From: Acidipropionibacterium timonense
GTDB lineage: Bacteria > Actinomycetota > Actinomycetes > Propionibacteriales > Propionibacteriaceae
Length of the DNA stretch: 64,000 nt
Direction of reading: 5' to 3'
Assembly (NCBI RefSeq): GCF_900605005.1
Contig: NZ_LR027558.1
Span: 1 to 64,000, forward strand
In this document: in pieces, positions 1-64,000 of the stretch
Layout: each line of letters begins with the position of its first letter
Position numbering within the stretch: the first letter of the stretch is position 1
The notes under the pieces: generated by a model
Database searches by the model: none
What the model saw: only the letters and a program-made list of their open reading frames with translations
What the model was told of the DNA's origin: nothing
Made by a program: the position numbers and the translations under genes

Positions 1-97
1 GCCTGACCCCACCCCGACAGACCCCACCAGAGCCTGCCGACACACACCACACCGTGAGGATTCACCCCCGGAACCCCCGAGAGTGAATCCTCACGGC
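1..97. repeat. Left copy of 97-bp perfect inverted repeat (3' end of an alanine dehydrogenase gene)
   Basis: These 97 bases are the exact reverse complement of 3907-4003. The match stops at position 98 and runs to the left window edge, so the true repeat may be longer. Read forward, it begins with an alanine codon and a TGA stop at 4-6, which corresponds to the last codon and stop of ald at the right copy. I infer that a second, oppositely oriented ald copy or fragment ends here; this cannot be seen in the window. Confidence 0.85.
52..96. terminator. Bidirectional hairpin terminator candidate
   Basis: Arms 52-65 and 83-96 are perfectly complementary over 14 bp around a 17-nt loop. It lies between the presumed end of an ald-like gene entering from the left and the end of the gntP gene on the minus strand, so it can serve both convergent transcripts. 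There is no clear T-tract, as is common in actinobacterial terminators. Confidence 0.6.
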
Positions 98-116
98 ATT
101 GCTGCGAGCGGACCAC

Positions 117-1481
117 TCAGGACACGATCGCCCACAGTACGCAGGTGATGAGGAATCCGGTGAGTCCGCAGATTGTCGACAGGACGGTCCAGGTCTTGAG
201 GCCGTCCTTGACGGTCAGACCGGTGTACTTGGTGACGATCCAGAACCCGGAGTCGTTGATGTGCGACAGGCCGAGCGCGCCGAAGCCGATGGCCATGAGC
301 ACGAGGGCCACCTGGAGCGAGCTGTGACCCCCGGTTGCCACGGAGTTCGACAAGAGGCCGGCGGTCGTGAGGATCGCCACCGTTGCAGACCCCTGGCTGG
401 CTCGCAGGGCGAGTGAGATGACGAAGGCCGTCAACAGCAGGGGCAGGTGGGCGGCCACGAGCGCGTCAGACAGCGCCTTGCCGACGCCGCTGGCGACGAG
501 CACTGAGGCCAGGACGCCGCCGGCGCCGGTGACGAAGACGATGACCGCGACATTGGGCAGGGCGGAGTCGAGGATCTGCCCCCGGGTACCCAGGTCCCAG
601 CCCTGTTGGTGACCGATGACGAGGTAGGCCAGCAGGACGGCGACCATGAGGGCCACCAGGGGTGACCCGACGAGGCCGAGGACGTCGGCGGTCAGGGTCC
701 CGGCGGTGGAGAACTGTTTGCCGACCGTCCCGATCATGATGAGCAGGATCGGCGTCAGGATGAGTGCAACGACCGTCCCAGTTCCGGTGTGGCCACTCGC
801 GTGCGTGTCGATGGTCGTCACGTCATGATCGGCTACCTGATTGCCGATCGGGGTGTCCCCTAGGACGATCTCGTCGGTCTTCATGACCTTGGAGGCGAGG
901 TAGCCGACGACGCCGACCACCGCACACACCGGCAGCGCCACGAGGGTGACCAGGCCCACGTCGCCATTGAGGGTCGCGGCAGCTGCCACCGGCCCGGGAT
1001 GTGGCGGGACGACGACATGCACCGTGAGCATGACGGCGGCCACCGGAAGCGCGATCCGCAACAGCTTCGTGCCGGTCACCGCTGCGAAGCCGAAGACGAT
1101 CGGCGCGAGGATGATGAAGCCGACGTCGAAGAAGATCGGGATGCCGAGGATGAAGGCGGCGGCCGTGATCGCTGCGGCGACCCGATGGCGACCCAGGACG
1201 GCAGTGAACCGCTCGGCGAGCGTCCGGGCACCGTCAGCCGCCTCGATGACTGCGCCGAGCATGGCGCCGAGGCCGACGACGATGGCGACTGAACCCAGCG
1301 TCGATCCCATCCCGTCGGTCAGGGTCTTGACGACCTTTCCCAACGGCACTCCGGTGACCAGGGCCAGCAGGAGGGACACGAGCAGCATCGCCACGAAGGC
1401 GCTCATGCGCGCCTTGATGACGAGAACGAGCAGCAGGGCGATCGCGGCGACCGCCAGCAGGAGGAGCACCGTTGTCGACAC
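117..1481 (-). CDS. gntP: GntP-family gluconate/sugar-acid permease
   Basis: This 454-residue polytopic membrane protein has about 12 hydrophobic segments and the usual length of the GntP family of proton-coupled permeases for gluconate and related hydroxy-acids. I chose the GTG at 1481, where the first membrane helix begins within a few residues; the longer open frame upstream overlaps ltnD and has no family resemblance. It follows ltnD after 5 bases, so the two are probably co-transcribed with otnK. The neighbours suggest that the substrate is a four-carbon sugar acid such as threonate or erythronate rather than gluconate; this is inferred from context. Confidence 0.85.
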   Translation of the reverse strand: MSTTVLLLLAVAAIALLLVLVIKARMSAFVAMLLVSLLLALVTGVPLGKVVKTLTDGMGSTLGSVAIVVGLGAMLGAVIEAADGARTLAERFTAVLGRHRVAAAITAAAFILGIPIFFDVGFIILAPIVFGFAAVTGTKLLRIALPVAAVMLTVHVVVPPHPGPVAAAATLNGDVGLVTLVALPVCAVVGVVGYLASKVMKTDEIVLGDTPIGNQVADHDVTTIDTHASGHTGTGTVVALILTPILLIMIGTVGKQFSTAGTLTADVLGLVGSPLVALMVAVLLAYLVIGHQQGWDLGTRGQILDSALPNVAVIVFVTGAGGVLASVLVASGVGKALSDALVAAHLPLLLTAFVISLALRASQGSATVAILTTAGLLSNSVATGGHSSLQVALVLMAIGFGALGLSHINDSGFWIVTKYTGLTVKDGLKTWTVLSTICGLTGFLITCVLWAIVS

Positions 1482-1486
1482 AGCCC

Positions 1487-2374
1487 TCACCCCTCGTCGG
1501 GGGCGACCACCTTGATGACCTGGGAGTCGTCGATCCCGGCCATTCCGCGGCTCGCACCCTGCAGGTAGAGCTGCTCGGCGGCAGCGGCGACCGGGGTCGA
1601 CAGCCCCACCGACTTCGCGGCCGAGGTGACGATGCCCATGTCCTTGACGAAGATGTCGAGGCGGCTGCGCACCTCCACCTCGGAACCGTCGTAGGCGTGG
1701 AGCATCCGCGGCCCCCGGTCGCCCAGCATGAACGACTCGGCCGCGCCGGCCATGAGGGCCCCGAGGGCCTGCTCCGGGTCGAGCCCCAGGGCCCGGGCCA
1801 GGGCGAGCGCCTCGCCGGCGGCGGCGATGTGCACCCCGCACAGCAACTGGTTGACGGTCTTCATGGCCTGCCCGGCACCCGGCTCGTCACCCACCCGCAC
1901 GAGGGTGGACGCCATGGCGTCGAGGACATCACTGGCCCTGTCCCAGGCCGAGTCGTCGGCGCCGACGACGACGAGCAGGTCACCCTTGCCGGCGCGGGTC
2001 GGGCCACCCGAGACGGGGGCGTCGACGATGCCGATGCCGCGCTCCTCGAGCCGACGCGCAGCGGAGACCACCGGGTCGCGTCCCACCGTGGAGGTGAGCA
2101 GGACGGTGCTGCCGGGGGCCATGACCTCGGCGACCCCGTCAGGCCCGAAGAGCACGTCCTCAAGCTGGGCCGGGTTGCGCACGGCCAAGAGGACGACCTC
2201 GCTGGCGGCCGCGGCCTCGCGGGCGCTGGTGGAGGCGAGGACCCCCTCGGCCACGGCCAGGGCGGTGCGGTCGGGGTTGATGTCGTAGCCGTGGACGGTG
2301 AAGGTCCTCGACAGGTGGGTGGCCATCTGGAGCCCCATGGCTCCAAGACCGAGGATGGCGACAGTGCTGGTCAT
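1487..2374 (-). CDS. ltnD: L-threonate dehydrogenase-like 3-hydroxyacid dehydrogenase
   Basis: The 295-residue protein belongs to the 3-hydroxyisobutyrate dehydrogenase superfamily of NAD(P)-dependent beta-hydroxyacid dehydrogenases. The nucleotide-binding GxGxxG lies at residues 9-14, the substrate-loop motif DAPVSGG at 118-124, and the catalytic lysine of the GAGQAMKTVNQ motif at 172. A good ribosome site (AAGGAG) precedes the ATG at 2374. Pairing with a DUF1537 kinase and a GntP permease is the hallmark of tetronate catabolism, in which LtnD oxidises L-threonate to 2-oxotetronate. Tartronate-semialdehyde reductase is the main alternative reading. Confidence 0.8.
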   Translation of the reverse strand: MTSTVAILGLGAMGLQMATHLSRTFTVHGYDINPDRTALAVAEGVLASTSAREAAAASEVVLLAVRNPAQLEDVLFGPDGVAEVMAPGSTVLLTSTVGRDPVVSAARRLEERGIGIVDAPVSGGPTRAGKGDLLVVVGADDSAWDRASDVLDAMASTLVRVGDEPGAGQAMKTVNQLLCGVHIAAAGEALALARALGLDPEQALGALMAGAAESFMLGDRGPRMLHAYDGSEVEVRSRLDIFVKDMGIVTSAAKSVGLSTPVAAAAEQLYLQGASRGMAGIDDSQVIKVVAPDEG

Positions 2375-2403
2375 GATGATCTCCTTCGATCGGGTTGGAT
2401 GGG

Positions 2404-3831
2404 TCAGTCCTGGAGGGTCGCGACGACCGTGGCCAGGGAGGTCTCGTCGCCGACGTTGCCGGCGAAGACGATGTAGGGGATGCCCCGGGCGGGGCCGTCG
2501 ACCGGCTCCCACATCGAGACGATGCCGGGCAGCATGGGTCCGCGGACCAGGGCGTGACGGACCTGCAGGCCCTTGGAGGCGACGTCGGACGAAGTGATGC
2601 CACCCTTGGCAATGACGAACCGTGGCGGACGGGTGGCGAGGATGGTCCGGACCGTCTCGACGAGCGCGTCGGAGACAGACCGGGCGATACGCAGGGAGTC
2701 GTCGGCGTCGACCCCGACGACGAGCTCGCCACCGGCCCGGACGATGACGGTTCCCTCGAGCAACCGCTGGGCGGCCTCGGCGGCGACGCGGGCGATCTCC
2801 GCCGCGCGGGTCGTCGGCTCGAGGATGGTCGGCACGTCGAGGAGCAGTTCGGGCGTACCGAACTCGTCCTTGAGGGTCTGGACCTGGCGCTTGGTGAGGC
2901 CGACGTGGGACCCGACGGCGACGAGGCCGCCCCGGGCGCCGGTGGTGTCCTGGGTCGCGCCGGCCTGCGGGGCGCACTCGGCCGCCGTGAGCGGGGCCCG
3001 TGCCTCCTGACCGATGCGGGCGCGCACGAAGGGAGGACCGACGCGGTGCACGTACCTGCGTCCGTTGGCCTCCGCGCCGGCGAGTCCGAGGGCCAGCAGA
3101 CGCAGGTCGTTCTCCTCGAGACAGTCGACGACGATCGGCTGACGGTCGTGTGCCGATGACAGCGCCGCGACGAGGTCCTCCCGCGGACCGCGCAGGGTGC
3201 CCAGGGTGATCGGCAGGACGTCGTCGGCCTTCCATCGGCCCGAGGACTTCTCCTCGACCCACTCGGCGAGGTTGGAGGACCGGTACCCGAAGGAGGCGTC
3301 GGCGGCGAACTCGGTCTGCCCGACCGGGACGTAGCCCGTGGCCGGGTTGCCGGCGTAGTGCACCGAGTCGATGGTGATGCGCCCGGCGTCAGGGAAGGCA
3401 GGAACGACGACGATTCCGTCGACCTCGATCCCCTCGACGGCGAGGAGGTCACAGATGGTGTCCGGCTCGAGCGGGAAGTGACCGCGCAGGGTCGAGTCGG
3501 AGCGGGAGACGAAGGCCACCTCGGCGCCGGTACGGCGAGCGGCCTCCAGACCGTTGCGGACGACCTCCTCGTTGACCCGCTTGGCGTCGCCGGGGGCGAG
3601 GCTGCGCGAGTTCGTCATGACGTAGACGGCGCGGGCTCCGGTACCCAGCGCCCAGGCCAGGTCGTCCACCGTCCACCCGGTGATGACGGGCAGGTCATGG
3701 ACGGACTGGGTCCCGGTGGGGTCGTCGTCGAGGACGACGAGCACCGGGCAGGCGGTCTCCGCCACCTCCTCGGCGGTGACGCGGGGAGCGGTCGGAAGGT
3801 TGGCGGTGAGTTGGTCCAGTGGGATGGTCAT
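2404..3831 (-). CDS. otnK: Four-carbon acid sugar kinase (DUF1537, OtnK/DtnK type)
   Basis: The 475-residue protein has the two-domain length of the four-carbon acid sugar kinase family and its N-terminal signature DDDPTGTQ at residues 35-42. These enzymes phosphorylate threonate, erythronate or their oxo forms using ATP. The ATG at 3831 has an AGGAG site upstream. It is the first gene of the minus-strand cluster otnK-ltnD-gntP, with 29 bases to ltnD. The following aldolase/decarboxylase (OtnC) and isomerase (OtnI) of the described OtnK pathway are not in the window. The exact substrate, whether oxo-tetronate or D-threonate/erythronate, cannot be decided from sequence. Confidence 0.82.
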   Translation of the reverse strand: MTIPLDQLTANLPTAPRVTAEEVAETACPVLVVLDDDPTGTQSVHDLPVITGWTVDDLAWALGTGARAVYVMTNSRSLAPGDAKRVNEEVVRNGLEAARRTGAEVAFVSRSDSTLRGHFPLEPDTICDLLAVEGIEVDGIVVVPAFPDAGRITIDSVHYAGNPATGYVPVGQTEFAADASFGYRSSNLAEWVEEKSSGRWKADDVLPITLGTLRGPREDLVAALSSAHDRQPIVVDCLEENDLRLLALGLAGAEANGRRYVHRVGPPFVRARIGQEARAPLTAAECAPQAGATQDTTGARGGLVAVGSHVGLTKRQVQTLKDEFGTPELLLDVPTILEPTTRAAEIARVAAEAAQRLLEGTVIVRAGGELVVGVDADDSLRIARSVSDALVETVRTILATRPPRFVIAKGGITSSDVASKGLQVRHALVRGPMLPGIVSMWEPVDGPARGIPYIVFAGNVGDETSLATVVATLQD

Positions 3832-3846
3832 GTGAGCACTCCTGCG

Positions 3847-3864
3847 TGATCAGACCTCTGATGA
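3847..3864. promoter_or_regulatory. Palindromic operator candidate upstream of otnK
   Basis: TGATCAGACCTCTGATGA is an imperfect palindrome (7 of 8 arm bases pair, 2-base centre) 16 bases before the otnK start. An overlapping second inverted pair CTCTGA/TCAGAG shares one arm. This form and position suit a GntR/FadR-type regulator of sugar-acid genes. No such regulator is in the window. Confidence 0.45.
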
Positions 3865-3906
3865 CTTCTTCAGAGTAGCTCACGGGATCCTCGTCGTCCA
3901 GACACA

Positions 3907-4003
3907 GCCGTGAGGATTCACTCTCGGGGGTTCCGGGGGTGAATCCTCACGGTGTGGTGTGTGTCGGCAGGCTCTGGTGGGGTCTGTCGGGGTGGGGTCA
4001 GGC
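3907..4003. repeat. Right copy of 97-bp perfect inverted repeat (end of ald)
   Basis: This is the exact reverse complement of 1-97. It covers the last codon and stop of ald (3998-4003), the intergenic spacer and the ald terminator hairpin. The unique segment between the two copies, 98-3906, contains otnK, ltnD and gntP. Confidence 0.9.
3908..3952 (-). terminator. Hairpin terminator downstream of ald
   Basis: The 14-bp complementary arms 3908-3921 and 3939-3952 flank a 17-nt loop. The hairpin follows the ald stop codon by about 45 bases on the minus strand and separates ald from otnK, which is transcribed in the same direction. Confidence 0.6.
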
Positions 4004-5113
4004 CATGACTTCCTGGGGGGTGGTGGTGTCGATGCCGAGGGCTTCGCCGACGGGGGCGGACAGGAGCTTGCCGTCGTGGGTGGTCAGGCCGCGGAGCAGG
4101 TCGGTGCGGTGCTGGCAGGCGGTTGTCCAGCCCTGGTCGGCCAGGAGGGTGCAGTAGCGCATGGTGGCGTTGGTCAGGGCGAGGGTCGAGGTGTGGGGGA
4201 CCGCGCCGGGCATGTTGGCCACGCAGTAGAACACCGAGTCGTGGACCTTGAAGGTGGGGTCCGAGTGGGTCGTGGGGTGGGAGTCCTCGAAGCAGCCGCC
4301 CTGGTCGATGGCGATGTCGACGAGCACGGATCCGGGCCGCATCGTCGCGACGGTCTGGTTGCTCACCAGGTGCGGGGTCCGGGCGCCGGGCACCAGGACC
4401 GAGCCGATGACCAGGTCGGCGCTCCTGCAGGCCGTCTCGACCGCGAGCGGGGAGGAGTACTCGGTGCGGATCCGGCCGCCGCTCATCTCCTCGATGTACC
4501 TCATTCGGGCGACGTTGACGTCGTAGACCGTCACCGTGGCGCCCATGCCGTCGGCCACCCGGGCGGCACACAGGCCGGCGGTGCCGCCACCGAGGACGAC
4601 GACCTCACCCTTGTGGACTCCCGAGGCCCCACCCAGCAGGGTGCCGTTGCCGCCGGCGGGCTGCATGAGGCAGTTCGCCCCGACCTGCACCGACAGGCGC
4701 CCGGCGATCTCCGACATGGGAGACAACAACGGCAAGGAGTGATCGTCCAGCTCGACGGTCTCGTAGGCGATCGAGGTGACCTTGCGGTCCAGCAGTTCCC
4801 GGGTCAACGGTTCGTCGGCGGCCAGGTGCAGGTAGGTGAACAGGAGCAGTCCCTCATGCATCCGGTGGTACTCGGCCTCGATCGGCTCCTTGACCTTGAG
4901 GATCATCTCGGCGTCGTCCCACACCTTGTCGACATCATCGACCATCGTCGCACCCGCGGCCACATACTCCTGGTCCGCAATGGACGACCCCAAACCGGCA
5001 CCAGCCTGCACGAACACCTCATGGCCATGCGACACCATCGCATGAACACCAGCCGGCGTCGCCGCCACCCGGAACTCATTGTTCTTGATCTCGGTCGGAA
5101 CACCAATCCTCAT
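3998..5113 (-). CDS. ald: Alanine dehydrogenase
   Basis: The enzyme reversibly deaminates L-alanine to pyruvate and ammonium with NAD. The 371-residue length and the order of motifs match bacterial alanine dehydrogenases: Arg15, Lys75 and His96 of the substrate pocket, the Rossmann GGGTAG at 175-180, the DIAIDQGG loop carrying the catalytic Asp, and the C-terminal MPGAVPHTST motif. An AGAAGGG site precedes the ATG at 5113. It is transcribed divergently from the cycA-type permease, which suggests joint use of alanine as carbon and nitrogen source. Its last six bases lie in the inverted repeat. Confidence 0.95.
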   Translation of the reverse strand: MRIGVPTEIKNNEFRVAATPAGVHAMVSHGHEVFVQAGAGLGSSIADQEYVAAGATMVDDVDKVWDDAEMILKVKEPIEAEYHRMHEGLLLFTYLHLAADEPLTRELLDRKVTSIAYETVELDDHSLPLLSPMSEIAGRLSVQVGANCLMQPAGGNGTLLGGASGVHKGEVVVLGGGTAGLCAARVADGMGATVTVYDVNVARMRYIEEMSGGRIRTEYSSPLAVETACRSADLVIGSVLVPGARTPHLVSNQTVATMRPGSVLVDIAIDQGGCFEDSHPTTHSDPTFKVHDSVFYCVANMPGAVPHTSTLALTNATMRYCTLLADQGWTTACQHRTDLLRGLTTHDGKLLSAPVGEALGIDTTTPQEVMA

Positions 5114-5630
5114 AATGCCCTTCTCCCTTGATGAGCGTTCTCCGACAACAACGTCGGCAAGTCACTCGACTCAGCTTCATGCTAACCGCCGCCGTGACGA
5201 CGGCCAACGCGGCCCCGTCGGCCCCGACTGACATCTTCGTGTTGGCGCTGACAAGCATCGACGTCTGGGTGCGCGGTGTTCCTGGGTCGGGTGGGCAGGC
5301 AGAGGACCCCCGGAAACTCGAGACCCTTTCGTCAGGCGAAAAATCCAGTCCATGATATGTGGACACCACCCCACGGAATGTCACGATTCAATATCTTCCA
5401 TGGCGTCGTTCCGTGGTGCGGAAAGTGTGTCGTCATTCATCGTGACATCGCGAATCCGGGAGTTACAGTGATGAAAAGTCGGGCGTCCTGGCATGGGTTG
5501 CATCCCAGGGAGAAAGTGGGCGACGTCCACATCTCAGGGTGTGTCGATGGGTGCCAGGACGAGCGGTCTGGACGTGTTCGTGACCTCACATCGTCGCGGA
5601 CGCGCCAGTCACCTCATCGTGGAGGGATTC
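5114..5630. promoter_or_regulatory. Long divergent intergenic region between ald and cycA
   Basis: This 517-base stretch separates two divergently transcribed amino acid genes and must hold both promoters. It is less GC-rich around 5340-5470 than the genes and contains a short hairpin (TTTCG/CGAAA near 5328-5342). I see no convincing protein gene. The open frame that extends cycA upstream to 5493 lacks a ribosome site and family similarity. No recognised riboswitch fold was found by eye. Confidence 0.5.
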
Positions 5631-7241
5631 ATGAGCACCAACATCAGGGAATCGGCCCCGGACGAGTCGGACGGGTCGGCGTCGACCGAGACTGCGGAGT
5701 ACTGGACGGCGGAGACGAGTCAGATGATTCGGCCCCACTGCACGGTGGGCCACGAGGCGAAGGAACTGAGCCGGGGGCTCAAGAACCGTCACCTCCAGCT
5801 CATCGCCATCGGCGGAGCCATCGGTACCGGACTCTTCCTGGGGTCGGGTCGGACCATTCACCTGGCCGGACCCTCGATCCTTCTCGTCTACCTCATCATC
5901 GGGTTCTTCCTGTTCTTCGTCATGAGGGCCATGGGCGAACTCCTGCTGTCCAACCTCGCGTACAAGTCGTTCGCGGACTTCGCGACCGACCTCATCGGGC
6001 CGTGGGCCGGCTTCTACATCGGGTGGACCTATTGGATGTGCTGGGTCGTCATCGGCATCGCGGACACGACGGCCATCTGCGGTTACCTGGCCCTATGGTT
6101 CCCGAACCTTCCCAAGTGGATTCCCGCGCTCTGCGTCGTCCTGTTGCTGACGACCCTCAACATGGTCGCGGTGAAGCTCTTCGGTGAGATGGAGTTCTGG
6201 TTCGCGATGATCAAGATCGTCACGATCATCGCGCTCATCCTGGTCGGCGGCTACCTGGCCGTCACGGGGTTCACGCCCCCGAACGGCGCCCCGACGTCGA
6301 GCGTCACCCACCTGTGGGATCGCGGCGGGTTCTTCCCGACCGGGTTCACCGGATTCATCGCCGGATTCCAGATCGCGATCTTCTCGTTCCAGGGCATCGA
6401 GATGGCCGGTACGGCCGCCGCGGAGACCGCCGACCCGGAGCAGAACCTGCCCAAGGCCATCAACTCCATCCCGGCCCGCGTCATCATCTTCTACGTGCTG
6501 GCCCTGGGGGTCATCATGTCGGTGCAGCCGTGGGACCTCATCGACCCGAACAACTCACCCTTCGTCGAGATGTTCAGCTTCATCGGCGTCCTCATCGCCT
6601 TCCACGTCATCAACTTCGTCGTCCTCACCTCGGCGGCGTCGTCGGCCAACTCGGGGGTCTTCTCGACGTCTCGCGTCATGTACGGCCTGGCGAGGGAGAA
6701 GAATGCCCCGGGACGATTCGCCTTCCTGTCGGATCGGCACATCCCGCGCAACGCGCTCATCCTCACCGCCTTCTGCATCTCCCCGGCCATCGTCCTCGTC
6801 ATGCTGTCGGACTCGGTGATGGACGCCTTCAGTCTCGTCGCCGGCGTCTCATCGGTGCTCTACATCTCGGTGTGGGGCCTCATCCTCGTGTGCTACCTGC
6901 AGTACCTGCGCAAGTACCCGCAGCGGCATGCCGAATCGGCCTTCCGCATGCCGGCGGGGCGGTTCATGTCCTGGGCCGGCCTGGTGTTCTTCGTCGTCAT
7001 CCTCATCATCCTCGGATTCGACGAGGAGTCGCGGATCGCGCTCATCGCCGCACCCATCTGGGTGGCGTTCCTGGCCGTCGTCTACCGGATGCTTCGGGAG
7101 ACGCGCGCCGGCGCCACACCGATCGACTTCGACGCGCAACGAGCCATCGCCGCCGAACGGGTCCGCCAGCACGTCGACGAGTTGAGGTCGTCCGGAGCAT
7201 CGTCGACGTCACGCCGCGGCCGGCGCCGGCCACGCACCTGA
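5631..7241 (+). CDS. cycA: D-serine/D-alanine/glycine-type amino acid permease
   Basis: This 536-residue protein of the amino acid transporter (AAT/APC) family has about 12 membrane segments. Family hallmarks are the first-helix motif IAIGGAIGTGLFLGSG at about residues 55-70 and the conserved F-x-GIEMAGTAAAET segment in helix 6. Overall it most resembles CycA permeases for D-alanine, D-serine and glycine. The ATG at 5631 has GGAGG six bases upstream. An unusually long hydrophilic N-terminus of about 50 residues precedes the first helix. Divergent placement from ald supports alanine uptake, but substrate range within this family is hard to predict. Confidence 0.85.
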   Translation: MSTNIRESAPDESDGSASTETAEYWTAETSQMIRPHCTVGHEAKELSRGLKNRHLQLIAIGGAIGTGLFLGSGRTIHLAGPSILLVYLIIGFFLFFVMRAMGELLLSNLAYKSFADFATDLIGPWAGFYIGWTYWMCWVVIGIADTTAICGYLALWFPNLPKWIPALCVVLLLTTLNMVAVKLFGEMEFWFAMIKIVTIIALILVGGYLAVTGFTPPNGAPTSSVTHLWDRGGFFPTGFTGFIAGFQIAIFSFQGIEMAGTAAAETADPEQNLPKAINSIPARVIIFYVLALGVIMSVQPWDLIDPNNSPFVEMFSFIGVLIAFHVINFVVLTSAASSANSGVFSTSRVMYGLAREKNAPGRFAFLSDRHIPRNALILTAFCISPAIVLVMLSDSVMDAFSLVAGVSSVLYISVWGLILVCYLQYLRKYPQRHAESAFRMPAGRFMSWAGLVFFVVILIILGFDEESRIALIAAPIWVAFLAVVYRMLRETRAGATPIDFDAQRAIAAERVRQHVDELRSSGASSTSRRGRRRPRT

Positions 7242-7263
7242 GGGGCGGTGAGGATCTCGCCGC

Positions 7264-9528
7264 TCAGCGCACCTCGTCGGAGACCGTCCGGGCGATGTCG
7301 CGCAGCTGGAGCCACCACTGGTCGCGAGGACGCCGATGCACCGAGTCGACCAGGCCGGGCATGAGGAGCATGTCGCCGGTGCGCACCTGACCGTCCTGGA
7401 GCCCGATGAAGGACGCCCCATCGGTCCCGGCGGCGAGTTCGTCGTCGATGAGGTTGAGCGCCCGGTAGGCGAACCGGGTGGCCAGCAGCCGGTCGAAGGG
7501 GGAGGGGGACCCGCCCTGCTGGATGTGCCCCAGCACCACCTGACGGACGTCGTAGGCCCCCTGCGACTCCTCCTCGAGCACCTTGGCGATGAAGTCGGTC
7601 GTGTAGTTGGCCGACGCCTTCTCGTTGCGCACCGCCAGGAACAGACGCCGGCCGTTGGCGAAGGACTCGCGCAGCCAGTGGACGTCGGCGGCGAGCTTGT
7701 CGAGGCTGATCCCGTCCTCGTTGAGGTAGATCCGCTCGGCCCCCGCCGCGATCCCCGACATCATCGCCAGGTAGCCGCAGTTCTTGCCCATGGTCTCGAC
7801 GACGAAACAGCGCCGTGAGGCGATGCCCGACTCCTTGATCTTGTCCATGGCCTCGACGATGACGTTGAGGGCGGTGTCGGCCCCGATGGACAGCTCCGAG
7901 CCGGGCAGGTTGTTGTCGATGGACGCCGGGATGCACACCGTCGGCATCCGGAAGGCGGGGTAGCGGTCCCGCTCGGTCGTCATGAGATGGACGGCGTCAT
8001 AGGCCGAGTAGCCGCCGATGACGATGAGCCCGTCGACCCGCTGGTCCTCCAGGGCCCGACTCATGGCGTAGAGGTCCGCGGTCGTCGGCACCTCGCGGCG
8101 AGTGCCGAGTTCGGCGCCTCCCTCGCCGGTCCAGCCCTCCACGTCGGACCAGCCCAGCTCGGAGATGTCGGCCCTGGCCAGCCCGACGAAACCGTTGTGG
8201 ATCCCCAGCACGGTGTGCCCGCGCGAGATGGCCAGCCGCGCTGCGGCCCGGGCGGCGGTGTTCATGCCCGGTGCGGGACCGCCGGCGTGCATGATCGCGA
8301 TGCGCCGGTGATCGCGCGGGTCGGTGCCCTCGGTGGACGTGCGGGCCGGCTCGGCGAGCTCGGTGAAGATGGCGTCCATCTCGGTGAACGACCGTCCGCG
8401 CATGCGCATGGCCTCGGTGTACCGGCCGGCCTCGATGAGTCGCGGCACCTCCTGGGTGTCGTGGACCGCTCCCATGAGATCGACCCGGCACACCCGGTTG
8501 CCGCGGGTGCCGATGACCCTCCCCTCGGACTGCGGGGTGGCGGTGAGCACCTCGTGGACGGCGTGGTAGCCCAGCCAGGTCGACGCCCACCGGTCGTAGG
8601 CCGACGGCGTCCCGCCGCGCTGGACGTGCCCCAGGATCGTCACCCGGGCGTCCTCGCCGAGCCGGTCGGTGAGGACCTGGCGGACGTACGCGGAGCTGAT
8701 GGGGTTGCCCTGGCGATCGGTCGCGCCCTCGGCGACGACGACGATGGAGTCGCGGCGTCCGGCCTGACGGCCCCGTCGCAACTCGGCGCACATGAGGTCC
8801 TCCCAGCCCGGCTCGGGCGGGCACTCCGGGACGAGGACGTAGTCGGCGCCACCGGCGATGGCCGACATGAGCGCCAGGTATCCGCAGTGACGCCCCATGA
8901 CCTCGACGACGAAGGACCGCTGGTGGCTGGCGGCGGTCGAGGTGAGGTCGTCGATGGCGTCGACGATGCGGTGCAGGGCGGTGTCCGCGCCGATCGTCAT
9001 GTCCGAGCCGACGAGGTCGTTGTCGATCGACCCGACGAGCCCGGCGATCATGAGGCTGGGGTGGGCGGCGGCGACGTCGGCGTCGAGGTCACCGGTCGCC
9101 ACGAGTTCCTCGAGCAGCCCCGACCACTCGCTGCGCAGGAGGTTGAGCCCGGTGAGCGACCCGTCACCGCCGATGACGACGAGCCGGTCGATGCCGTGCT
9201 CCATGAGGTTGCGCACGGCCTTGAGCCGGCCCGAACGCTCGCGCATGTCCTTGGACCGGAAGGTCCCGATGACGGTGCCGCCGCGGTTGAGGATCGAACC
9301 GACGTCGTCCCACCCGAAGGGGCGGATCCCGTCACCGCCGTCGATCATGCCTTGGTAACCCTCGAAGATGGCGAAGACCTGGGCGCCCACCGACAGGGCC
9401 GAACGCACGACGGCCCGGACCGCGGCGTTCATGCCCTGGGCGTCGCCGCCGCTGGTGAGGATGCCGATGCGCACCCCCGGGGACTGGGGAAGGTCAGGAG
9501 TGATGTCAACCGTCTGCGGAGAAGTCAC
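7264..9528 (-). CDS. pfkA: Two-domain ATP-type 6-phosphofructokinase
   Basis: The 754-residue protein is a tandem duplication of the bacterial PfkA fold, as in eukaryotic enzymes, and would phosphorylate fructose 6-phosphate in glycolysis. The N-terminal half keeps the active site: TSGGDAQG near 25, GGDGS at 120-124 (the glycine form of ATP users) and SIDND at 167-171. The C-terminal half, from about 410, has GGPAPGMN, GGYSA in place of GGDGS, and SIDNN in place of SIDND, so it is probably a non-catalytic allosteric domain. The GTG at 9528 is preceded 6 bases earlier by a CAAGAT -10-like box; a GTG at 9561 is an alternative start. Confidence 0.9.
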   Translation of the reverse strand: MTSPQTVDITPDLPQSPGVRIGILTSGGDAQGMNAAVRAVVRSALSVGAQVFAIFEGYQGMIDGGDGIRPFGWDDVGSILNRGGTVIGTFRSKDMRERSGRLKAVRNLMEHGIDRLVVIGGDGSLTGLNLLRSEWSGLLEELVATGDLDADVAAAHPSLMIAGLVGSIDNDLVGSDMTIGADTALHRIVDAIDDLTSTAASHQRSFVVEVMGRHCGYLALMSAIAGGADYVLVPECPPEPGWEDLMCAELRRGRQAGRRDSIVVVAEGATDRQGNPISSAYVRQVLTDRLGEDARVTILGHVQRGGTPSAYDRWASTWLGYHAVHEVLTATPQSEGRVIGTRGNRVCRVDLMGAVHDTQEVPRLIEAGRYTEAMRMRGRSFTEMDAIFTELAEPARTSTEGTDPRDHRRIAIMHAGGPAPGMNTAARAAARLAISRGHTVLGIHNGFVGLARADISELGWSDVEGWTGEGGAELGTRREVPTTADLYAMSRALEDQRVDGLIVIGGYSAYDAVHLMTTERDRYPAFRMPTVCIPASIDNNLPGSELSIGADTALNVIVEAMDKIKESGIASRRCFVVETMGKNCGYLAMMSGIAAGAERIYLNEDGISLDKLAADVHWLRESFANGRRLFLAVRNEKASANYTTDFIAKVLEEESQGAYDVRQVVLGHIQQGGSPSPFDRLLATRFAYRALNLIDDELAAGTDGASFIGLQDGQVRTGDMLLMPGLVDSVHRRPRDQWWLQLRDIARTVSDEVR

Positions 9529-9608
9529 GGGTCCATCTTGCCGCGACCCGGCTCGGGACACCCCGGCCGTGCCCGAGGAACCCGCCGCGCCTCGACTCGA
9601 CGTCCCCC

Positions 9609-11699
9609 TCAGCTCTCCGGGACGGTCGCCAGGTCGTCGAGCCAGGCGCGGGCCACGGCGTCCGAGGGCATCCGCCAGTCACCACGGGGGCTGAGCGACC
9701 CACCGGCGACGACCTTGGGCCCGTTGGGCAGCGTCGAGCGCTTGAACTGGTTGGCGACGAACCGCTTGAGGAACAGCCGCGTCCACTCGGTGATGGTCGC
9801 CAGGTCGTAGGAGTGCCGGTCCTCGTCGCGGAATCCCGGTGGCCAGGCACCGGTGGCGGCGTCGGCCCAGGCATGGTGGGACAGGTAGACGATGCGACTG
9901 GGCGACATCCCGCGACGCAGCAGGTGGTACAGGGTGAAGTCCTGGAGCTCGTAGGGTCCGATCCTCGCCTGGGTCGACTGGATCTGCTCGCCGGGCCTGG
10001 CCGGGACGAGCTCGGGGGAGATCTCGGTGCCCAGCACCGACTCGAGGACCTCGTCGGTGGCGGCGTTGAACTGCTCTGAGGAGATGCACCAGCGGATGAG
10101 GTGCTGGATGAGCGTCTTGGGCACCCCGGTGTTGACGCCGTAGTGGCTCATCTGGTCACCGACGCCGAAGGTGCACCAACCGAGGGCGAGCTCGGAGAGG
10201 TCGCCGGTGCCCAGGACGATCCCGCCGCGTTGGTTGGCGAGGCGGAAGAGGTAGTCGTAGCGCATTCCGGCCTGGACGTTCTCGAAGGTGACGTCGTAGA
10301 CGGGCTCCCCGTCCCCGGCCGGGTGGCCCATGGCCTTGAGCATGGCGGTGCAGGCCGGACGGATGTCGAGCACCTCGCACGGCACACCGAGGGCCCGACA
10401 CAGGGCCAGGGCGTTGTTCTTCGTGTGATCGGTCGTGGCGAACCCCGGCATGGTGTAGGCGAGGATGTCGCTGCGAGGGCGTCCTGCCTGGTCCATGGCC
10501 TTGGCGGCCACGAGCAGGGCATGGGTGGAGTCGAGCCCGCCCGAGACGCCGATGACGACCTTGGCCCCGCCGATGGCCTCCAGACGGCGTCGCAGCCCGT
10601 AGACCTGGATGTTGTAGGCCTCGTAGCAGTCCTGGGCGAGCAGGTCGGGGTCGGCCGGGACGAAGGGGAAGCGGCTCACCGGGCGTTCCAGACCGATGTC
10701 GGTGCGCGGCGGGTCGAGCTCGAAGTCGACGGTGCGCCAGGCGAGCGGGTCGATGCCCAGGGCCACGGCGTTGTCGTCGAAGGACCCCTGCCGGGTCCGC
10801 TCCTGGCGCAGGGCGACGAGGTCGACGTCGGCGAGCGCGACATTCGGCCCGGTCGCGAACCGCGCCGTGGCGGCCAGCAGGGACCCGTTCTCGTAGATCA
10901 TCGTCTGTCCGTCCCAGGACAGGTCGGTGCTCGACTCGCCGGGACCGGCGGCGGCGTAGACGTACGCCTGGAGGTTCTTGGCCGAGGCGACCTGGCACAG
11001 GTCGTGCCGCTCCCGGGACTTGCCGACGGTGATGGGCGACCCGGAGAGGTTGAGCTCGACGGTCGCCCCGGCCAGCGCCGCCCGGGACCCGGGCGAGACG
11101 GGAACCCAGAGGTCCTCGCACACCTCGACGTGGACGACGAGCCCCGGGATGTCGACGGCCCGGAAGAGCAGGTCGTCACCGAAGGGCACCTCGGTGGGCT
11201 CGGTGCGCGCGTCGGTGGGGCCCGTGCCGGCCGGCAGGTCCAGGGTGATGACGCCGATCCGGTCGCCGGCGTCGGCCCCCGAGGCGAAGTGCCGCTTCTC
11301 GTAGAACTCACGGTAGTTCGGCAGGTACGACTTCGGCACGGCGCCGAGCACCACCCCGCGATGGATGAGGACGGCGCAGTTGTAGAGCCGGTTGGACGCC
11401 CGCAGCGGGGCCCCGACGACGATGACCGGCAGCAGCTCGCGGGACGCCTCGCGGATGGCTCCCAAGGCGGCCAGGACGGCGTCGAGGACGGCGTCCTGGA
11501 GGAGCAGGTCGTCGATCTGGTAGCCGGTGAGGCACAGCTCGGGGAAGACGGCCACCCCCACGCCTCGCTCCGACAGCTGTCGGGCGGTCGCGATGATGCC
11601 CTCGGCATTGCTCATGGGGTCGGCGATGTGGACCGTCGTCGTGCACGCGGCCACCCGCGCGAAACCCTGGTCGTAGCAGGAGTGGAAGTTGCCGTTCAC
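9609..11699 (-). CDS. nadE: Glutamine-dependent NAD+ synthetase
   Basis: This 696-residue enzyme converts nicotinate adenine dinucleotide to NAD+ using ATP and glutamine. The N-terminal nitrilase-type glutaminase domain shows its Glu (PELCLTGY), Lys (PKSYLPNYREF) and Cys (EVCEDLW) triad. The C-terminal synthetase domain has the P-loop GVSGGLDSTHA. Length and architecture match mycobacterial NadE. I chose the GTG at 11699 because the sequence resembles the mycobacterial N-terminus from the following residues (NFHSCYDQGFARVAACT). It ends 80 bases before the phosphofructokinase gene on the same strand. Confidence 0.95.
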   Translation of the reverse strand: MNGNFHSCYDQGFARVAACTTTVHIADPMSNAEGIIATARQLSERGVGVAVFPELCLTGYQIDDLLLQDAVLDAVLAALGAIREASRELLPVIVVGAPLRASNRLYNCAVLIHRGVVLGAVPKSYLPNYREFYEKRHFASGADAGDRIGVITLDLPAGTGPTDARTEPTEVPFGDDLLFRAVDIPGLVVHVEVCEDLWVPVSPGSRAALAGATVELNLSGSPITVGKSRERHDLCQVASAKNLQAYVYAAAGPGESSTDLSWDGQTMIYENGSLLAATARFATGPNVALADVDLVALRQERTRQGSFDDNAVALGIDPLAWRTVDFELDPPRTDIGLERPVSRFPFVPADPDLLAQDCYEAYNIQVYGLRRRLEAIGGAKVVIGVSGGLDSTHALLVAAKAMDQAGRPRSDILAYTMPGFATTDHTKNNALALCRALGVPCEVLDIRPACTAMLKAMGHPAGDGEPVYDVTFENVQAGMRYDYLFRLANQRGGIVLGTGDLSELALGWCTFGVGDQMSHYGVNTGVPKTLIQHLIRWCISSEQFNAATDEVLESVLGTEISPELVPARPGEQIQSTQARIGPYELQDFTLYHLLRRGMSPSRIVYLSHHAWADAATGAWPPGFRDEDRHSYDLATITEWTRLFLKRFVANQFKRSTLPNGPKVVAGGSLSPRGDWRMPSDAVARAWLDDLATVPES

Positions 11700-11773
11700 C
11701 CCGTCAGTCTTGCAGACCCGGCGGCCACGGGGGACCGGTCCGGGCCGCCGCGCAGCGCCCCCGGCCGGGGCCC

Positions 11774-12733
11774 TCAGCCCAGCTCGGCCAGGGTGGGCGG
11801 GTTCGCCCCGGCCCGTGAGACCGTGATCCCGGCGATGCGCGTGCAGCGTTCGAGGACCGCGCGCAGGGTCGCGCCGTCGATGCGACCCAGCTCGTCGCGG
11901 TGCTCGACGCCCAGCAGCCCGGCGCTCCACAGGCCGTCGATGAGCCCGGACATGAAGGAGTCGCCGGCCCCGACGGTGTCGACGACGTTGACGTGAGCGG
12001 CCGGCACCCGCACCTCGAGGCCGTCGCTCGTCATGGCCACGACCCCCTGACCGCCCCGGGTCATGACGACGATCCGCGGTCCCAGGCTGAGCCAGCCGCG
12101 CTGGACCTCCTCCGGGTCGGCGCCCTCACCGAGCCAGGCGAGGTCCTCGTCGGAGGCCTTGACGACGTCGGCCAGCCGGACGCACTCCTCGACGAGGCGG
12201 CGTCCCCGGGCGGGATCGCCGAGCAGGTCGGGACGGATGTTGGGGTCGTAGGTGACGGTGGCGCGATGTCCGGCGGCGCCCAGGGCCGCCAGGACGGCGT
12301 CACGCCCAGGAGCGAGGACCGAGGCGATCGATCCGCTGTGGACGACGACGTGGTCCTGGGTGAGGGCTGCCCGGGGCAGGGCCCACTCGAGGTCGAAGGA
12401 GTACGTGGCCTGCCCGTCGGCGGCCAGCGTGGCGGTCGCGGTCGCGGTCCGCACGGCCTGCCGCGACTGCTCCTGGACGATGACGCCGTCGCGCTCCAGG
12501 TGGGCGTCGATGGCCCCGCCGTGCTCGTCGGTGCCGTACCAGGTGGCCAGCTCGACCCGCCGTCCCAACCGCGCCAGGCCGATGGCGACGTTCATGGGAG
12601 ACCCGCCGGGATGCTCGGCGACGCTCGACCCGTCGACGACGACATCGATGAGGGCCTCGCCGATGACGAGCGCCGAACCGGGCTCACCCTGCGGGGCGGT
12701 GGTCCGGGACTGGGGTGCGGGGGTCTGGGACAT
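11774..12733 (-). CDS. PfkB-family sugar kinase, probable fructokinase
   Basis: The 319-residue protein is a ribokinase/PfkB-family carbohydrate kinase. The N-terminal GEALIDVVVDG, the two-glycine substrate motif HPGGSPMNVAIGLARLG and the C-terminal DTVGAGDSFMSGL with the catalytic aspartate are all present. The motif pattern is closest to fructokinases. AGGAG lies ahead of the ATG at 12733, and a 20-residue hydrophilic tail precedes the fold. It could phosphorylate the fructose released by the GH32 hydrolase encoded near 22 kb, though the two loci are not linked. It is divergent from the L,D-transpeptidase gene. Confidence 0.8.
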   Translation of the reverse strand: MSQTPAPQSRTTAPQGEPGSALVIGEALIDVVVDGSSVAEHPGGSPMNVAIGLARLGRRVELATWYGTDEHGGAIDAHLERDGVIVQEQSRQAVRTATATATLAADGQATYSFDLEWALPRAALTQDHVVVHSGSIASVLAPGRDAVLAALGAAGHRATVTYDPNIRPDLLGDPARGRRLVEECVRLADVVKASDEDLAWLGEGADPEEVQRGWLSLGPRIVVMTRGGQGVVAMTSDGLEVRVPAAHVNVVDTVGAGDSFMSGLIDGLWSAGLLGVEHRDELGRIDGATLRAVLERCTRIAGITVSRAGANPPTLAELG

Positions 12734-12891
12734 GGGAACTCCTGCCGTCGGGGTCGTGGTCCCAGTGTGCCCCGTGTCCACCCGGAGCGGACGAGGCGGG
12801 TCGGAGGCTGCTGCTGGTGCCGTCGCGGGAGTGTCGACCGGCGCGTCGAGTCCCCTCGTGGTGGGCGACCGCATGTCCTAGTGTGGATGAC

Positions 12892-13629
12892 GTGCGTGGT
12901 CCCGCTCGGCTCCGGCGGTCCGGCTCCCGTGCCCTGGCCGTCACGTTGATCCTGCCCCTCGTCGGATGTGCGACGGCGGGGCTGTCGGCCACGCCCTCCT
13001 CCTGTCTCGACGCCGTCCCCGGGGCCGGCGACGCCCGCGCCAGGTCCCTCGTGGGGACCGAGGCCTGCCAGGCGGGGCCGGCCGGTCCTTCCACCGCGGC
13101 CGCAGCGCGTCAGGCGGGGATGGCCGTCGACCCACCCGCCGCCACGGCGTCAGCCCCTGTCGCGGCACCAGGGGGGCCCTCGGTCGCGGCGGTTCCGGCG
13201 GCGTCGCTGGCGGTCGGTGAGCCCTCGAGTGCGGGCCGGGGAACCTACGTGTTGTGGATCAAGGCCGAGAACCACGTCTACCTCGTGCGCTCGGGGCGGG
13301 TGGCGCGTGTCATGGCGACCACCGGTCTGCCGTGGAAGACACCCGTGGGCGACTACAAGGTGCAGTACAAGGAGCGGAAGGCGGCGTCCTTCGAGGACGG
13401 CGTCCACTGGACCCTGCCGTACTTCATCGCCTTCTACCGGCGTCCGGGTGCCAGCGGCGACATCGCCTTCCATCAGATCCCCACCGACCCCCGGGGGGCG
13501 CCGGCCCAGACGGTGGCCTCGCTCGGGCAGCCCGGACTGGCCAGCCACGGCTGCGCCCGCCTGGCTCCGGCCGACGCCCGGGCGGTGTGGGACTTCACCC
13601 GCGAGGGGACGCAGGTGCGGGTCCGCTGA
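12892..13629 (+). CDS. L,D-transpeptidase (YkuD domain) lipoprotein
   Basis: The 245-residue protein has a lipoprotein signal peptide ending in the lipobox LVGC near residue 26, a disordered alanine/proline-rich linker, and a C-terminal YkuD L,D-transpeptidase domain. The catalytic motif SHGCARL lies near residue 222, with the upstream histidine in AFHQIPTD. Such enzymes form 3-3 peptidoglycan crosslinks or anchor proteins to the wall outside the membrane. The GTG at 12892 is supported by a TAGTGT -10 box ending 7 bases before it; the in-frame GTG at 12883 is the alternative. The usual SxGC(I/V)R pattern here reads SHGCAR. Confidence 0.85.
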   Translation: MRGPARLRRSGSRALAVTLILPLVGCATAGLSATPSSCLDAVPGAGDARARSLVGTEACQAGPAGPSTAAAARQAGMAVDPPAATASAPVAAPGGPSVAAVPAASLAVGEPSSAGRGTYVLWIKAENHVYLVRSGRVARVMATTGLPWKTPVGDYKVQYKERKAASFEDGVHWTLPYFIAFYRRPGASGDIAFHQIPTDPRGAPAQTVASLGQPGLASHGCARLAPADARAVWDFTREGTQVRVR

Positions 13630-13693
13630 GCCGGGCAGCCCGCCCCGCGGTCGATCCCGGCGTCGGGAACAGGGTGCGGACATAATGGCCCCC

Positions 13694-14560
13694 ATGGCCA
13701 CCATCGTCTTCTTCCACGCCCATCCCGACGACGAGTCCTCCTCGACCGCCGGGACGATGGCCATGGCGGCGCGGCGCGGGCACCGGGTGGTCCTCGTCAC
13801 CGCCACCGGAGGGGAGTGCGGGGAAACCCCCGACGATCTGCGCCCGGGTGAGTCCGTCGCCGAGCGTCGCGCCGCGGAGCTGCGCCGGGCGGCGTCGGTC
13901 ATCGGCGTCCACCGGGTGGTGGGGCTCGGCTACCGCGACTCCGGCATGACCGGATGGCCGCAGAACCACCTGTCGGGCAGCTTCCTCGACGCCGACCTGG
14001 ACCGGGCCGGGCGCAGCCTGGCCGACGTCCTCGACGAGGAGGACGCCGACGCCCTCGTCGGCTACGACTGGCACGGCAACTACGGCCATCCCGACCACAT
14101 CAAGGTGCACCAGGTCGGGTGGCGGGCAGTCGAACTGGCCGCGCGCCCGCCGAGGGTGCTCGAGGTGACGATGAACCGTGACCACCTCAACCGGGTCATC
14201 GACGCCGTCACCCCCGAGGTCGGTCCGATGCACCTGCCCGACGCCCGCGTCCCCGGTGACGACGGCAACCCCCTGGGCACCCCGGAGGACGAGGTGCGCT
14301 GGGCCGTCGACGTGCAGGACCTGCTCGACGTCAAGCGCACCGCCCTGGCCTGCCATGCCAGCCAGCGCACCGACATCGAGGGGTTCACGTCGCTGCCGCC
14401 GGAGATCTTCCGCCAGACCTTCGGCTGGGAGTTCTTCCGCGAGCCGGGCCTCGAGGGGGCCCTCACCGTCGGCTGGCCCTTCGAGGGCGGTCCGTGGCCC
14501 GGCACGACCTTCCACTGCAGTTGCCTGGGGCACCGTCAGGACGAGGGGTTGGCCTCGTGA
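13694..14560 (+). CDS. PIG-L/LmbE-family N-acetylglucosaminyl deacetylase (mycothiol-type)
   Basis: This 288-residue zinc-dependent deacetylase carries the family metal motif AHPDDESS near residue 10 and the second metal-binding HPDH near 130. In actinobacteria the family includes MshB and Mca of mycothiol metabolism, but the sequence between motifs is not close enough to either for a firm name. A CATAAT -10 box ends 7 bases before the ATG at 13694, which favours that start over the ATG at 13685. The stop overlaps the start of the next gene (GTGA), so they are translationally coupled. Confidence 0.85.
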   Translation: MATIVFFHAHPDDESSSTAGTMAMAARRGHRVVLVTATGGECGETPDDLRPGESVAERRAAELRRAASVIGVHRVVGLGYRDSGMTGWPQNHLSGSFLDADLDRAGRSLADVLDEEDADALVGYDWHGNYGHPDHIKVHQVGWRAVELAARPPRVLEVTMNRDHLNRVIDAVTPEVGPMHLPDARVPGDDGNPLGTPEDEVRWAVDVQDLLDVKRTALACHASQRTDIEGFTSLPPEIFRQTFGWEFFREPGLEGALTVGWPFEGGPWPGTTFHCSCLGHRQDEGLAS

Positions 14561-15129
14561 GCCGCGGTCGACGCCGCCCGCCGCGTCCGGTGGGGCTGGA
14601 CCGGATCACCGGTCACGGCGGGGACGACGTCGCCGGAGCCCATGACAAGGGCGCCGCGCGCCGGTGGAATGACGATCCGGGGGCGGAGTCGGCCCGGGTC
14701 GGACGCGCCGCCGTCGCCCTGGCCTGCGCCGGAGCCGGGATCGGCCTGGTGTGGGGGCTGTCGTGGGTGCTGTGGGCGTTGTCGGGAACGGGCCCCTCCG
14801 TCCCGGTGACCGGGATCCTCGGCGGGGTCCTCGTCGGGATGCTCGCCGGACTGGGGGTGGCCGCCGTGCTGCTCGTCCCGGTGCTCGTGGCCGCCGCCCT
14901 GGGTGGACGCCGTCTGGCCGGGCGGCATCGGGCCCAGCGCCTGTGGGGTGGCGGAGTCGGCCTGCTGGCCGGGTTCCTCGGGCTGTGGGGGGCCGTCCTC
15001 GTCCTGGCCTCCTGGGGGCAGGTGGCCCAGTTCACCTGGCCGGCCTGGGTGCTCGCGGTGGCCGCCGGAGCGCTCGTCACGCCGTGGGTCATCGACGGCC
15101 GGGCGGGGCGGAACTCTCCCCTTCGCTGA
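14557..15129 (+). CDS. Small membrane protein, function unknown
   Basis: The 190-residue product has a hydrophilic Arg-rich N-terminus of about 50 residues followed by about four hydrophobic helices rich in Gly, Val and Leu. I do not recognise a family. The GTG start overlaps the stop of the deacetylase gene by four bases, which supports both the start and co-translation. Confidence 0.7.
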   Translation: MSRGRRRPPRPVGLDRITGHGGDDVAGAHDKGAARRWNDDPGAESARVGRAAVALACAGAGIGLVWGLSWVLWALSGTGPSVPVTGILGGVLVGMLAGLGVAAVLLVPVLVAAALGGRRLAGRHRAQRLWGGGVGLLAGFLGLWGAVLVLASWGQVAQFTWPAWVLAVAAGALVTPWVIDGRAGRNSPLR

Positions 15130-15177
15130 GAGCGTCGCGATGCGCGGAGACGGTGTCGCCTCGCCTAGAGTGGCCCC

Positions 15178-15558
15178 ATGAGTCACACCCCTGCCAGCAC
15201 CGATGTGCCCGCCCTCCTGCGCTGGTCGGCGTGGATCGCCGTGGGATCGGTCGTCGTCCAGGCCGCCATCGCCTCCTTCATGCTCTCGGGGGTGCACCAC
15301 CTGGGTCAGGCCCACGCCGGCTTCGGCTACCTCACCCTGGCCTCGGGCATCGTCGCCGCCGTGGCCGCCGTCCTCTGGAAGCGTCGTGGCGGTCCGGCCG
15401 GGGTCATGGGCCATGCCCTGGGCATGGCCGTGCTGCTCGTCATCCAGTTCGCCCTGGGAGAGATGGGACACCCGGTCAAGTGGGTGCACGTCGCTCTGGG
15501 CGTCGTCATCGTCCTGGGACTCGTCGGACTGCCGATGAGCCTGTCGCGCAAGAAGTGA
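15178..15558 (+). CDS. Small four-helix membrane protein, function unknown
   Basis: The 126-residue protein has about four hydrophobic helices, with conserved-looking His residues in helices 2 and 4 (GVHHLGQAHAG and GHPVKWVHVALG). That pattern recalls small membrane proteins with paired histidines, but I cannot assign a family. A TAGAGT -10 box ends 6 bases before the ATG, which suggests a leaderless mRNA separate from the preceding gene. Confidence 0.7.
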   Translation: MSHTPASTDVPALLRWSAWIAVGSVVVQAAIASFMLSGVHHLGQAHAGFGYLTLASGIVAAVAAVLWKRRGGPAGVMGHALGMAVLLVIQFALGEMGHPVKWVHVALGVVIVLGLVGLPMSLSRKK

Positions 15559-15583
15559 GTCGTCCTTCCGTGGGCACCCGACC

Positions 15584-16639
15584 GTGAGCGCCACCAGACC
15601 GCCCAGGTCGCGCCGTCGGGTGACCTCCTTCGACGTCGCCGAACTGGCCGGGGTCTCCCGCAGCGCGGTGTCGCTCGTCCTCAACGGGCGGGCCGAGGGA
15701 CTCATCTCCGCCGAGAACCAGGAGGCGGTGCGCCGGGCCGCCGCCGAACTGGGCTACCGACCCAACCGTGTCGCCCGCTCCCTGCGTGACAGGTCGACGC
15801 ACACCATCGGGGTGGTCACCGACACCATCGTCTCGGGAGCCTTCGGTGGAGCCATGATCACAGGCGCCGGGGTGCGCGCCGCCCGCGACGACTACCTCCT
15901 GTTCGTCATGGGCACCGAGGGACGCGCCGAGCGGGAGGACGAGGTCATCGGTGCCCTCCAGGCCCGTCAGGTCGACGCCCTCGTCTACGCCGCGGAGGGC
16001 CTGCACTCGTGGACCCCGCCGCAGGCCTTCCGGGACGAGCCGAACATCCTGCTCGACGCCTTCGACCCCACCGGGACGAGCCTGTGCGTCGTCAGCGACG
16101 AGGAGATCGGCGGCTACCGGGCCACCAGGATGCTGCTCGACGCCGACCACCGTCGCATCGCCTATCTCCACGGCACCATCTCTGTCACCGCCACCGGGCG
16201 ACGGATGGTCGGTCACGACCGGGCCATGGCGGAGGCCGGCCTGCGGGCCGAGAAGGTCGAGTGTGGTTGGGAGATCGACCGCGGGCTCGAGGACGGAACC
16301 CGGGTGCTCGACCGGCCCGATCGGGCCGTCGGCGGGCAACCGGTGCGACCCACGGCCGTCCTGTGTGGCAACGACCGGGTGGCCGCCGGGGTGCTGCTGG
16401 CCGCCGCACGGCTCGGGCTGCGAGTGCCGCAGGACGTCTCCGTCGTCGGCTACGACGACGACCCCAACGTCGCCCCCCAGTTGGGGCTGAGCACCGTCTG
16501 CCTGCCGCACCGGGCCATGGGGGAGCGGGCCATGGACCTGCTCCTCGAGCGGCTCGCGGGCAGGACCCACGAGCCCGGTGAGGTGCGTGTCGACTCGCCG
16601 GCGGTCGAGCGGGCCTCGGTCGCCCCGCCGGCACGGTGA
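15584..16639 (+). CDS. LacI-family transcriptional regulator
   Basis: The 351-residue regulator has the N-terminal LacI helix-turn-helix at about residues 12-35 (SFDVAELAGVSRSAVSLVLNG), the hinge-helix region GYRPNRVARSLR near 55, and a periplasmic-binding-protein-like effector domain including TAVLCGNDRVAAGV and VSVVGYDDD. It probably represses sugar genes and responds to a sugar effector. No sugar operon adjoins it; the sucrose operon near 26 kb with a palindromic operator is a candidate distant target. The GTG at 15584 starts 25 bases after the preceding stop. Confidence 0.9.
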   Translation: MSATRPPRSRRRVTSFDVAELAGVSRSAVSLVLNGRAEGLISAENQEAVRRAAAELGYRPNRVARSLRDRSTHTIGVVTDTIVSGAFGGAMITGAGVRAARDDYLLFVMGTEGRAEREDEVIGALQARQVDALVYAAEGLHSWTPPQAFRDEPNILLDAFDPTGTSLCVVSDEEIGGYRATRMLLDADHRRIAYLHGTISVTATGRRMVGHDRAMAEAGLRAEKVECGWEIDRGLEDGTRVLDRPDRAVGGQPVRPTAVLCGNDRVAAGVLLAAARLGLRVPQDVSVVGYDDDPNVAPQLGLSTVCLPHRAMGERAMDLLLERLAGRTHEPGEVRVDSPAVERASVAPPAR

Positions 16640-16684
16640 GATCATCGCCGGCCGTCGAGGTCGGCCTGACGGGAGGAACGCATC

Positions 16685-17137
16685 ATGACGTCCCGCCGAT
16701 CCGCTGACGCGATGGGGCTGGTCGGTGCCCTGGTGTACCTGGCATTCGTCGTCGTGGCCGTGTCGATCCCCATGCTGCTCATTCCCTTGGCGCTGTGCCA
16801 CGTGTTCGAGGAGTGTCAGCTGACGTTCCGGTGGACGATCGGGACGATCGTCCTCACCTCAATCGGGTTCTTCGTCCTCGCCGTCGGTGTGTCACTGTTC
16901 ATGGGACTTCTCGTTCGAGCGGTGCCGAGACTCGGCCATCCTGCGATCAACGGAGCTGTCAAGGGCCTGGTCGAGGTCGGGCTTCTGTGGTGGTTCTACG
17001 GGTTGCTCATCGAACCGTCCGGTCATGCTCTGCTCGCCAGTGTGGTCCTCACCGTCTTCTGCCTTGTGACGGAGCCGATCCTGGATCGTGCGCTCGATCG
17101 GCAGCGGCGAGGCGGGGTCGGCCCCAGCGACACCTGA
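16685..17137 (+). CDS. Membrane protein, function unknown
   Basis: The 150-residue protein has about four hydrophobic segments and a short Arg/Asp-rich tail. GGAGG lies upstream of the ATG at 16685. The gene is a little less GC-biased than its neighbours. It lies directly upstream of the toxin-antitoxin pair. I recognise no family and assign no function. Confidence 0.65.
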   Translation: MTSRRSADAMGLVGALVYLAFVVVAVSIPMLLIPLALCHVFEECQLTFRWTIGTIVLTSIGFFVLAVGVSLFMGLLVRAVPRLGHPAINGAVKGLVEVGLLWWFYGLLIEPSGHALLASVVLTVFCLVTEPILDRALDRQRRGGVGPSDT

Positions 17138-17243
17138 CATGAGGGCATCGAGGTCGTGGCGAACCGCCGGCTGCTCGCGTTTGAGGAGTTGGGTGAGCAC
17201 CGGGTGCGAGCATGTGGAGGCCTACGTTGTGGGCGGATGGGTC

Positions 17244-17293
17244 GAGGACCTCGATCATGTGTCGACTAGAATCGACACATGATCGAGGTCCTC
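17244..17293. promoter_or_regulatory. 50-bp palindrome covering promoter and start codon of the toxin gene
   Basis: Perfect 22-bp arms at 17244-17265 and 17272-17293 flank a 6-base centre (CTAGAA). A TAGAAT -10 box spans 17267-17272, and the toxin ATG (17279-17281) begins 7 bases later, inside the right arm. The palindrome therefore runs from about -35 past the start codon and is a strong candidate autoregulatory operator. Because of the symmetry, the opposite strand also reads ATG followed by the same first codons from 17258 leftward. Confidence 0.75.
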
Positions 17294-17590
17294 ACCACTC
17301 AGGAGTTCGATCGATGGTTGCGTAGGCTGAAGGACAGGCAGGGTCGACTTCGGATTCTGTCCCGACTCGATCGCCTCGCGACTGGCAACCTCGGCGACAT
17401 CAAGCCAGTGGGTGACGGGGTTCTGGAGCTTCGTCTGACGTTTGGTCCCGGTTACCGGATTTACCTGACCAAGCGGGATGGCCAGATCGTTCTGCTGCTG
17501 TGCGGCGGCGACAGGTCGAGTCAAGCCGCCGACATCGTCCGGGCCCGCCAGCTGGCGGCTCGATGGAACCTGGAAGGAGGGCAACGATGA
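17279..17590 (+). CDS. higB: HigB/RelE-like toxin (phage-derived Gp49-like addiction module killer)
   Basis: The 103-residue protein matches the Gp49-like HigB family of RelE-fold mRNA interferases in length and motif order: an N-terminal EFDRWLRRLKDRQGR helix, then VGDGVLELRLTFGPGYRIYL, then a C-terminal strand VLLLCGGDRSSQ. Such toxins cut mRNA at the ribosome. It precedes its antitoxin, the HigBA gene order, with an ATGA overlap. The start codon appears leaderless and lies within the 50-bp palindrome. Confidence 0.88.
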   Translation: MIEVLTTQEFDRWLRRLKDRQGRLRILSRLDRLATGNLGDIKPVGDGVLELRLTFGPGYRIYLTKRDGQIVLLLCGGDRSSQAADIVRARQLAARWNLEGGQR

Positions 17591-17880
17591 GTGAGGCCTA
17601 CCGACATTTTGACGCCGCGGACTATCTCGAGAACATCGAGGATGTCGCAGGATATCTACAGCTTGCGCTCGAGGAATCGGGTGAGGATCCGGCGGCGGTG
17701 CCGCGCGCCCTGGGCGTCATCGCCCGTTCCGGGAACATGAGTGAGCTCGCTCGTCGCGTGGGCATGAGTCGCGACGGCCTCTACAAGGCGTTGTCCGACC
17801 AGGGCAATCCCACCTGGTCGACCGTCTGGAAGGTCTGCGAGGCGTTGGGCCTCAAGGTGTCCGTCCACGCAGTGGCTTGA
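17587..17880 (+). CDS. higA: HigA-like antitoxin with helix-turn-helix
   Basis: The 97-residue protein is the partner of the preceding toxin and overlaps it by four bases. The N-terminal half (AADYLENIEDVAGYLQLALEE) and the HTH region MSELARRVGMSRDGLYKALSDQGNPTWSTVW match the probable addiction-module antidote family, which binds the toxin and represses the operon. The upstream palindrome is its likely binding site. The pair stands alone, with no other mobile-element genes beside it. Confidence 0.88.
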   Translation: MSEAYRHFDAADYLENIEDVAGYLQLALEESGEDPAAVPRALGVIARSGNMSELARRVGMSRDGLYKALSDQGNPTWSTVWKVCEALGLKVSVHAVA

Positions 17881-18007
17881 GGCGTCGCGCAAGGGTCCAC
17901 TCGATGGTGGGGTGCCGTCGCGCCGTGGCGCGGGTTCCTCAGGGGGCCAGCCACATCGGTCGGCGGTTGTGTCGTGCGCGGTGCCCGCTTGTGCGTTTCC
18001 CGCAGGC

Positions 18008-18463
18008 TCAGCGGTCCGTGCCGTGCCCGTCCGCGTCATCCTCCAACAGGAGGGTGAGGAGGCGATGGAGCTCGGCGCGGTCCTCCTCGCCGAGGCGGCC
18101 GAGCCACTCGGCGCTCACCCGCCGGCGCTCGCGCAGGACGTCGGCGCTGATCTGTCGCCCGTGGTCGGTGAGCGAGACGAGGGTGGCGCGCCGGTCAGTG
18201 GGGTCCGGTGCACGTGAGACGAGCCCCTGGGTGACGAGCGCGTCGATGACCTCGGTGGCCGAGCGGGGCGTGATGTGCAGGCGATCGGCGACCTGCCCGG
18301 GGCGCGCCGACCCCTTGGACAGCACGCGCAGGGCCCGCACCTGGTGGGGCAGGAGGCCGAAGCGCGCGGAATCGGCCATCCAGCGGTGTCGTAGCGAGCG
18401 GAAGGCGCGGGCGAGCAGCTCGCCGGTGCTGTCGGGCTCGTCACGTTCCGGGGAGGGGGCCAT
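18008..18463 (-). CDS. MarR-family transcriptional regulator
   Basis: The 151-residue winged-helix regulator has its recognition region at about residues 55-85 (GQVADRLHITPRSATEVIDALVTQGLVSR) and the wing DPTDRRATLVSLTD at about 86-100. It is transcribed divergently from the ABC exporter gene with only 67 bases between the start codons, so it very likely represses that exporter in response to a drug-like ligand. The shared spacer holds a GATAAT -10-like box near 18496. Confidence 0.9.
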   Translation of the reverse strand: MAPSPERDEPDSTGELLARAFRSLRHRWMADSARFGLLPHQVRALRVLSKGSARPGQVADRLHITPRSATEVIDALVTQGLVSRAPDPTDRRATLVSLTDHGRQISADVLRERRRVSAEWLGRLGEEDRAELHRLLTLLLEDDADGHGTDR

Positions 18464-18530
18464 GCGGGAATACTAGCGAAGTCGCTGCGGCTGCCAGATA
18501 ATGAGGTAACCACAAGACATTGGAGGCGAC

Positions 18531-20459
18531 ATGCCAGGACCCATGCAGATGTCCCTCGGCGGAGCCCCGCGCATGGGGTTCGACCGCCCCGGGCTGGGCG
18601 CGTCCGGGCGCGCACCCGGACACCTGCCCGACGGTGGCCGATCCGGACCGGACGTCCGCCGCGAGGAGGACCGGCGACGCATCGCCGAGCACCCTGTCCC
18701 CGCGCGCCGCGTCCTCGCGCTCTTCGCGCCCCACCGTGGAGCGCTCGCCGTCGTCCTGGGGGCCATCGTCGCCACGTCGCTCATCTCGATGGTGCAGCCC
18801 TTCCTCGTGCGCGCCATCGTCGACGAGGCCATCCCACGCCAGGACGTGCCCCAGCTCCTCCGGCTCGTCGGCGCGATGCTCGCCGTCGCCGCCACCACCC
18901 AGGTCCTCGGCGTCGTCCAGACCTGGTACGCCACACGCACCGGCCAGCGCATCATGCACCGCCTGCGGACGTCCCTCTTCGACACCCTCCAGCGCCAGCA
19001 GCTCGGCTTCTTCACCCGCACCCGCTCCGGCGAGATCCAGTCGCGCCTGTCCAATGACATCGCCGGCATGCAGGACGTCGTCACCTCGACGGCGACCTCC
19101 ATCGCCTCCAACGTCACGACCCTCGTCGCCACCGCCGTCGCCATGTGCGCACTGTCCTGGCGGCTCGCCCTCCTCAGCGCCGTCATCCTGCCGCCCGCGA
19201 TCGTCCTCACCCGGCGGGTCGCCCTGCAGCGCCGTGAGATCACCGGCCGACAGCAGGAACGCCTCGCCGAGCTGCAGCAGCAGATCGCCGATGGTCTGTC
19301 GGCCAGCGGCATCATGCTCACCAAGACCCTCGGTCTCGGGCCCGCCCGCTCCGCGCGGTTCCGCGCGGACTCCAGCTCCCTCATCGAGCTCGAGCTCGAG
19401 TCCCAGATGGCCGGGAGACGCCGCATGGCCCTCATGCAGATCGTCTTCGCCGCCATCCCGGCGGCCGTGTACCTCGTGGCCGGGCTGCCTGCGACGAGTG
19501 GCGGCATGAGCATCGGCACGCTCATCGCCTTCTCCACCCTCCAGGCCTCGATCTTCCGACCCGTCATGGGCGTGCTCAACACCGGCGCCCAGGTGGTCGC
19601 GGCCGAAGCGCTCTTCAGCCGGGTCTTCGAGTACGTCGACCTCGACGACGAGCTGCCCGTCGCCGAGCATCCCGTCCGCCTGCCGCGTGCGGCGGTCCGC
19701 GGCGAGATCGCCCTCGAGCACGTCACCTACCGCTACCCCGGCTCGGCGGTCGACGCCCTCACCGACGTGAGCATGGCCGTCCCGGCGGGCGGCTCGCTGG
19801 CCCTCGTCGGCACCACCGGTTCGGGCAAGACGACGGTGGCGAGCCTCGTCTCGCGTCTCATGGACCCGACCGGCGGCCGCGTCACCCTCGACGGCGTCGA
19901 CCTGCGCGACCTCGACCCCACCGAGCTCACCTCGCTCGTCGGCGTCGTCACCCAGGAGACCTACCTCGTCCACGACACCATCCGCGCCAACCTTCTGCTC
20001 GGGCGGCCGGACGCCACCGACGACGAGCTGTGGGAGGCGTTGCGCACCGCCCAGGCCGAGGACCTCGTCCGCGCCCTGCCCGACGGGCTCGGTACGGTCG
20101 TCGGTGATCGTGGTCAACGCTTCAGCGGGGGTGAGAAGCAGCGCCTGGCCGTCGCCCGCACCGTCCTTCGCGACCCCGCCGTCCTCATCCTCGACGAGGC
20201 GACGAGTGCCCTGGACAACGTCACCGAGCGGCACCTCCAGGCGGCACTCGACGCCCTCGCCGAGGGGCGCACGGTCCTCACCATCGCCCACCGACTGTCC
20301 ACCATCGAGGACGCCGACCAGGTCGTCGTCCTCGAGCACGGTCGGGTGGTCGAGACCGGCGGCTTCGACGAGCTCGTCGCCCGTGGGGGAGCGCTCGCCC
20401 GACTCGCCGGTGCCCAGCCCGACGCCGACGCGGACCGGGCCGCCGTCGCCGCGGCCTGA
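18531..20459 (+). CDS. ABC transporter, fused permease and ATPase (multidrug exporter type)
   Basis: The 642-residue half-transporter has a long hydrophilic N-terminus, about six membrane helices between residues 70 and 350, and a C-terminal ATPase. Walker A is GTTGSGKT at 427-434, followed by the signature FSGGEKQR, Walker B VLILDEATSALD and the H-loop histidine in TIAHRLS. It would act as a homodimer exporting drugs, lipids or peptides across the membrane. TGGAGG precedes the ATG at 18531. A divergent MarR gene suggests that it is inducible. Confidence 0.92.
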   Translation: MPGPMQMSLGGAPRMGFDRPGLGASGRAPGHLPDGGRSGPDVRREEDRRRIAEHPVPARRVLALFAPHRGALAVVLGAIVATSLISMVQPFLVRAIVDEAIPRQDVPQLLRLVGAMLAVAATTQVLGVVQTWYATRTGQRIMHRLRTSLFDTLQRQQLGFFTRTRSGEIQSRLSNDIAGMQDVVTSTATSIASNVTTLVATAVAMCALSWRLALLSAVILPPAIVLTRRVALQRREITGRQQERLAELQQQIADGLSASGIMLTKTLGLGPARSARFRADSSSLIELELESQMAGRRRMALMQIVFAAIPAAVYLVAGLPATSGGMSIGTLIAFSTLQASIFRPVMGVLNTGAQVVAAEALFSRVFEYVDLDDELPVAEHPVRLPRAAVRGEIALEHVTYRYPGSAVDALTDVSMAVPAGGSLALVGTTGSGKTTVASLVSRLMDPTGGRVTLDGVDLRDLDPTELTSLVGVVTQETYLVHDTIRANLLLGRPDATDDELWEALRTAQAEDLVRALPDGLGTVVGDRGQRFSGGEKQRLAVARTVLRDPAVLILDEATSALDNVTERHLQAALDALAEGRTVLTIAHRLSTIEDADQVVVLEHGRVVETGGFDELVARGGALARLAGAQPDADADRAAVAAA

Positions 20460-20555
20460 CCGGGCGGAGGAGTCCGGCGACGCGGCATGGCGGAGGTCCG
20501 GGGGGCCGCCCCACGCCATCACCTGAGCCGCGCTGATCGCGTCAGGACAGGGTCT

Positions 20556-20921
20556 TCACCGAGGTAGCCGCGCGAACGGGCGCACCTCGACCACGCCGCG
20601 GCAGGCCTTGGAGCCCTGGGCGGCGAGACCGAGGGCCACGTCGAGGTCAGGGACATCGATGACCCAGAAGCCGCCGACGTACTCCGCGGCCTGCGCGTGC
20701 GGGCCGTCGGTGATGATCGGGCGTTCGCCCTGGCCGTCGACCGTGGTCGCAGCGGCGATCGGGGCCAGTCCGCCGGCGAACACGAAGTAGCCCTCGCGCT
20801 GGAGCATGGAGTTGAAGTCGGCGGTGGCGGCCAGTGCTGCCGACATCGACTCGGCCGACTCGTACGGTCCATACGGTCCGGGTTGCGCGGGCGCGAAGAC
20901 GGACAACAGATACCGGGCCAT
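20556..20921 (-). CDS. YCII-domain (DGPF) protein
   Basis: The 121-residue protein has the ferredoxin-like YCII fold with the diagnostic segment DGPHAQAAEYVGGFWVID at about residues 72-89. Family members are small dimeric proteins of mostly unknown function, sometimes linked to ECF sigma factors; none is nearby. The ATG at 20921 has GAGGAG upstream, so the longer upstream frame is not used. Confidence 0.82.
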   Translation of the reverse strand: MARYLLSVFAPAQPGPYGPYESAESMSAALAATADFNSMLQREGYFVFAGGLAPIAAATTVDGQGERPIITDGPHAQAAEYVGGFWVIDVPDLDVALGLAAQGSKACRGVVEVRPFARLPR

Positions 20922-21023
20922 GATCACTCCTCGGATACCGACAACTGGAGGGCCGGAGCTCGCGCCCCGGTGGCGACCCTCCAACCCGTCCACGGACACG
21001 GCGCTCCCGGAGTGTCCACGAGT

Positions 21024-21410
21024 TCAGGGGCCCCGATGAAGGCCGAAGTCGACGAGGTGGCCGGCGGGGCTGGCGTAGGTCGCGAAGAGTTCGTCGCCCT
21101 CAGGGTTGTCGACGGGTCCGCGGGCGGAGACGACCAGTCGGCCACCGGCGGCCACGGCCTGTCGACCGGCGGCCTCGAGGTCGTCGACGTGGACATCGAG
21201 GTGGATCTGTTGTTGCTGGGGCCCCTCCGGCCAGTGCGGGGGCTGGTGGTCGGGCGCGTGCTGCACGCCTGCGATCCAGCGACCGTCCACGATGATGCTC
21301 TGCCAGTGGTCGTCGCCGGTCGCCTCGCCACCCAGGACGCTCGCCCAGAACCGAGCCTCGCCGACGACATCCCGGGCATCGAGGACGATGACCATGTTCA
21401 CGATCCTCAT
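21024..21410 (-). CDS. VOC-family glyoxalase-like protein
   Basis: The 128-residue protein belongs to the vicinal oxygen chelate/glyoxalase superfamily, with paired beta-alpha-beta-beta-beta units. His and Glu/Asp metal-ligand candidates are seen in QQQIHLDVHVDDL and in the C-terminal SPAGHLVDF. GAGGAG lies upstream of the ATG at 21410. Its role is unknown; relatives include fosfomycin- or bleomycin-type resistance proteins and uncharacterised enzymes. It follows the YCII gene's promoter region, but the two may be separate transcripts. Confidence 0.8.
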   Translation of the reverse strand: MRIVNMVIVLDARDVVGEARFWASVLGGEATGDDHWQSIIVDGRWIAGVQHAPDHQPPHWPEGPQQQQIHLDVHVDDLEAAGRQAVAAGGRLVVSARGPVDNPEGDELFATYASPAGHLVDFGLHRGP

Positions 21411-21464
21411 CGGATCTCCTCGTCTCCCTCATCATCCCCTCGCGAGGACTGTGGCCGGGTGCGA

Positions 21465-22784
21465 TCAGCGCAGTTCGGTCACCGTCCCGGGCCCCTCGAG
21501 GGACCACCGGGAGGTGGCCGTCGGGTAGATCCGGGTCGTTGCCGGGACGCCCTCGACGAAGACCTCGACGAGTGACCCGTCGATGAGGACCTGCGCCCCG
21601 GCCGGCAGCTCGAGGTGGTCCAGGCCCCCGTCGACCTCGCTGCAGCGCAGCATCGCCGGCCCCTGCGCGCGCACCCGCACCCACGGGTGGTCGAGGGCCG
21701 ACCACGACGGGTCGAGGGCCGCGCCGGTGGCGGCGTCGAGTTCGGGCACCGGGTCGGCGACGAGCCTGCCGTCGCGCAGGTGCAGCTCGCGGGCCGTGGT
21801 GATGACCCCGGACCAGCCGTGCTCGTCGAGCCAAGCGTCGTCGCGCCCGAGCTCCCAGGACCATCCCCACAGCACCGCTCGCTCGCCGACCTGGGCAACC
21901 TGGGGGGCATAGAAGGCCGGCCCGGCATCGACGGTGCCGCCGTCACGGGGGTTGAAGCGGGGGACGGCGTCGACGATCTCGAGGTCACCGACCATCCATG
22001 CCACTCCCGCCAGGTCGGAGTCACCGCCGTCGCGACGCCACAGGGACACGAGCAGGACCCACTGGCCGTCGACTCGCACGAGATTGGGGCACTCCCAGAT
22101 GTCGGCCGGGGCCACCCGGGCGGCGACCGGGTCGTCGACCCGCAGCAGGGTGCCCAACGGCTTCCAGTCGGACAGGTCGGTGGCGTCGAGGACGACGACC
22201 TGGGCCAGGTGGCGTCGATCCCCCGAGACATCGGGGCCGGGCTGGCCGAACCCCTCGATGACGTAGCGGTGCCCGTCGACGGTGACGACGAAGGGATCGC
22301 GGGTCTCCGGGGCGGGGCCGTCGTGCCCGGGCTCCGGGCTCCCAGCGACCGGCTTCCCGTTCCCGGCGGCCCCAGGGGCTGTGCTATCAGCGCCCCAAGG
22401 GCCGGTGCTCGCCGTGGCGGCCGCCCGAAAGGTGCGCAGGCCGTCCTCACTGCGGGCCGTGAGGCCCACCGCTGCCGCCGGGGTGGTGGCGACCGCCGTG
22501 TAGCAGGCGGTGGGGACCCCCTCGTCGAGGGTCATCGACCCTGACCAGCAGCCGACGGCGTCCAACCCGCCCGGGGTCGGGGCCAGGGCGACCGGCTGCT
22601 CGCTCCAGTGGACGAGGTCCTCGGAGGTCGCGTGGCCCCAGTGAATGTTGCCGTGCCTCGGCTCGGCGGGGTTGTACTGGAAGAAGACGTGCCAGGTGCC
22701 GTCGATCCGACACACCCCGTTGGGATCGTTGAGCCAGCCGTGCGCGGGCCGGATGTGGTGGGCGGGGAGGGCGGCGTCGATCAC
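21465..22784 (-). CDS. Glycoside hydrolase family 32 (sucrose/fructan hydrolase)
   Basis: The 439-residue protein carries the three GH32 carboxylate motifs in order: WLNDPNG near residue 17 (nucleophile Asp), RDP in ETRDPF near 178 (transition-state stabiliser) and EC in IWECPN near 230 (acid/base Glu). A C-terminal beta-sandwich follows. It cleaves terminal fructose from sucrose or fructo-oligosaccharides. There is no signal peptide, so it acts in the cytoplasm on imported sugar. A linker at about 145-175 is Gly/Pro-rich. Its GTG start overlaps the stop of the permease gene. Confidence 0.9.
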   Translation of the reverse strand: MIDAALPAHHIRPAHGWLNDPNGVCRIDGTWHVFFQYNPAEPRHGNIHWGHATSEDLVHWSEQPVALAPTPGGLDAVGCWSGSMTLDEGVPTACYTAVATTPAAAVGLTARSEDGLRTFRAAATASTGPWGADSTAPGAAGNGKPVAGSPEPGHDGPAPETRDPFVVTVDGHRYVIEGFGQPGPDVSGDRRHLAQVVVLDATDLSDWKPLGTLLRVDDPVAARVAPADIWECPNLVRVDGQWVLLVSLWRRDGGDSDLAGVAWMVGDLEIVDAVPRFNPRDGGTVDAGPAFYAPQVAQVGERAVLWGWSWELGRDDAWLDEHGWSGVITTARELHLRDGRLVADPVPELDAATGAALDPSWSALDHPWVRVRAQGPAMLRCSEVDGGLDHLELPAGAQVLIDGSLVEVFVEGVPATTRIYPTATSRWSLEGPGTVTELR

Positions 22785-23662
22785 TTGACTGCTCCTGCGG
22801 TAAGGCCCTCGCGCAGCGGACGCTGGCCGATGATGAAGACGATGAGGGCCGGGATCATCGACAGGACGACGCCGGCGAGGATCGTCGACATGGACCCGGT
22901 GCCGAGCTGCCCCTGCAGCGAGACGAGACCGAGCGGAAGGGTGAAGTTCTCCTCCGAGATCGTCAGGATGAGGGGCCGGAAGAACTCGTTCCAGATGCCG
23001 TTGAAGGCAAGGATCCCGACGATCGCCATGCCCGGGGTGGCCAGGGGAAGGTAGATGCTGCGGAAGATCGTCCACGGCGAGGCACCGTCGACCTCGGCCG
23101 CCTCGGCCAGGGTGTCGGGGATACCCATGAAGTACTGCCTCATGAGGAAGGTGCCGAAGGCGGTCGGGATGGCGGGCAGGATGAGTGCCAGCAGGGTGTC
23201 GGCCAGGTGCATGCCACGGATGAGCATGAACACCGGGACGATCGTCACCTGCATGGGGATCATCATCGTCGCCAGGATGATGCCGAAGAGGAGGTTCGAG
23301 CCGCGGAACCGCAGTCGGGCGAAGGCGTAGCCGGCCAGGGCCGCGGTGAGCATCTGACCGATGGCGCACAGCCCGGTGACGAGCGTCGAGTTCCAGAAGA
23401 GTCGGATGACGTCGACCTTGCTGAAGACGTCGCGGAAGGCGGCCAGGGAGAGGGTCCGGTGACCGGCGGCGTCGGTCGGGGTGAGGGCCGTGACGAGGGT
23501 CCAGACGACCGGGCCGAGGGTGAGGAAGAGGGCGATGAGCAGGACGATGATCTTGGCGGTCATCGACAGGCTCGAGGTGACGCGGTGGCGGGCCAGGGCA
23601 CGGTCCTGATGGTTGGCCGGCTCATGGTTGGCCGACCGGGGGGTGGCGGTGGTGGTGGACAT
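22781..23662 (-). CDS. ABC sugar transporter permease (MalG/UgpE type)
   Basis: The 293-residue inner-membrane permease has about six helices and the cytoplasmic coupling loop EAAEVDGASPWTIFRSIYLP that docks the ATPase. A 30-residue hydrophilic N-terminus precedes the first helix. It follows the MalF-type permease gene after 8 bases and overlaps the GH32 gene, so it belongs to the fructoside uptake operon. No ATPase subunit is encoded here; a shared MsiK-type ATPase elsewhere is likely, as is usual in actinobacteria. Confidence 0.9.
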   Translation of the reverse strand: MSTTTATPRSANHEPANHQDRALARHRVTSSLSMTAKIIVLLIALFLTLGPVVWTLVTALTPTDAAGHRTLSLAAFRDVFSKVDVIRLFWNSTLVTGLCAIGQMLTAALAGYAFARLRFRGSNLLFGIILATMMIPMQVTIVPVFMLIRGMHLADTLLALILPAIPTAFGTFLMRQYFMGIPDTLAEAAEVDGASPWTIFRSIYLPLATPGMAIVGILAFNGIWNEFFRPLILTISEENFTLPLGLVSLQGQLGTGSMSTILAGVVLSMIPALIVFIIGQRPLREGLTAGAVK

Positions 23663-23670
23663 CTTCGGCC

Positions 23671-24603
23671 TCACATGTAGAAGACGAGTCGCTTGGACAG
23701 ACGGAACTGCAGCCAGGTGGCGAGCATGATGATGAGCATGAGCACCAGGCCGATGGCTGCCGCCAAGCCGAAGTGGAGCTCGGTGAAGGCCGACTGGTAG
23801 ATGACCATGACGGCGGTGCGCGTCGAGTCGCCGGGGCCGCCCCGGGTGAGGACGTAGGGCTGGTCGAAGATCTGCAGGGCCGAGATGATCGCCATGACCG
23901 AGGCGACGAGCATCGTCGGGCTCACCAACGGCAGGGTGATCCGGGCGAACCTGCTCCAGCCCGAGGCGCCGTCGATGTCGGCGGCCTCGTAGACGTCCTT
24001 GGGGATCGACGACAGCCCGCCGATGAAGAGCAGGAAGGTGAACCCGAAGTTCTGCCACACGTACACCAGGACGGTGACGACCATGGCTCCGGCGGCCGTC
24101 GACAGCCACTTGACCGGGGCGATGCCGACGAGGGCCAGGAGCTTGTTGACGGTGCCGAAGTCCTCGTTGAAGAGGAAGCTCATGACCAGCGACACCGACG
24201 CCGCCGAGAGAATGAGCGGGAAGAAGAACGAGGACCTGAAGAAACTGCGTAGCCATCCGGGCATCCTCGACTGGACGAGGACGGCCAGGGTGAGGGCGAC
24301 GATGATCTGCAGGATGACGGTGACAATGACGAATCCGAAGGTGTTGAGGAAGGACACCCGGATCGTCCGGGAGGTGGCCATCGTCACGAAATTGTGGACG
24401 CCGACGAACTTCGGCGTCGAGATGATGTCCCAGCTGCAGAAGGCCAGGAGGATCGAACCGATCATGGGCACGAGGGTGAACAGACCGATGCCCAGGACGG
24501 TCGGCAGGAGGAACCAGAAGGCCAGACGCGACTCCCGGCGCTTGCGGGACGAACTCTTGACGACCGACTGGACGGAGGCGGGTGCGGGGGTGGAGACGGC
24601 CAT
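23671..24603 (-). CDS. ABC sugar transporter permease (MalF/UgpA type)
   Basis: The 310-residue permease has about six membrane segments and the coupling motif EAADIDGASGWSRFARITLP. The ATG at 24603 lies 2 bases after the stop of the substrate-binding-protein gene, and an AAGGA site lies inside that gene. It forms a heterodimer with the downstream MalG-type permease. Confidence 0.9.
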   Translation of the reverse strand: MAVSTPAPASVQSVVKSSSRKRRESRLAFWFLLPTVLGIGLFTLVPMIGSILLAFCSWDIISTPKFVGVHNFVTMATSRTIRVSFLNTFGFVIVTVILQIIVALTLAVLVQSRMPGWLRSFFRSSFFFPLILSAASVSLVMSFLFNEDFGTVNKLLALVGIAPVKWLSTAAGAMVVTVLVYVWQNFGFTFLLFIGGLSSIPKDVYEAADIDGASGWSRFARITLPLVSPTMLVASVMAIISALQIFDQPYVLTRGGPGDSTRTAVMVIYQSAFTELHFGLAAAIGLVLMLIIMLATWLQFRLSKRLVFYM

Positions 24604-24605
24604 GA

Positions 24606-25985
24606 TCAGTCCTTCGCGACGGCGAGCTCGAGGTCACGTTGGAGATTGCCCAGGGAGTTCATCATCGTCGCGTGGGAGCCGGTGACCGCGGCCAGGACGT
24701 TCTTGATGAGGGCGGTCTCGACGGCGGCCTCCTGCGGGGGAGCAGGCACGGGGGCGGTCGTCGGGAATCTGTCGAGGGTGTCGTAGAAGAGCTTCCAATG
24801 GGCCGGACCCGTGTTCTCATAGAGCTCGACGTTGTGGGAGCGTCGGGCGGAGTTGGAATCGGGGTTCTTCTGGGCGATCTTCATGCCGTCCTTGGAGACG
24901 CAGAACTTGAGCCACTCCCAGGCGGCGTCCTTCTGCTTGGAGGAGCGCATGATGGCGTAGCCGGCGGTGCCGAACTGGTGCTGCTGGGTGCGTCCCTTGG
25001 GGAAGTACGCGACGTCGTAGTCGGTTTTCTTCATACCGGCCTGGGACAGGCCATACACCCAGTATCCGCCGGCTGGCGTCATGCCGATGACCCCGGACCC
25101 GAAGCGACTGACGAGTTCGTTGCCGCCGCCCTGGACCGGTGAGGAGCCGAGGTTCTCGGCGATGATCGAGCGCATGAACTCGAAGGCTTCGACGACCTTG
25201 GGGTCCTCCGCATTGGGTTCGGTCCACTTGTAACCGCCCGAGCGTCCGGTCTGGGTGGGGTAGAACTCCTTCCACAGCCACTGTCCGCCGCCGTAGCGGC
25301 TGGGTTTGAGGAAGCTCGTGTCGTTCGTGTAGAGCCACGGGACGATGCCGCCCCAGAGGCGGTTGGTCCAGAAGAAGGGCCGGAAGGTGCCCTTCGCGTG
25401 CTTGCTCATGGTGCGCAGGTAGGTGTGGAAGTCGTCCCAGGTCCAGTCGTCGGCGGGGCGATCGAGGCCGGCCCTCACCATGGCCGCCGCCGAGTAGTAG
25501 ATGTTGGCGGCGTTCCAGCTCAACGGCAGCTGGTAGAGGCTGCCCTGGTACATGAAGGCCTCGATGAGCGAGGGGTGGACGTCGTCGAAGAACTCCTTCA
25601 TCTCGGCCTTGTCGCGCAGGACGAACTCGTCGAGCGGGTGGGCGAGGCGGTCGGCGAAGAGCTGGGTGCCCTCGGTGGCGACCATGACGACGTCCGGCGC
25701 GGTGCCGGCGGCGACGAGGGTGAGGATCTTGGCGAAGAAGTCGCTCCAGTCCGCGCCCTGGATGGGGACGATGCGGACGGGGATGTCGGGGTGCACCTTG
25801 CGGAAGGCGTCGATGAGTCCCTGGTTGGCGGCGGCGTCCTGGGCGGTGCCGTTGATGGCGATGGACAGGTCGTGGGACCCGCGGCCGGGGATGTCCAGGC
25901 CGGTGAGGCGTCTGGCCGACAGCGCGGTTCCCAGCGCTGCGGCACCACCCAGGCCCAGCAGGCCTCGGCGTGTGAGTTCAGCCAT
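24606..25985 (-). CDS. Extracellular sugar-binding protein of the ABC transporter
   Basis: The 459-residue protein is a type 1 carbohydrate solute-binding protein, with segments typical of the family such as TAPDVVMVATEGTQLFADRLAHPLDEF and MTPAGGYWVYGL. The N-terminus has a twin-arginine stretch (TRRGLLGLGGAAALG), which suggests Tat export, and lacks a lipobox cysteine, so anchoring is unclear. It is the first gene of the operon binding protein-permease-permease-GH32. GGAGAG precedes the ATG, and a palindromic operator lies just upstream. Confidence 0.9.
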   Translation of the reverse strand: MAELTRRGLLGLGGAAALGTALSARRLTGLDIPGRGSHDLSIAINGTAQDAAANQGLIDAFRKVHPDIPVRIVPIQGADWSDFFAKILTLVAAGTAPDVVMVATEGTQLFADRLAHPLDEFVLRDKAEMKEFFDDVHPSLIEAFMYQGSLYQLPLSWNAANIYYSAAAMVRAGLDRPADDWTWDDFHTYLRTMSKHAKGTFRPFFWTNRLWGGIVPWLYTNDTSFLKPSRYGGGQWLWKEFYPTQTGRSGGYKWTEPNAEDPKVVEAFEFMRSIIAENLGSSPVQGGGNELVSRFGSGVIGMTPAGGYWVYGLSQAGMKKTDYDVAYFPKGRTQQHQFGTAGYAIMRSSKQKDAAWEWLKFCVSKDGMKIAQKNPDSNSARRSHNVELYENTGPAHWKLFYDTLDRFPTTAPVPAPPQEAAVETALIKNVLAAVTGSHATMMNSLGNLQRDLELAVAKD

Positions 25986-26006
25986 GTCATTCTCTCCTCG
26001 ATGAGT

Positions 26007-26031
26007 GACCTAACACGTGTGAGGTTAGGTC
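26007..26031. promoter_or_regulatory. Palindromic operator of the fructoside operon
   Basis: GACCTAAC and GTTAGGTC form perfect 8-bp arms around a 9-base spacer that itself contains ACGTGT. The site lies 22-46 bases before the start of the binding-protein gene, where it would overlap the promoter. A sugar repressor is expected to bind; the window's LacI protein near 16 kb is one candidate. Confidence 0.65.
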
Positions 26032-26145
26032 GTGCGGGGAGTGATGTCAAGACCTTCGGGATGTTTCTCGACCGATGGGTGTCGAGCTCGGGATCGCCTG
26101 CGTCAGGAAAGGGCCGGCGGTGACGGCGCCCGAGCGGCGTCGTCC

Positions 26146-26643
26146 TCAGTCGGCGATGGCGGCGGTCCTCGCCCCGGTGACCCGCACCAGGTCGGCGGGG
26201 GCGAGCTCGACCGACAGACCACGGCGTCCACCAGAGACGAGCATGGTCGGGTGGTCGAGGGCCGACGAGTCGATGCACGTCGGCAGGGCCTTGCGCATCC
26301 CCAGCGGGGAGATGCCGCCGACGACGTACCCGCTCGTCCGCTCCGCCAGCGAGGGGTCGGCCATGGCGGCCTTCTTCGCCCCCATGGCCGCCGCGAAGGC
26401 CTTGAGGTCGAGCTGATGGCTCACCGGCACCACCGCCACCGCCAAGGGGTGTCGCACCCCGCCGCCCTCAAGCGTGACGACGAGGGTCTTGAACATGAGG
26501 TCGGGGTCGAAACCGAGTTTGGCCGCCCCCTCCTGGCCGAAGTGCCGATTCTCCGGGTCGTGATCGTAGGAGTGGAGGGTGTGGGCGACCTTGGCCCGAG
26601 CCAGGGCGCGGGTGGCGGGGGAGGCGGCGTCGGTGTGGGGCAT
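26146..26643 (-). CDS. ybaK: Cys-tRNA(Pro) deacylase (YbaK/EbsC family)
   Basis: The 165-residue protein is a stand-alone YbaK-type editing domain that hydrolyses mischarged aminoacyl-tRNA in trans. The catalytic lysine region (LMFKTLVV, near residue 51) and the GGISPLGMRK loop are conserved. A TAACCT -10 box ends 7 bases before the ATG at 26643, which suggests a leaderless mRNA. It is not evidently linked to its neighbours in function. Confidence 0.9.
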   Translation of the reverse strand: MPHTDAASPATRALARAKVAHTLHSYDHDPENRHFGQEGAAKLGFDPDLMFKTLVVTLEGGGVRHPLAVAVVPVSHQLDLKAFAAAMGAKKAAMADPSLAERTSGYVVGGISPLGMRKALPTCIDSSALDHPTMLVSGGRRGLSVELAPADLVRVTGARTAAIAD

Positions 26644-26653
26644 GGGCCCAAGG

Positions 26654-27613
26654 TTAGGCCTGTGCCCGGTGCCCGGTGCCGGGTGTTCGAGGCGCTGACT
26701 GGGCGAGCACCTGCCGCACCTCGTCGGCCGCGGGGGCCGTTCCGGGACCTCGTCGGGTCACCTTGAGGGCCGCTGCGGCGTTGGCCCAGCGGGCGGCGTC
26801 CGGCCAGGTCGCTCCGCTCAGACGGGCCGCCAGCAGGGCCCCGGTGTGGGCGTCACCGGCCCCGTTGGTGTCGACCGGACGCTGCGGGAAGCCCGGCACG
26901 GCGGTCGCTGCCCCGTCAGCGAGGACGGCGCAGCCACGTGGCCCGTCCCGGGTGATGACGACGGCTCCGGCCGGCAACCGGGCGGCGCACGCCGACAGCG
27001 ATCCGACCATGTCGTCGACCCCGCCCAGATCGGCGGACTCCTCGGCGTTGCCGGTCCACACGGTGGTGAGTGCCAGCATTCGGGACCGGACCTCGTCGTC
27101 GAGATCGGCGAAGGCCGCGCCGGGGTCCAGGACGACGTCGACACCGGCTGGCAGCCGCTCGAGCCAGTCGAGCAGCGGGTCGCGGGTCGACGGCAGGGCC
27201 AGCGAGTAGCCCGTGACGCAGACGGCGTCGCCCGCGACGGGGGCACTGGTCGACAGCGACGCGACGCTGATCCGCCGCTCGGCGCCGGTCGTCGTCACGA
27301 AGGTGCGCTCGGCGCTCGGCTCGACCAGGACGATGCAGACGCCGGTGTCGACACCCATGACGGCCGGGGACGACACCTCGACCCCGTCGGCGGCCAACGC
27401 GGACCGGATGAGGTCGCCGTTCGGGCCGGTCCCGATGGCCCCGGCGTGGACGGCCCGGGCCCCGCTGCGGGCCGCGGCCAGCAGGATGTTGACCGCCCCT
27501 CCGGCGTGTCTGGTGAACGAGGTGGCCATGGTGTTGCCGCCGCGACGCGGCAGGGACGGCACCTCGGCGACGGCGTCGACCAGGGCCTGGCCGGTGTGGA
27601 TCAGACGTCCCAC
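26654..27613 (-). CDS. PfkB-family carbohydrate kinase
   Basis: The 319-residue ribokinase-like protein has the N-terminal HAGGAVNILLAAARSGA double-glycine motif near residue 40 and the C-terminal DTNGAGDAHTGALL motif with the catalytic Asp near 254. I chose the GTG at 27613, which has GGGGAG upstream and overlaps the stop of the aminotransferase gene by 13 bases. The substrate is not predictable; ribokinase, sulfofructose and nucleoside kinases share these motifs. Pairing with a class IV aminotransferase is unusual. Confidence 0.8.
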   Translation of the reverse strand: MGRLIHTGQALVDAVAEVPSLPRRGGNTMATSFTRHAGGAVNILLAAARSGARAVHAGAIGTGPNGDLIRSALAADGVEVSSPAVMGVDTGVCIVLVEPSAERTFVTTTGAERRISVASLSTSAPVAGDAVCVTGYSLALPSTRDPLLDWLERLPAGVDVVLDPGAAFADLDDEVRSRMLALTTVWTGNAEESADLGGVDDMVGSLSACAARLPAGAVVITRDGPRGCAVLADGAATAVPGFPQRPVDTNGAGDAHTGALLAARLSGATWPDAARWANAAAALKVTRRGPGTAPAADEVRQVLAQSAPRTPGTGHRAQA

Positions 27614-28500
27614 GACGGTCTCCCCATCTCCTCGCCGAAGCCGGCCCAGGAGCGCATCCTGGCGGTCATCGCCTCGTCGGTGGGGATCGGGACGCCGTCG
27701 ACCGTGCGCACCGGAACCACCCCACGGACCGAGGAGGCGAGCCAGACTCCCTGCGCCGCGGGGAGCTCGGCCGGTCGCATGAGCCGCGACGCCGTCGGGA
27801 CCCCCTCCTCGTCGGCCCGCTCGAGGACGGTCTCGACGGTGATGGACTGGAGGATGCCGGTCGCCCCGGTCGGCGTCGTCCACAGGCTGCCTCCGGCCTC
27901 GACGAGCAGGCCGGAGGTCGGACCCTCGAGGAGGAACCCGTCGGTGCTGGTGAAGATGACGTCGTCGGCCCCCCGGCGGGACGCCTCGCGCAGGGCGGCG
28001 ACGTTGACGGCGTAGGCCAGGGTCTTCACCCCGCCGAGCAGCCACGGGCATCCGGAACAGGAGGTGCTCGTCACCCCGCGGGACAGGCAGACGACGTCGA
28101 TCCCGTCGCGTTCCTCGAGGGCGTGGTCGCTCAGAGGCGCGATGGTGAGCAGGCCGACCGGGAGCCCGGGCATGACCTCGGGGCCGTTGGTGTGGATGAT
28201 CTTGAGGACGGCCTCCCCGGGGAACCGCCAGGCGGCGACCGCCTCGTCGATGAGACGTCGCCAGGCCTCGAGATCGGGGGTGGGCCCGTCGACGCCGGCG
28301 ATGGACCGGGCGAACCGTTGCAGGTGCGCATCGAGCTGGTCGACGCGGGACGATCCGTCGGGCGCGGTGACGACCCTGGTGGCGTCGAAGACGCCGTCAC
28401 CCCGGGTGAGGCCGAGGTCGTCGGCGGTGACGACCCCACGGTGGTCGCGCAGGACGCCGCGGCCGAGGACAGCCACGAGAAGCTGGTGCTCCGGGTTCAT
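27601..28500 (-). CDS. Class IV PLP aminotransferase (aminodeoxychorismate lyase-like)
   Basis: The 299-residue protein belongs to fold type IV PLP enzymes. The PLP lysine is in the motif GGVKTLAYAVNVAALREA near residue 160, and the TSTDGFLLEGPTSGLLVE segment marks the cofactor phosphate site. Aminodeoxychorismate lyase (PabC, folate synthesis) is the closest reading; branched-chain or D-amino acid aminotransferases are alternatives. A TAGCCT -10 box ends 6 bases before the ATG at 28500, which suggests a leaderless transcript. Confidence 0.8.
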   Translation of the reverse strand: MNPEHQLLVAVLGRGVLRDHRGVVTADDLGLTRGDGVFDATRVVTAPDGSSRVDQLDAHLQRFARSIAGVDGPTPDLEAWRRLIDEAVAAWRFPGEAVLKIIHTNGPEVMPGLPVGLLTIAPLSDHALEERDGIDVVCLSRGVTSTSCSGCPWLLGGVKTLAYAVNVAALREASRRGADDVIFTSTDGFLLEGPTSGLLVEAGGSLWTTPTGATGILQSITVETVLERADEEGVPTASRLMRPAELPAAQGVWLASSVRGVVPVRTVDGVPIPTDEAMTARMRSWAGFGEEMGRPSWDV

Positions 28501-28681
28501 GACCTCAGGCTACCGGCCCCGTCCCTTGTCGCTGCGCGATGAGCGGGCCGGATGCGCGGGGATCCCTGTGTGCAGCGAAGGTGAGCGCTCGCCCCCCGGT
28601 CTGGCAGGACCGTGGGTGACAAGGCATGATGGACCTTCGACGGATGCAGACCGAGGCGCCGGGCCGGTGGGGCGCCGGGCC

Positions 28682-28700
28682 GGCGCGGAGGGTCCGCGCC
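28682..28700. promoter_or_regulatory. Palindrome upstream of tetR, candidate autoregulatory operator
   Basis: GGCGCGGAGGGTCCGCGCC has perfect 8-bp arms with a 3-base centre and ends 26 bases before the tetR start. The size fits a TetR operator. Just upstream, a 13-bp direct repeat (GGCGCCGGGCCGG) occurs at 28655-28667 and 28671-28683. An mRNA hairpin acting as an attenuator is the alternative. Confidence 0.45.
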
Positions 28701-28726
28701 ATGTCCGCCACGGAGGGGGTAGTGGA

Positions 28727-29392
28727 ATGAAGGACGAAGGCGGTGCGCCGGGTCGCAGGCGTGACACCTACCATCACGGCGACCTTCATCGCGCGTTGGT
28801 GGCTGAGGCGCTCGACCTGGCGCGGTCCGGGGGCACCAGTGCGGTCGCGCTGCGGGAGGCCACGAGACGCTCGGGGGTGTCGCCCAACGCGGCCTACCGT
28901 CACTTCGCCAACCGGGAAGCACTCCTGGACGAGGTCGGGCTGGAGACGGCGCTCATGCTGGGATCGGCCATGCGGGAGGCCGCCGACAAGGCCATTGACG
29001 CCCATGCCGAGGATGATTCCTGCACCCGCGCCATCGAGGCGCTGCTGGCCGCCGGCACCGCCTACGTCGACTTCGCCCTGTCCGAACCCGGCTGGTTCGA
29101 CGCCGCCTTCTCGGTCTCGTCCAACGGGTGGCAGGCCACCTTGGAGTCGGTGCCGGGGGACGAGGGGCTGCCCACCGCGGTCCTGTCGGACCTCGTGCGA
29201 CAGGACGGTCTCCACTGGCACTCCGGCATCGACTTCCGCGACATCCGGCTGCTCATGATGTCGACCCTGCACGGGTTCTGCATCCTGCTCAACACGGGGC
29301 CGCTGCGGACCGTTGACCGGGATGACGCACGACGTCGACTGCGGGCGATCCTGCGTCGCACGATCTCGGGGGCGGCCAGTCCGGTCCGGTGA
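28727..29392 (+). CDS. TetR-family transcriptional regulator
   Basis: The 221-residue regulator has an N-terminal TetR helix-turn-helix at about residues 14-60 (YHHGDLHRALVAEALDLARS followed by GVSPNAAYRHFANREALLDEV) and an alpha-helical ligand domain. GGAGGGG lies upstream of the ATG at 28727. Its stop overlaps the GTG of the MATE gene by four bases, so it is co-translated with the exporter that it probably controls. Confidence 0.9.
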   Translation: MKDEGGAPGRRRDTYHHGDLHRALVAEALDLARSGGTSAVALREATRRSGVSPNAAYRHFANREALLDEVGLETALMLGSAMREAADKAIDAHAEDDSCTRAIEALLAAGTAYVDFALSEPGWFDAAFSVSSNGWQATLESVPGDEGLPTAVLSDLVRQDGLHWHSGIDFRDIRLLMMSTLHGFCILLNTGPLRTVDRDDARRRLRAILRRTISGAASPVR

Positions 29393-30714
29393 GCTCGTCC
29401 ACGCATGACTCGGTGAACCGTCAGATCCTCGATCTGGCGGTTCCGGCCTTGGGTGCCCTGGTGGCCGAGCCACTCTTCCTCATGGCCGACTCGGCGGTCA
29501 TCGGCCACGTCGGCACCGGTCAGTTGGCCGGTCTCGGGGTGGCCAGCACGGCCCTGCTCACGGCGACCGGGCTCTTCGTCTTCCTCGCCTACGCGACGAC
29601 GGCCTCCTCGGCCAGGCGGATGGGTTCGGGCGACCGGGCCGGGGCGGCGGCGGCCGGGGTCGACGGGCTGTGGTTGGCGGTCATCATCGGGGCCCTCGTC
29701 GCCGCCGTGCTCGTGGGACCGGCCGACACCGTCGCCCGGCTCTTCGGGGCCCAAGGGCAGGCCGCGGTCTATGCCGCCCAGTACCTGCGGATCGCCGGGC
29801 TCGGGGTGCCGGCCATGCTCGCGACGATGGCCGTCACCGGGGTGCTGCGCGGCTTCCAGGACACCCGTACCCCTCTCGTCGCGACGATCCTGGCCTTCTC
29901 GGCGAACCTCGTGCTCAACCTCGTGTTCGTCCTGGGACTGGGCTGGGGAGTGCGCGGCTCTGCGGCCGGCTCGCTCATCTGCCAGGTGGCGATGGCGGTC
30001 GGTCTGGTGCTCGTCTTCGTCTCGCGGACCCGTGGGCTGGGGTTCTCCCTGGCATTCCGGCCCGCGGGGGTCATGGGGTCACTGGCCGATGGCGTCCCGC
30101 TGCTCGTTCGCACCCTGGCCCTGCGCGGCGCGCTCGTGGCGACGACCTGGGTGGCGGCCCGGCTCGGCGAGGTGCCGATGGCGTCATATCAGGTGACGAC
30201 GACGGTGTGGGGGTTCCTCACCATGGTCCTCGACGCCCTCGGCATCGCCGGTCAGGCCCTCACCGGGGCCGCCCTGGGGGCCGGTGAGGCCGACCGGGCG
30301 CGGCGTCTCACCGCGACGATGACATGGTGGGGGCTGTGGTCCGGGGTGGTGCTGGGGGTCGGCGTCCTGGCGGTCCACACGGTGCTGCCCGTGGCGTTCA
30401 GTCCCGACCCACAGGTGCGCGACGCCGTCGCCGCCGGGCTGGTCGTCGTCGCCCTCATGCAGCCGCTGTGCGGGCCGGTGTTCGTCCTCGACGGGGTGCT
30501 CATCGGGGCCGGGGACGGACGTTGGCTGTCGGGGGCTCAGGTCGTCATGCTCGTGGCCTACCTGCCGATGATCGCCGCGGTGCACCTAGCCTCGCCGGCC
30601 GGGGCTTCCGGGGTCGTGTGGCTGTGGGTGGCCTTCGGCGGGTTCATGGCGGTGCGCGGCGCCCTGCTCGGGTGGCGGGCCCGTGGGGACGGGTGGATGC
30701 GGCTGGGAGCCTGA
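29389..30714 (+). CDS. MATE-family efflux transporter (DinF type)
   Basis: The 441-residue protein has about 12 membrane helices and the two-bundle pattern of multidrug and toxic compound extrusion transporters. DinF-like features include LAVPALGALVAEPLFLMADSAVIGHVGT near the N-terminus and GVLRGFQDTRTPL after helix 4. It exports cationic drugs by sodium or proton exchange. It is coupled to the preceding tetR gene and ends 7 bases before the convergent ATPase gene. Confidence 0.9.
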   Translation: MSSSTHDSVNRQILDLAVPALGALVAEPLFLMADSAVIGHVGTGQLAGLGVASTALLTATGLFVFLAYATTASSARRMGSGDRAGAAAAGVDGLWLAVIIGALVAAVLVGPADTVARLFGAQGQAAVYAAQYLRIAGLGVPAMLATMAVTGVLRGFQDTRTPLVATILAFSANLVLNLVFVLGLGWGVRGSAAGSLICQVAMAVGLVLVFVSRTRGLGFSLAFRPAGVMGSLADGVPLLVRTLALRGALVATTWVAARLGEVPMASYQVTTTVWGFLTMVLDALGIAGQALTGAALGAGEADRARRLTATMTWWGLWSGVVLGVGVLAVHTVLPVAFSPDPQVRDAVAAGLVVVALMQPLCGPVFVLDGVLIGAGDGRWLSGAQVVMLVAYLPMIAAVHLASPAGASGVVWLWVAFGGFMAVRGALLGWRARGDGWMRLGA

Positions 30715-30721
30715 GCCGGTC

Positions 30722-33436
30722 TCACCTGAACTCGATCCGGGTGGCCGCGGTGATCCGGTCGTAGCGCTCCGGGGCGCAGGTGAGGACGACGACCTGGGTC
30801 GCCCCGGCTCCGGCGGCCACCTGTTCGAGGAGCCGGCGGGTGCGCACGCGGTCGGAGTGGACGAGGGCGTCGTCGAGAACAACCGGGACCCCGTCCTCGG
30901 GGTCGACGAGGCGGGCGGCGGCCAGCCGCACGACGAGGCCGAGCTGTTCCCGGGCCCCGGTCGACAGCTGGTCCCACGGCACCGTCCGGCCGGCCAGGGT
31001 GCGCGAGACGAGAGACAGGTCATCGCCGATGTCCACCGTCAGGTCGGCGTCGAACACCTGTCGGCCGATGGCCTGCACGGCTTCGCGGAACGGAGCTACA
31101 TAGGCTCGACGCTGCGCCTCCCGGGCGCTGGTGAGGGCTTCCCGGAGGACGCGCGCGGCCTCGGCTCGCTGTCCGGTGCCCTCGACGTCGAGTTCGAGCC
31201 GGTGTCGCCGCGCCCCGAGGCGGTCGGCCCGGTCCTGGCGGTCCTCGCGGCCCAGACCCTTGAGTTCGCCCTCGAGCCGGGCCCGGCGCGCCCGGGCGTC
31301 GGTGAGGCGCCGCTGTGCCCCGGCCAGATGCATCCGGGCCTCCTCGTCGGCGGCGTGGACCTCCTCGGGCGACAGTTCACCCAGTTCCCGGCTCGCCCGG
31401 TCGACGGCGGCGCTGGCCCGGTCGAGCTCCTCACGGCAGCGGGCGAGGTCCTCGTCCAGGGACTCGTCGGAGGCGTCGGCCCGAGCGGCGGTGAGGCGCT
31501 CGGTGAGCCCGGCCAGGTCGGAGCGTCGGGCCGCCAGGGTTGACGACGTCATGAGCGCCTCCTCCCGGGCCGCGGACCATCGCGTCGTCACGGCCTCGAG
31601 CTGGGTGGCCAGACCGTCGCGGGCGATCTGGGCCTCGTCGCGCGCCTCGCGGGCCGAGCGTGCGGCCGCCCGGGCCGCCGCGGCATCCGGGGGAGTGCCA
31701 GCCGCCTCACCGGCCTCCGTCCCGGCGCCGGTGGCACGGGCCGTGGCGGCGAGCCGGCCCAGGTCGGAACTCAGCGTGCGCCGCTCCTCCCGCAGGTCCT
31801 CGAGCCGGGCACCGGCCAGCGCCCGGTCGAGGTCCTCGCGCAGACCGCGCAGCCGATCCTCCCGGGACATGCGCTCGGCCAGTCGCTGGCGTGCGGCCCC
31901 GACGTCGTCGACCCCCAGCTGGGCCAGCACGTCGGCCAGTTCGCTCTCGGCCCGGCGGGCGCGGGCGGCCAGGTCCTCGACCGACTGGTCGGGGGTGAGC
32001 GTGAGGGCCCAGGCACCGGCCACCTCGATGCGTGTCGGTCGCTCGAGCGGGCGGGTGAGATCGCCGGTGACCTGGTCCCCGTCGATGGTCAGGTCGACCC
32101 CGTCACCGAGCCGCTCGACGGCGAGGGTGGGACTGGCCAGGGTGAGCCGGGTCCGGGCCGCCGACACCGTGTCGGCGGCCTCCTCGGCCCGGGCGAGGTC
32201 GGCCGCCGTGATGGGACGGTCCGCGATCTGCTCCTCGAGGGCCTCGATCCGCTCGGACAGGGCACCGGTGCGGGCGAGCCGTGAGTCCAGACGGTCAAGG
32301 CTCTCACGTGCCTCGAGCAACTCGACGAGGTCGTCGGCCCGCTCGGCCCGGCCCCGGGCCTCGGTGAGCCGTTCGTCGGCCCGTCCCAGATCCTCACGTA
32401 CCGTCCGCCGTTCGGCCTCGACCTCGCCCTCCCGGAGTGCGAGGTCCGCCACCTGGCCGGCGAGGTCGTCGACCTGCTGGGTCAGCGCGGTCACCCGGGC
32501 GACGAGATCGGCCCTGGTCGACGCCGTGAGCTCGGCCTGGCGCACCGCCCGGTCGGCGTCCTCGCGCAATCGTCGCGCCCGGGTCAGGGCCTCCTCGAGC
32601 CCACGGACGGCCTCGGTGCGGCGGGCGGCCTCCTGCGCCGTGTCGGTGGCCTCGTGCAGCTGGACGGTGAGCTCGGCGATGTCCTCGTCGGCCCGGGCCA
32701 GCTGGGCGACGACCTCGTCGACCTGCGCCAGGGCCGCGGTGGCGCGATCGTGCTCGGCGACGACCTCCTCGAGGTCCTTGGCGGGCCCGGTCTGGACGGT
32801 GGTGCGCTTGCCGGTCGGCGTCCAGTAGATGCGGTACTCGCGCTCGACGGCGTCGAGCAGCGGCGTCCCCTCGTCCGCGCCGGGACCGATCCCGGACAGC
32901 CCGCCCGACGCTGACCCCTCACCCGAACCGGTGAGGCCGCCGGAGTTGGAGGTGGCGTCGAGGGCCCGTGCCAGTGAGGTCGAGGACTGGAGCGCCAGGT
33001 CTGCCAGGCCGCTGCCCTCGAGGAGGTGGAGGGCGTCCCACAGGGTGCGGTCGACGCGCTCCCAGAGGGTCGCGATGGCGTCGATGGCCTCGTCCCCGGC
33101 GAGCCGCTGGCCGGCGCGCGGGCCGGCCAGGAAGTGCAGGCTGGCGGCAGGGGAGGAGAGGAACTGCTTGCGGTGCACCACCCGGTGCGGCCCGATGGTG
33201 AACTCGGCCTCGACGACCACGGGTCGCTGGGTGCCGACCGGCTGGGTGGCCAGGACGCGGCGGTGCTTGGAGGTGTGCTTGACCTTGGCATCGAGGACGA
33301 GGTCGAGAGCCTCGATGAGGGAGGACTTGCCGATCTCGTTGGGGCCGGAGGCGATGACCAGGCCCGACTCGGGCACCTCGAGGGTCCGGTCGTCGATGCC
33401 CTTGAAGTTCTCGACGTGGATGCGGTGCACCTTCAT
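30722..33436 (-). CDS. SbcC/YhaN-like SMC-type AAA ATPase
   Basis: The 904-residue protein has an N-terminal half-ATPase with Walker A GPNEIGKSS at 31-39, a very long Arg/Glu/Ala-rich coiled coil from about 200 to 780, and a C-terminal half-ATPase with Walker B VPVVLDDALVHSD. This is the Rad50/SbcC architecture, and the N-terminus (VHRIHVENFKGIDDRTLEVPE) resembles YhaN more than SbcC. With the overlapping phosphoesterase gene it should form an ATP-driven nuclease that processes DNA ends. The ATG at 33436 overlaps the stop of the preceding gene. The usual zinc-hook CxxC is not apparent. Confidence 0.85.
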   Translation of the reverse strand: MKVHRIHVENFKGIDDRTLEVPESGLVIASGPNEIGKSSLIEALDLVLDAKVKHTSKHRRVLATQPVGTQRPVVVEAEFTIGPHRVVHRKQFLSSPAASLHFLAGPRAGQRLAGDEAIDAIATLWERVDRTLWDALHLLEGSGLADLALQSSTSLARALDATSNSGGLTGSGEGSASGGLSGIGPGADEGTPLLDAVEREYRIYWTPTGKRTTVQTGPAKDLEEVVAEHDRATAALAQVDEVVAQLARADEDIAELTVQLHEATDTAQEAARRTEAVRGLEEALTRARRLREDADRAVRQAELTASTRADLVARVTALTQQVDDLAGQVADLALREGEVEAERRTVREDLGRADERLTEARGRAERADDLVELLEARESLDRLDSRLARTGALSERIEALEEQIADRPITAADLARAEEAADTVSAARTRLTLASPTLAVERLGDGVDLTIDGDQVTGDLTRPLERPTRIEVAGAWALTLTPDQSVEDLAARARRAESELADVLAQLGVDDVGAARQRLAERMSREDRLRGLREDLDRALAGARLEDLREERRTLSSDLGRLAATARATGAGTEAGEAAGTPPDAAAARAAARSAREARDEAQIARDGLATQLEAVTTRWSAAREEALMTSSTLAARRSDLAGLTERLTAARADASDESLDEDLARCREELDRASAAVDRASRELGELSPEEVHAADEEARMHLAGAQRRLTDARARRARLEGELKGLGREDRQDRADRLGARRHRLELDVEGTGQRAEAARVLREALTSAREAQRRAYVAPFREAVQAIGRQVFDADLTVDIGDDLSLVSRTLAGRTVPWDQLSTGAREQLGLVVRLAAARLVDPEDGVPVVLDDALVHSDRVRTRRLLEQVAAGAGATQVVVLTCAPERYDRITAATRIEFR

Positions 33437-34563
33437 GAGTCGGCTCCCGTCGTGAGGGTGAGGCGGTGCAGCAGGGTGAGGGCGTCGACGGCGGCCCGGT
33501 CGCCGGCGCGGGCGGACTCGGCCAGGTGCTCGGCGGCGTCCCGCGCCCACGACGGCAGGTCGGCCTGCGCGAGGTCGCTCCGGTCGGGGACGACGACGAG
33601 GTCGCTGCGGTGCTCGCTGGGTTCCAGGCTGGCGAAGGCCTCCCCGTGGGAGGCCAGGAGGGCGTCGAGCCTGGCCTTCTGGGCGATGGTCAGCTGCCCG
33701 TGCAGGTCGTGGCGCACGATGGTGCGGTCGCGGCGGGGGAAGGCCGACAGGTCGGCGTCGAGGGCGTCGATGTCGGCGTCGGAGGCCATCCGACGGCTCA
33801 CCCGGGTGTGCAGCCAGGTGCCGACCTCCACGGTGCGGGTGGCGACGCCGTCGGAGGTGAGATCGACGATGACGACGGTGCCCCGGCCCGGTTCGGTGAA
33901 GGACGTCGTCTCCTGCGTGCCGCTGTAGCGGATGGTCGCGTGTGGGTCGTCGGGCCAGGCGATGTGGCGGTCGCCGAGGGCGACGTAGTGCAGCGCGCCG
34001 CGCGCGATGGCCTGTCGCAGGGGTTCGGGATCGATGAGGGCGTCGGAGACGGTGTCGCCGGTGAGTCCGGCGAGCTGCCCGTGGCCCAGGAGGATGCGGG
34101 TGGCGCCGTCGGCGTGCAGGCCGCGGGCCACCTGGGCCAGCGGGTCGGTGTGCACGTGCCGGGCCCGCAGTGGAGCGCCGATGAGTTCGATGCCCTCGGG
34201 CAGGTGGAGGGGGGTGTCGTCGCGGACGACGATGGCGTTGGGGGGAAGGGTGAGACGGTCCCAGATGGTGCCCGGTTCGAGGGAGTCGTGGTTGCCGGGC
34301 AGGAGGTAGGTCGGCAGAGCGATGGAGGCGATGGCGTCGAGCGACCGGGTGACGACGGACGCGGGCACGTTCTGGGTCTCGAAGACGTCGCCGGCCACGA
34401 GGACGAAGGCGCAGCCCTCCTGGCGGGCCAGCCGTCCCAGCTCGCGGACGGCGTCGATGCGCGCCGAGGTGTAGCGGGCCTGCGGGTCGTCGTCACCGCG
34501 CGGCGACAGGTAGTCGCGGGTGCGTCCGAGTTGCCAGTCGGAGGTGTGGAGGAATCGCGTCAT
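33433..34563 (-). CDS. Mre11/SbcD/YhaO-like DNA repair phosphoesterase
   Basis: The 376-residue metallophosphoesterase has the calcineurin-like motifs in order: HTSDWQLG at 6-13, VAGDVFE near 58 and LPGNHDS near 93, then LLGHGQL and GDRHI metal-binding histidines. These match Mre11/SbcD nucleases. A TAGAGT box and a GGAG site lie upstream of the ATG. It overlaps the YhaN-like ATPase gene by four bases, and the two are predicted to act as one nuclease complex in DNA repair. Confidence 0.88.
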   Translation of the reverse strand: MTRFLHTSDWQLGRTRDYLSPRGDDDPQARYTSARIDAVRELGRLARQEGCAFVLVAGDVFETQNVPASVVTRSLDAIASIALPTYLLPGNHDSLEPGTIWDRLTLPPNAIVVRDDTPLHLPEGIELIGAPLRARHVHTDPLAQVARGLHADGATRILLGHGQLAGLTGDTVSDALIDPEPLRQAIARGALHYVALGDRHIAWPDDPHATIRYSGTQETTSFTEPGRGTVVIVDLTSDGVATRTVEVGTWLHTRVSRRMASDADIDALDADLSAFPRRDRTIVRHDLHGQLTIAQKARLDALLASHGEAFASLEPSEHRSDLVVVPDRSDLAQADLPSWARDAAEHLAESARAGDRAAVDALTLLHRLTLTTGADS

Positions 34564-34874
34564 GGGTGCTCCTCGATTGGGTGGGCACCACTCTAGGGAC
34601 GGGGTGTGACAGGAATCCCGGGATCGGCCCGCGGGCCGACGGGGGAGACGGCGTCCAGGGCCCCCGACCGCCGTCGAGGACCCACGGGACCTCGGCTGTT
34701 GACCCCACCTGCTCGGAGTGGTTGAGGGTCTGGTCGCCGGTTCTCGCCCGGGCGACCCACCTCATGAAGTACCTTCCGGGACGATGAACGACGCCCCCGG
34801 ACCGTGGGGTCCGGGGGCGTGGCTGGCGTCGAGTGTGGGGGGCTCGGGCGTCGGTTCCCTTCGTGGGGAGCCGA
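34564..34874. other. 311-base intergenic stretch between yceI and the phosphoesterase gene
   Basis: Apart from the phosphoesterase promoter at its left end and the yceI terminator at 34792-34819, I see no gene here. Short open frames on both strands lack ribosome sites and recognisable sequence. Confidence 0.6.
34792..34819 (-). terminator. Strong hairpin terminator downstream of yceI
   Basis: Perfect 12-bp GC-rich arms at 34792-34803 and 34808-34819 flank a 4-base loop. It lies about 55 bases beyond the yceI stop on the minus strand. Confidence 0.8.
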
Positions 34875-35420
34875 TCAGGCGTTCTTGATGGCGCTGATCT
34901 CGAGCTCGAGGGTGACGTCGTCGGAGACGAGGACGCCACCGGTCTCCAGGGCGGCGTTCCAGGTGAGGCCGAAGTCCTTGCGGGAGATCTTGGTGCGGCC
35001 CTCGAAGCCGATGCGGTCGTTGCCGAAGGGGTCGGTGGCCTCGCCGCCGAACTCGAAGGGGATGGTCACCGAGCGGGTCTGGCCGTGGATGGTGAGGTCA
35101 CCGGTGAGCTCGAGGACGTCGCCGGAGATGGCGGCCGAGGTCGAGGAGAAGGTGACGGTCGGGTACTGCTCGACGTCGAGGAAGTCGGCCGACTTGACGT
35201 GTGCGTCGCGGTCGGCGCTGCCAGTGGTGAAGGAGGCGGCCTGGGCGGTGACCTCGACCTTGACCGAGGAGGGGTCGGTACCGTTGCCCGAGGCGGTGCC
35301 GGAGAAGTCCTCGAAGGCTCCGCGGACCTTGGTCACCATGGCGTGACGGGTGACGAAGCCGAGTCGGGAATGGGAGGCGTCGAGGGTGAAGGTGCCGTTC
35401 ACAGCGGTGATGTCGGTCAT
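34875..35420 (-). CDS. YceI-family lipocalin-like protein
   Basis: The 181-residue protein has the YceI beta-barrel fold that binds polyisoprenoid-type lipids, with the characteristic start FTLDASHSRLGFVTRHAMVTKVRGAF and the DGxLTIHGxTRxVTIPFEF pattern near 105-122. There is no signal peptide, so this form is cytoplasmic. AGGAG precedes the ATG at 35420. A strong TTGACA-17-CATAAT promoter drives it from within the shared region with a divergent MarR gene. Overexpression by release from MarR is likely. Confidence 0.92.
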   Translation of the reverse strand: MTDITAVNGTFTLDASHSRLGFVTRHAMVTKVRGAFEDFSGTASGNGTDPSSVKVEVTAQAASFTTGSADRDAHVKSADFLDVEQYPTVTFSSTSAAISGDVLELTGDLTIHGQTRSVTIPFEFGGEATDPFGNDRIGFEGRTKISRKDFGLTWNAALETGGVLVSDDVTLELEISAIKNA

Positions 35421-35438
35421 GGGTGCTCCTGTCGTGGT

Positions 35439-35480
35439 TGACGTGTCACCAATTATGGACGATGATGAATGACATGTCAA
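35439..35480. promoter_or_regulatory. Divergent yceI/marR promoter with two MarR-type operator boxes
   Basis: On the minus strand TTGACA (35475-35480) and CATAAT (35452-35457) are spaced 17 bases apart and should drive yceI. Two boxes, TGACGTGTCA at 35439-35448 and the perfect palindrome TGACATGTCA at 35470-35479, are 31 bases apart, about three helical turns. The second overlaps the yceI -35 box and the marR start codon. A plus-strand promoter TTGACG-17-GATGAT would start marR mRNA near its ATG. Confidence 0.7.
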
Positions 35481-35950
35481 CCACCTCGATGGAGCAGACT
35501 CCCTGGCTCGACGACCACCAGCAACGGGTGTGGCGACTGTGGCTCGACGTGACGACCCGTCTGCCGCAGGTGCTCAACCGTCAGCTCAGCCGGGAGACCG
35601 ACCTGTCCCTGCAGGACTTCGAGGTGCTCGTCATGGTCTCGGAGGCCCCCGATCGGCGGATGCGCGTCGTCGCCCTGGCCGACCTCATGGGGTGGGAACG
35701 GTCCCGGCTGTCGCACCACCTCACCCGGATGGAGGGCCGCGGCCTGGTGATGCGGTCGACCTGCGCCGAGGACCGACGCGGAGCCGTCGTCACCCTCACC
35801 GACCGGGGCATGGACGAACTCGTCGACGCCGCTCCCGGGCACGCCGCCCTGGTGCGCCGGGTCGTCTTCGGAGGTCTGGACTGCGACCACCTCGACGAGC
35901 TCGAGACGATCCTCGGGCACATCGCCGCCAGCCTGGATGCCGAGGACTGA
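35474..35950 (+). CDS. MarR-family transcriptional regulator
   Basis: The roughly 158-residue winged-helix protein has its recognition helix in VVALADLMGWERSRLSHHLTRMEGRGLV at about residues 60-88 and the wing motif CAEDRRGAVVTLTDRG. It is divergent from yceI, and the spacer holds two palindromic boxes, so it probably represses both genes. The start is uncertain. ATGs at 35462, 35465 and 35489 are also in frame; 35474 suits a leaderless mRNA from the GATGAT box at 35461-35466. Confidence 0.87.
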   Translation: MSTTSMEQTPWLDDHQQRVWRLWLDVTTRLPQVLNRQLSRETDLSLQDFEVLVMVSEAPDRRMRVVALADLMGWERSRLSHHLTRMEGRGLVMRSTCAEDRRGAVVTLTDRGMDELVDAAPGHAALVRRVVFGGLDCDHLDELETILGHIAASLDAED

Positions 35951-36017
35951 TACGGCCGGACGAATGGTGGACGCCCGGGTCTAGCATCGCGGCACCGGAC
36001 GAACCCAGGAGCCCATC

Positions 36018-37463
36018 GTGTCCAGCACCCCAGCGCCGCCGAGCCCGGCATCGCTCACCCAGACCAGCACTGACCCGCAGGAGCCGACCCGCCCCGTCAT
36101 GAAGGGCCGCCAGCTCGTCATGATGAGTCTCGGCTCGGCCATCGGTACCGGTCTGTTCGTCGGCTCCGGCAAGGGTGTCGCCGCCGCCGGGCCGTCGGTC
36201 CTCCTGGCCTACGTCGTCGCCGGCATCCTCGTCATCGCCATCATGTACATGCTCGGCGAGATGGTCGCCGCGCACCCTGACTCCGGAGCCTTCTCGGTCT
36301 ACGCCGAGCGCGCCATGGGCCCGGCCGTCGGCTTCGCCATGGGCTGGGTCTGGTGGATCGAGCTCGTCGTCGTCGTGGCCGCCGAGGGCATCGCCGCCGC
36401 CGGCATCCTCACCGCGATGTGGCCGGTCGCGCCGCAATGGGTGCTCACCCTCGTCTTCATGGTGGCCCTCACCGTCATCAACCTCCTGGGCGTCGACCGG
36501 TTCGGTGAGTTCGAGTTCTGGTTCGCGTTCATCAAGGTCGCCGCCGTCGTCGCCTTCCTCCTCGTCGGCATCGCCCTCATGTGCGGGTGGACTGCGGTGC
36601 CCGCCCCGGGACTGGGCAACTTCCTCCACCACGGCGGTCTGGCCCCGCACGGGTCGGGCGGCATCGCCACCGCCCTGCTCCTCGTCGTCTTCTCCTTCGG
36701 TGGCATCGAGATCATGGCGGTGGCCGCCGCCGAGACCGAGGATCCCTCCCACAACGTCTCCCGGGCGGTGCGCACCATCGTCTGGCGCATCCTCCTGTTC
36801 TACATGGGGTCGGTGGCCGTCATGGTCTTCGCCCTGCCCTGGGACGACCCGAAACTCGCAGAGTCGCCCTTCGCGGCGGTCCTGGACCGGGCCGGGATCG
36901 GCGTGGCCGCCCAGATCATGACCGTCGTCATCGTCCTGGCCCTGCTGTCGAGCCTCAACGCCAACCTCTACGGAGCCGCCCGGATGCTCGGGTCGCTCGG
37001 CGAGCGTGGTCTGGCCCCGCACGGCGTCATGAAGGTCGGACGGCGCGGGGTGCCGGTCGTCGCGGTGCTGGCGTCGGTGTCCTTCGGATTCGTCTGCGTC
37101 CTGCTCACCTACGTCTGGCAGGGCAAGGTGCTCGACGTCCTCCTCAACGTCGTGGGATCGACGATCATCGTCACCTACGTCCTCACCATCTGCTCCCAGC
37201 TCATCCTGCGACGCCGCGCCGACGCCCGCGGGGAGCACCTGCCGATGCGGATGTGGGGCTACCCGGTCGTGCCGTGGGTGTCGCTGGCCGTCGTCGCCGG
37301 GGTCGTCGTGCTCGGCATGACCTCGCCCTCGGTGCGTGAGCAGCTGCTGTCGACCTTCGGGCTCGTCGTCGTCCTCCTGGTCATCGGGGCCCTGCGGGCC
37401 CGGCAGATCGGTCAGGCGCCGTTCACGGGGACCGACGAGGTGGTCGACCTGCCCGCTCGTTGA
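36018..37463 (+). CDS. Amino acid permease (AAT family)
   Basis: The 481-residue protein has about 12 helices and the AAT signature MSLGSAIGTGLFVGSGKGVAAAG (written here in family terms; residues about 36-58) and FSFGGIEIMAVAAAETEDP in helix 6. Relatives transport GABA, proline, aromatic or basic amino acids. AGGAG precedes the GTG at 36018. It is not in an evident operon; the specific substrate is not predictable. It differs clearly from the CycA-like permease near 6 kb. Confidence 0.85.
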   Translation: MSSTPAPPSPASLTQTSTDPQEPTRPVMKGRQLVMMSLGSAIGTGLFVGSGKGVAAAGPSVLLAYVVAGILVIAIMYMLGEMVAAHPDSGAFSVYAERAMGPAVGFAMGWVWWIELVVVVAAEGIAAAGILTAMWPVAPQWVLTLVFMVALTVINLLGVDRFGEFEFWFAFIKVAAVVAFLLVGIALMCGWTAVPAPGLGNFLHHGGLAPHGSGGIATALLLVVFSFGGIEIMAVAAAETEDPSHNVSRAVRTIVWRILLFYMGSVAVMVFALPWDDPKLAESPFAAVLDRAGIGVAAQIMTVVIVLALLSSLNANLYGAARMLGSLGERGLAPHGVMKVGRRGVPVVAVLASVSFGFVCVLLTYVWQGKVLDVLLNVVGSTIIVTYVLTICSQLILRRRADARGEHLPMRMWGYPVVPWVSLAVVAGVVVLGMTSPSVREQLLSTFGLVVVLLVIGALRARQIGQAPFTGTDEVVDLPAR

Positions 37464-37499
37464 CCGCCGCTCGGCGGGGCCGGCTCGGTCGGGCCGGTC

Positions 37500-39446
37500 T
37501 CAGTGGGGCCGGGAGTCCGCACGCGTCCCGACCCTGGCGAGCAGGGCGCGACGTCGTTCCCGGGCGGTGACGAGGACCGGCGCCGAGGGGTCGACGGAGG
37601 GGGACGCGGGTGTCGACGACTCGGCAGCCGGTTGGTCGGCGCCGACGCCCGGTACCCGGGAGGACGAGGTCGCCCCGGCGTCTCGGGATCGCCGGGCGAT
37701 CTCCTCGCGGATGATGGGGATGCGGCCGGTGATGGCGGCCAGCGGCCCGGTCGTCTCGAGCACGGTGGGTTCGGGGCCTCGTGACCCGGTCGCGGGGCTC
37801 TCGGGGCTGGTGGACTCGGGCCGGGGGGCCTCGGGGGTCGGGCGCGAGGACGGGGTCGCGGCAGCGGGTCCGGTGGCCGTCGGTGGGGTCACCCGGCCCA
37901 TGGCGTGCACCTTGCGTCCCTCGAGGCGGTCCTGGAGCTGCGAGGTGTAGATCGACACCTCACCGACGACCCGGGAGGCCACCGCGACCGCGATCATCCC
38001 GGGGGCCAGCAACGAGAGGTTCCCGGTCATCTCACCGACCATGAGCATCATCCCGAGCGGGGCGTGGGCCACCGACCCGAAGCAGGCGATCATCCCGACG
38101 ATGACGAAGCTCATGGGGGAGGCGGGGATGCCGGGCAGGCCCTCGAGCAGGCGCCACATCGCCGCCCCGGTCGCCCCGCCGATGACCATGCCGGGGCCGA
38201 AGACGCCGCCCGACCCGCCCGAGCCGATCGACAGGGTCGTCGAGGCGATCTTCGCGAAGGGGATGACGAGGACGACGAGCAACGACATCCGGCTCAGGGT
38301 GTCGGCGTACATCTCCTGCTGGACGTCGCCGTAGCCGGTGCCCAGGGCCGCCGGGACGACGAGACCGAGCAGTCCGACGCACAGCCCGCCGACCGCCGGC
38401 GAGAGCCACCCGGGCAGCGCCAGCCGGGTGAAGAGATCGGAGCCCTTGTAGAAGACGGTGGCGTACAGGCGTCCCATGAGCCCGGCCGCCAACCCCAGGA
38501 CGACGAACCACAGGAGCTGGAGGGGCTGGGAGAACTCGACCCCGGACAGCGAGCCGAAGATCGGCACGAAGCCGTACACCGAGCCGAAGACGACGAAGGC
38601 GACGATCGAGCTGATGAGCGAGGGCATGATGGCGTCCGACTCGAGGTCATCGCGGTAGAGCAACTCCGCTCCCAGGAGGGCTCCCCCCAGGGGGGCGCGG
38701 AAGATGGCGCCGATGCCCGAGGCCATCGCCGCCGAGACCGCGATCCGCGAGTCCGGCGTGGGGATGTGCAGTCGCTTGCACAGGGACGAGACGACGGTGG
38801 CGCTGATCTGGGCGGTCGGGCCCTCACGGCCGCCCGACCCGCCCGAGCCGATGACGAGGGACGAGGCGATGATCTTCACTGCCGCGACCTTGCCGCGCAG
38901 GCCGGTGGGGTCGTGGTGGACCGCCTTGATGGCGTTGTCGGTGCCATGACCCTTGGCCGAGGGGGCGACGAGGTGGACGAGGATGCCCGAGGCCAGGGCC
39001 CCACCGGTGACGACGAGGGGGATCGCCCAGGGCCGGGTCATGCCGCTGCCGGAGCCGCCGTCACCCTCGCCGATGGTGCCCGGCGGGGTGTACCCGCCCA
39101 GCCCCTCGAGGAGGAGTCGCGTGCCGGTGTGCAGGCAGAAATAGAAGATGATGGCGCCCACACCCGAGATGACCCCGATGACCACACCCATGAGCAACCA
39201 GCGATTGAGCGAGTCGCGGAAGGCCTTGGGGCGGTGGGGGACGAGGGCCCGACGGAATCGGCGCAGTGCCTTGCGACGTTCCTCGCGGGGGTCCCTCGAC
39301 CGGGGGGTGTCGCGCTGCGCACCCCGCTGGGCGCCTGGTGTGCCGGGCGTCGCCGCTCGCGTCGATGCGCCCGCAGCGCCGGACCCGACCCCGTCGTCCG
39401 GCGCACCGGCGGTGCTGGGCCGGGGGGGTCGCTCGGGGGGAGTCAC
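37500..39446 (-). CDS. ClC-family chloride channel/antiporter
   Basis: The 648-residue protein has the ClC core of about 18 helices between residues 80 and 500. Selectivity-filter motifs are GSGGSGGREGPT near 200 (GSGGSAGREGP in many relatives), GIGAIFRAPLGGALLGAE near 243 and GSGGSGGVFGPG near 415. The filter has the proton-glutamate in GREGP, consistent with a Cl-/H+ antiporter. Both ends are long and low in complexity: an Arg/Pro-rich N-terminus and a Pro/Thr/Ser-rich tail of about 120 residues, with no CBS domains. Confidence 0.9.
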   Translation of the reverse strand: MTPPERPPRPSTAGAPDDGVGSGAAGASTRAATPGTPGAQRGAQRDTPRSRDPREERRKALRRFRRALVPHRPKAFRDSLNRWLLMGVVIGVISGVGAIIFYFCLHTGTRLLLEGLGGYTPPGTIGEGDGGSGSGMTRPWAIPLVVTGGALASGILVHLVAPSAKGHGTDNAIKAVHHDPTGLRGKVAAVKIIASSLVIGSGGSGGREGPTAQISATVVSSLCKRLHIPTPDSRIAVSAAMASGIGAIFRAPLGGALLGAELLYRDDLESDAIMPSLISSIVAFVVFGSVYGFVPIFGSLSGVEFSQPLQLLWFVVLGLAAGLMGRLYATVFYKGSDLFTRLALPGWLSPAVGGLCVGLLGLVVPAALGTGYGDVQQEMYADTLSRMSLLVVLVIPFAKIASTTLSIGSGGSGGVFGPGMVIGGATGAAMWRLLEGLPGIPASPMSFVIVGMIACFGSVAHAPLGMMLMVGEMTGNLSLLAPGMIAVAVASRVVGEVSIYTSQLQDRLEGRKVHAMGRVTPPTATGPAAATPSSRPTPEAPRPESTSPESPATGSRGPEPTVLETTGPLAAITGRIPIIREEIARRSRDAGATSSSRVPGVGADQPAAESSTPASPSVDPSAPVLVTARERRRALLARVGTRADSRPH

Positions 39447-39555
39447 GGGCCGATTCTTGCACGCGGTCGCCGGCCCGGGGCCCGCCGACGGGTCAGCGAC
39501 CCGGACCGGCCACAGGTCGGCCGACCCGGACCCACCGCCAGTCGGTCGACCCGAT

Positions 39556-39629
39556 GTCGGGAGAATCCCCGGAGCGGGACAATCCTCCCCTCCAGGGGAA
39601 CAATCCTCTCCTCAGGGGAATTTCCCGAC
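39556..39629. repeat. Copy A of a 74-75-bp palindromic element
   Basis: Outer 15-base arms (GTCGGGAGAATCCCC and its near complement at the right end) pair with two mismatches, and the core contains TCCAGGGGAACA. The same outer arms and core recur at 47261-47335 and 48601-48674. This copy lies between the clcA start and the hydroxyacid dehydrogenase start. Confidence 0.75.
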
Positions 39630-39654
39630 GCCTCGGGCGGCTAGCGTGGGCCCC

Positions 39655-40620
39655 ATGGCACGGATCATCGTCACCGCACCCCAACTCATGGCCGACGTCC
39701 TGGCCGAACTCCCCGGTCACGAGGTCGTCGGCGGCGACCACGCGATGTCCCGGGAGGAGCTCGCCGAGGCGATCGGCGACGCCGACGCCCTCTTGTCGAG
39801 TCTGTCCGACCCCCTCGACGCCGACCTGCTGTTCCGCGCCACCCGACTCAAGGTCATCGGCCAGTGCGCCGCCGGGTTCAACAACATCGACCTGGCCGCC
39901 GCCCACGAGCGCGGCATCGTCGTGACGACCACCCCCGGGGTCCTCCACGAGGCCACCGCCGACCTCGCCTTCGGCCTCATGCTCATGGTGACCCGCCGCC
40001 TCGGCGAGGCCGAGCGTCTCGTGCGCGCCCACACCCCCTGGCACTACGACCACACCTTCATGCTCGGCGCCGGCCTCCAGGGCGCCACCCTCGGCATCGT
40101 CGGACTCGGTCAGATCGGTGAGGCCATGGCCCGCCGCGGCGCCGCCTTCGGGATGGACGTCGTCTACACCGCCCGGCACGACAAGGACACCTCCGCCATC
40201 GACGCCACCAACCCGCGCACCGCCCCGACCCGACGCGTCGACCTGCCCGAGCTGCTGGCGACGAGCGACGTCGTCTCCCTGCACTGCCCCCTCACCGACG
40301 AGACCCGCCATCTCATCGACTCCGCCGCCCTGGCCGCCATGAAGCCCACCGCCTACCTCGTCAACACCGCGCGCGGGGCCTGCGTCGACGAGAAGGCGCT
40401 CGTCGACGCCCTCGAGGCCGGGCGGATCGCCGGGGCCGGGCTCGACGTCTACGAGGCCGAACCGACCATCGAGCCGCAGCTGTACGACATGGACAACGTC
40501 GTCCTGCTGCCCCACATCGGCTCGGCAACCCGCCAGACCCGCGCCGCCATGAGTCGTCTGGCGGCCCGGAACATCGCCAAGGTCCTCGCGGGCGAGCCTG
40601 CCGAGACCCCCGTGGGCTGA
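39655..40620 (+). CDS. D-isomer-specific 2-hydroxyacid dehydrogenase (glyoxylate/hydroxypyruvate reductase type)
   Basis: The 321-residue NAD(P)-dependent enzyme has the Rossmann motif GIVGLGQIGEAMARRGAAFGM near residue 145, the catalytic Arg in VNTARGACVD, the Glu in YEAEPTIEP and the His in LLPHIGSAT. This pattern fits glyoxylate or hydroxypyruvate reductases. The ATG at 39655 follows a TAGCGT -10 box by 7 bases, which suggests a leaderless mRNA. It stands alone between palindromic element A and glpA. Confidence 0.88.
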   Translation: MARIIVTAPQLMADVLAELPGHEVVGGDHAMSREELAEAIGDADALLSSLSDPLDADLLFRATRLKVIGQCAAGFNNIDLAAAHERGIVVTTTPGVLHEATADLAFGLMLMVTRRLGEAERLVRAHTPWHYDHTFMLGAGLQGATLGIVGLGQIGEAMARRGAAFGMDVVYTARHDKDTSAIDATNPRTAPTRRVDLPELLATSDVVSLHCPLTDETRHLIDSAALAAMKPTAYLVNTARGACVDEKALVDALEAGRIAGAGLDVYEAEPTIEPQLYDMDNVVLLPHIGSATRQTRAAMSRLAARNIAKVLAGEPAETPVG

Positions 40621-40657
40621 GCGTCCGGACATCCTCCTGCACCTTTGTGGCAGAGCC

Positions 40658-40694
40658 GTGCACGTCTGTTCCGGGGCGTGCACGAGGACGTGCA
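40658..40694 (+). promoter_or_regulatory. Cluster of GTGCAC boxes upstream of glpA
   Basis: The palindromic hexamer GTGCAC occurs at 40658-40663, 40678-40683 and 40689-40694, about 120-156 bases before the glpA start. Regular palindromic boxes in the 193-base spacer suggest a regulator of glycerol-3-phosphate respiration. I cannot name it. Confidence 0.45.
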
Positions 40695-40813
40695 CATTGG
40701 CGGAAACGTCTGGCCGGTCGTCGTACCCCTTCCGTACGCTGGAGTTCGTAACCTGGCAGTGACGCGGGCAGGGCCACCGAGGGCTCGAGCGGCGCACCCC
40801 GAAGGGAGCACGA

Positions 40814-42448
40814 ATGAGATCCATGGACGCGGACGTCGTCGTCATCGGTGGTGGTGCCACCGGGGCCGGCGTCGTCCGGGATGTTGCGATGCGCGGGTAC
40901 TCCGCGGTCCTGCTCGACAAGGCCGACCTCGGCCAGGGCACGACCGGTCGGTACCACGGCCTGCTCCACTCGGGCGGACGCTATGTCGTCTCCGACCCCG
41001 GCTCGGCCACCGAGTGCGCCGAGGAGAACGAGATCGTCACGAGGATCCACGCCGACGCCGTCGAGCGCACCGGCGGCCTCTTCGTCGTCACCCCCGAGGA
41101 CGACCTCGAGTTCTCCGACCGCTGGACGGCGGGCGCCACGGCGTCGAAGGTGCCCTTCGAGGAGATCTCCATCGGCGAGGCGCTGCGTCGCGAACCGCGC
41201 CTCAACCCCGGGATCAAGCGGGCGTTCGCCGTCCAGGACGGCACCGTCGACGGCTGGCAGATGGTCTGGGGTGCCGCCCACTCGGCCATCGACCACGGCG
41301 CGAAGATCCTCACCTACCACCGCGTCACCGAGATCATCCGGGAGGGTGACCAGGTGACCGCCGTCATCGCCCGCGGGCTCAAGGACGGCGAGGACGTCAC
41401 CATCAACACCCGGTTCGTCATCAACACCGCCGGCCCCTGGGCCGGACGGATCGCCGAGCTCGTCGGCTGTCACGACGTCGACGTCGTCGCCGGCCGCGGC
41501 ATCATGATCGCGATGAACCACCGCCTGGTGAACACCGTCGTCAACCGGTGCATCTACCCGGCCGACGGGGACATCCTCGTGCCGGTGCACACCGTGTCGA
41601 TCATCGGCACCACCGACGTCAAGGCCGACGATCCCGATCGTCTGGCGATCCCGCGCAACGAGGTCCAGCAGATGCTCGACTCCGGCGAGGCCCTGGTGCC
41701 CGGGTTCCGCGAGGCCCGCGCCGTGCACGCCTGGGCCGGCGCCCGTCCGCTGTTCAAGGACAAGCGGGTCTCGGCCACCGACACCCGCCACATGTCGCGC
41801 GGCATGAGCATCCTCGACCACGGCTCCCGCGACGGCGTCAAGGGCATCGTCTCGATCATCGGCGGCAAGCTCACGACCTACCGGCTCATGGCCAAGAACG
41901 TCGTCGACGTCATGGTCGAGCAGCTCGGTGAGGACCGTCCCTGCCGCACCGCCGACGAAGCCGTGCCCGGCTCCACCCCCGGCCACAACTACCTCATCAC
42001 GCACGCCCTGGGCGCCAACGAGGAGCGTCGGGCCGCGACCGGGCTGGTGCGCGGGGGAGACCCGAGGAAGGTCGAGTCGACCCCCAAGATCGACGACCAG
42101 ATCCTCTGCGAGTGCGAGCTCATGAGCCGCAAGGCCTTCACCGACCTGCTCGCCGACCAGCCCGACGCCACCCTCGACGACCTGCGTCGTCAGCTGCGGC
42201 TGGGCATGGGCCCGTGCCAGGGCGGGTTCTGCTCCATGCGCGCCACCGGCGTCGCCCTCGAGGAGGGTTCGATCGACGCCGAGCGGGCCACCGGACTGCT
42301 GCGGCTGTTCCTCAAGAACCGGTGGATCGGACTGTGGCCGATCCTCTACGGCGAGCAGGTGCGCCAGACCGCCCTCGACGACTGGATCTTCCAGGGGACC
42401 TTCGACGTCGAGCACCTTCCGGTCCCCGAGAGCGAGGTTGAACTGTGA
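40814..42448 (+). CDS. glpA: Anaerobic glycerol-3-phosphate dehydrogenase subunit A
   Basis: The 544-residue flavoprotein oxidises sn-glycerol 3-phosphate to dihydroxyacetone phosphate and passes electrons through GlpB/GlpC to the quinone pool. The N-terminal FAD motif VVIGGGATGAGVVRDVAMRG is at about residues 8-27. The C-terminal BFD-like iron-sulfur domain has Cys432, Cys434, Cys468 and Cys473, which distinguishes it from aerobic GlpD. GAAGGGAG precedes the ATG at 40814. It starts the glpABC operon. Confidence 0.96.
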   Translation: MRSMDADVVVIGGGATGAGVVRDVAMRGYSAVLLDKADLGQGTTGRYHGLLHSGGRYVVSDPGSATECAEENEIVTRIHADAVERTGGLFVVTPEDDLEFSDRWTAGATASKVPFEEISIGEALRREPRLNPGIKRAFAVQDGTVDGWQMVWGAAHSAIDHGAKILTYHRVTEIIREGDQVTAVIARGLKDGEDVTINTRFVINTAGPWAGRIAELVGCHDVDVVAGRGIMIAMNHRLVNTVVNRCIYPADGDILVPVHTVSIIGTTDVKADDPDRLAIPRNEVQQMLDSGEALVPGFREARAVHAWAGARPLFKDKRVSATDTRHMSRGMSILDHGSRDGVKGIVSIIGGKLTTYRLMAKNVVDVMVEQLGEDRPCRTADEAVPGSTPGHNYLITHALGANEERRAATGLVRGGDPRKVESTPKIDDQILCECELMSRKAFTDLLADQPDATLDDLRRQLRLGMGPCQGGFCSMRATGVALEEGSIDAERATGLLRLFLKNRWIGLWPILYGEQVRQTALDDWIFQGTFDVEHLPVPESEVEL

Positions 42449-43782
42449 CCGCCACCGCAGCACCCGTGTCCACCACCGCCGCCCGCGCGGCGGCCCCCCA
42501 CGTCGTCGTCATCGGGGCCGGTCTGGCCGGCCTCGTCACCGCCCTGCGGCTGCGTCGCGACGGAGCCCGCGTCACCCTGGTGACCAAGGGAGTCGGCGGC
42601 ATCCAGCTCGGCCAGGGCACCGTCGACCTCTTCGGGTACAGCCCCGAGCGCGTCGACCGGCCCTACGAGGCCATCGAGGCCTACGCCGCCACCCACCCCG
42701 AGCACCCCTACGCCAGGATCGGGGTCGACGCCGTCCGCGAGGGCGTCCGGTTCCTCCAGGAGGTCGCCGGGGAGGACCTCGTCGGCGGCACCGGCGAGGC
42801 CAACGTCCTCCTGCCGACCGCAGTGGGTGCAGCCCGCCCGACCGCGCTGGTGCCCGCGTCGATGAGGGCCGGTGCCCTCGTCGACGGCGCCCGGATCGTC
42901 ATCATCGGCGTCGCCCAGTACAAGGACTTCCACCCCGCCCTCATCGCCCAGAACCTCGAGCGCACCACCCTGCCGGGAGGCGGGCACGTCGCTGCCCGGG
43001 CGGTCATGGTCGACTTCGAGCCGCGCGAGGGCGAGTTCGACGCCACCGGGCTGACCTTGGCCCGATCCCTCGACGACCCCGCCACCCGGCGGACCTTCCT
43101 CGAGGGCCTCAAGGGTTTCGTCAACCCCGGCGAGGTCGTCGGTCTGCCCGCGGTCCTCGGCATCGACCACCACGACGAGGTCCTCGCGGACGCCCGCCGC
43201 ATCCTCGGCGCCGAGGTCTTCGAGATCGCCTCGCTGCCGCCCTGCGTGCCGGGTATGAGGCTCAACAACCTCCTCGTCAAGGCCGTCAAGGACGCCCGGG
43301 TCGACTTCATGCTCGGCTCCAAGGTCGTCGGGTCGACGGTCGGTGAGGACGGCCGCCTCGAGTCGGTCACCGTCCACACGACCGGCCATCCGCGCACCCT
43401 CAAGGCCGACGCCTTCGTCCTGGCCGGCGGCGGGTTCGAGTCCGGGGCCCTGCGACTGGACTCCCACGGACACGTCCACGAGACGATCCTCGACCTGCCG
43501 GTGAGGCTGCCCGACGGCGTCGACGAGGACCACCTCGTCCACGGGGAGTACTGGGGACCGGCACAGCCGCTCTTCCTCGTCGGCGTCGACGTCGACGAGG
43601 ACATGCGGGTGGTGTCCGAGGGCCGGCCCGTCCACGCCAACGTCCACGCCGCCGGAGGGGTCATCGCCGGGGCGACACGCTGGCAGGAGAAGACCGGGGA
43701 GGGCATCGCGCTCGGGTCGGCCGTCAAGGCCGCCGACGCCATCGCCGCCTCCCTGGGCGTCAACGCTGCGGAGAGGAACTGA
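42445..43782 (+). CDS. glpB: Anaerobic glycerol-3-phosphate dehydrogenase subunit B
   Basis: The 445-residue FAD/NAD-binding protein has the N-terminal dinucleotide motif VVIGAGLAGLVTALRLRRDGA at about residues 20-40 and a C-terminal FAD segment AAGGVIAGATRW. It links the GlpA dehydrogenase to membrane-bound GlpC. Its GTG start overlaps the glpA stop by four bases. Confidence 0.95.
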   Translation: MTATAAPVSTTAARAAAPHVVVIGAGLAGLVTALRLRRDGARVTLVTKGVGGIQLGQGTVDLFGYSPERVDRPYEAIEAYAATHPEHPYARIGVDAVREGVRFLQEVAGEDLVGGTGEANVLLPTAVGAARPTALVPASMRAGALVDGARIVIIGVAQYKDFHPALIAQNLERTTLPGGGHVAARAVMVDFEPREGEFDATGLTLARSLDDPATRRTFLEGLKGFVNPGEVVGLPAVLGIDHHDEVLADARRILGAEVFEIASLPPCVPGMRLNNLLVKAVKDARVDFMLGSKVVGSTVGEDGRLESVTVHTTGHPRTLKADAFVLAGGGFESGALRLDSHGHVHETILDLPVRLPDGVDEDHLVHGEYWGPAQPLFLVGVDVDEDMRVVSEGRPVHANVHAAGGVIAGATRWQEKTGEGIALGSAVKAADAIAASLGVNAAERN

Positions 43783-43784
43783 CC

Positions 43785-45035
43785 ATGGGTGTCATCGAGG
43801 AGACCTTCGCCGGGCACGAGGCCTCGCGTGCGTCACTGGACGCGTGCGTCAAGTGCACGATCTGCGAGACGATGTGTCCGGTCGCCAAGGCGACGCCGCT
43901 CTACACCGGGCCCAAGTACAACGGGCCCCAGGGCGAGCGATTCCGTGACGGCGCGTCCGTCGACCACTCCCTCGAGTGGTGCAACTTCTGTGGCATCTGC
44001 ACCCTGCACTGCCCGCAGGGGGTGAAGATCGCTGAGCTCAACGAGCAGGCTGCCGCCGTGATGAAGCACCAGAACGGGGTGCCGTTGCGTGACCGCCTCA
44101 TCCCGCTGACGACCCTCGAGGGCAAGGTGCTCTCGCCCATCGCCCCGCTGGCGAACTGGGGCCTGAGGCAGCGTCCTATCCGGATCGCCATCGAGAAGGT
44201 CATCAAGGTGCACCGGGACGCCCCGATGCCGACCGCGCACACCGAGACCCTCGCCAAGTGGATGCGCCACCACAAGCCCGCCAAGCCTGCCACCAGGGGA
44301 CCGGTCATCTTCTTCCAGGGATGTGCCGGAGGCTACTTCGAGACCGAGACCTCGAAGAAGTCCATCGAGGTGCTCGAGCACCTCGGCTACGAGGTGCACG
44401 TGCCCAAGCAGGGTTGTTGCGGCCTGGCCCAGCAGTCCAACGGGCTGTTCGAGGAGTCCACGAAGACCCTCCTCGACGTCTGCGACAAGATCATCGCCCA
44501 GGGCAAGGGGTTGCCGGTGGTGTCCTCCTCCGGCTCGTGCATCGGCATGATCAAGCACGAGGCGCACGAGATCATGGGGGTCGACGACCCGCGTCTGCAC
44601 GACGTGTCGGTGCGCTCCTACGACTTCTGCGAGTTCCTCATGGAGGAGTACCGCAACGGCGAGCTCGACGCCTCGCAGTTCCAGCCCCTCGAGCTCACGG
44701 TGCCGTACCACCAGCCCTGCCAGGTCAAGAGCCAGGGCATGGGGTTCCCGGCGGTGCAGCTCATGGAGCTCATCCCCGGGGTCAAGGTGCTCGAGTCGAA
44801 CGAGCCCTGCTGCGGCATCACCGGCACCTACGGCCTCAAGGCCGAGCGCTACGAGGTGGCGCAGAGGATCGGCGCCAAGGTCTTCGAGCACATGCGCGAG
44901 CACAACGAGGGGGTCGGGGTGTGTGACACCGAGACCTGTCGTTGGCAGATCGCCAAGTCCTCGGGAGTGAAGATCGTCCACCCGGTGTGGCTGCTGCACC
45001 AGTCGCTCGGGCTGTCGACCGACCTTCTCGACTGA
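43785..45035 (+). CDS. glpC: Anaerobic glycerol-3-phosphate dehydrogenase subunit C
   Basis: The 416-residue iron-sulfur subunit binds two [4Fe-4S] clusters through Cys21/24/27/31 and Cys66/69/72/76, and two CCG (cysteine-rich) domains follow, seen in CCGLAQQSNGLFEES and CCGITGTYGLK. It anchors GlpAB to the membrane and delivers electrons to menaquinone. It starts 2 bases after the glpB stop. A terminator follows at 45092-45115. Confidence 0.96.
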   Translation: MGVIEETFAGHEASRASLDACVKCTICETMCPVAKATPLYTGPKYNGPQGERFRDGASVDHSLEWCNFCGICTLHCPQGVKIAELNEQAAAVMKHQNGVPLRDRLIPLTTLEGKVLSPIAPLANWGLRQRPIRIAIEKVIKVHRDAPMPTAHTETLAKWMRHHKPAKPATRGPVIFFQGCAGGYFETETSKKSIEVLEHLGYEVHVPKQGCCGLAQQSNGLFEESTKTLLDVCDKIIAQGKGLPVVSSSGSCIGMIKHEAHEIMGVDDPRLHDVSVRSYDFCEFLMEEYRNGELDASQFQPLELTVPYHQPCQVKSQGMGFPAVQLMELIPGVKVLESNEPCCGITGTYGLKAERYEVAQRIGAKVFEHMREHNEGVGVCDTETCRWQIAKSSGVKIVHPVWLLHQSLGLSTDLLD

Positions 45036-45091
45036 GTCACCGGACCAGGCCGGGGTCTGCTGTGGGGGCGGGCCCCGGCCGCTGTGTGTCC

Positions 45092-45115
45092 GGGTGCCCT
45101 CCTTGGCGGGCACCC
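45092..45115 (+). terminator. Hairpin terminator of glpABC
   Basis: GGGTGCCC and GGGCACCC form a perfect 8-bp stem around an 8-base loop, 57 bases beyond the glpC stop. Confidence 0.7.
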
Positions 45116-45166
45116 CTCCGTGGCGGCTGCCGGCGGGGGAGTGGGTGGATTTCTGACCTGGGGGCT

Positions 45167-45186
45167 CGTGAAACGCGCTTTTCACG
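45167..45186 (-). terminator. Hairpin downstream of the dapC-like gene
   Basis: CGTGAAA and TTTCACG form a 7-bp stem with a 6-base loop, about 20 bases beyond the stop of the minus-strand aminotransferase gene. Confidence 0.55.
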
Positions 45187-45206
45187 TCCCGATCGGCCGT
45201 TCGGCG

Positions 45207-46463
45207 TCAGGAGTCCACTCGCGCCCGGGTCCGGGTGCCCAACTGGCGCAACCGCTCGGCGGCCTCCCGGGTCACCGAGGCCGACTTGCACTGGGCGAAC
45301 CGCACGAGCCCGCGCATCTGCGGGTTGACCAGGGTGAACGCCTGGACCGGGATGGCGACGACGCCGATCTCCCGCGCCATGTCCAGGCAGAACTCGAGCC
45401 CGTCCCGTCCGCCAGGGGGAGCGGCCACGGTGAAGTAGCCGGCGTCGGGGACGATGACCTCGAACCCGGCCTCACCCAGGGCGGCGACGATGAGGTCCCG
45501 GCGCTCCCGCAGGCCGTCACGCTGGGCCCGGAAGAAGGCGTCCGGCAGTCGCAGTCCCGCCGCGACGCCGTACTGGAAGGGAGCCCCGCCGGCGAAGGTG
45601 AGGTACTGCTTGACGGTGCGCACCGCCTCGATGAGCCTGGGCGAACCGGTGGCCCAACCGATCTTCCAGCCGGTCACCGAGAAGGTCTTGGCCGCCGAGG
45701 AGATCGTCATGACGGCGTCCTCGGCGCCGTCGAGGGTCGACATCGAGGTCGGCGCGGTGTTGAACCACAGGTGCTCGTAGACCTCGTCGGACAGGACGAC
45801 GGCGCGGTGCCGCACGGCGATGTCGACGATGCCCTGGAGGGTTCGGCGGTCCAGGACGGTGCCGGTGGGGTTGTGCGGGGAGTTGACGATGACCGCTCGG
45901 GTGCGCGGGCCGAAGGCGGCGTCGAGCTCGTCGAGGTCGAGGGCGAAGCGACGTCCTGCCACGCCATTGGCACCGTCCTGGAGCCGCAGCGGGACGCACA
46001 CCTGACGTGCCCCGGCCAGCCCGATGATCGCGGCGTAGGCGTCGTAGAAGGGGTCGATGGTGACGACCTCGTCGCCCGCCTCGAGCAGCGCCAGGAGGGA
46101 CGCCGCCATGGCCTCGGTGGCACCCATCGTCACCTGGACCTGGCTGTCGGGGTCGATGGTGCGCCCGTGGAACCGCTGCTCGTGCTCGGCGATGGCCTGA
46201 CGCAGGATCGGGACCCCGGCCAGTGGCGGGTACTGGTTGTGTCCGGCCTCGATGGCCTCCGTCGCGGCCCGGTGCACCTCGGCGGGGCCGGGGTCGTCCG
46301 GGAACCCCTGCCCGAGGTTGAGGGCCCCGGTCGACGCCGCCAGGGCGCTCATCCGGGTGAAGATCGTCGGGACGACCGAGCCCGACTCGTCGAGCAGTCC
46401 GGCCGCTCGAGCCGTGCGCAGCCAGGATCCGGGAGGGGTCTCGTGCATCTGGGTCACGCTCAC
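45207..46463 (-). CDS. dapC: Class I/II PLP aminotransferase, N-succinyldiaminopimelate aminotransferase-like
   Basis: The 418-residue fold type I aminotransferase closely follows the pattern of mycobacterial DapC: MSALAASTGALNLGQGFPD near residue 37, NSPHNPTGTV near 190, and the PLP lysine in SSAAKTFSVTGWKIGW near 250. DapC makes N-succinyl-LL-diaminopimelate for lysine and peptidoglycan synthesis. Methionine or kynurenine aminotransferase (YbdL type) is an alternative. GAGGTG lies ahead of the GTG at 46463; a GTG at 46457 is also possible. Confidence 0.82.
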   Translation of the reverse strand: MSVTQMHETPPGSWLRTARAAGLLDESGSVVPTIFTRMSALAASTGALNLGQGFPDDPGPAEVHRAATEAIEAGHNQYPPLAGVPILRQAIAEHEQRFHGRTIDPDSQVQVTMGATEAMAASLLALLEAGDEVVTIDPFYDAYAAIIGLAGARQVCVPLRLQDGANGVAGRRFALDLDELDAAFGPRTRAVIVNSPHNPTGTVLDRRTLQGIVDIAVRHRAVVLSDEVYEHLWFNTAPTSMSTLDGAEDAVMTISSAAKTFSVTGWKIGWATGSPRLIEAVRTVKQYLTFAGGAPFQYGVAAGLRLPDAFFRAQRDGLRERRDLIVAALGEAGFEVIVPDAGYFTVAAPPGGRDGLEFCLDMAREIGVVAIPVQAFTLVNPQMRGLVRFAQCKSASVTREAAERLRQLGTRTRARVDS

Positions 46464-46541
46464 AGTCTGGCACCTCGTTCTGGCAGGTGGAACGGGCCCG
46501 GGTCGGTCGGCGACGTGCGGAGGGGTGCGCGGAGGGGGAAC

Positions 46542-47216
46542 GCAGCCCGGTTCCCGGTCGAGTTGGCCTGGACCATCGACTCCTGCGAGGTCGGCGAGAT
46601 CGTCGCGCAGACCTTCAACGCCGCCTCGGTGTCCGTCCTCGTCGAGGGCGTCCCGGCCCACCCCATGTCGGCCAAGGGCGTGCTCGTCAACCCGGTGCTC
46701 GTCGCCCACGACCTCATCGCCGAGTTCGACCACACCCAGACCCCCGAGTGCACCGACGGCACCGATGGGTTCATCTGGGTCACCGACGTCGTCGCCAACG
46801 AGTCCCGGGCCCGGGTCGACATCGTCATTCGCGACCATGACCTGGCCCGCTTCGAGGAGCGCAAGGAGACGGTCCGTCAGGCGGCGCAGGTGGCGCGCGA
46901 GCGGCACCCGCGCGCCAAGGTCGAGGTGACGGTCGAGGATGTCTACGGCAACATCGCCGACGCCGTGACGGCGGACAATCGTGCCGGGGTCGACCTGCTC
47001 TTCACCGCCATGGACAACCTCGGCATCACCCCTCGTCCCACCGTGATGCGTGGCGGCACCGACGGGTCCTGGCTGTCACGTCAGGGCATCCTCACCCCGA
47101 ACTTCTTCACCGGCGGGATGAACTTCCACAGCTCGGCGGAGTTCCTGCCCCTGGGCTCCTTCCAGGCCAGCCACGACATGGTCCTCGAGCTGGTGCGGTT
47201 GGTCGCACTGGGCTGA
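46542..47216 (+). pseudogene. pepT: 5'-truncated peptidase T (pepT) remnant
   Basis: The 224 codons to the stop at 47216 match the C-terminal half of PepT tripeptidases in order: AWTIDSCEVGEIVAQTFNAAS, HPMSAKGVLVNPVLVAHDL, IRDHDLARFEERK, VMRGGTDGSWLS and the final FFTGGMNFHSSAEF. Full PepT is about 410 residues. The N-terminal half, with the first metal ligands and the catalytic residues, is absent, and nothing resembling it lies upstream. The frame is open without stops, and a GTG at 46515 could start it, so a shortened product is possible but should not be an active peptidase. Deletion of the 5' half beside dapC is the simplest explanation. Confidence 0.82.
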
Positions 47217-47260
47217 GGGGGCATCGCCGGGGCTCCGGGGAGGGGCGCCGGCCCAGAGGT

Positions 47261-47335
47261 GTCAGGGGAATCCCCCCCAGCGCGGGTTCGTTCCTCTCCA
47301 GGGGAACATGTCGTCGCTGGGGGGATTCTCCTGAC
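47261..47335. repeat. Copy B of the 75-bp palindromic element
   Basis: Outer arms of about 20 bases (GTCAGGGGAATCCCCCC and onward) pair with the right end, and the centre contains TCCAGGGGAACATG. It is close to the reverse complement of copy C (roughly 65 of 75 positions by eye) and lies 26 bases beyond the glycosyltransferase stop. Confidence 0.8.
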
Positions 47336-47361
47336 GCTGCGGGCACCGGGCGAGGGTCGTG

Positions 47362-48531
47362 TCAGCGGTAGAGGGCCTTGTCGAGCACCTTCTCGAGCCG
47401 GTCGACCGAGGCCTGGAGGCTGTAGCTGGTCGCCATGAGTTCGTGGGCGCGCGCGTGCCAGCGGGCCATGGTGGCCTCGTCGGCGTCACGGACCCGTTCG
47501 ATCCCGGTGACGAGCTGCTCGGGGTCGACACAGGCCCCCACCTCGTCGTCGCTGACGACGTCGCGGATGGGCACCTTGGCGTTCGAGACGACGGCGAGCC
47601 CGGCAGCCATGTAGTCGTACAGCTTGTTGGGGCTCATCCCCTTGTCGAAGACCGCCTGGGGGGACACCGTGTGCAGGCCGACGTCGCAGGCCTTGAGGAT
47701 CCGGACGAGCTCGGACTTGGGCACCTGGTCGTGGAAGGTGACGTTGGACAGACCCCGGCGGGCCACCTCGTCGACGGCCCACTGCTTGCGGGCCCCGGCG
47801 CCGACGAGAAGGAAGTTGACGTCGGGAAGCTGCTGTGCGGCGTCGACGATGAGGTCGAGCCCGACATAGTTGGCATGCGTGCCGGAGAAGACCGCGGTGA
47901 AGCCCTCGATGCCGTACTGGCGGCGCAGTTCCTCACGCGACTCGGCCACCTCGTACTCGGCCAGGTCTGCCCCGTTCGGCACGACGTTGACCTTGTCGAC
48001 ATTGATGCCGAGCTCGCGGAAGTGGTCCTCCCACCCCTTGGTGACGACGACGATCTGACGGGCATGCGCGTAGATGGTCCGCTCGAGCATGACGAGCACC
48101 CGGTGCAGGGTGGACCCCTCCGTGAGGGCCCCGCCGGAGACAAGGGACTCGGGCCACAGATCGCGGACCTCGACGACGAAGGGCTTGCGGCGTACCGCGG
48201 CGACCGCCATCGCGGCGGCCGGGGCGAGGATCTGCGGCGAGGAGGCGAAGATGACGTCGGCCGGACGCACGAGCGCCCGGGCACCTGCACCGGCGGCGAA
48301 GACCAGCCAGCCGAGCACCCGCTTGGCCCCGTTGCCCTCGTAGGAGGGGATGTGGACGAGGGTGTACCGGGGATCCTCGACGCTCATCCGCTCGCCGGAG
48401 GTGTGGTTGATGTCGGCGGCGAAGAAGTGCGGGGTCCAGCCCTTGAGGCGGCTGAACATGTCGAAGTTGCGGGTGATGCCGCCCGATCCCGGGGGGAACG
48501 CGTAGTGGTTGATGACCGTGACGCGGCGCAT
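47362..48531 (-). CDS. GT4-family glycosyltransferase
   Basis: The 389-residue protein has the GT-B fold pattern: an N-terminal acceptor domain with PPGSGGITRNFDMFSRL, a middle VVPNGADLAEYE, and a C-terminal donor-binding domain with FSGTHANYVGLDLIV and the EX7E-like region DKGMSPNKLYDYMAAGLAVVS. It probably transfers a nucleotide-activated sugar to a cell-surface glycan; donor and acceptor are unknown. GGAG precedes the ATG at 48531. It is a single gene flanked by inverted copies of the palindromic element, with no other glycan genes beside it. Confidence 0.88.
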   Translation of the reverse strand: MRRVTVINHYAFPPGSGGITRNFDMFSRLKGWTPHFFAADINHTSGERMSVEDPRYTLVHIPSYEGNGAKRVLGWLVFAAGAGARALVRPADVIFASSPQILAPAAAMAVAAVRRKPFVVEVRDLWPESLVSGGALTEGSTLHRVLVMLERTIYAHARQIVVVTKGWEDHFRELGINVDKVNVVPNGADLAEYEVAESREELRRQYGIEGFTAVFSGTHANYVGLDLIVDAAQQLPDVNFLLVGAGARKQWAVDEVARRGLSNVTFHDQVPKSELVRILKACDVGLHTVSPQAVFDKGMSPNKLYDYMAAGLAVVSNAKVPIRDVVSDDEVGACVDPEQLVTGIERVRDADEATMARWHARAHELMATSYSLQASVDRLEKVLDKALYR

Positions 48532-48600
48532 GAGGGCTCCTTCGGGTGGACGACGGGCCCAGCCTACCGAGGTGGCCGGGACGCGTGCCGGCCGACGTGT

Positions 48601-48674
48601 GTCAGGAAAATCCCCCCAGCGATGACATGTTCCCCTGGCGGGGAACGAACCCGCACTGAGGGGCATTTCCTGAC
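48601..48674. repeat. Copy C of the 75-bp palindromic element, inverted relative to copy B
   Basis: The sequence begins GTCAGGAAAATCCCCCCAGC and ends with a near-complementary arm; the core has TTCCCCTGGCGGGGAAC. Together with copy B it brackets the glycosyltransferase gene, 1,265 bases apart, in opposite orientations. Confidence 0.8.
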
Positions 48675-48689
48675 ATCGCGGTCCCGAGC

Positions 48690-49727
48690 TCAGTCGAGGA
48701 CGACGACGTCGGGGGTGGCCGTGGTGGCCCGCATCGTCACCTCGACCTCGTCCCCGACCGTGACCGGGGTCTCCGCCGGCACCCACACCAGGCTCGACTG
48801 CATGTGCGGGGGCTCGACGAAGAGGCGCTTGCGTCCGGCCACGGTGAACGGTGACACAGCAACCTTGGAGGCCTTGAGGAACCCGTCGGCGAAGGCCACG
48901 AGCTGCTGCTTCATCGACGCGCCGGCGGTCGGGGCGCTCAGGGCGACCCCGTGCGAGGTTCCCCCGTCGACGACGACGACGAGGCCGCCCCGCAGGTCCT
49001 GCACCCGACGCTGCCAGTACCCGACCCGGTCGCCGAAGGCCACCTCGTGCACGTCGAGGACGGTCGCGGTGTACCGCACCGCCCCGGGTTCGCCGAGCCA
49101 CAGCTCGGTGCCCACCCGGTGCCGCACCGGCACGGGAACCCGATGCCTCAGCACGGCGAGCTCGTCGGCGCCCAAGTGCGAGACCCACAGGGGTGCCGAG
49201 CACGCCGAGAGGGCCGCGTCGGCCAGTTCGGTCGCCTCGTCGAGATGGTCGCCGACCATGGGCAGGTGGATGGTCCACCCCATGATCTGCAGCCCCGTGG
49301 CCGCGTCGACCGCAGCCGCCAACTCGTCACGCCGCAACCCGAACCGCTGCATCGAGGTGAGCACCTCGAGGATGACCCGCGCCCCCGGGTGCGCTGCCGC
49401 GACGGCGCGGGCGTCCGACACCCGCGAGATCGTCGCGATGACCCGCGGGTCGGTGAGGACCTCCTCGGCGACCGGGTCACCCGGCCGCCACGGGGTGAGG
49501 ACGACGACGTCGCCGGCGAACCCGGCCTGCCGCACCACCGTGACCTCGCCGGCGGTGCCGACGGCCAGGGTGTCCAGGCCCATCCGGATGACCTCGGCGG
49601 CCAGTCGACCGCGCCCGAAGCCGTAGCCGTTGCCCTTGACGACGGGGACGAGGTCGGGGTCGGCGGCCGCGACGGCGTCCTGGTGGGCGCGCCACCGGTC
49701 GGCGGCCACATGCATGACGAAGCTCAT
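48690..49727 (-). CDS. Alanine racemase-like fold type III PLP protein
   Basis: The 345-residue protein resembles alanine racemase. The PLP lysine is Lys31 in VVKGNGYGFG, followed by LTSMQRFGL at about 123-131 (TGMxRLG in Alr) and a possible catalytic tyrosine Tyr237 in RVGYW. Similarity of the C-terminal domain to Alr is weak, so another PLP-dependent racemase or an accessory role cannot be excluded. Its ATG overlaps the femX stop by four bases, which ties it to cell-wall peptide synthesis. Confidence 0.75.
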   Translation of the reverse strand: MSFVMHVAADRWRAHQDAVAAADPDLVPVVKGNGYGFGRGRLAAEVIRMGLDTLAVGTAGEVTVVRQAGFAGDVVVLTPWRPGDPVAEEVLTDPRVIATISRVSDARAVAAAHPGARVILEVLTSMQRFGLRRDELAAAVDAATGLQIMGWTIHLPMVGDHLDEATELADAALSACSAPLWVSHLGADELAVLRHRVPVPVRHRVGTELWLGEPGAVRYTATVLDVHEVAFGDRVGYWQRRVQDLRGGLVVVVDGGTSHGVALSAPTAGASMKQQLVAFADGFLKASKVAVSPFTVAGRKRLFVEPPHMQSSLVWVPAETPVTVGDEVEVTMRATTATPDVVVLD

Positions 49728-50893
49728 CGGTTCCTCCGGTTCATGTACAGGTCGAAGGCGGTGTAGAGGACGGGATCGATGACGAGGTCCCACTCGCCGA
49801 TGTAGCTCACGGCCTCACCGCCCGACCCCACCTTGAACTGGATGAGCCCCAGTTCCGGGTCGTCGGCGGCCAGTCCCTCGGTGATGCCACGCAGGTCGTA
49901 GACGTCGGCGTCGACGGCCAGGGAGTCCTGGATCATCCGCCACTGGATGGCGTTCGACCCGCGCACGTCGCGCTTGGCGTTCGTCGAGGCGCCGTAGGAG
50001 TACCAGGTGTGACGCCCCACGTGGACCCAGGTCGTGGCGGCGACGACGTCACCCTCGTGGCGCGCCAGGTACAGGTGCATCCGGTCGGGGTCCTCGCCGT
50101 TGAGGGCGTCCCACATCGTCTCGAAGTACTCGAGCGGGCGGGGGGTGAACCCGTCGCGGGTGGCGGTCTCGAGGTACACCTCGTGGAAGGCGGGCAGGTC
50201 GTCGCGGGTGCCGCGGACCACCTCGACCCCCTTCTTGGCGGCCTTCTTGATGTTGCGCCGCCACAGCTGGTTCATCCCGGCGAGCACCTCGTCGGCGGTG
50301 AGCGGTGTACGGACCCCGCCGACCCAGTGCACCAGGGGCAGCTGGAAGTTGAACTTCGGCTGGCCGGCGGCGAACCCCTCGGCGTCCCTGGGCGGGCGCC
50401 ACCCCAGATGACGCAGCTGGTTGGCCAGGTAGGTGGCACGGCGGTTGGTGACGTCGGCGGGGGCCTGGGACAGGGCGGTGATCCCCTCGTCGGCGATGGC
50501 CTCCTTGATGGTGTCCTTGCGCCACGTCCGGTGGGGCAGCGTCGGGCCGATGCGCAGGGCGAAGGCGCCGCGTCCCTTGACGTGGGCACGTAGCGCGGAG
50601 AGCACCTCGGGCAGGTCGGGGGTCGACCAGTCGAGCACCGGACCCTCGGGCAGGTAGGCCAGGTACCGACGCAGTCGGGGTACCTGGCGGTAGAGGACGA
50701 GTCCGACCCCGATGAGCTCGGAGTCGTCACGGACGACGCCGATCGACTCGCTGCGCCACTCCTTCTTCACCTGGCCCCAGGCGGGGGTCTGCAGGAAGCT
50801 CACCGTTTCGGCGGCGGTCGACCCTGGGGCGGACCAGTCCTCGAGGAAGGCGAGGTGCTGGGCTGCGGAGATCTGGCGTACCTGAATCGTCAC
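49724..50893 (-). CDS. FemAB/FemX-family peptidoglycan aminoacyltransferase
   Basis: The 389-residue protein has the tandem GNAT-fold architecture of Fem transferases, which add amino acids from aminoacyl-tRNA to lipid II side chains. Typical segments are FLQTPAWGQVKKEWR near residue 33, LWRRNIKKAAKKGVEV near 210 and the C-terminal YDLRGI and GLIQFKVGSGGEAV. Attachment of a bridge glycine is plausible for an LL-diaminopimelate actinobacterium, though that is inferred. A TAAGGT -10 box ends 6 bases before the GTG at 50893. Confidence 0.88.
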   Translation of the reverse strand: MTIQVRQISAAQHLAFLEDWSAPGSTAAETVSFLQTPAWGQVKKEWRSESIGVVRDDSELIGVGLVLYRQVPRLRRYLAYLPEGPVLDWSTPDLPEVLSALRAHVKGRGAFALRIGPTLPHRTWRKDTIKEAIADEGITALSQAPADVTNRRATYLANQLRHLGWRPPRDAEGFAAGQPKFNFQLPLVHWVGGVRTPLTADEVLAGMNQLWRRNIKKAAKKGVEVVRGTRDDLPAFHEVYLETATRDGFTPRPLEYFETMWDALNGEDPDRMHLYLARHEGDVVAATTWVHVGRHTWYSYGASTNAKRDVRGSNAIQWRMIQDSLAVDADVYDLRGITEGLAADDPELGLIQFKVGSGGEAVSYIGEWDLVIDPVLYTAFDLYMNRRNR

Positions 50894-51017
50894 GGGACCA
50901 CCTTACGGTGCCGGTGGCGAGCCGGGGCCCGGTGCGGGTGGGGCGCCGATCCTCGGGTCCGCCACTCATGGCCCCGGTGGGGCCGCGGGCAGTGACCAGT
51001 GGCGAGCCGGGGTTGCC

Positions 51018-51500
51018 TCACATCTCGTCGGGGTGCGGGACGACCGGGAAGCAGACGTCGCAGGTGGGGTCGTCGATGGCGGCGTCGTTCCAGGAACCCC
51101 AGTACACCTCGCGCGGCGCGCCATTGCGCTGCCATCCGCGGGACCGCAGGTCGGCGTCGAGGTCGGCGTAGATGTCGTCGATCTCGGGGAAGGCCAGCTC
51201 GGCCCGACTCACCGTCACCCAGGCCTCGACGTGGGCCGGCTCGACCCGGCGCACGACCCCCTCGGGGGGGTCGAGCCGGCGGGCGTGCACCGGCTGGCAC
51301 ACCTCGACGGTGCCGGGGGAGCCCACGGTGAGTCCGTCGTGGTAGACGACGAACGGGTGCCCGGCCGGCGGCGCCATCCGCTCGAGGGTGCGCATGGTGG
51401 TGTCGATGAACTCGTCGAGCTCGTCGACGCTGATACGCCGGCTCACCGCCAGGACGTCCTGGTTGGGTACGGCGCGCCGCCGGGGCTCCTTGTGGGTCAT
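51018..51500 (-). CDS. GyrI-like/AraC effector-binding domain protein
   Basis: The 160-residue protein has the GyrI-like small-molecule-binding fold (SHS2 domain pair): VSRRISVDELDEFIDTTMRTL, PFVVYHDGL, VEVCQPV and the final EVYWGSWNDAAIDDPTCDVCFPV. Stand-alone members bind or hydrolyse small hydrophobic compounds. It has no DNA-binding domain. Its ATG overlaps the plsC-like stop, so it belongs to the SDR-acyltransferase operon. Its role there is unknown. Confidence 0.78.
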   Translation of the reverse strand: MTHKEPRRRAVPNQDVLAVSRRISVDELDEFIDTTMRTLERMAPPAGHPFVVYHDGLTVGSPGTVEVCQPVHARRLDPPEGVVRRVEPAHVEAWVTVSRAELAFPEIDDIYADLDADLRSRGWQRNGAPREVYWGSWNDAAIDDPTCDVCFPVVPHPDEM

Positions 51501-52315
51501 GACCGCTTCCCGGGGTCCTCGCCCGGCGGACGCTGCTCGTCGGGCCGGTCGTCGAGCCGGGCCGAGGCCTTGTCGAGGGCCAGGGTACGGGCGTACTCGG
51601 CCAGGGTCCTCATGCCATAGGCCCGGGCGGTCTGGTCGTGCAGTTCGATGACCTGGCGGCGGACCCGCTCGGAGAACTCGTGGGCGATCTCGCCGGGGGC
51701 CGGGGCCATGGGGTGACCGTAGACGACGTGGACCGGGGGGCGCCCCTTGGGCAGGCCGCCGTCCGACGGCATGGCGGCGAAGGACCCGACGAGGGCCACC
51801 GGGATCATCGGCACGCCGCGGGAGATGGCCAGGGCGGCCGCCCCCGGCTTGAAGGTGCCCATCGCGCCGGTGCGTGAGCGCGTCCCCTCGGGGAAGATGA
51901 GCAGGGGGACGCCGTCGGTGAGCAGCGACCCAGCCATTCCGCGCATCCCGCCGTGGGTGGCGACCCGGGCCCTGCCCTTGCCGCGGTCGACCGGGAAGGC
52001 GTTGAAGAAGACGACCGGGGTGGCCGCCTTCCACCAGGCCGTGAAGAAGTGGTCGGCGGCGGCGCCGGTGGCCAGGTACTTCGACAGCCGCCGGGGCATC
52101 GACCCGAAGATGAGTGGGGTGTCCAGGTGCGAGGAGTGGTTGGCGACGACGACGTAGGCCCCGTCGAGCCCCTCGAGGTTGGCGATGCCGTGCACGGTGA
52201 CGTTGGTGAGACGCCACACCAACGGTTTGAGCAACAGCATGTTCGCCGCCTGCCGGGTGACGGCGGTGAGGTCGTTGGTGTAACGACCCCGGTCCTTGCT
52301 CGGCTTGATGGCCAT
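51497..52315 (-). CDS. PlsC-family 1-acylglycerol-3-phosphate acyltransferase
   Basis: The 272-residue protein has the acyltransferase motifs NHSSHLD near residue 59 (the catalytic HX4D) and FPEGTRSRTG near 141. It transfers fatty acyl groups to lysophosphatidate or a related lipid at the membrane. It starts 3 bases after the SDR stop and overlaps the GyrI-like gene, so the three are one transcript. Whether it is the main PlsC or a lipid-modifying paralogue is not clear. Confidence 0.88.
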   Translation of the reverse strand: MAIKPSKDRGRYTNDLTAVTRQAANMLLLKPLVWRLTNVTVHGIANLEGLDGAYVVVANHSSHLDTPLIFGSMPRRLSKYLATGAAADHFFTAWWKAATPVVFFNAFPVDRGKGRARVATHGGMRGMAGSLLTDGVPLLIFPEGTRSRTGAMGTFKPGAAALAISRGVPMIPVALVGSFAAMPSDGGLPKGRPPVHVVYGHPMAPAPGEIAHEFSERVRRQVIELHDQTARAYGMRTLAEYARTLALDKASARLDDRPDEQRPPGEDPGKRS

Positions 52316-52318
52316 GGT

Positions 52319-53125
52319 TCAGGCCTCGCCCCCGTCCGTGACGGGGACGTCGTCCTTGTCGCGGCTCGACGAGAGGGTGCGCGAGACGAACCTCATCGCC
52401 CCCCGCGGGGCGTGGCTGGCCACGGCGATGAAGACCTTCCACAGCGGAGTCGGCACGCTGACGACCTTGCCGTGGTCGAGGTCGGACAGGGCATCGCGGA
52501 CGAGGACGTCCGGGGCGATCCAGAAGAAGTCGGGCAGGTGGTTGGCGGTCACCCCGGCGCGCGAGTGGAACTCGGTGTGCACCCACCCCGGGCACAGGGC
52601 CATGGCCTTGACGCCGGTGCCGTGCAGCTCATTGGCCAGGCCCTCGGTGAAGGTGAGCACCCAGCCCTTGATGGCCGAGTAGTTGCCGGTGTTGATCCAT
52701 GCGCTCGAGCTGGCGACGTTGAGGATGGCTCCGTGCCCGCGAGCCTTCATGGCGCGTCCGGCAGCGGCCGACAGGACGAGCACGGCCCGGACCATGACCT
52801 CGAAGGCGCGGTCCTGGAGCGCCAGGGCGGCGGGGTCGAGGATCTTGGCATGGACGGCGAAGCCGGCGTTGTTGACGAGCAGGTCGATGGGTCGGTCCGG
52901 GTCCTCGAGGCGGGCGGCGACGGCGTCGACGTCATCGCGGCTCGACAGGTCGGCCTCGATGGTCTCCACGTGAACCCCGTAGCCGGACTCGATCTCCTCC
53001 TTGATGGAGGCCATCCGTGCGGTGTCCCGGGCGACGATGACGAGATCGTCACCGCGGGCCGCCAGCTGGGTGACGAACTCCCGACCGATGCCGGAGGTGC
53101 CACCGGTGACCATGCTCGTTGCCAT
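52319..53125 (-). CDS. Short-chain dehydrogenase/reductase
   Basis: The 268-residue SDR has the cofactor motif VTGGTSGIGRE near residue 6, the NNAG motif (LLVNNAGF), a Ser in ASSSAWI and the YSAIKGW active-site Tyr-x-x-x-Lys. It reduces or oxidises a carbonyl/hydroxyl with NAD(P)(H); co-transcription with an acyltransferase hints at a lipid substrate. The ATG at 53125 follows a TACATT -10 box by 7 bases, which indicates a leaderless mRNA; an in-frame TTG at 53134 is less likely. Confidence 0.88.
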   Translation of the reverse strand: MATSMVTGGTSGIGREFVTQLAARGDDLVIVARDTARMASIKEEIESGYGVHVETIEADLSSRDDVDAVAARLEDPDRPIDLLVNNAGFAVHAKILDPAALALQDRAFEVMVRAVLVLSAAAGRAMKARGHGAILNVASSSAWINTGNYSAIKGWVLTFTEGLANELHGTGVKAMALCPGWVHTEFHSRAGVTANHLPDFFWIAPDVLVRDALSDLDHGKVVSVPTPLWKVFIAVASHAPRGAMRFVSRTLSSSRDKDDVPVTDGGEA

Positions 53126-53428
53126 GGTGCCCAATGTACGGCACGGGGCACATGGTCGACAGGGTTGTGACGCCAGCTGGGCCGACGGCGACCTCCTGGT
53201 CGGTCAAGGGAGGCCGCCGTCTGGTCGAATGCTGACCTGATCGCCCGACTGACCACGTCATTCAGGACCGGAGCGCCGCCCGCGCAGCCGGATCGACTTG
53301 GCTCATGAGGAACTGCGACCTCGCCCGGACACCGCCGGCGGAGACACGCGGCCGGTGGTCGGGTGTAGCGAAGGATAGCGGGGTATAGCGATCTGCTACA
53401 TGGCGCTAGATTTCACTACACTTGGGAT
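53126..53428. promoter_or_regulatory. 303-base spacer with phased TAGCG repeats before the ATPase gene
   Basis: TAGCG occurs at 53366, 53376 and 53386, spaced exactly 10 bases apart, and its complement CGCTA at 53404-53408. TGTAGCGAA (53364-53372) and TTCACTACA (53412-53420) form an outer imperfect inverted pair. A TACACT -10 box at 53417-53422 ends 6 bases before the GTG at 53429. The left part, 53126-53360, shows the SDR promoter and no other gene. Confidence 0.6.
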
Positions 53429-54598
53429 GTGGAGAGGACACAGAACCCGTATTCGCCCGGGGCAGGGCGAACGCCGGCAGCGTTCGTGGGCCGTGACGCG
53501 CAGCTCGAGGCCTGGTTCGTGGGGTTGCAACGCATCGAACACAACCTGTCAGCCAGGCCGCTGGCCCTCTACGGGCTGCGTGGTGTGGGCGAGACGGTGC
53601 TGTTGAACAGGATGCGCCGCGACGCCGAGGGCCGCGGCTGGCTCACCGCGAAGGTGGAGGCCGGTGCCGGCAAGAGCCTGCGCGAAGCGCTCGGCGAGGC
53701 TCTCTACGGCCCCTTGGCGGACCTGGCGCGGCCCAGTGCCGGGATGCGGCTGCTCAAAGGGCTGCGGACCGCGCTCAGCTTCAAGGCATCCTATGACTCC
53801 ACCGGAACCTGGTCCTTCGGGCTGGACCTGGCCGACGCGCCCGGGGGTGGCGCCAACAGCGGCGTGCTGGAGACCGACCTGACCAAGCTGGTCAAGGACC
53901 TGTCCGGTGCCGGCGCCGAGACCGGTCATGGGCTGGCGATCCTCATCGACGAGGCCCAGGACCTCGACCGCGACGAGCTCACTGCGCTGTGCGCCGTTGC
54001 GCACCAGGCCTCGCAGGACGACTGGCCCTTCCTGCTCGCGGTCGCCGGGCTGCCCAGCCTTCCTCGGGATCTGGCCGAGGCCAAGTCGTACGCGGAACGG
54101 TTGTTCGACTACCATCACATCGACACCCTGGCCGCCGACCAGGCCCGCCTCGCATTGCTCAGCCCCGCACAGGACGCCGGCGCCACATGGGACGGCGACG
54201 CCCTTGAGCTGGTCGTCTCGACCGCCGAGGGGTACCCCTATTTCCTGCAGCAGTACGGTGAGAGCGCTTGGAACCAAGCACCCCAGTCCCCCATCACCCT
54301 TGTCGATGCCCGCATCGGCGTCGCCGACGGCACCCTTGCCCTCGACACCGGATTCTTCCGCTCACGCTGGGATCGGGCCACCCGGGCCGAACGTGACTAC
54401 CTGCGCGCCATGGCAATTGACGCCGGCGACAGCTCCACCAGCGACGTTGCCCGGCGATTGGGGCGCCACCTCAGTAGCCTGGGACCCACCCGCGCCAAAC
54501 TCATCGACAAAGGCCTCATCTACTCCCCTGAACACGGTCGCATCGCATTCACCGTGCCCGGTATGCAGACCTTCATCAACCGTCAGTCCACCGAATAG
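53429..54598 (+). CDS. Solitary AAA-type ATPase with substituted Walker A lysine and C-terminal winged helix
   Basis: The 389-residue protein resembles Orc/Cdc6-like or STAND-type AAA ATPases: an N-terminal VGRDAQLEAW segment, a P-loop region GLRGVGETVLL at 49-59, Walker B ILIDEAQD at 171-178, a sensor-like LLAVAGLPSLP and a C-terminal winged helix (SSTSDVARRLGRHLSSLG). The P-loop has Glu55 (GAG) where the essential lysine (AAG) is expected. It is not in an operon and appears leaderless. The function is unknown; the altered P-loop suggests nucleotide binding without hydrolysis, or decay. Confidence 0.8.
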   Translation: MERTQNPYSPGAGRTPAAFVGRDAQLEAWFVGLQRIEHNLSARPLALYGLRGVGETVLLNRMRRDAEGRGWLTAKVEAGAGKSLREALGEALYGPLADLARPSAGMRLLKGLRTALSFKASYDSTGTWSFGLDLADAPGGGANSGVLETDLTKLVKDLSGAGAETGHGLAILIDEAQDLDRDELTALCAVAHQASQDDWPFLLAVAGLPSLPRDLAEAKSYAERLFDYHHIDTLAADQARLALLSPAQDAGATWDGDALELVVSTAEGYPYFLQQYGESAWNQAPQSPITLVDARIGVADGTLALDTGFFRSRWDRATRAERDYLRAMAIDAGDSSTSDVARRLGRHLSSLGPTRAKLIDKGLIYSPEHGRIAFTVPGMQTFINRQSTE

Positions 54599-54660
54599 CC
54601 CATCCTGAGTCCAGGCCGTCAACGACGACCTCGTGACCCGAACCGCCTACGCTCGGGACC

Positions 54661-55464
54661 ATGACTGAACCGCTGATCGGTGCCCACGTCGACCTGTCCG
54701 ACGCCATCGACGCCGCCCGGGCCCGAGCTGCCGACGTCGTCCAGGTGGTCCTCGGCGACCCGCAGTCGTGGCGCCGGCCGTCGGTGGACTTCCCCGGCGG
54801 GGCACCCGGGCTGCGGGAAGCCGCCGAGGCCGCCGGGGTCGCCCTGGTGGTGCACTCGGCCTTCGTCATCAACGTGGCCTCGCTCAACAACCGCGTCCGC
54901 ATCCCCAGTCGCAAGCTCCTCCAGCAGACCCTCGAGGTCGCCTCGCAGGTCGGCGCGCTGGGCGTCGTCGTCCACGGAGGACACGTGCGCGCCGGAGAAC
55001 CGGTCGAGCAGGGTCAGGATAACTGGCGCAAGGCCGTCGACGGACTCGACCTGCCGGTACCCCTGCTGCTCGAGAACACTGCCGGGGGAGAGCACGCCAT
55101 GGCCCGCACCCTGGACCGTCTGGCCGGGACCTGGCAGGCCATCTCGACGGCGTCGGGAGCCGACCGCGTGGGGTTCTGCCTGGACACCTGTCACGCCTTC
55201 GCCGCCGGCCTCGACATGACCACCCTCGTCGACGACGTCCGTGCCGTCACCGGGCGGATCGATCTGGTGCACGTCAACGACTCCCAGGGTCCGGCCGGGT
55301 CGGGGCGCGACCGGCACGCCAACCTCGGGCAGGGCCAGATCGACCCCGACGAGCTGGCCCGGGTCGTGCGGGACGCAGCCGCACCGCTCGTCGTCGAGAC
55401 CCCCGGGGACGCCGTCGGCCAGGCGACGGACGTCGCCTGGTTGCGGGAACGGCTGGCGGACTGA
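54661..55464 (+). CDS. nfo: Endonuclease IV (AP endonuclease)
   Basis: The 267-residue TIM-barrel enzyme cleaves DNA 5' of abasic sites in base-excision repair. Zinc ligands appear in order: VVHSAF near residue 62, VVHGGH near 102, LLENTAG near 143, CLDTCHAFAAG near 177, HVNDSQ near 203, DRHANLGQG near 217 and VETPG near 246. A TACGCT -10 box ends 7 bases before the ATG at 54661. Confidence 0.93.
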   Translation: MTEPLIGAHVDLSDAIDAARARAADVVQVVLGDPQSWRRPSVDFPGGAPGLREAAEAAGVALVVHSAFVINVASLNNRVRIPSRKLLQQTLEVASQVGALGVVVHGGHVRAGEPVEQGQDNWRKAVDGLDLPVPLLLENTAGGEHAMARTLDRLAGTWQAISTASGADRVGFCLDTCHAFAAGLDMTTLVDDVRAVTGRIDLVHVNDSQGPAGSGRDRHANLGQGQIDPDELARVVRDAAAPLVVETPGDAVGQATDVAWLRERLAD

Positions 55465-55534
55465 GGGGCGGGGGCGACGCCACTACCATGGGGTCGTCCG
55501 GAGGGTGTCCTCCGAGGAGGTGAGGAGCCACCCC

Positions 55535-57562
55535 ATGCCAGCCGATCCCATGAGCACGTCAGCCGGGAGCACGTCAGCCGGTCCGAGCGGTGCGACCGTC
55601 GACCCCACGAGCGTGCTGCTCGGCGCCGCCGACCCGACGGAGGATCGGAGCGCCGTCCACCTGGCGCACATGTTCCGTCGGGTGTGCCGCGACCACGGAT
55701 TCCGGCCGGCGGTGCGGGTGCGCGACGACGGTCGATGGGTCATCCGGACCTTCGCGCAGACCCGTCGTCGGGTCGACGCCCTGGCCAGATCCCTGGTCGA
55801 GCCGGGAACGGTGGTGCCCGACGGGCTGCAGCGCGGTGACCGGATCGCCATCCTCGCCCACAACCGACCCGAGTGGCTCGAGGTCGACCTCGCGGCGATG
55901 ACGATCGGCGTCGTGCCGGTCCCGATCTACCCGACGAGCACCCCCGACCAGATCGTCCACATCGTCACCGACTCGGGGGCCAGGGCCGTCGTCGTGTCGG
56001 ACGCCGGTCTGCGTGACCGGGTGCTCGGTGCCGCCGACCGGATGCCGACCCTGGCGGCGGTCGTCACCATGGACGACGCGGGTCCCGGGGACCCGGTCGA
56101 CGAGCCGGGCGGCGGGAGTCCGGTCGCCGTGGTGAGCTTGGCGACGCTGCTGGCTCGCGGAGAGGTGGAACCCGGCGACGACGTCCGCGTCGTGGCGCTC
56201 ATCGGTGTCGTCGAGGAGAGGATGTCCCGGTCGTCCGGGGACGACGTCGCCGGCATCATCTACACCTCCGGGACGACGGGCTCACCCAAGGGCGTCATGC
56301 TCACCCACCGCGGCACCATGGCGGAGATCGATGCCCTCGACGCCTTCTTCGACTTCAAGCCGACCGATCACTCGCTGTGCTTCCTGCCGCTGTCCCACGC
56401 CCTCGAGTGGGGCTGGACGATGGTCGTGCTCAGCCATGGTTGTCTCAACACCTTCGTCCCCAACCCCAAGACCGTCGGCGCGATGCTGGCGCAGGTGCGT
56501 CCGACCCTCTTCGTCAGCGTCCCCAAGCTCTACGAGCAGGTCATGTCGGTGGCCCGCGAGAAGGTGCAGTCCTCGCGGACGAAGACCCGGCTCTTCGACT
56601 GGTCGCTCGACATCGGTTCCCAGTGGTGGCGCTGTCAGGAGGAGGGCCGCCGGCCGGACCGGGGACTGCGGTGGCGTCACAAGGTGGCGGATGCCCTCGT
56701 CCTCAAGGCCATCCGGGACGCCATCGGCGGACCCAAGACCGCCCTGGCGGCCGGCGGAGCGCCGCTGCGCAGTGAGGTCGAGGAGTTCCTCGCCGCCTGC
56801 GGGATCCTCGTCAGCCAGGGGTACGGGCTCACCGAGGCCGGGCCGCTCGTGAGCTTCAACTGCCCCGGTGCGCACAAGTTCGGCACCGCCGGACGCCCCA
56901 TCGTCGGGTCGCGGATCAAGGTCGGGGAGGAGGGGGAGATCCTCTACCAGGGGCCGAACATCATGAAGGGCTACTGGAACCAGCCCGAGGCGACGGCGTC
57001 GACCGTCGAGGACGGATGGCTGCACACCGGCGACATCGGGCACGTGGACGACGACGGGTACCTCGTCATCACCGACCGGCTCAAGGACATCATCGTCACC
57101 CTCAACGGCAAGAACATCGCACCGCAGCCCATCGAAGCGGAGTTGCTGCGTGACCCGCTGTTCGAGCACGCCGTCATCCTCGGTGACAACCGTCCGTGCC
57201 TCACCCTGCTCGTCAAGCCCTCCCTGCCACAGGTCGAGGAGCTCGCCGAGAGGTTGCACATCTCGGCCCTGTCGATGCCGGAGAAACTGCGCAGCCCCGA
57301 GTTGGCCGAGGAGATCCGCAAGCGGGTGGCGGCGATGACCGAGAAGCTGCCGCACCAGGAGCAGATCCGGGACCTGCACGTGCTGTGGGACGAGTTCACC
57401 ACCGACAACGGGCTGCTCACCCCGACCCTCAAGGTCCGACGCCATGAGGTCGAGAAGCGGTTCACCGAGGTCATCGACGAGATGTACGGGCGGCTGGCCC
57501 GGATGCGCAAGTCGGGTGGACAGGCCCGCGAGGGCCGCGACGACGGATCGACGGAGGACTGA
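55535..57562 (+). CDS. Long-chain acyl-CoA synthetase (AMP-binding, FadD type)
   Basis: The 675-residue adenylate-forming enzyme activates fatty acids to acyl-CoA. It has the P-loop-like YTSGTTGSPKG at 243-253, LPLSHALEWGW, QGYGLTEAGPLVS near 430 and the DGWLHTGDIG and DRLKDIIVTLNGKNIAPQPIE motifs near 490-530. A Ser/Thr/Gly-rich stretch of about 30 residues opens the protein. GAGGAG lies ahead of the ATG at 55535. The rhodanese gene starts 3 bases after its stop. Confidence 0.92.
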   Translation: MPADPMSTSAGSTSAGPSGATVDPTSVLLGAADPTEDRSAVHLAHMFRRVCRDHGFRPAVRVRDDGRWVIRTFAQTRRRVDALARSLVEPGTVVPDGLQRGDRIAILAHNRPEWLEVDLAAMTIGVVPVPIYPTSTPDQIVHIVTDSGARAVVVSDAGLRDRVLGAADRMPTLAAVVTMDDAGPGDPVDEPGGGSPVAVVSLATLLARGEVEPGDDVRVVALIGVVEERMSRSSGDDVAGIIYTSGTTGSPKGVMLTHRGTMAEIDALDAFFDFKPTDHSLCFLPLSHALEWGWTMVVLSHGCLNTFVPNPKTVGAMLAQVRPTLFVSVPKLYEQVMSVAREKVQSSRTKTRLFDWSLDIGSQWWRCQEEGRRPDRGLRWRHKVADALVLKAIRDAIGGPKTALAAGGAPLRSEVEEFLAACGILVSQGYGLTEAGPLVSFNCPGAHKFGTAGRPIVGSRIKVGEEGEILYQGPNIMKGYWNQPEATASTVEDGWLHTGDIGHVDDDGYLVITDRLKDIIVTLNGKNIAPQPIEAELLRDPLFEHAVILGDNRPCLTLLVKPSLPQVEELAERLHISALSMPEKLRSPELAEEIRKRVAAMTEKLPHQEQIRDLHVLWDEFTTDNGLLTPTLKVRRHEVEKRFTEVIDEMYGRLARMRKSGGQAREGRDDGSTED

Positions 57563-57565
57563 CCC

Positions 57566-57949
57566 ATGGGATTTCGTGACTTCCTCGCCCGCCGCGGCAT
57601 GCCCGAGGGGGGCATCGACGTGCCGGCCGCCTTGCTGGCCCTGGCCAACGGCGGGGTCCTCGTCGACGTGCGCACCCGCGGTGAGTACGAGGCCGGGCAC
57701 GCCCCTGGGTCGCGGCTCGTCAGCCCCAAGGAGCTCTTGGCCGATCCCTTCACCGCGGTCTACGGCGACGACCCCCTGGCCGAGCCGGATCCACACTTCA
57801 TCCTCGTGTGCGACATCGGCCTGCGGTCGGGCCACCTCGTCCAGCCGATCCGTGACAAGGGGTACGACGCCGACTTCATCGCCGGTGGGCTCGGCGCCTG
57901 GCGGGCCGCCGGGGAGATCCTCATCCCGGGGCCGCCGCGGGAGCGGTGA
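57566..57949 (+). CDS. Rhodanese-like domain protein
   Basis: The 127-residue single-domain rhodanese has the fold signature LVDVRTRGEYEAGHAPGSRLVS near residue 33 and an active-site cysteine in LVCDIGLRSG near 88, followed by GGLGAWRAAG. Such proteins transfer sulfane sulfur. It starts 3 bases after the acyl-CoA synthetase stop and is probably co-transcribed. Confidence 0.88.
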   Translation: MGFRDFLARRGMPEGGIDVPAALLALANGGVLVDVRTRGEYEAGHAPGSRLVSPKELLADPFTAVYGDDPLAEPDPHFILVCDIGLRSGHLVQPIRDKGYDADFIAGGLGAWRAAGEILIPGPPRER

Positions 57950-58040
57950 GGCAGGCCGTTCGCCGAATCTTCCTCGGTGGGTGGTTCGGGGGCGGGTCCG
58001 ACCGTCGTCGGCCGTCGTTCCATGGTTCGGCCGTGACCTC

Positions 58041-58163
58041 GCTCCGGAACGTGTCGTGGGGCCGGTCCTGCCCGGCACTGTGCTCCGGAAACGGTCGTCG
58101 GGCTGACGCCGGCCAGCACTGTGCGCCGGAAAGCGTCATGGGACTGACGCCGGCCAGCACCTT
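58041..58163. repeat. Tandem repeat, 41-bp unit, three copies
   Basis: Units start at 58041, 58082 and 58123, each opening GC(T/G)CCGGAA and ending in GGC(C)(A/C)GCAC. Copies 2 and 3 share CTGACGCCGGCCAGCAC exactly; copy 1 is more divergent, and a decayed fourth copy begins at 58164. The unit length is not a multiple of three, so a coding repeat is unlikely. Confidence 0.8.
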
Positions 58164-58254
58164 GCGCCAGAAGATGGACGTTGCTCCTGGTATTTCCGGA
58201 GCGGGGTGGAGGTTCTGGCGCTTGGTCGGGGGCGGGGGCTCGGGGCTGGTGGTT

Positions 58255-58360
58255 TGTGGAGCAGGGTGCCGGATGTGGAGCAGGGTGCCGGATGTGGAGC
58301 GAGGTGTCGGTGATGGAGCGAGGTGCCGGGTCTGGAGCAGGGTGCCGGCGATGGAGCGGA
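58255..58360. repeat. Tandem repeat, 19-bp unit, five copies plus a partial
   Basis: Consecutive 19-base units begin at 58255, 58274, 58293, 58312 and 58331, with a partial unit at 58350. The consensus is NNTGGAGC(A/G)(G/A)GGTGCCGGN; the first two units are identical. It lies about 210 bases before rpsF. With the 41-bp array it fills most of a 622-base stretch (57950-58571) that has no gene. Confidence 0.85.
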
Positions 58361-58521
58361 GAGGGCGCGGAGCGCGTGGTGGGGCTCACCGCCCGGCGAC
58401 GGGCCCGCGAGCACGGTGGCGCCGCCCACCCCGGACCGGTACACTTGGCGACCGGCTGTCCCTGCGGGGACGCCGGCGTCACCGGGTGACAGCACCCGGC
58501 GACAGGCATATCGCCCTCCTG

Positions 58522-58543
58522 CCACGGGACGTCCCCGTGGCCG
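58522..58543 (+). promoter_or_regulatory. Hairpin in the rpsF leader, possible S6:S18 autoregulatory element
   Basis: CCACGGG and CCCGTGG form a perfect 7-bp stem around ACGTC, followed at once by CCG and then the GAGGAGG ribosome site. In several bacteria the S6:S18 complex represses its operon by binding an mRNA hairpin with a conserved unpaired CCG. The match is only suggestive. Confidence 0.35.
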
Positions 58544-58571
58544 CTGAGACCAGAGGAGGTGGAGTCAGCGT

Positions 58572-58862
58572 ATGCGTAAGTACGAGGTCATGATCCTCAT
58601 CGATCCCACCGTCGACGAGCGTCAGGTCGATTCCCACTTGGAGAAGTACCTGAAGGTCGTCACGGACGAGAAGGGGTCCGTCGACAAGGTTGATGTCTGG
58701 GGCAAGCGTCGCCTCGCCTATGACATCCAGAACAAGTCGGAGGCGATCTACGTCGTCCTCGACGTCACCTGCGAGCCGGCGACGGTTCAGGAGGTCGACC
58801 GACTTCTCGCCATCGACGAGAAGATCATGCGCACCAAGGTCATGCGTCCCGACATGCACTGA
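58572..58862 (+). CDS. rpsF: 30S ribosomal protein S6
   Basis: The 96-residue protein has the S6 pattern [16 protein letters not shown] at the start and [20 protein letters not shown] in the middle. It binds S18 in the platform of the small subunit. A strong purine-rich ribosome site precedes the ATG. It opens the conserved rpsF-ssb-rpsR-rplI operon. Confidence 0.98.
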
Positions 58863-59050
58863 CGCGACGCCGTCGCGACAGTGGGCCGGACGCCCAACCG
58901 AGGACCCGCCGGACATCCGGCAGGCCGTCCGAGTGCCGGGCCATGACGGCGTCGACCGGTTCGACGAGAACTGTCAGACCCACCCGGCACACTGGAACCC
59001 GGGGCATCACAGGATGCCCGACACGCAACCGTTCCGATTCGGAGACTCAC

Positions 59051-59623
59051 ATGGCAGGCGAAACACCCATCACCGTGATCGGCAACCTCACCGCCGATCC
59101 CGAACTGCGCTTCACCCCCAACGGGGTGCCCGTGGCCAACTTCACCGTGGCCTCGACCCCGCGCACCTTCGACCGTCAGTCCAACGAGTGGCGCGACGGT
59201 GAGGCGATGTTCCTCAACTGTTCCGTGTGGCGTCAGTACGCCGAGAACGTCGCCGAGTCCCTGTCCAAGGGGATGCGCGTCGTCGTCCAGGGCAACCTCA
59301 AGGCCCGGTCCTACGAGGATCGTGACGGGAACCGTCGCACCTCGTACGAGATCGACGTCCAGGAGGTCGGCCCGTCGCTGAGGTACGCCTCGGCGAAGGT
59401 CACCCGCAACCCGTCGGGTGGCGGCCAGGGTGGGGGCAACTGGGGTGGCAACTCCGGTGGCTCCAACCAGGGCGGCTCGTGGGGTGGCAACTCCGGTGGC
59501 CAGGGCAACGGTGGCGGCAACTGGGGCGGCAACCAGGGGTCCTACAACAACGGTGGCAATGACAACCGGGGCGGCGGCGTCGATCCCTGGGCCCAGGCCC
59601 AGAACGACGAACCCCCGTTCTGA
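59051..59623 (+). CDS. ssb: Single-stranded DNA-binding protein
   Basis: The 190-residue protein has an N-terminal OB-fold ([23 protein letters not shown] near residues 9-31, and [13 protein letters not shown] near 83), a Gly/Asn/Gln-rich linker from about 118 with repeated GGNWGGN units, and the acidic partner-binding tail NDEPPF. It coats single-stranded DNA in replication and repair. GGAG precedes the ATG at 59051. Confidence 0.97.
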
Positions 59624-59802
59624 CAGGTCGACGCCCGCGCCCCGCCAGGGGTGAGGGTCGCCCGCGAAGGGGCCCCTGTCGGGCTCCTCGACGGCGTCAG
59701 CCACCACACCATTCGTACGTCACGTTCCGTGCCCTCGGCCGAGGGCACCGGACAGGCACATTCCGGCGAGAGCCGGGCTTTCACCAGAAGGAGAGCACCA
59801 CA

Positions 59803-60042
59803 ATGGCCGGTCCACAGCGCAAGTCTGTGAACAAGAAGAAGATCGTCCCTGTCAAGACCGTGCACATCGGCGAGGTCGACTACAAGGACACCGCCCTGCT
59901 GCGCAAGTTCATCTCCGAGCGCGGCAAGATCCGCGCCCGACGCGTCACCGGGCTGTCCGTCCAGGACCAGCGCAAGGTCGCCATCGCGATCAAGAACGCG
60001 CGCGAACTGGCCCTGCTGCCCTACGCCTCGACGGCGCGCTGA
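59803..60042 (+). CDS. rpsR: 30S ribosomal protein S18
   Basis: The 79-residue basic protein contains the S18 core ([24 protein letters not shown] and [19 protein letters not shown]). It pairs with S6 on the ribosome. AAGGAGAG precedes the ATG. No CxxC zinc motif is seen, so it is the zinc-independent form. Confidence 0.97.
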
Positions 60043-60056
60043 GAAGGGAGAACGAC

Positions 60057-60506
60057 ATGAAGCTCATTCTCACCGCACCGGTCGAGAAGCTGGGTGTCCC
60101 CGGCGACATCGTCGAGGTCAAGGACGGCTACGGCCGCAACTTCCTGCTGCCGCAGAACTACGCCATCCGCTGGACCCGTGGCGCCGAGGCGCAGATCGAC
60201 CAGATCAAGCGCGCCCGTGCCGCCAAGGAGATCAAGACCAAGGAGCAGGCCGAGGTGGTCCGCTCCCAGCTCGAGGACCTCAAGGTCCAGATCCCGGTCC
60301 AGGCCGGCGACACCGGGCGGCTCTTCGGCGCCGTCACCCCGGCCGACATCGTCCTGGCCGTCAAGAAGGCCGGTGGCCCGGCCCTCGACAAGCGGTCCAT
60401 CGAGATCGTCAAGCCCATCAAGACCATCGGCAACCACACCGTCGGGGTCAGGCTGCACGACGCCATCAAGGGTCACGTCACCGTCGAGACCGTTCCGGCG
60501 AAGTGA
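60057..60506 (+). CDS. rplI: 50S ribosomal protein L9
   Basis: The 149-residue protein has the N-terminal L9 domain (MKLILTAPVEKLGVPGDIVE, then DGYGRNFLLPQNYAIRWT), the long connecting helix and the C-terminal RNA-binding domain (TGRLFGAVTPADIVLA). It ends the ribosomal operon, with a terminator about 65 bases downstream. Confidence 0.98.
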   Translation: MKLILTAPVEKLGVPGDIVEVKDGYGRNFLLPQNYAIRWTRGAEAQIDQIKRARAAKEIKTKEQAEVVRSQLEDLKVQIPVQAGDTGRLFGAVTPADIVLAVKKAGGPALDKRSIEIVKPIKTIGNHTVGVRLHDAIKGHVTVETVPAK

Positions 60507-60571
60507 GGTCGGTCCGCCGTGGGGCTCGGCCCTGACGGCGGTGGACCCGCCTGGGTCCGGATCGACGCGAG

Positions 60572-60603
60572 ACTCCCCGTCCTCCGCTCGGAGGGCGGGG
60601 AGT
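60572..60603 (+). terminator. Hairpin terminator of the rpsF operon
   Basis: ACTCCCCG and CGGGGAGT pair, and an inner CCTCCG/CGGAGG stem continues after a one-base mismatch, giving about 14 paired bases. A short T-containing tail follows. Confidence 0.75.
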
Positions 60604-60717
60604 TCTGCATCCGGTGGAGTCCGGCGGGGTCGGGGAACGCGGCCGGCGGGTCGGGCCCCCGGCTGCGGCTCCTCACCTCGTCCGCGGGTCAGTGAGGGCT
60701 CGACGTCGGCGAGCCGG

Positions 60718-61170
60718 TCAGCGCGCCTCCTGCCGTGGGTCCGCGTCGCCGGGTCGTGACGCCGCCACCCCGAGCTCGTCCAGCAGCCCGCGCACGCGGG
60801 CATCGATGTCGTCGCGGATGAGATCCATCCGCTGAGGTCCCTCGATGCCACGCAGTGAGGGCTCGTCGGTGTCCCACACCTCGATGGTCCCGCGCATCCC
60901 GGCGACCGGGTCGACGTGCGCCGCGGTGCCCACGACGACGACCCGGTCGACCCGACGCAACAGCTCGGCATCGACGGGTTTGGGGTGTTCCCCGGCGCAG
61001 CTGGCACCGACTCGGGCCAGACTGGCCACGGACTCGGCATTGAGGTCACCGCGCGGGTCGGTCCCGGCGCTGTGCACCTCGACCTTCCCACCACCGCGCA
61101 GCCGGGCGAGGGCGGCGGCCATCTGGCTCTTTCCGGCGTTGCGCACGCAGACGAACAGCACGCTGGGCAT
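60718..61170 (-). CDS. Low-molecular-weight phosphatase/arsenate reductase-like protein
   Basis: The 150-residue protein has the LMW protein-tyrosine phosphatase loop FVCVRNAGKSQMAAAL near residue 6, in the form typical of actinobacterial arsenate reductases, with Cys8 as nucleophile. The DP motif in VWDTDEP near 100 supplies the general-acid region. A second cysteine in ASCAGEHPKP could be the resolving residue of an arsenate reductase. No arsenite pump or ArsR gene is adjacent, so the substrate is uncertain. Confidence 0.8.
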   Translation of the reverse strand: MPSVLFVCVRNAGKSQMAAALARLRGGGKVEVHSAGTDPRGDLNAESVASLARVGASCAGEHPKPVDAELLRRVDRVVVVGTAAHVDPVAGMRGTIEVWDTDEPSLRGIEGPQRMDLIRDDIDARVRGLLDELGVAASRPGDADPRQEAR

Positions 61171-61185
61171 GGGTCCTCCTCGTGC

Positions 61186-62562
61186 TCAGGCGAGCACCTG
61201 CTCGCGATCCTCCTCGTCGCGGCCATGACTCGTCCAGGCGTGACCCTGCTCGCGGTCGAGGTGGGTGGCGTCCTTGTTGCGCAGGGCGAAGACGTACACG
61301 AGCAGCGAGATGAACGACAGGACCGTGACGTAGGCGATGAACCACGGTACCCGTCCGGCCTGCTTGGCCGCGACGTAGATGAGCGGGGCGGTGCCGCCGA
61401 ACACCGAGTTGGCCAGGCCGTACCCCATGCCGACGCCGAGGGCGCGGATGTGCGCGGGGAAGAGCTCGGACTTCACCAGGGCGTTGATCGAGGTGTAGCC
61501 GGTGAGGATGACGTAGCCGATGAGCAGCAGGGTCATCGAGGTCGCCGGTGAGTGCGACTTCGGCAGCCGGGTGATGAGGACCCACGTGTAGAGCACCGCG
61601 CCGACGCCGAAGAAGACGAGCAGCGGCTTGCGTCCGACCCGGTCGGAGACGAGCCCGCCGATCGGTTGCAGGCACATGAGGATGAGCAGGGCGACGAGGT
61701 TGATCGTCGTGGCCGTCGTCGACTGGGCGCCGAAGGCCTTCTTGACGATGGCCGGGGCGTTGACCGAATAGGTGTAGAAGCACACCGTGCCGCCCATGGT
61801 GATGAGGAAGACGAGCAGCAGGGGACGCCAGTGGTCGACGAGCAGTGACCTCAGGGTGCCCGAGGTCGTGTCGGCACCCGAGCGGATGGCGTCGAGGTGG
61901 GCGTCGGTGAGGGACTCGTCCATGGTGCGGCGCAGCCACAGGACGACGACCGCCGAGAGGCCACCGATACCGAAGGCGATGCGCCAGCCGTAGCGGGTGA
62001 TGTCGGCCTCGGACATCGTCGCGGTCTCGACGAGGAGGACCGCCTGGGCCAGGACCTGACCGCCGACGAGGGTGACGTACTGGAAGCTCGAGAGGAATCC
62101 GCGTCGGTTCGCCGTGGCCGCCTCGGACATGTACGTCGCGGAGGTGCCGTACTCGCCGCCGGTGGCGAAGCCCTGGACGAGGCGGCAGAGGATGAGTCCG
62201 AGGGCCGCCCCCACGCCGATGGAGTCGCGGGTCGGCAGGATCGCCACGACGAGGGAGGCCATGGCCATGACGGTGACCGAGAAGGTGAGGGCGGAGCGTC
62301 GTCCGTGCCGGTCGGCCCAGCGCCCGAAGAACCACGACCCGAGCGGCCTCATGACGAAGGTGATGGCGAAGACGGCATAGGCGTAGACCGCGGACGACGT
62401 GTCGGCCGGGTCGAAGAACTGGCTCTCGAAGTAACTGACGAAAACCGTGTAGGTGTAGACGTCGTACCATTCGACGAGGTTGCCGAGGCACCCCTTGAGG
62501 GTGTTCCAGGCTGCGCGCGAGAGGTTCGTCTCCTGACGGACCATCGGTTGGGTGGTGGCCAC
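61186..62562 (-). CDS. MFS transporter, metabolite:H+ symporter (MHS/KgtP type)
   Basis: The 458-residue protein has 12 membrane helices and MHS-family marks: GNLVEWYDVYTYTVF in helix 1, the RPLGSWFFGRWADRHGRRSAL loop between helices 2 and 3, and GFATGGEYGTSATYMSE in helix 5. Relatives import dicarboxylates such as alpha-ketoglutarate, or betaine. AAGGAG precedes the GTG at 62562. It ends 15 bases before the phosphatase start, on the same strand. Confidence 0.9.
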   Translation of the reverse strand: MATTQPMVRQETNLSRAAWNTLKGCLGNLVEWYDVYTYTVFVSYFESQFFDPADTSSAVYAYAVFAITFVMRPLGSWFFGRWADRHGRRSALTFSVTVMAMASLVVAILPTRDSIGVGAALGLILCRLVQGFATGGEYGTSATYMSEAATANRRGFLSSFQYVTLVGGQVLAQAVLLVETATMSEADITRYGWRIAFGIGGLSAVVVLWLRRTMDESLTDAHLDAIRSGADTTSGTLRSLLVDHWRPLLLVFLITMGGTVCFYTYSVNAPAIVKKAFGAQSTTATTINLVALLILMCLQPIGGLVSDRVGRKPLLVFFGVGAVLYTWVLITRLPKSHSPATSMTLLLIGYVILTGYTSINALVKSELFPAHIRALGVGMGYGLANSVFGGTAPLIYVAAKQAGRVPWFIAYVTVLSFISLLVYVFALRNKDATHLDREQGHAWTSHGRDEEDREQVLA

Positions 62563-62659
62563 CGTGGGCTCCTTTCATCTGCGGACGGTCCACTATCCAC
62601 CCGTTGTGAGAGGTTTCTCACCATTGTGACCAGATTGTCATTTTTCCGGGGGTGGTGTC

Positions 62660-63208
62660 GTGACCGACGAGTGGCAGAGCGGCGTCGTCTTCACCCACAC
62701 CCTCACCCTCGAACTCGACGACGCCGCCCAGAGTCTCGTCGGTCGGGCCCGGGACGGCCTCGCCGCCCGGGGGATTCCCGTCCTGCACCAGCCGGCACAC
62801 ATCACCCTGGCGTGCGTCGACTCCATGACGGGGGTCGACGCCGCCCTCGTCGGATCGCGGTGGCCCCGGTCGGTGACGCTGGCCTCGGCCTGTCCGCTGC
62901 CGAACTCGGACGGCGTCGCGTCGCTGTGCCTGCACGGGGCGGGAGGGCCGGACCTGGCCCCGGGGCCGCTCCTGGGGGAGCACCGCCGGCTGCACGAGCG
63001 GCTGGCCCGGGCCGGGGTGACGACCTTCACGTACTACGGGCCGGAGCACTGGCACCCCCATGTGACGGTCGGCTACCGGATCCCGGCCCACCGGGTGGGG
63101 GCGGCGGTCGACCTGCTCGGGGCGTGGGCGCCGGCCCGGGTCGGGGTACGCGCCGTCACCGTGTGGGAGGTCGGGTCGGGGCGGACCCATACCCTCGTCG
63201 AGCTGTGA
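62660..63208 (+). CDS. 2'-5' RNA ligase-like 2H phosphoesterase
   Basis: The 182-residue protein has the two HxT motifs of the 2H phosphoesterase superfamily, PAHITLA near residue 46 and HPHVTVG near 134, which form the active site for 2'-3' or 2'-5' RNA phosphate chemistry. It is divergent from the MHS transporter with about 97 bases between. The biological substrate is unknown. Confidence 0.82.
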   Translation: MTDEWQSGVVFTHTLTLELDDAAQSLVGRARDGLAARGIPVLHQPAHITLACVDSMTGVDAALVGSRWPRSVTLASACPLPNSDGVASLCLHGAGGPDLAPGPLLGEHRRLHERLARAGVTTFTYYGPEHWHPHVTVGYRIPAHRVGAAVDLLGAWAPARVGVRAVTVWEVGSGRTHTLVEL

Positions 63209-63220
63209 GGATGCTGAAGA

Positions 63221-63245
63221 GGGGCCCTCGCGAGGAGCGGGCCCC
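63221..63245 (+). terminator. Hairpin terminator after the 2H phosphoesterase gene
   Basis: GGGGCCC and GGGCCCC form a perfect 7-bp stem around an 11-base loop, 13 bases beyond the stop. A TAGACT -10-like box for uppP follows at about 63264. Confidence 0.65.
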
Positions 63246-63324
63246 GGGCGTGACGTCGGCCTAGACTTGGCCAGCGGCACCGACGTGCCCTGCTTCCCCG
63301 TCACCGTGAGAGAGGTCCCAGCCC

Positions 63325-64000
63325 GTGAACTGGCTCCACGCCGTCATCCTCGGCATCGTCGAGGGCATCACCGAGTTCCTGCCGGTCTCGAGCACCGGAC
63401 ACCTGCGCATCGTCGAGAAGCTCCTGGGCTACGACATCCAAGGGGCCGGGATCACCGCCTTCACGGCGATCATCCAGGTCGGGGCCATCATCGCGGCCAT
63501 CATCTACTTCTGGTCCGACATCGTGCGGATCGTCGTCGCATGGTTCAAGGGCCTGACGAACAAGGACGCCCGGACCGACCCCGACTACACGCTCGGCTGG
63601 GGGATCATCATCGGGTCGATCCCGGTGGCCGTCGTCGGCCTGCTCTTCAAGCACGCCATCGAGACCACCCTGGCGTCGATGTGGGTCGTGGCCGGGGCGC
63701 TCATCATCTGGTCGCTCGTCATGTGGATCGCCGACCGGCGCACCGACCTGGGCCGCGACATGAGCCAGGTCAAGCTCGTCGACGCCATCATCATCGGCTG
63801 CTTCCAGGCCCTCTCGCCGCTCTTCCCGGGCATCTCCCGCTCGGGGGCGACGATCTCGGCCGGCCTCTTCCGACGGTTCGACCGCGAGACGGCCACCCGG
63901 CTGTCCTTCTTCATGGGCATCCCGGCCCTCGTCGCGGCCGGTGCCTACGAGGCCATCGGGGCCGCCTCGGACATCTCCAACGGCGGCATCGGCTGGGGTC
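63325..64000 (+). CDS. uppP: Undecaprenyl-diphosphatase, 5' part (runs off the window)
   Basis: The 225 visible codons encode most of a BacA-type integral membrane phosphatase that recycles undecaprenyl diphosphate for cell-wall synthesis and gives bacitracin tolerance. The catalytic EGITEFLPVSSTGHL lies at 13-27 and PGISRSG at 168-174. The GTG at 63325 gives the normal N-terminus (NWLHAVILGIVEG). The usual length is about 275 residues, so only the last 50 or so are missing because the window ends. Confidence 0.96.
   Translation, partial: MNWLHAVILGIVEGITEFLPVSSTGHLRIVEKLLGYDIQGAGITAFTAIIQVGAIIAAIIYFWSDIVRIVVAWFKGLTNKDARTDPDYTLGWGIIIGSIPVAVVGLLFKHAIETTLASMWVVAGALIIWSLVMWIADRRTDLGRDMSQVKLVDAIIIGCFQALSPLFPGISRSGATISAGLFRRFDRETATRLSFFMGIPALVAAGAYEAIGAASDISNGGIGWG

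Follow-up and report, generated by a model that had tools for sequence, protein, structure and literature searches.

Dispersed intergenic dyads and the DUF559-type gene they enclose in Acidipropionibacterium timonense and its relatives

Three similar palindromes lie between genes in a 64,000-nucleotide stretch of the Acidipropionibacterium timonense genome (contig NZ_LR027558.1, positions 1 to 64,000), referred to as the window, and they raise the question of whether such elements are mobile repeats, binding sites of a protein or structured RNAs. The initial annotation, which was made from the sequence of the window, had described them as a three-copy intergenic family and had named each of these options. 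All three elements are present at the positions where they had been placed, with lengths of 74, 75 and 74 bp, and are listed here together with the gene that separates two of them.

39556..39629, no strand assigned: dyad of family A, 74 bp, profile score 81.5 bits
39583..39602, no strand assigned: palindrome in the center of this copy, TCCTCCCC-TCCA-GGGGAACA
47261..47335, no strand assigned: dyad of family A, 75 bp, profile score 72.2 bits
47362..48531, minus strand: glycosyltransferase gene with a family A dyad on either side, used as anchor for locating orthologous sites in congeners
48601..48674, no strand assigned: dyad of family A, 74 bp, profile score 83.7 bits

The dyads of the window and of the genome

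The first copy resides between two divergent genes, a ClC-type channel gene and a D-2-hydroxyacid dehydrogenase-like gene, the second between a peptidase-like gene and the glycosyltransferase gene, which converge, and the third in a tandem intergenic region 5' of the same glycosyltransferase gene, in front of which the congeners G005 and G006 carry a dyad of a different family (family B, see below). Searches with a profile built from 17 copies extended the family, termed family A, to 43 or more full-length copies across the genome of 2.8 Mb. Each copy was matched on both strands, and the number is a lower bound since the scoring covered 150 of the 1385 candidates from the first look. The copies stand far above chance, with 48.7 bits for the lowest of the 86 matches and 18 bits for the next one. 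Of these copies, 38 are exactly 74 bp long, and the intergenic location described for the window holds for all 43, with 22 copies in tandem, 13 in convergent and 8 in divergent context as defined by a simple codon-usage gene caller. Between tandem genes, most copies are closer to the 3' end of the upstream gene than to the start of the downstream one.

Made symmetric, the family A consensus reads approximately GTCRGGAAAWTCCCCTGAGCGCGGGATTGTTCCCCTS, with the reverse complement of this sequence as its second half, and is organized into an outer block, about six loosely constrained bases in the middle of each arm and a central palindrome, where the core motifs TCCCC and GGGGA show almost no variation among 38 copies. 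The median pairwise identity amounts to 72% and the total information to 92 bits, and the GTC is preceded by T in 33 and by C in 9 of the 43 copies. When 478 kb surrounding the origin, about one sixth of the genome, were scanned with a weight matrix, every copy scored 56–101 bits and everything else at most 25 bits, and neither decayed or partial copies nor isolated half-sites above 8 bits outside of the elements were found in this region.

The copies are unevenly distributed, with 16 of the 43 sites no more than 160 kb away from dnaA (binomial P 1.2e-5), among them one just 3' of dnaA in the dnaA-dnaN interval (C1:2677315-2677388). Adjacent pairs separated by less than 3 kb number 8 compared to 1.9 expected (P 0.0005), and most of them enclose ordinary genes. 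Two further observations concern the same contig, an intergenic array at C1:2563081-2563395 in which a 34-bp unit (GTCAGGGTCGTCCGAGCCCTG...) is repeated in tandem about four times and a run of N spanning a few hundred bases from about C1:157736 in the assembly.

Related families and the enclosed gene

The strict family A pattern had no match in 85k GTDB genomes or in IMG/VR, sets from which the A. timonense genome itself may be absent, and a search of 197 other Propionibacteriaceae genomes with stricter filters did not reveal the family. It is also absent from all eight congeners, which all contain a different dyad of 75 bp, family B, that in turn is missing in A. timonense. The B-bearing genomes seem closely related to the skin commensal Cutibacterium acnes, the ribosomal protein bS6 of G005 being almost identical to chain 8crx_F of the C. 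acnes ribosome and the bS6 of the window less so. Family B follows the plan of family A at a fixed length, with an arm consisting of GTGGYRATCGGGTTNCTGA and ten free bases leading to a TGCCACC-TnA-GGTGGCA core, which is mirrored on the other side; its mid-arm sequence is near-random yet constant in length, and its 49 distinct dyads hold a total information of 61 bits. Matches of the B profile in three other genera were partial, look like coding sequence and were rejected. A 72-bp family, E, first noticed as a weak match to the A profile, comprises 16 dyads in G011 and G037 of a second genus, whereas family C, with a length of about 78 bp (GGGTGGAnATCTGAC...GTCAGATnTCCACCC), is found in A. timonense itself at C1:104547, 105611, 153389 and 176714. 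In G011, a family E dyad is located just downstream of dnaA (C1:1501). No B site was found near dnaA of the congeners within the 2.5–3.5 kb examined, the B copies clustering on one side of the gene at distances from tens of kb up to 190 kb. Separately, we observed in the related MAGs L086:3056, L087:12028 and L136:2366 a dyad family of about 66 bp, TTAAGTAGGYG...CATGG..CCATG...CRCCTACTTAA, which could belong to the same kind of element, and in a Propionibacteriales MAG three palindromes of about 60 bp (CGCGCCGAGATTGCAGTTCTGGTCG...) inside 12 kb (L099:6148, 9900 and 17483).

The conservation in relatives takes the form of families with the same plan and another consensus that have some positions in common. 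Together with the 43 copies in the genome, it runs counter to the outcome that the initial annotation had named as a refutation, namely a lack of further copies and of conservation in relatives. Among 169 orthologs of the origin region, five gene ends carry a family A dyad in A. timonense and a family B dyad on the same side of the ortholog in G005 (Fisher p=0.0013), compared to 0.95 expected from permutations within strata of intergenic length and gene end (p=0.0007), these five gene ends representing four intergenic spots. In the equivalent comparison with G003 two positions are shared, which is not significant (p=0.18). No remnants of B were found at A. timonense sites orthologous to B-only sites. 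Across the species that contain family B, orthologous dyads align without gaps, whereas their flanks do not, and they have an identity of 95% where positions are constrained and of 69% where they are not, which amounts to purifying selection on individual copies.

In families A, B, C and E, dyads that are about 1.1–1.25 kb apart enclose a gene of about 300 codons that is of one homologous type. The family A unit (C1:2743791-2744992), which is outside the window, contains a gene encoding 308 amino acids between dyads at C1:2743791 and 2744919, whose homolog in G011 is enclosed by E dyads, as is the one in G037. Pairs of B dyads at a spacing of 1.1–1.25 kb hold the same type of gene in G003 (two units), G005 and G006, and the homologs in G001, G007 and G008 are likewise flanked by B dyads, whereas the C dyads at C1:104547 and 105611 surround a second DUF559-type homolog of A. 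timonense. Most dyads, including the three of the window, stand alone without an enclosed DUF559-type gene; a homolog in G003 (L225) is devoid of flanking dyads and one gene copy in G005 has dyads only on its left side. Among the units of families A, B and E that were examined, each contains a single gene between its dyads, and no AbiEii toxin gene was found in any of them. In G003, G005 and G006, the units are located between the same neighboring dyads, which fits vertical inheritance. Orthologs of the gene show dN/dS ratios of 0.07–0.18, and no homologs of the protein were found in plasmids, phages or IMG/VR. The initial annotation had proposed a search for a cognate transposase or RAYT gene; a RAYT was not found, and the candidate for a cognate gene is instead this dyad-bracketed gene of a putative DUF559/Vsr-type nuclease.

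Arm symmetry and the predicted protein

The elements had been described as nearly completely self-complementary. This description is an overstatement, as the average copy pairs at about 24 of its 35 arm positions. In 38 copies of family A, the arms pair at 24.3 of 35 positions within a copy and at 24.6 of 35 positions between arms of different copies, indicating that base pairing as such is not maintained. The equivalent values are 19.9 and 20.1 of 37 positions in the 49 copies of family B, whose arms do not covary either, and 25.6 versus 23.9 in the 16 copies of family E, where there is a slight excess within copies. Inside the half-element of family A, the strongest dependences concern adjacent bases, such as GT or CC at positions 29–30, rather than paired positions, and no covarying stem was found. 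With arms that do not covary, the symmetry of family A looks like that of a site recognized by a protein rather than of a maintained hairpin. These features point to double-stranded DNA that would be contacted by a symmetric protein assembly and, as far as can be judged from sequence, they support the earlier suggestion of a protein-binding element.

A candidate for such a protein is encoded by the enclosed gene. The C-terminal third of the protein of the family A unit (P0001) matches DUF559 above and REase_MTES_1575 below the Pfam cut-off, and its profile matches include 3hrl and, weakly, 3r3p. Within this protein type, E186, D217, E228, H235 and E242 do not vary in 14 homologs. In the AlphaFold2 model of P0001 (mean pLDDT 90.7, pTM 0.84), residues 183–286 resemble the homing endonuclease I-Bth0305I (3r3p_A; Z 10.5, rmsd 2.8, 96 aligned), 3hrl, which is a DUF559 structure (Z 10.3), and Vsr (1cw0; Z 9.2). 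Residues 1–178 were matched to the AbiEi antitoxin 6y8q_D with a Z of 10.3, but an rmsd of 6.3 over 161 residues, and to Rv2827c (Z 7.0), and Foldseek paired the protein with 6y8q_A (E 1.6e-4). AbiEi-family antitoxins bind inverted repeats at their own promoter (PMC7319586). P0001 and its homologs are thus predicted to combine a DNA-binding AbiEi-like half with a Vsr/homing-endonuclease-like (DUF559) nuclease half, with the fold alone being no proof of activity.

A putative two-part system, its alternatives and its known counterparts

The dyad families and the same type of gene in relatives point to an undescribed system consisting of a repeat and an enzyme. We find it rather likely that the dyads belong to a two-part system, in which they serve as scattered recognition sites and probably also as its non-autonomous mobile copies, and whose second part is the AbiEi-like/Vsr-like enzyme. 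In such a system, the enzyme gene located between two complete dyads forms a unit of about 1.2 kb, and the protein would bind the symmetric 72–78-bp site as a dimer or higher oligomer via its N-terminal half, with the blocks at fixed spacing within the dyad serving as contacts. The nuclease half would cut or nick at the dyad, and repair might now and then copy dyads, or the gene together with a dyad, to new places, where they would be inherited vertically and retained by selection, possibly due to a benefit for the host. Enzyme and sites would have diverged together to result in species-specific consensus sequences, partly at the same positions. With a confidence that falls slightly short of an even chance, we further propose that a fusion of AbiEi and Vsr-like nuclease recognizes and spreads the 72–78-bp dyads in the absence of a transposase and so constitutes a new class of domesticated or selfish repeats, which is transmitted vertically and in which the sequence of the sites has changed between species with a number of positions kept.

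A recent duplication of the gene is documented in one congener. In G005, the left dyads and the gene are present in two inverted copies, 915 kb apart and 99.3% identical over 1306 bp, and the gene was thus copied recently, together with a dyad. The identity ends shortly past the stop codon without including the right dyad, so that the mobile unit is not simply dyad-gene-dyad. Within family A, some copies that are far apart have 10–13 of 16 loosely constrained bases in common and are surrounded by unrelated flanks, which suggests copying. The strong conservation of single orthologous dyads suggests a host function beyond mobility. Together with the G003 homolog that is devoid of dyads, with target-site duplications and a clean empty site that were looked for and not found, and with a sharing of positions between A and B that comes down to four to five spots, it argues against a two-part mobile system.

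A function in the host is central to the most serious alternative, in which the dyads would be chromosomal sites for a chromosome-organizing protein or global regulator, whereas the DUF559-type protein would only repress itself via the flanking dyads, in analogy to the autoregulation of AbiEi, with mobility being marginal. We keep this alternative, which we regard as unlikely, because of the described concentration of sites near dnaA and the presence of an A and an E site just 3' of this gene. It would also account for the purifying selection on orthologous copies and for positions partly common to different species, but the 92 bits of family A and 61 bits of family B by far exceed what a protein would need to locate its targets within 2.8 Mb, autoregulation does not explain the dyads on the 3' side of the gene, and the B sites are displaced to one side of dnaA in the congeners.

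The elements could also be ordinary MITEs moved by a conventional transposase encoded elsewhere in the genome, with the DUF559-type gene as cargo or chance neighbor, as would agree with dispersed palindromes with conserved ends and with the loosely constrained bases common to distant copies. We consider this improbable, since the flanks show no excess of matches over 2–9 bp that would reveal the target-site duplications that the initial annotation proposed to look for, truncated or decayed copies are lacking in the scanned region, old orthologous copies are under selection and the same type of gene is enclosed in four dyad families of two genera. The search for RAYT, the Y1 tyrosine transposase (PF01797), was negative in all 20 genomes investigated, including A. 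timonense and its eight congeners, and positive in control genomes. From the initial proposal of a MITE- or REP-like family, the REP-like dispersion in 43 intergenic copies is thus retained, whereas neither target-site duplications nor a RAYT were found.

Finally, we reject structured RNAs, such as transcript hairpins acting as terminators or mRNA stabilizers, as very improbable: despite strong predicted folds of the window elements (-46 to -60 kcal/mol) and the proximity of most tandem-pair copies to the 3' end of the upstream gene, there are no compensatory changes between the arms of 38 A and 49 B copies or inside the A half, conservation concerns the sequence instead of pairing, every gene orientation is represented with 8 of 43 A sites between divergent genes, no T run follows the hairpin and Rfam has no match within the window.

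The favored two-part system has counterparts among known elements, although we found nothing relevant on DUF559 in conjunction with palindromes or on dyad repeats in the open-access literature. AbiEi-family antitoxins (PDB 6y8q, Rv2827c) share the N-terminal fold, but here a toxin gene is absent, a nuclease-like domain is fused and the sites are dispersed by the tens. The EDxHD/Vsr-like homing endonucleases (I-Bth0305I, PDB 3r3p) share the fold of the C-terminal third and the linkage of a predicted nuclease gene to a long specific DNA site, but the gene described here is not part of an intron or intein and instead lies between two complete dyads, leaving its own site uninterrupted. CGTC-tagged REPs (PMC3733652), too, are palindromes found between genes and frequently on the 3' side of a gene, for which no dedicated transposase is known; most A copies start with TGTC or CGTC. 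These REPs contain an 8–9-bp stem and a CCA tail, whereas the A half lacks a covarying stem and its consensus a CCA tail, and for the dyads a candidate cognate gene was found; Actinobacteria are not mentioned in the text of that paper.

The closest resemblance is to REPIN/RAYT systems, which feature dispersed extragenic dyads, an enzyme gene beside the same repeats, one enzyme per repeat flavor and vertical inheritance (PMC3116915, PMC8049555). Similarly, two inverted units here form one dispersed element (43 A, 49 distinct B and 16 E), the enzyme gene is flanked by the same repeats and each flavor has its own gene, with signs of vertical inheritance. The gene, however, is not a RAYT, its product being of the DUF559/Vsr type instead of a Y1 tyrosine transposase, no single half-elements were found beside the doublets in the 478 kb scanned and the hairpin itself shows no sign of being maintained. 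Since the Y1 transposase and the half-elements are absent, the dyads are not members of the REPIN/RAYT group, and by analogy they are best read as a REPIN/RAYT-like system with a different enzyme. If correct, this would assign a role to members of DUF559, a nuclease family of unknown function, the pairs of enzyme and site in families A, B, C and E would offer a natural setting to study how a protein changes its specificity jointly with dozens of dispersed sites, and the REPIN/RAYT way of life would have arisen with an unrelated enzyme.

Follow-up and report, generated by a model that had tools for sequence, protein, structure and literature searches.

A gene for an AAA_16-type ATPase, located within the window (i.e., the whole analyzed stretch of 64,000 nucleotides of the Acidipropionibacterium timonense contig NZ_LR027558.1), encodes a protein in which the Walker A lysine is replaced by glutamate (Glu55), and this glutamate is private to this genome. 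We consider it probable that a single base change has recently caused the loss of function of this stand-alone AAA_16 ATPase, a horizontally acquired protein that resembles Orc proteins and archaeal ATPases. Glu55 does not make the protein a new type of ATPase, and the array of phased triplets in the promoter of the gene is the more interesting part of the locus. The following features of the gene and its product were distinguished:

53429..54598, + strand: AAA_16-type ATPase gene, 389 aa, GTG start (ORF reading and Pfam profile)
53573..53596, + strand: Walker A (P-loop) GLRGVGET, residues 49–56
53591..53593, + strand: GAG codon for Glu55; a lysine codon in the examined relatives
53939..53962, + strand: Walker B ILIDEAQD, residues 171–178, intact
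54383..54562, + strand: C-terminal winged-helix-like region, about residues 319–378 (secondary structure of the predicted model; Pfam winged-helix families sub-threshold only)

The original prediction, made from the letters of the DNA, described an open frame, a P-loop reading GLRGVGETV with a GAG codon one base away from the lysine codon, an intact Walker B motif, and a C-terminal winged helix, and all of these elements were recovered; it mentioned neither the insertion of the gene nor the phased repeats of its promoter. The frame (53429–54598) is open over 389 codons from its GTG start, with the sole stop codon at its end; GAG is present at 53591–53593 and differs by a single base from the lysine codon of the family; and ILIDEAQD is in place, its acidic pair (D174/E175) being invariant in 17/17 alignment rows. 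The structure predicted from the 17-row alignment (mean pLDDT of 84.8) contains an AAA core and, at the C-terminus, a helical/winged region with helices at residues 319–329, 337–344, and 348–360 and a strand at residues 371–374. The protein reached 50.5 bits with the Pfam AAA_16 profile (PF13191; cut-off 32.6), and it belongs to this group by descent only, as the motif is broken, i.e., the Walker A lysine of the general P-loop NTPase signature has no match in it. The PADLOC anti-phage defence profiles gave no matching family at E 0.1. A distant paralogue encoded in the same genome (L055, G000:C1:449497-450642; 29% identity) has a normal, lysine-containing P-loop (GEAGSGKS).

Over its full length, the window protein shows 53.9–67% identity to actinobacterial and plasmid-encoded AAA_16 (PF13191) “ATP-binding proteins”, with which it shares the P-loop context, Walker B, the C-terminal region, and the stand-alone character of the gene, and from which it differs by having glutamate instead of lysine in the P-loop. 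The closest folds were those of the archaeal AAA ATPases PABY2304 (2qen) and SSO1545 (2fna), with Z-scores of 23.5 (321 residues) and 22.3 (313 residues), respectively, although the identity to these proteins is 15–16% and the P-loop of the window protein differs by its glutamate. A sequence search of the PDB gave no significant relative, and no archaeal ATPase family was listed by Pfam at E 0.1. In its AAA core and winged-helix-like region, the window protein also resembles the Orc1/Cdc6 initiators (1w5t, 2qby, and 2v1u; Z of 17–20), amongst which the archaeal Orc2 (1w5t, Z of 19.9) ranked behind 2qen and 2fna, and plant/animal STAND proteins and TnsC/MuB gave lower fold matches than the archaeal Orc; with the Orc1/Cdc6 profile TIGR02928, the window protein obtained 12.9 bits, against a cut-off of 181.3. 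In yeast Cdc6, the same replacement of lysine by glutamate is a well-known loss-of-function allele.

Glu55 among the relatives

The original prediction proposed to check whether glutamate is conserved at this position in orthologues, and this turned out not to be the case. To avoid bias, the search was performed at the DNA level for the pattern GLRGVG-x-TVL with the codon at x left free, a procedure that quickly settles whether an active-site change is conserved. The family set yielded 65 matches in 59 of 198 genomes and the class set 113 matches in 111 of 394 genomes, the matching rows of both sets overlapping in the window genome only. Apart from the window, a lysine codon (AAG or AAA) was found in 64/64 and 112/112 of them, respectively, that is in all 176 other matches (counted as DNA-pattern matches), and the reversed control pattern gave zero matches. 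Within viral contigs, 39 stretches matched the pattern, of which 35 were homologs according to phmmer, all of them with lysine (35/35), and the four non-homologous ones read Ala (three) or Arg (one). A protein scan of the viral contigs had found no relative, whereas the later DNA pattern did find some. A conserved regulatory glutamate was rejected, since this residue was present in 0/176 pattern matches and 0/35 viral-contig homologs. It is also worth mentioning that members of this ATPase family are often found on contigs with a viral classification (35 loci) and on plasmids (119 records of relatives).

Amongst the 53 fetched loci, the P-loop contains lysine in 52/52 loci other than the window's own copy, a count that includes six remote relatives and two pairs (L002/L041 and L003/L036) which score alike and are probably the same genes. 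In the alignment with 16 relatives, taken from 23 loci after leaving out L047 (partial) and L048–L053 (remote), 53 ungapped columns were identical in all the other proteins; the window protein keeps 52 of them and breaks one (K55E). Its private changes, determined with the 13 closest rows, number nine, within the range of 0 to 12 found for the relatives. The gene was also checked for signs of decay: its frame is free of premature stops and frameshifts, and K55E is the only radical change at a conserved site. When a single genome shows so marked a change in an active site, a private lesion or an error is the simplest explanation, and Glu55 is in this respect a useful caution.

Phased triplets in the promoter

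Two features were distinguished directly upstream of the gene:

53366..53418, no strand assigned: six TAG/CTA triplets (TAG x3, CTA x3) at an exact 10-nt spacing, a candidate self-operator (spacing analysis)
53417..53422, + strand: putative -10 hexamer TACACT, 6 nt before GTG (by eye)

The triplets TAG, TAG, TAG, CTA, CTA, and CTA are localized at -63, -53, -43, -33, -23, and -13, respectively. None of 5000 dinucleotide shuffles (0/5000) matched the window array in its number of 9–11-nt pairs, and chains of at least four copies were present in the array tile alone among the 492 tiles of the window. The CTA triple array occurs twice in this genome, both times at the ATPase promoter.

Phasing was also found upstream of the related genes. 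Within 16 close promoters (window included), the spacings peaked at 10–11, 20–22, and 30–32 nt, and there were 73 pairs at 9–11 nt, compared with an average of 9.2 and at most 25 in 500 shuffles, with the counts representing non-independent events, as these promoters are partly related (L034 and L057 are nearly alike). For 30 more distant promoters, 42 pairs were counted (mean 6.7, maximum 17), with an extra peak at 12–13 nt. Chains of at least four copies were identified in 10/16 close promoters versus 0/1172 tiles elsewhere in the same loci; the remaining 6/16 have a weak CTA/TAG array or none. Under a stricter rule (at least five copies, steps of 9–12), the array was found upstream in 7/48 loci and once elsewhere in 302,827 bases. 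Loci lacking enough upstream sequence or the NP-motif were left out of the upstream analysis, and L002 and L003 were dropped from the spacing analysis as duplicates of L041 and L036 (same scores).

A-tracts or base composition as the cause of this phasing were rejected, because in the close group CTA/TAG showed the strongest 10–11-nt excess of 32 trinucleotide classes (65 pairs, where the other spacings would predict 5.1); in the other group, CTA/TAG was second to TAA/TTA, the latter with only 4 pairs. What counts against the generality of the array is that, in the viral-contig homologs, a CTA/TAG chain of at least three was found in 0/31 scored promoters. Inspection by eye of the promoters of five viral loci (L086, L100, L105, L106, and L108) suggests repeats of TAAG/CTTA rather than CTA/TAG, with a spacing of about 10 nt.

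The last CTA of the array overlaps the putative -10 hexamer, whose position six nt before GTG may suggest a leaderless transcript. A consensus promoter/terminator scan found nothing, including no promoter at the putative -10. We infer that the array is a candidate self-operator, which we take to be reminiscent of the initiator boxes of Orc1/Cdc6. The phased array points to a nucleotide-controlled assembly on the ATPase's own promoter and gives a testable clue to the role of a widespread, apparently uncharacterised ATPase family.

Consequences of the substitution

The Walker A lysine contacts the phosphates in P-loop NTPases, and an acidic residue in its place usually impairs nucleotide binding itself as well as hydrolysis. 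Normal members of the family would bind ATP through this lysine and then oligomerise, with the C-terminal winged helix presumably placed on the CTA/TAG array that spans their own promoter in phase with the DNA helix, and binding to the array would switch their own expression. In the K55E copy, Glu55 would introduce a negative charge at the site of the phosphates, so the protein is expected neither to bind nucleotide nor to reach the ATP-dependent state; DNA binding by the window protein and autoregulation are likewise presumed.

The suggestion of the original prediction that the protein is a regulator binding nucleotide without hydrolysis seems the less likely consequence, because an acidic replacement normally impairs binding too; moreover, glutamate occurs in no examined relative and the P-loop has no evident lysine that could compensate. 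Its other suggestion, a recent inactivating mutation, fits best, as the codon is one base off, private to the genome, and the sole broken column of 53 unanimous ones.

Since the intact ORF and the promoter array show no other decay, either the lesion is very recent or the base is wrong. The latter would mean a consensus or sequencing error in the gene of an ordinary ATPase whose true codon is lysine, which is possible, if somewhat unlikely: a single base breaks only one of the 53 unanimous columns and the protein and its promoter otherwise look fully functional, but the genome scored 99.98% complete, the site lies outside any homopolymer, good assemblies rarely contain substitution errors, and a random error would seldom land on this codon (although it was this very change that led to the finding being selected). 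The GAG base is presumably real.

Alongside the loss-of-function reading, a more speculative one may be put forward, to which we assign a low probability. The gene would encode a mobile, stand-alone Orc-like ATPase with its own phased operator (CTA/TAG every 10–11 bp), binding as one protomer per DNA turn, and K55E would be a natural nucleotide-blind form that is still operator-bound and locks the promoter. Functional divergence, in which Glu55 would have been selected in a nucleotide-independent DNA-binding regulator, is very unlikely. In its favor, the gene retains its frame, Walker B, winged helix, and promoter array, and some proteins with the P-loop fold do function with degenerate P-loops; yet none of the 176 matches and 35 viral-contig homologs has glutamate, and the unchanged Walker B and remaining P-loop give no sign of co-adaptation.

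Insertion and origin of the gene

The ATPase gene occupies an additional segment of DNA:

about 53135..54660 (start 53135 or 53165), + strand: segment inserted between SDR and nfo (approximate extent)

In 8/8 same-genus genomes, SDR and nfo are adjacent without the ATPase gene, and the ATPase protein is encoded in none of them (0/8). The gap between SDR and nfo is roughly 55–145 nt in the printed stretches of the congeners versus 1526 nt in the window, where it is filled by the ATPase gene, and the GC3 of this gene is 0.84 versus 0.93 for SDR and 0.90 for nfo. The closest relatives are encoded by Humibacillus, Specibacter, Arthrobacter, and others, as well as by Arthrobacter/Paenarthrobacter plasmids. 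Within 15 loci, no shared neighbor gene was found except for a few pairs (L034/L057, L056/L057, and L032/L044), and inspection of the insertion ends by eye identified no terminal inverted repeats or target duplication. As the gene is absent from the congeners, has a lower GC3, has its relatives elsewhere and on plasmids, and generally does not share its neighbors with them, we infer that it is an accessory gene travelling alone with its promoter. Despite a probable inactivating change in an accessory gene missing from 8/8 congeners, an older, decaying pseudogene of an acquired element is hardly credible, given that neither premature stops nor frameshifts interrupt the frame and that no conserved position other than residue 55 is radically altered, and differs from the recent loss of function favored here in age alone. 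With regard to the flanking gene, the nfo homolog of one congener (L066, G001:C1:74814-75605) contains an in-frame TGA.
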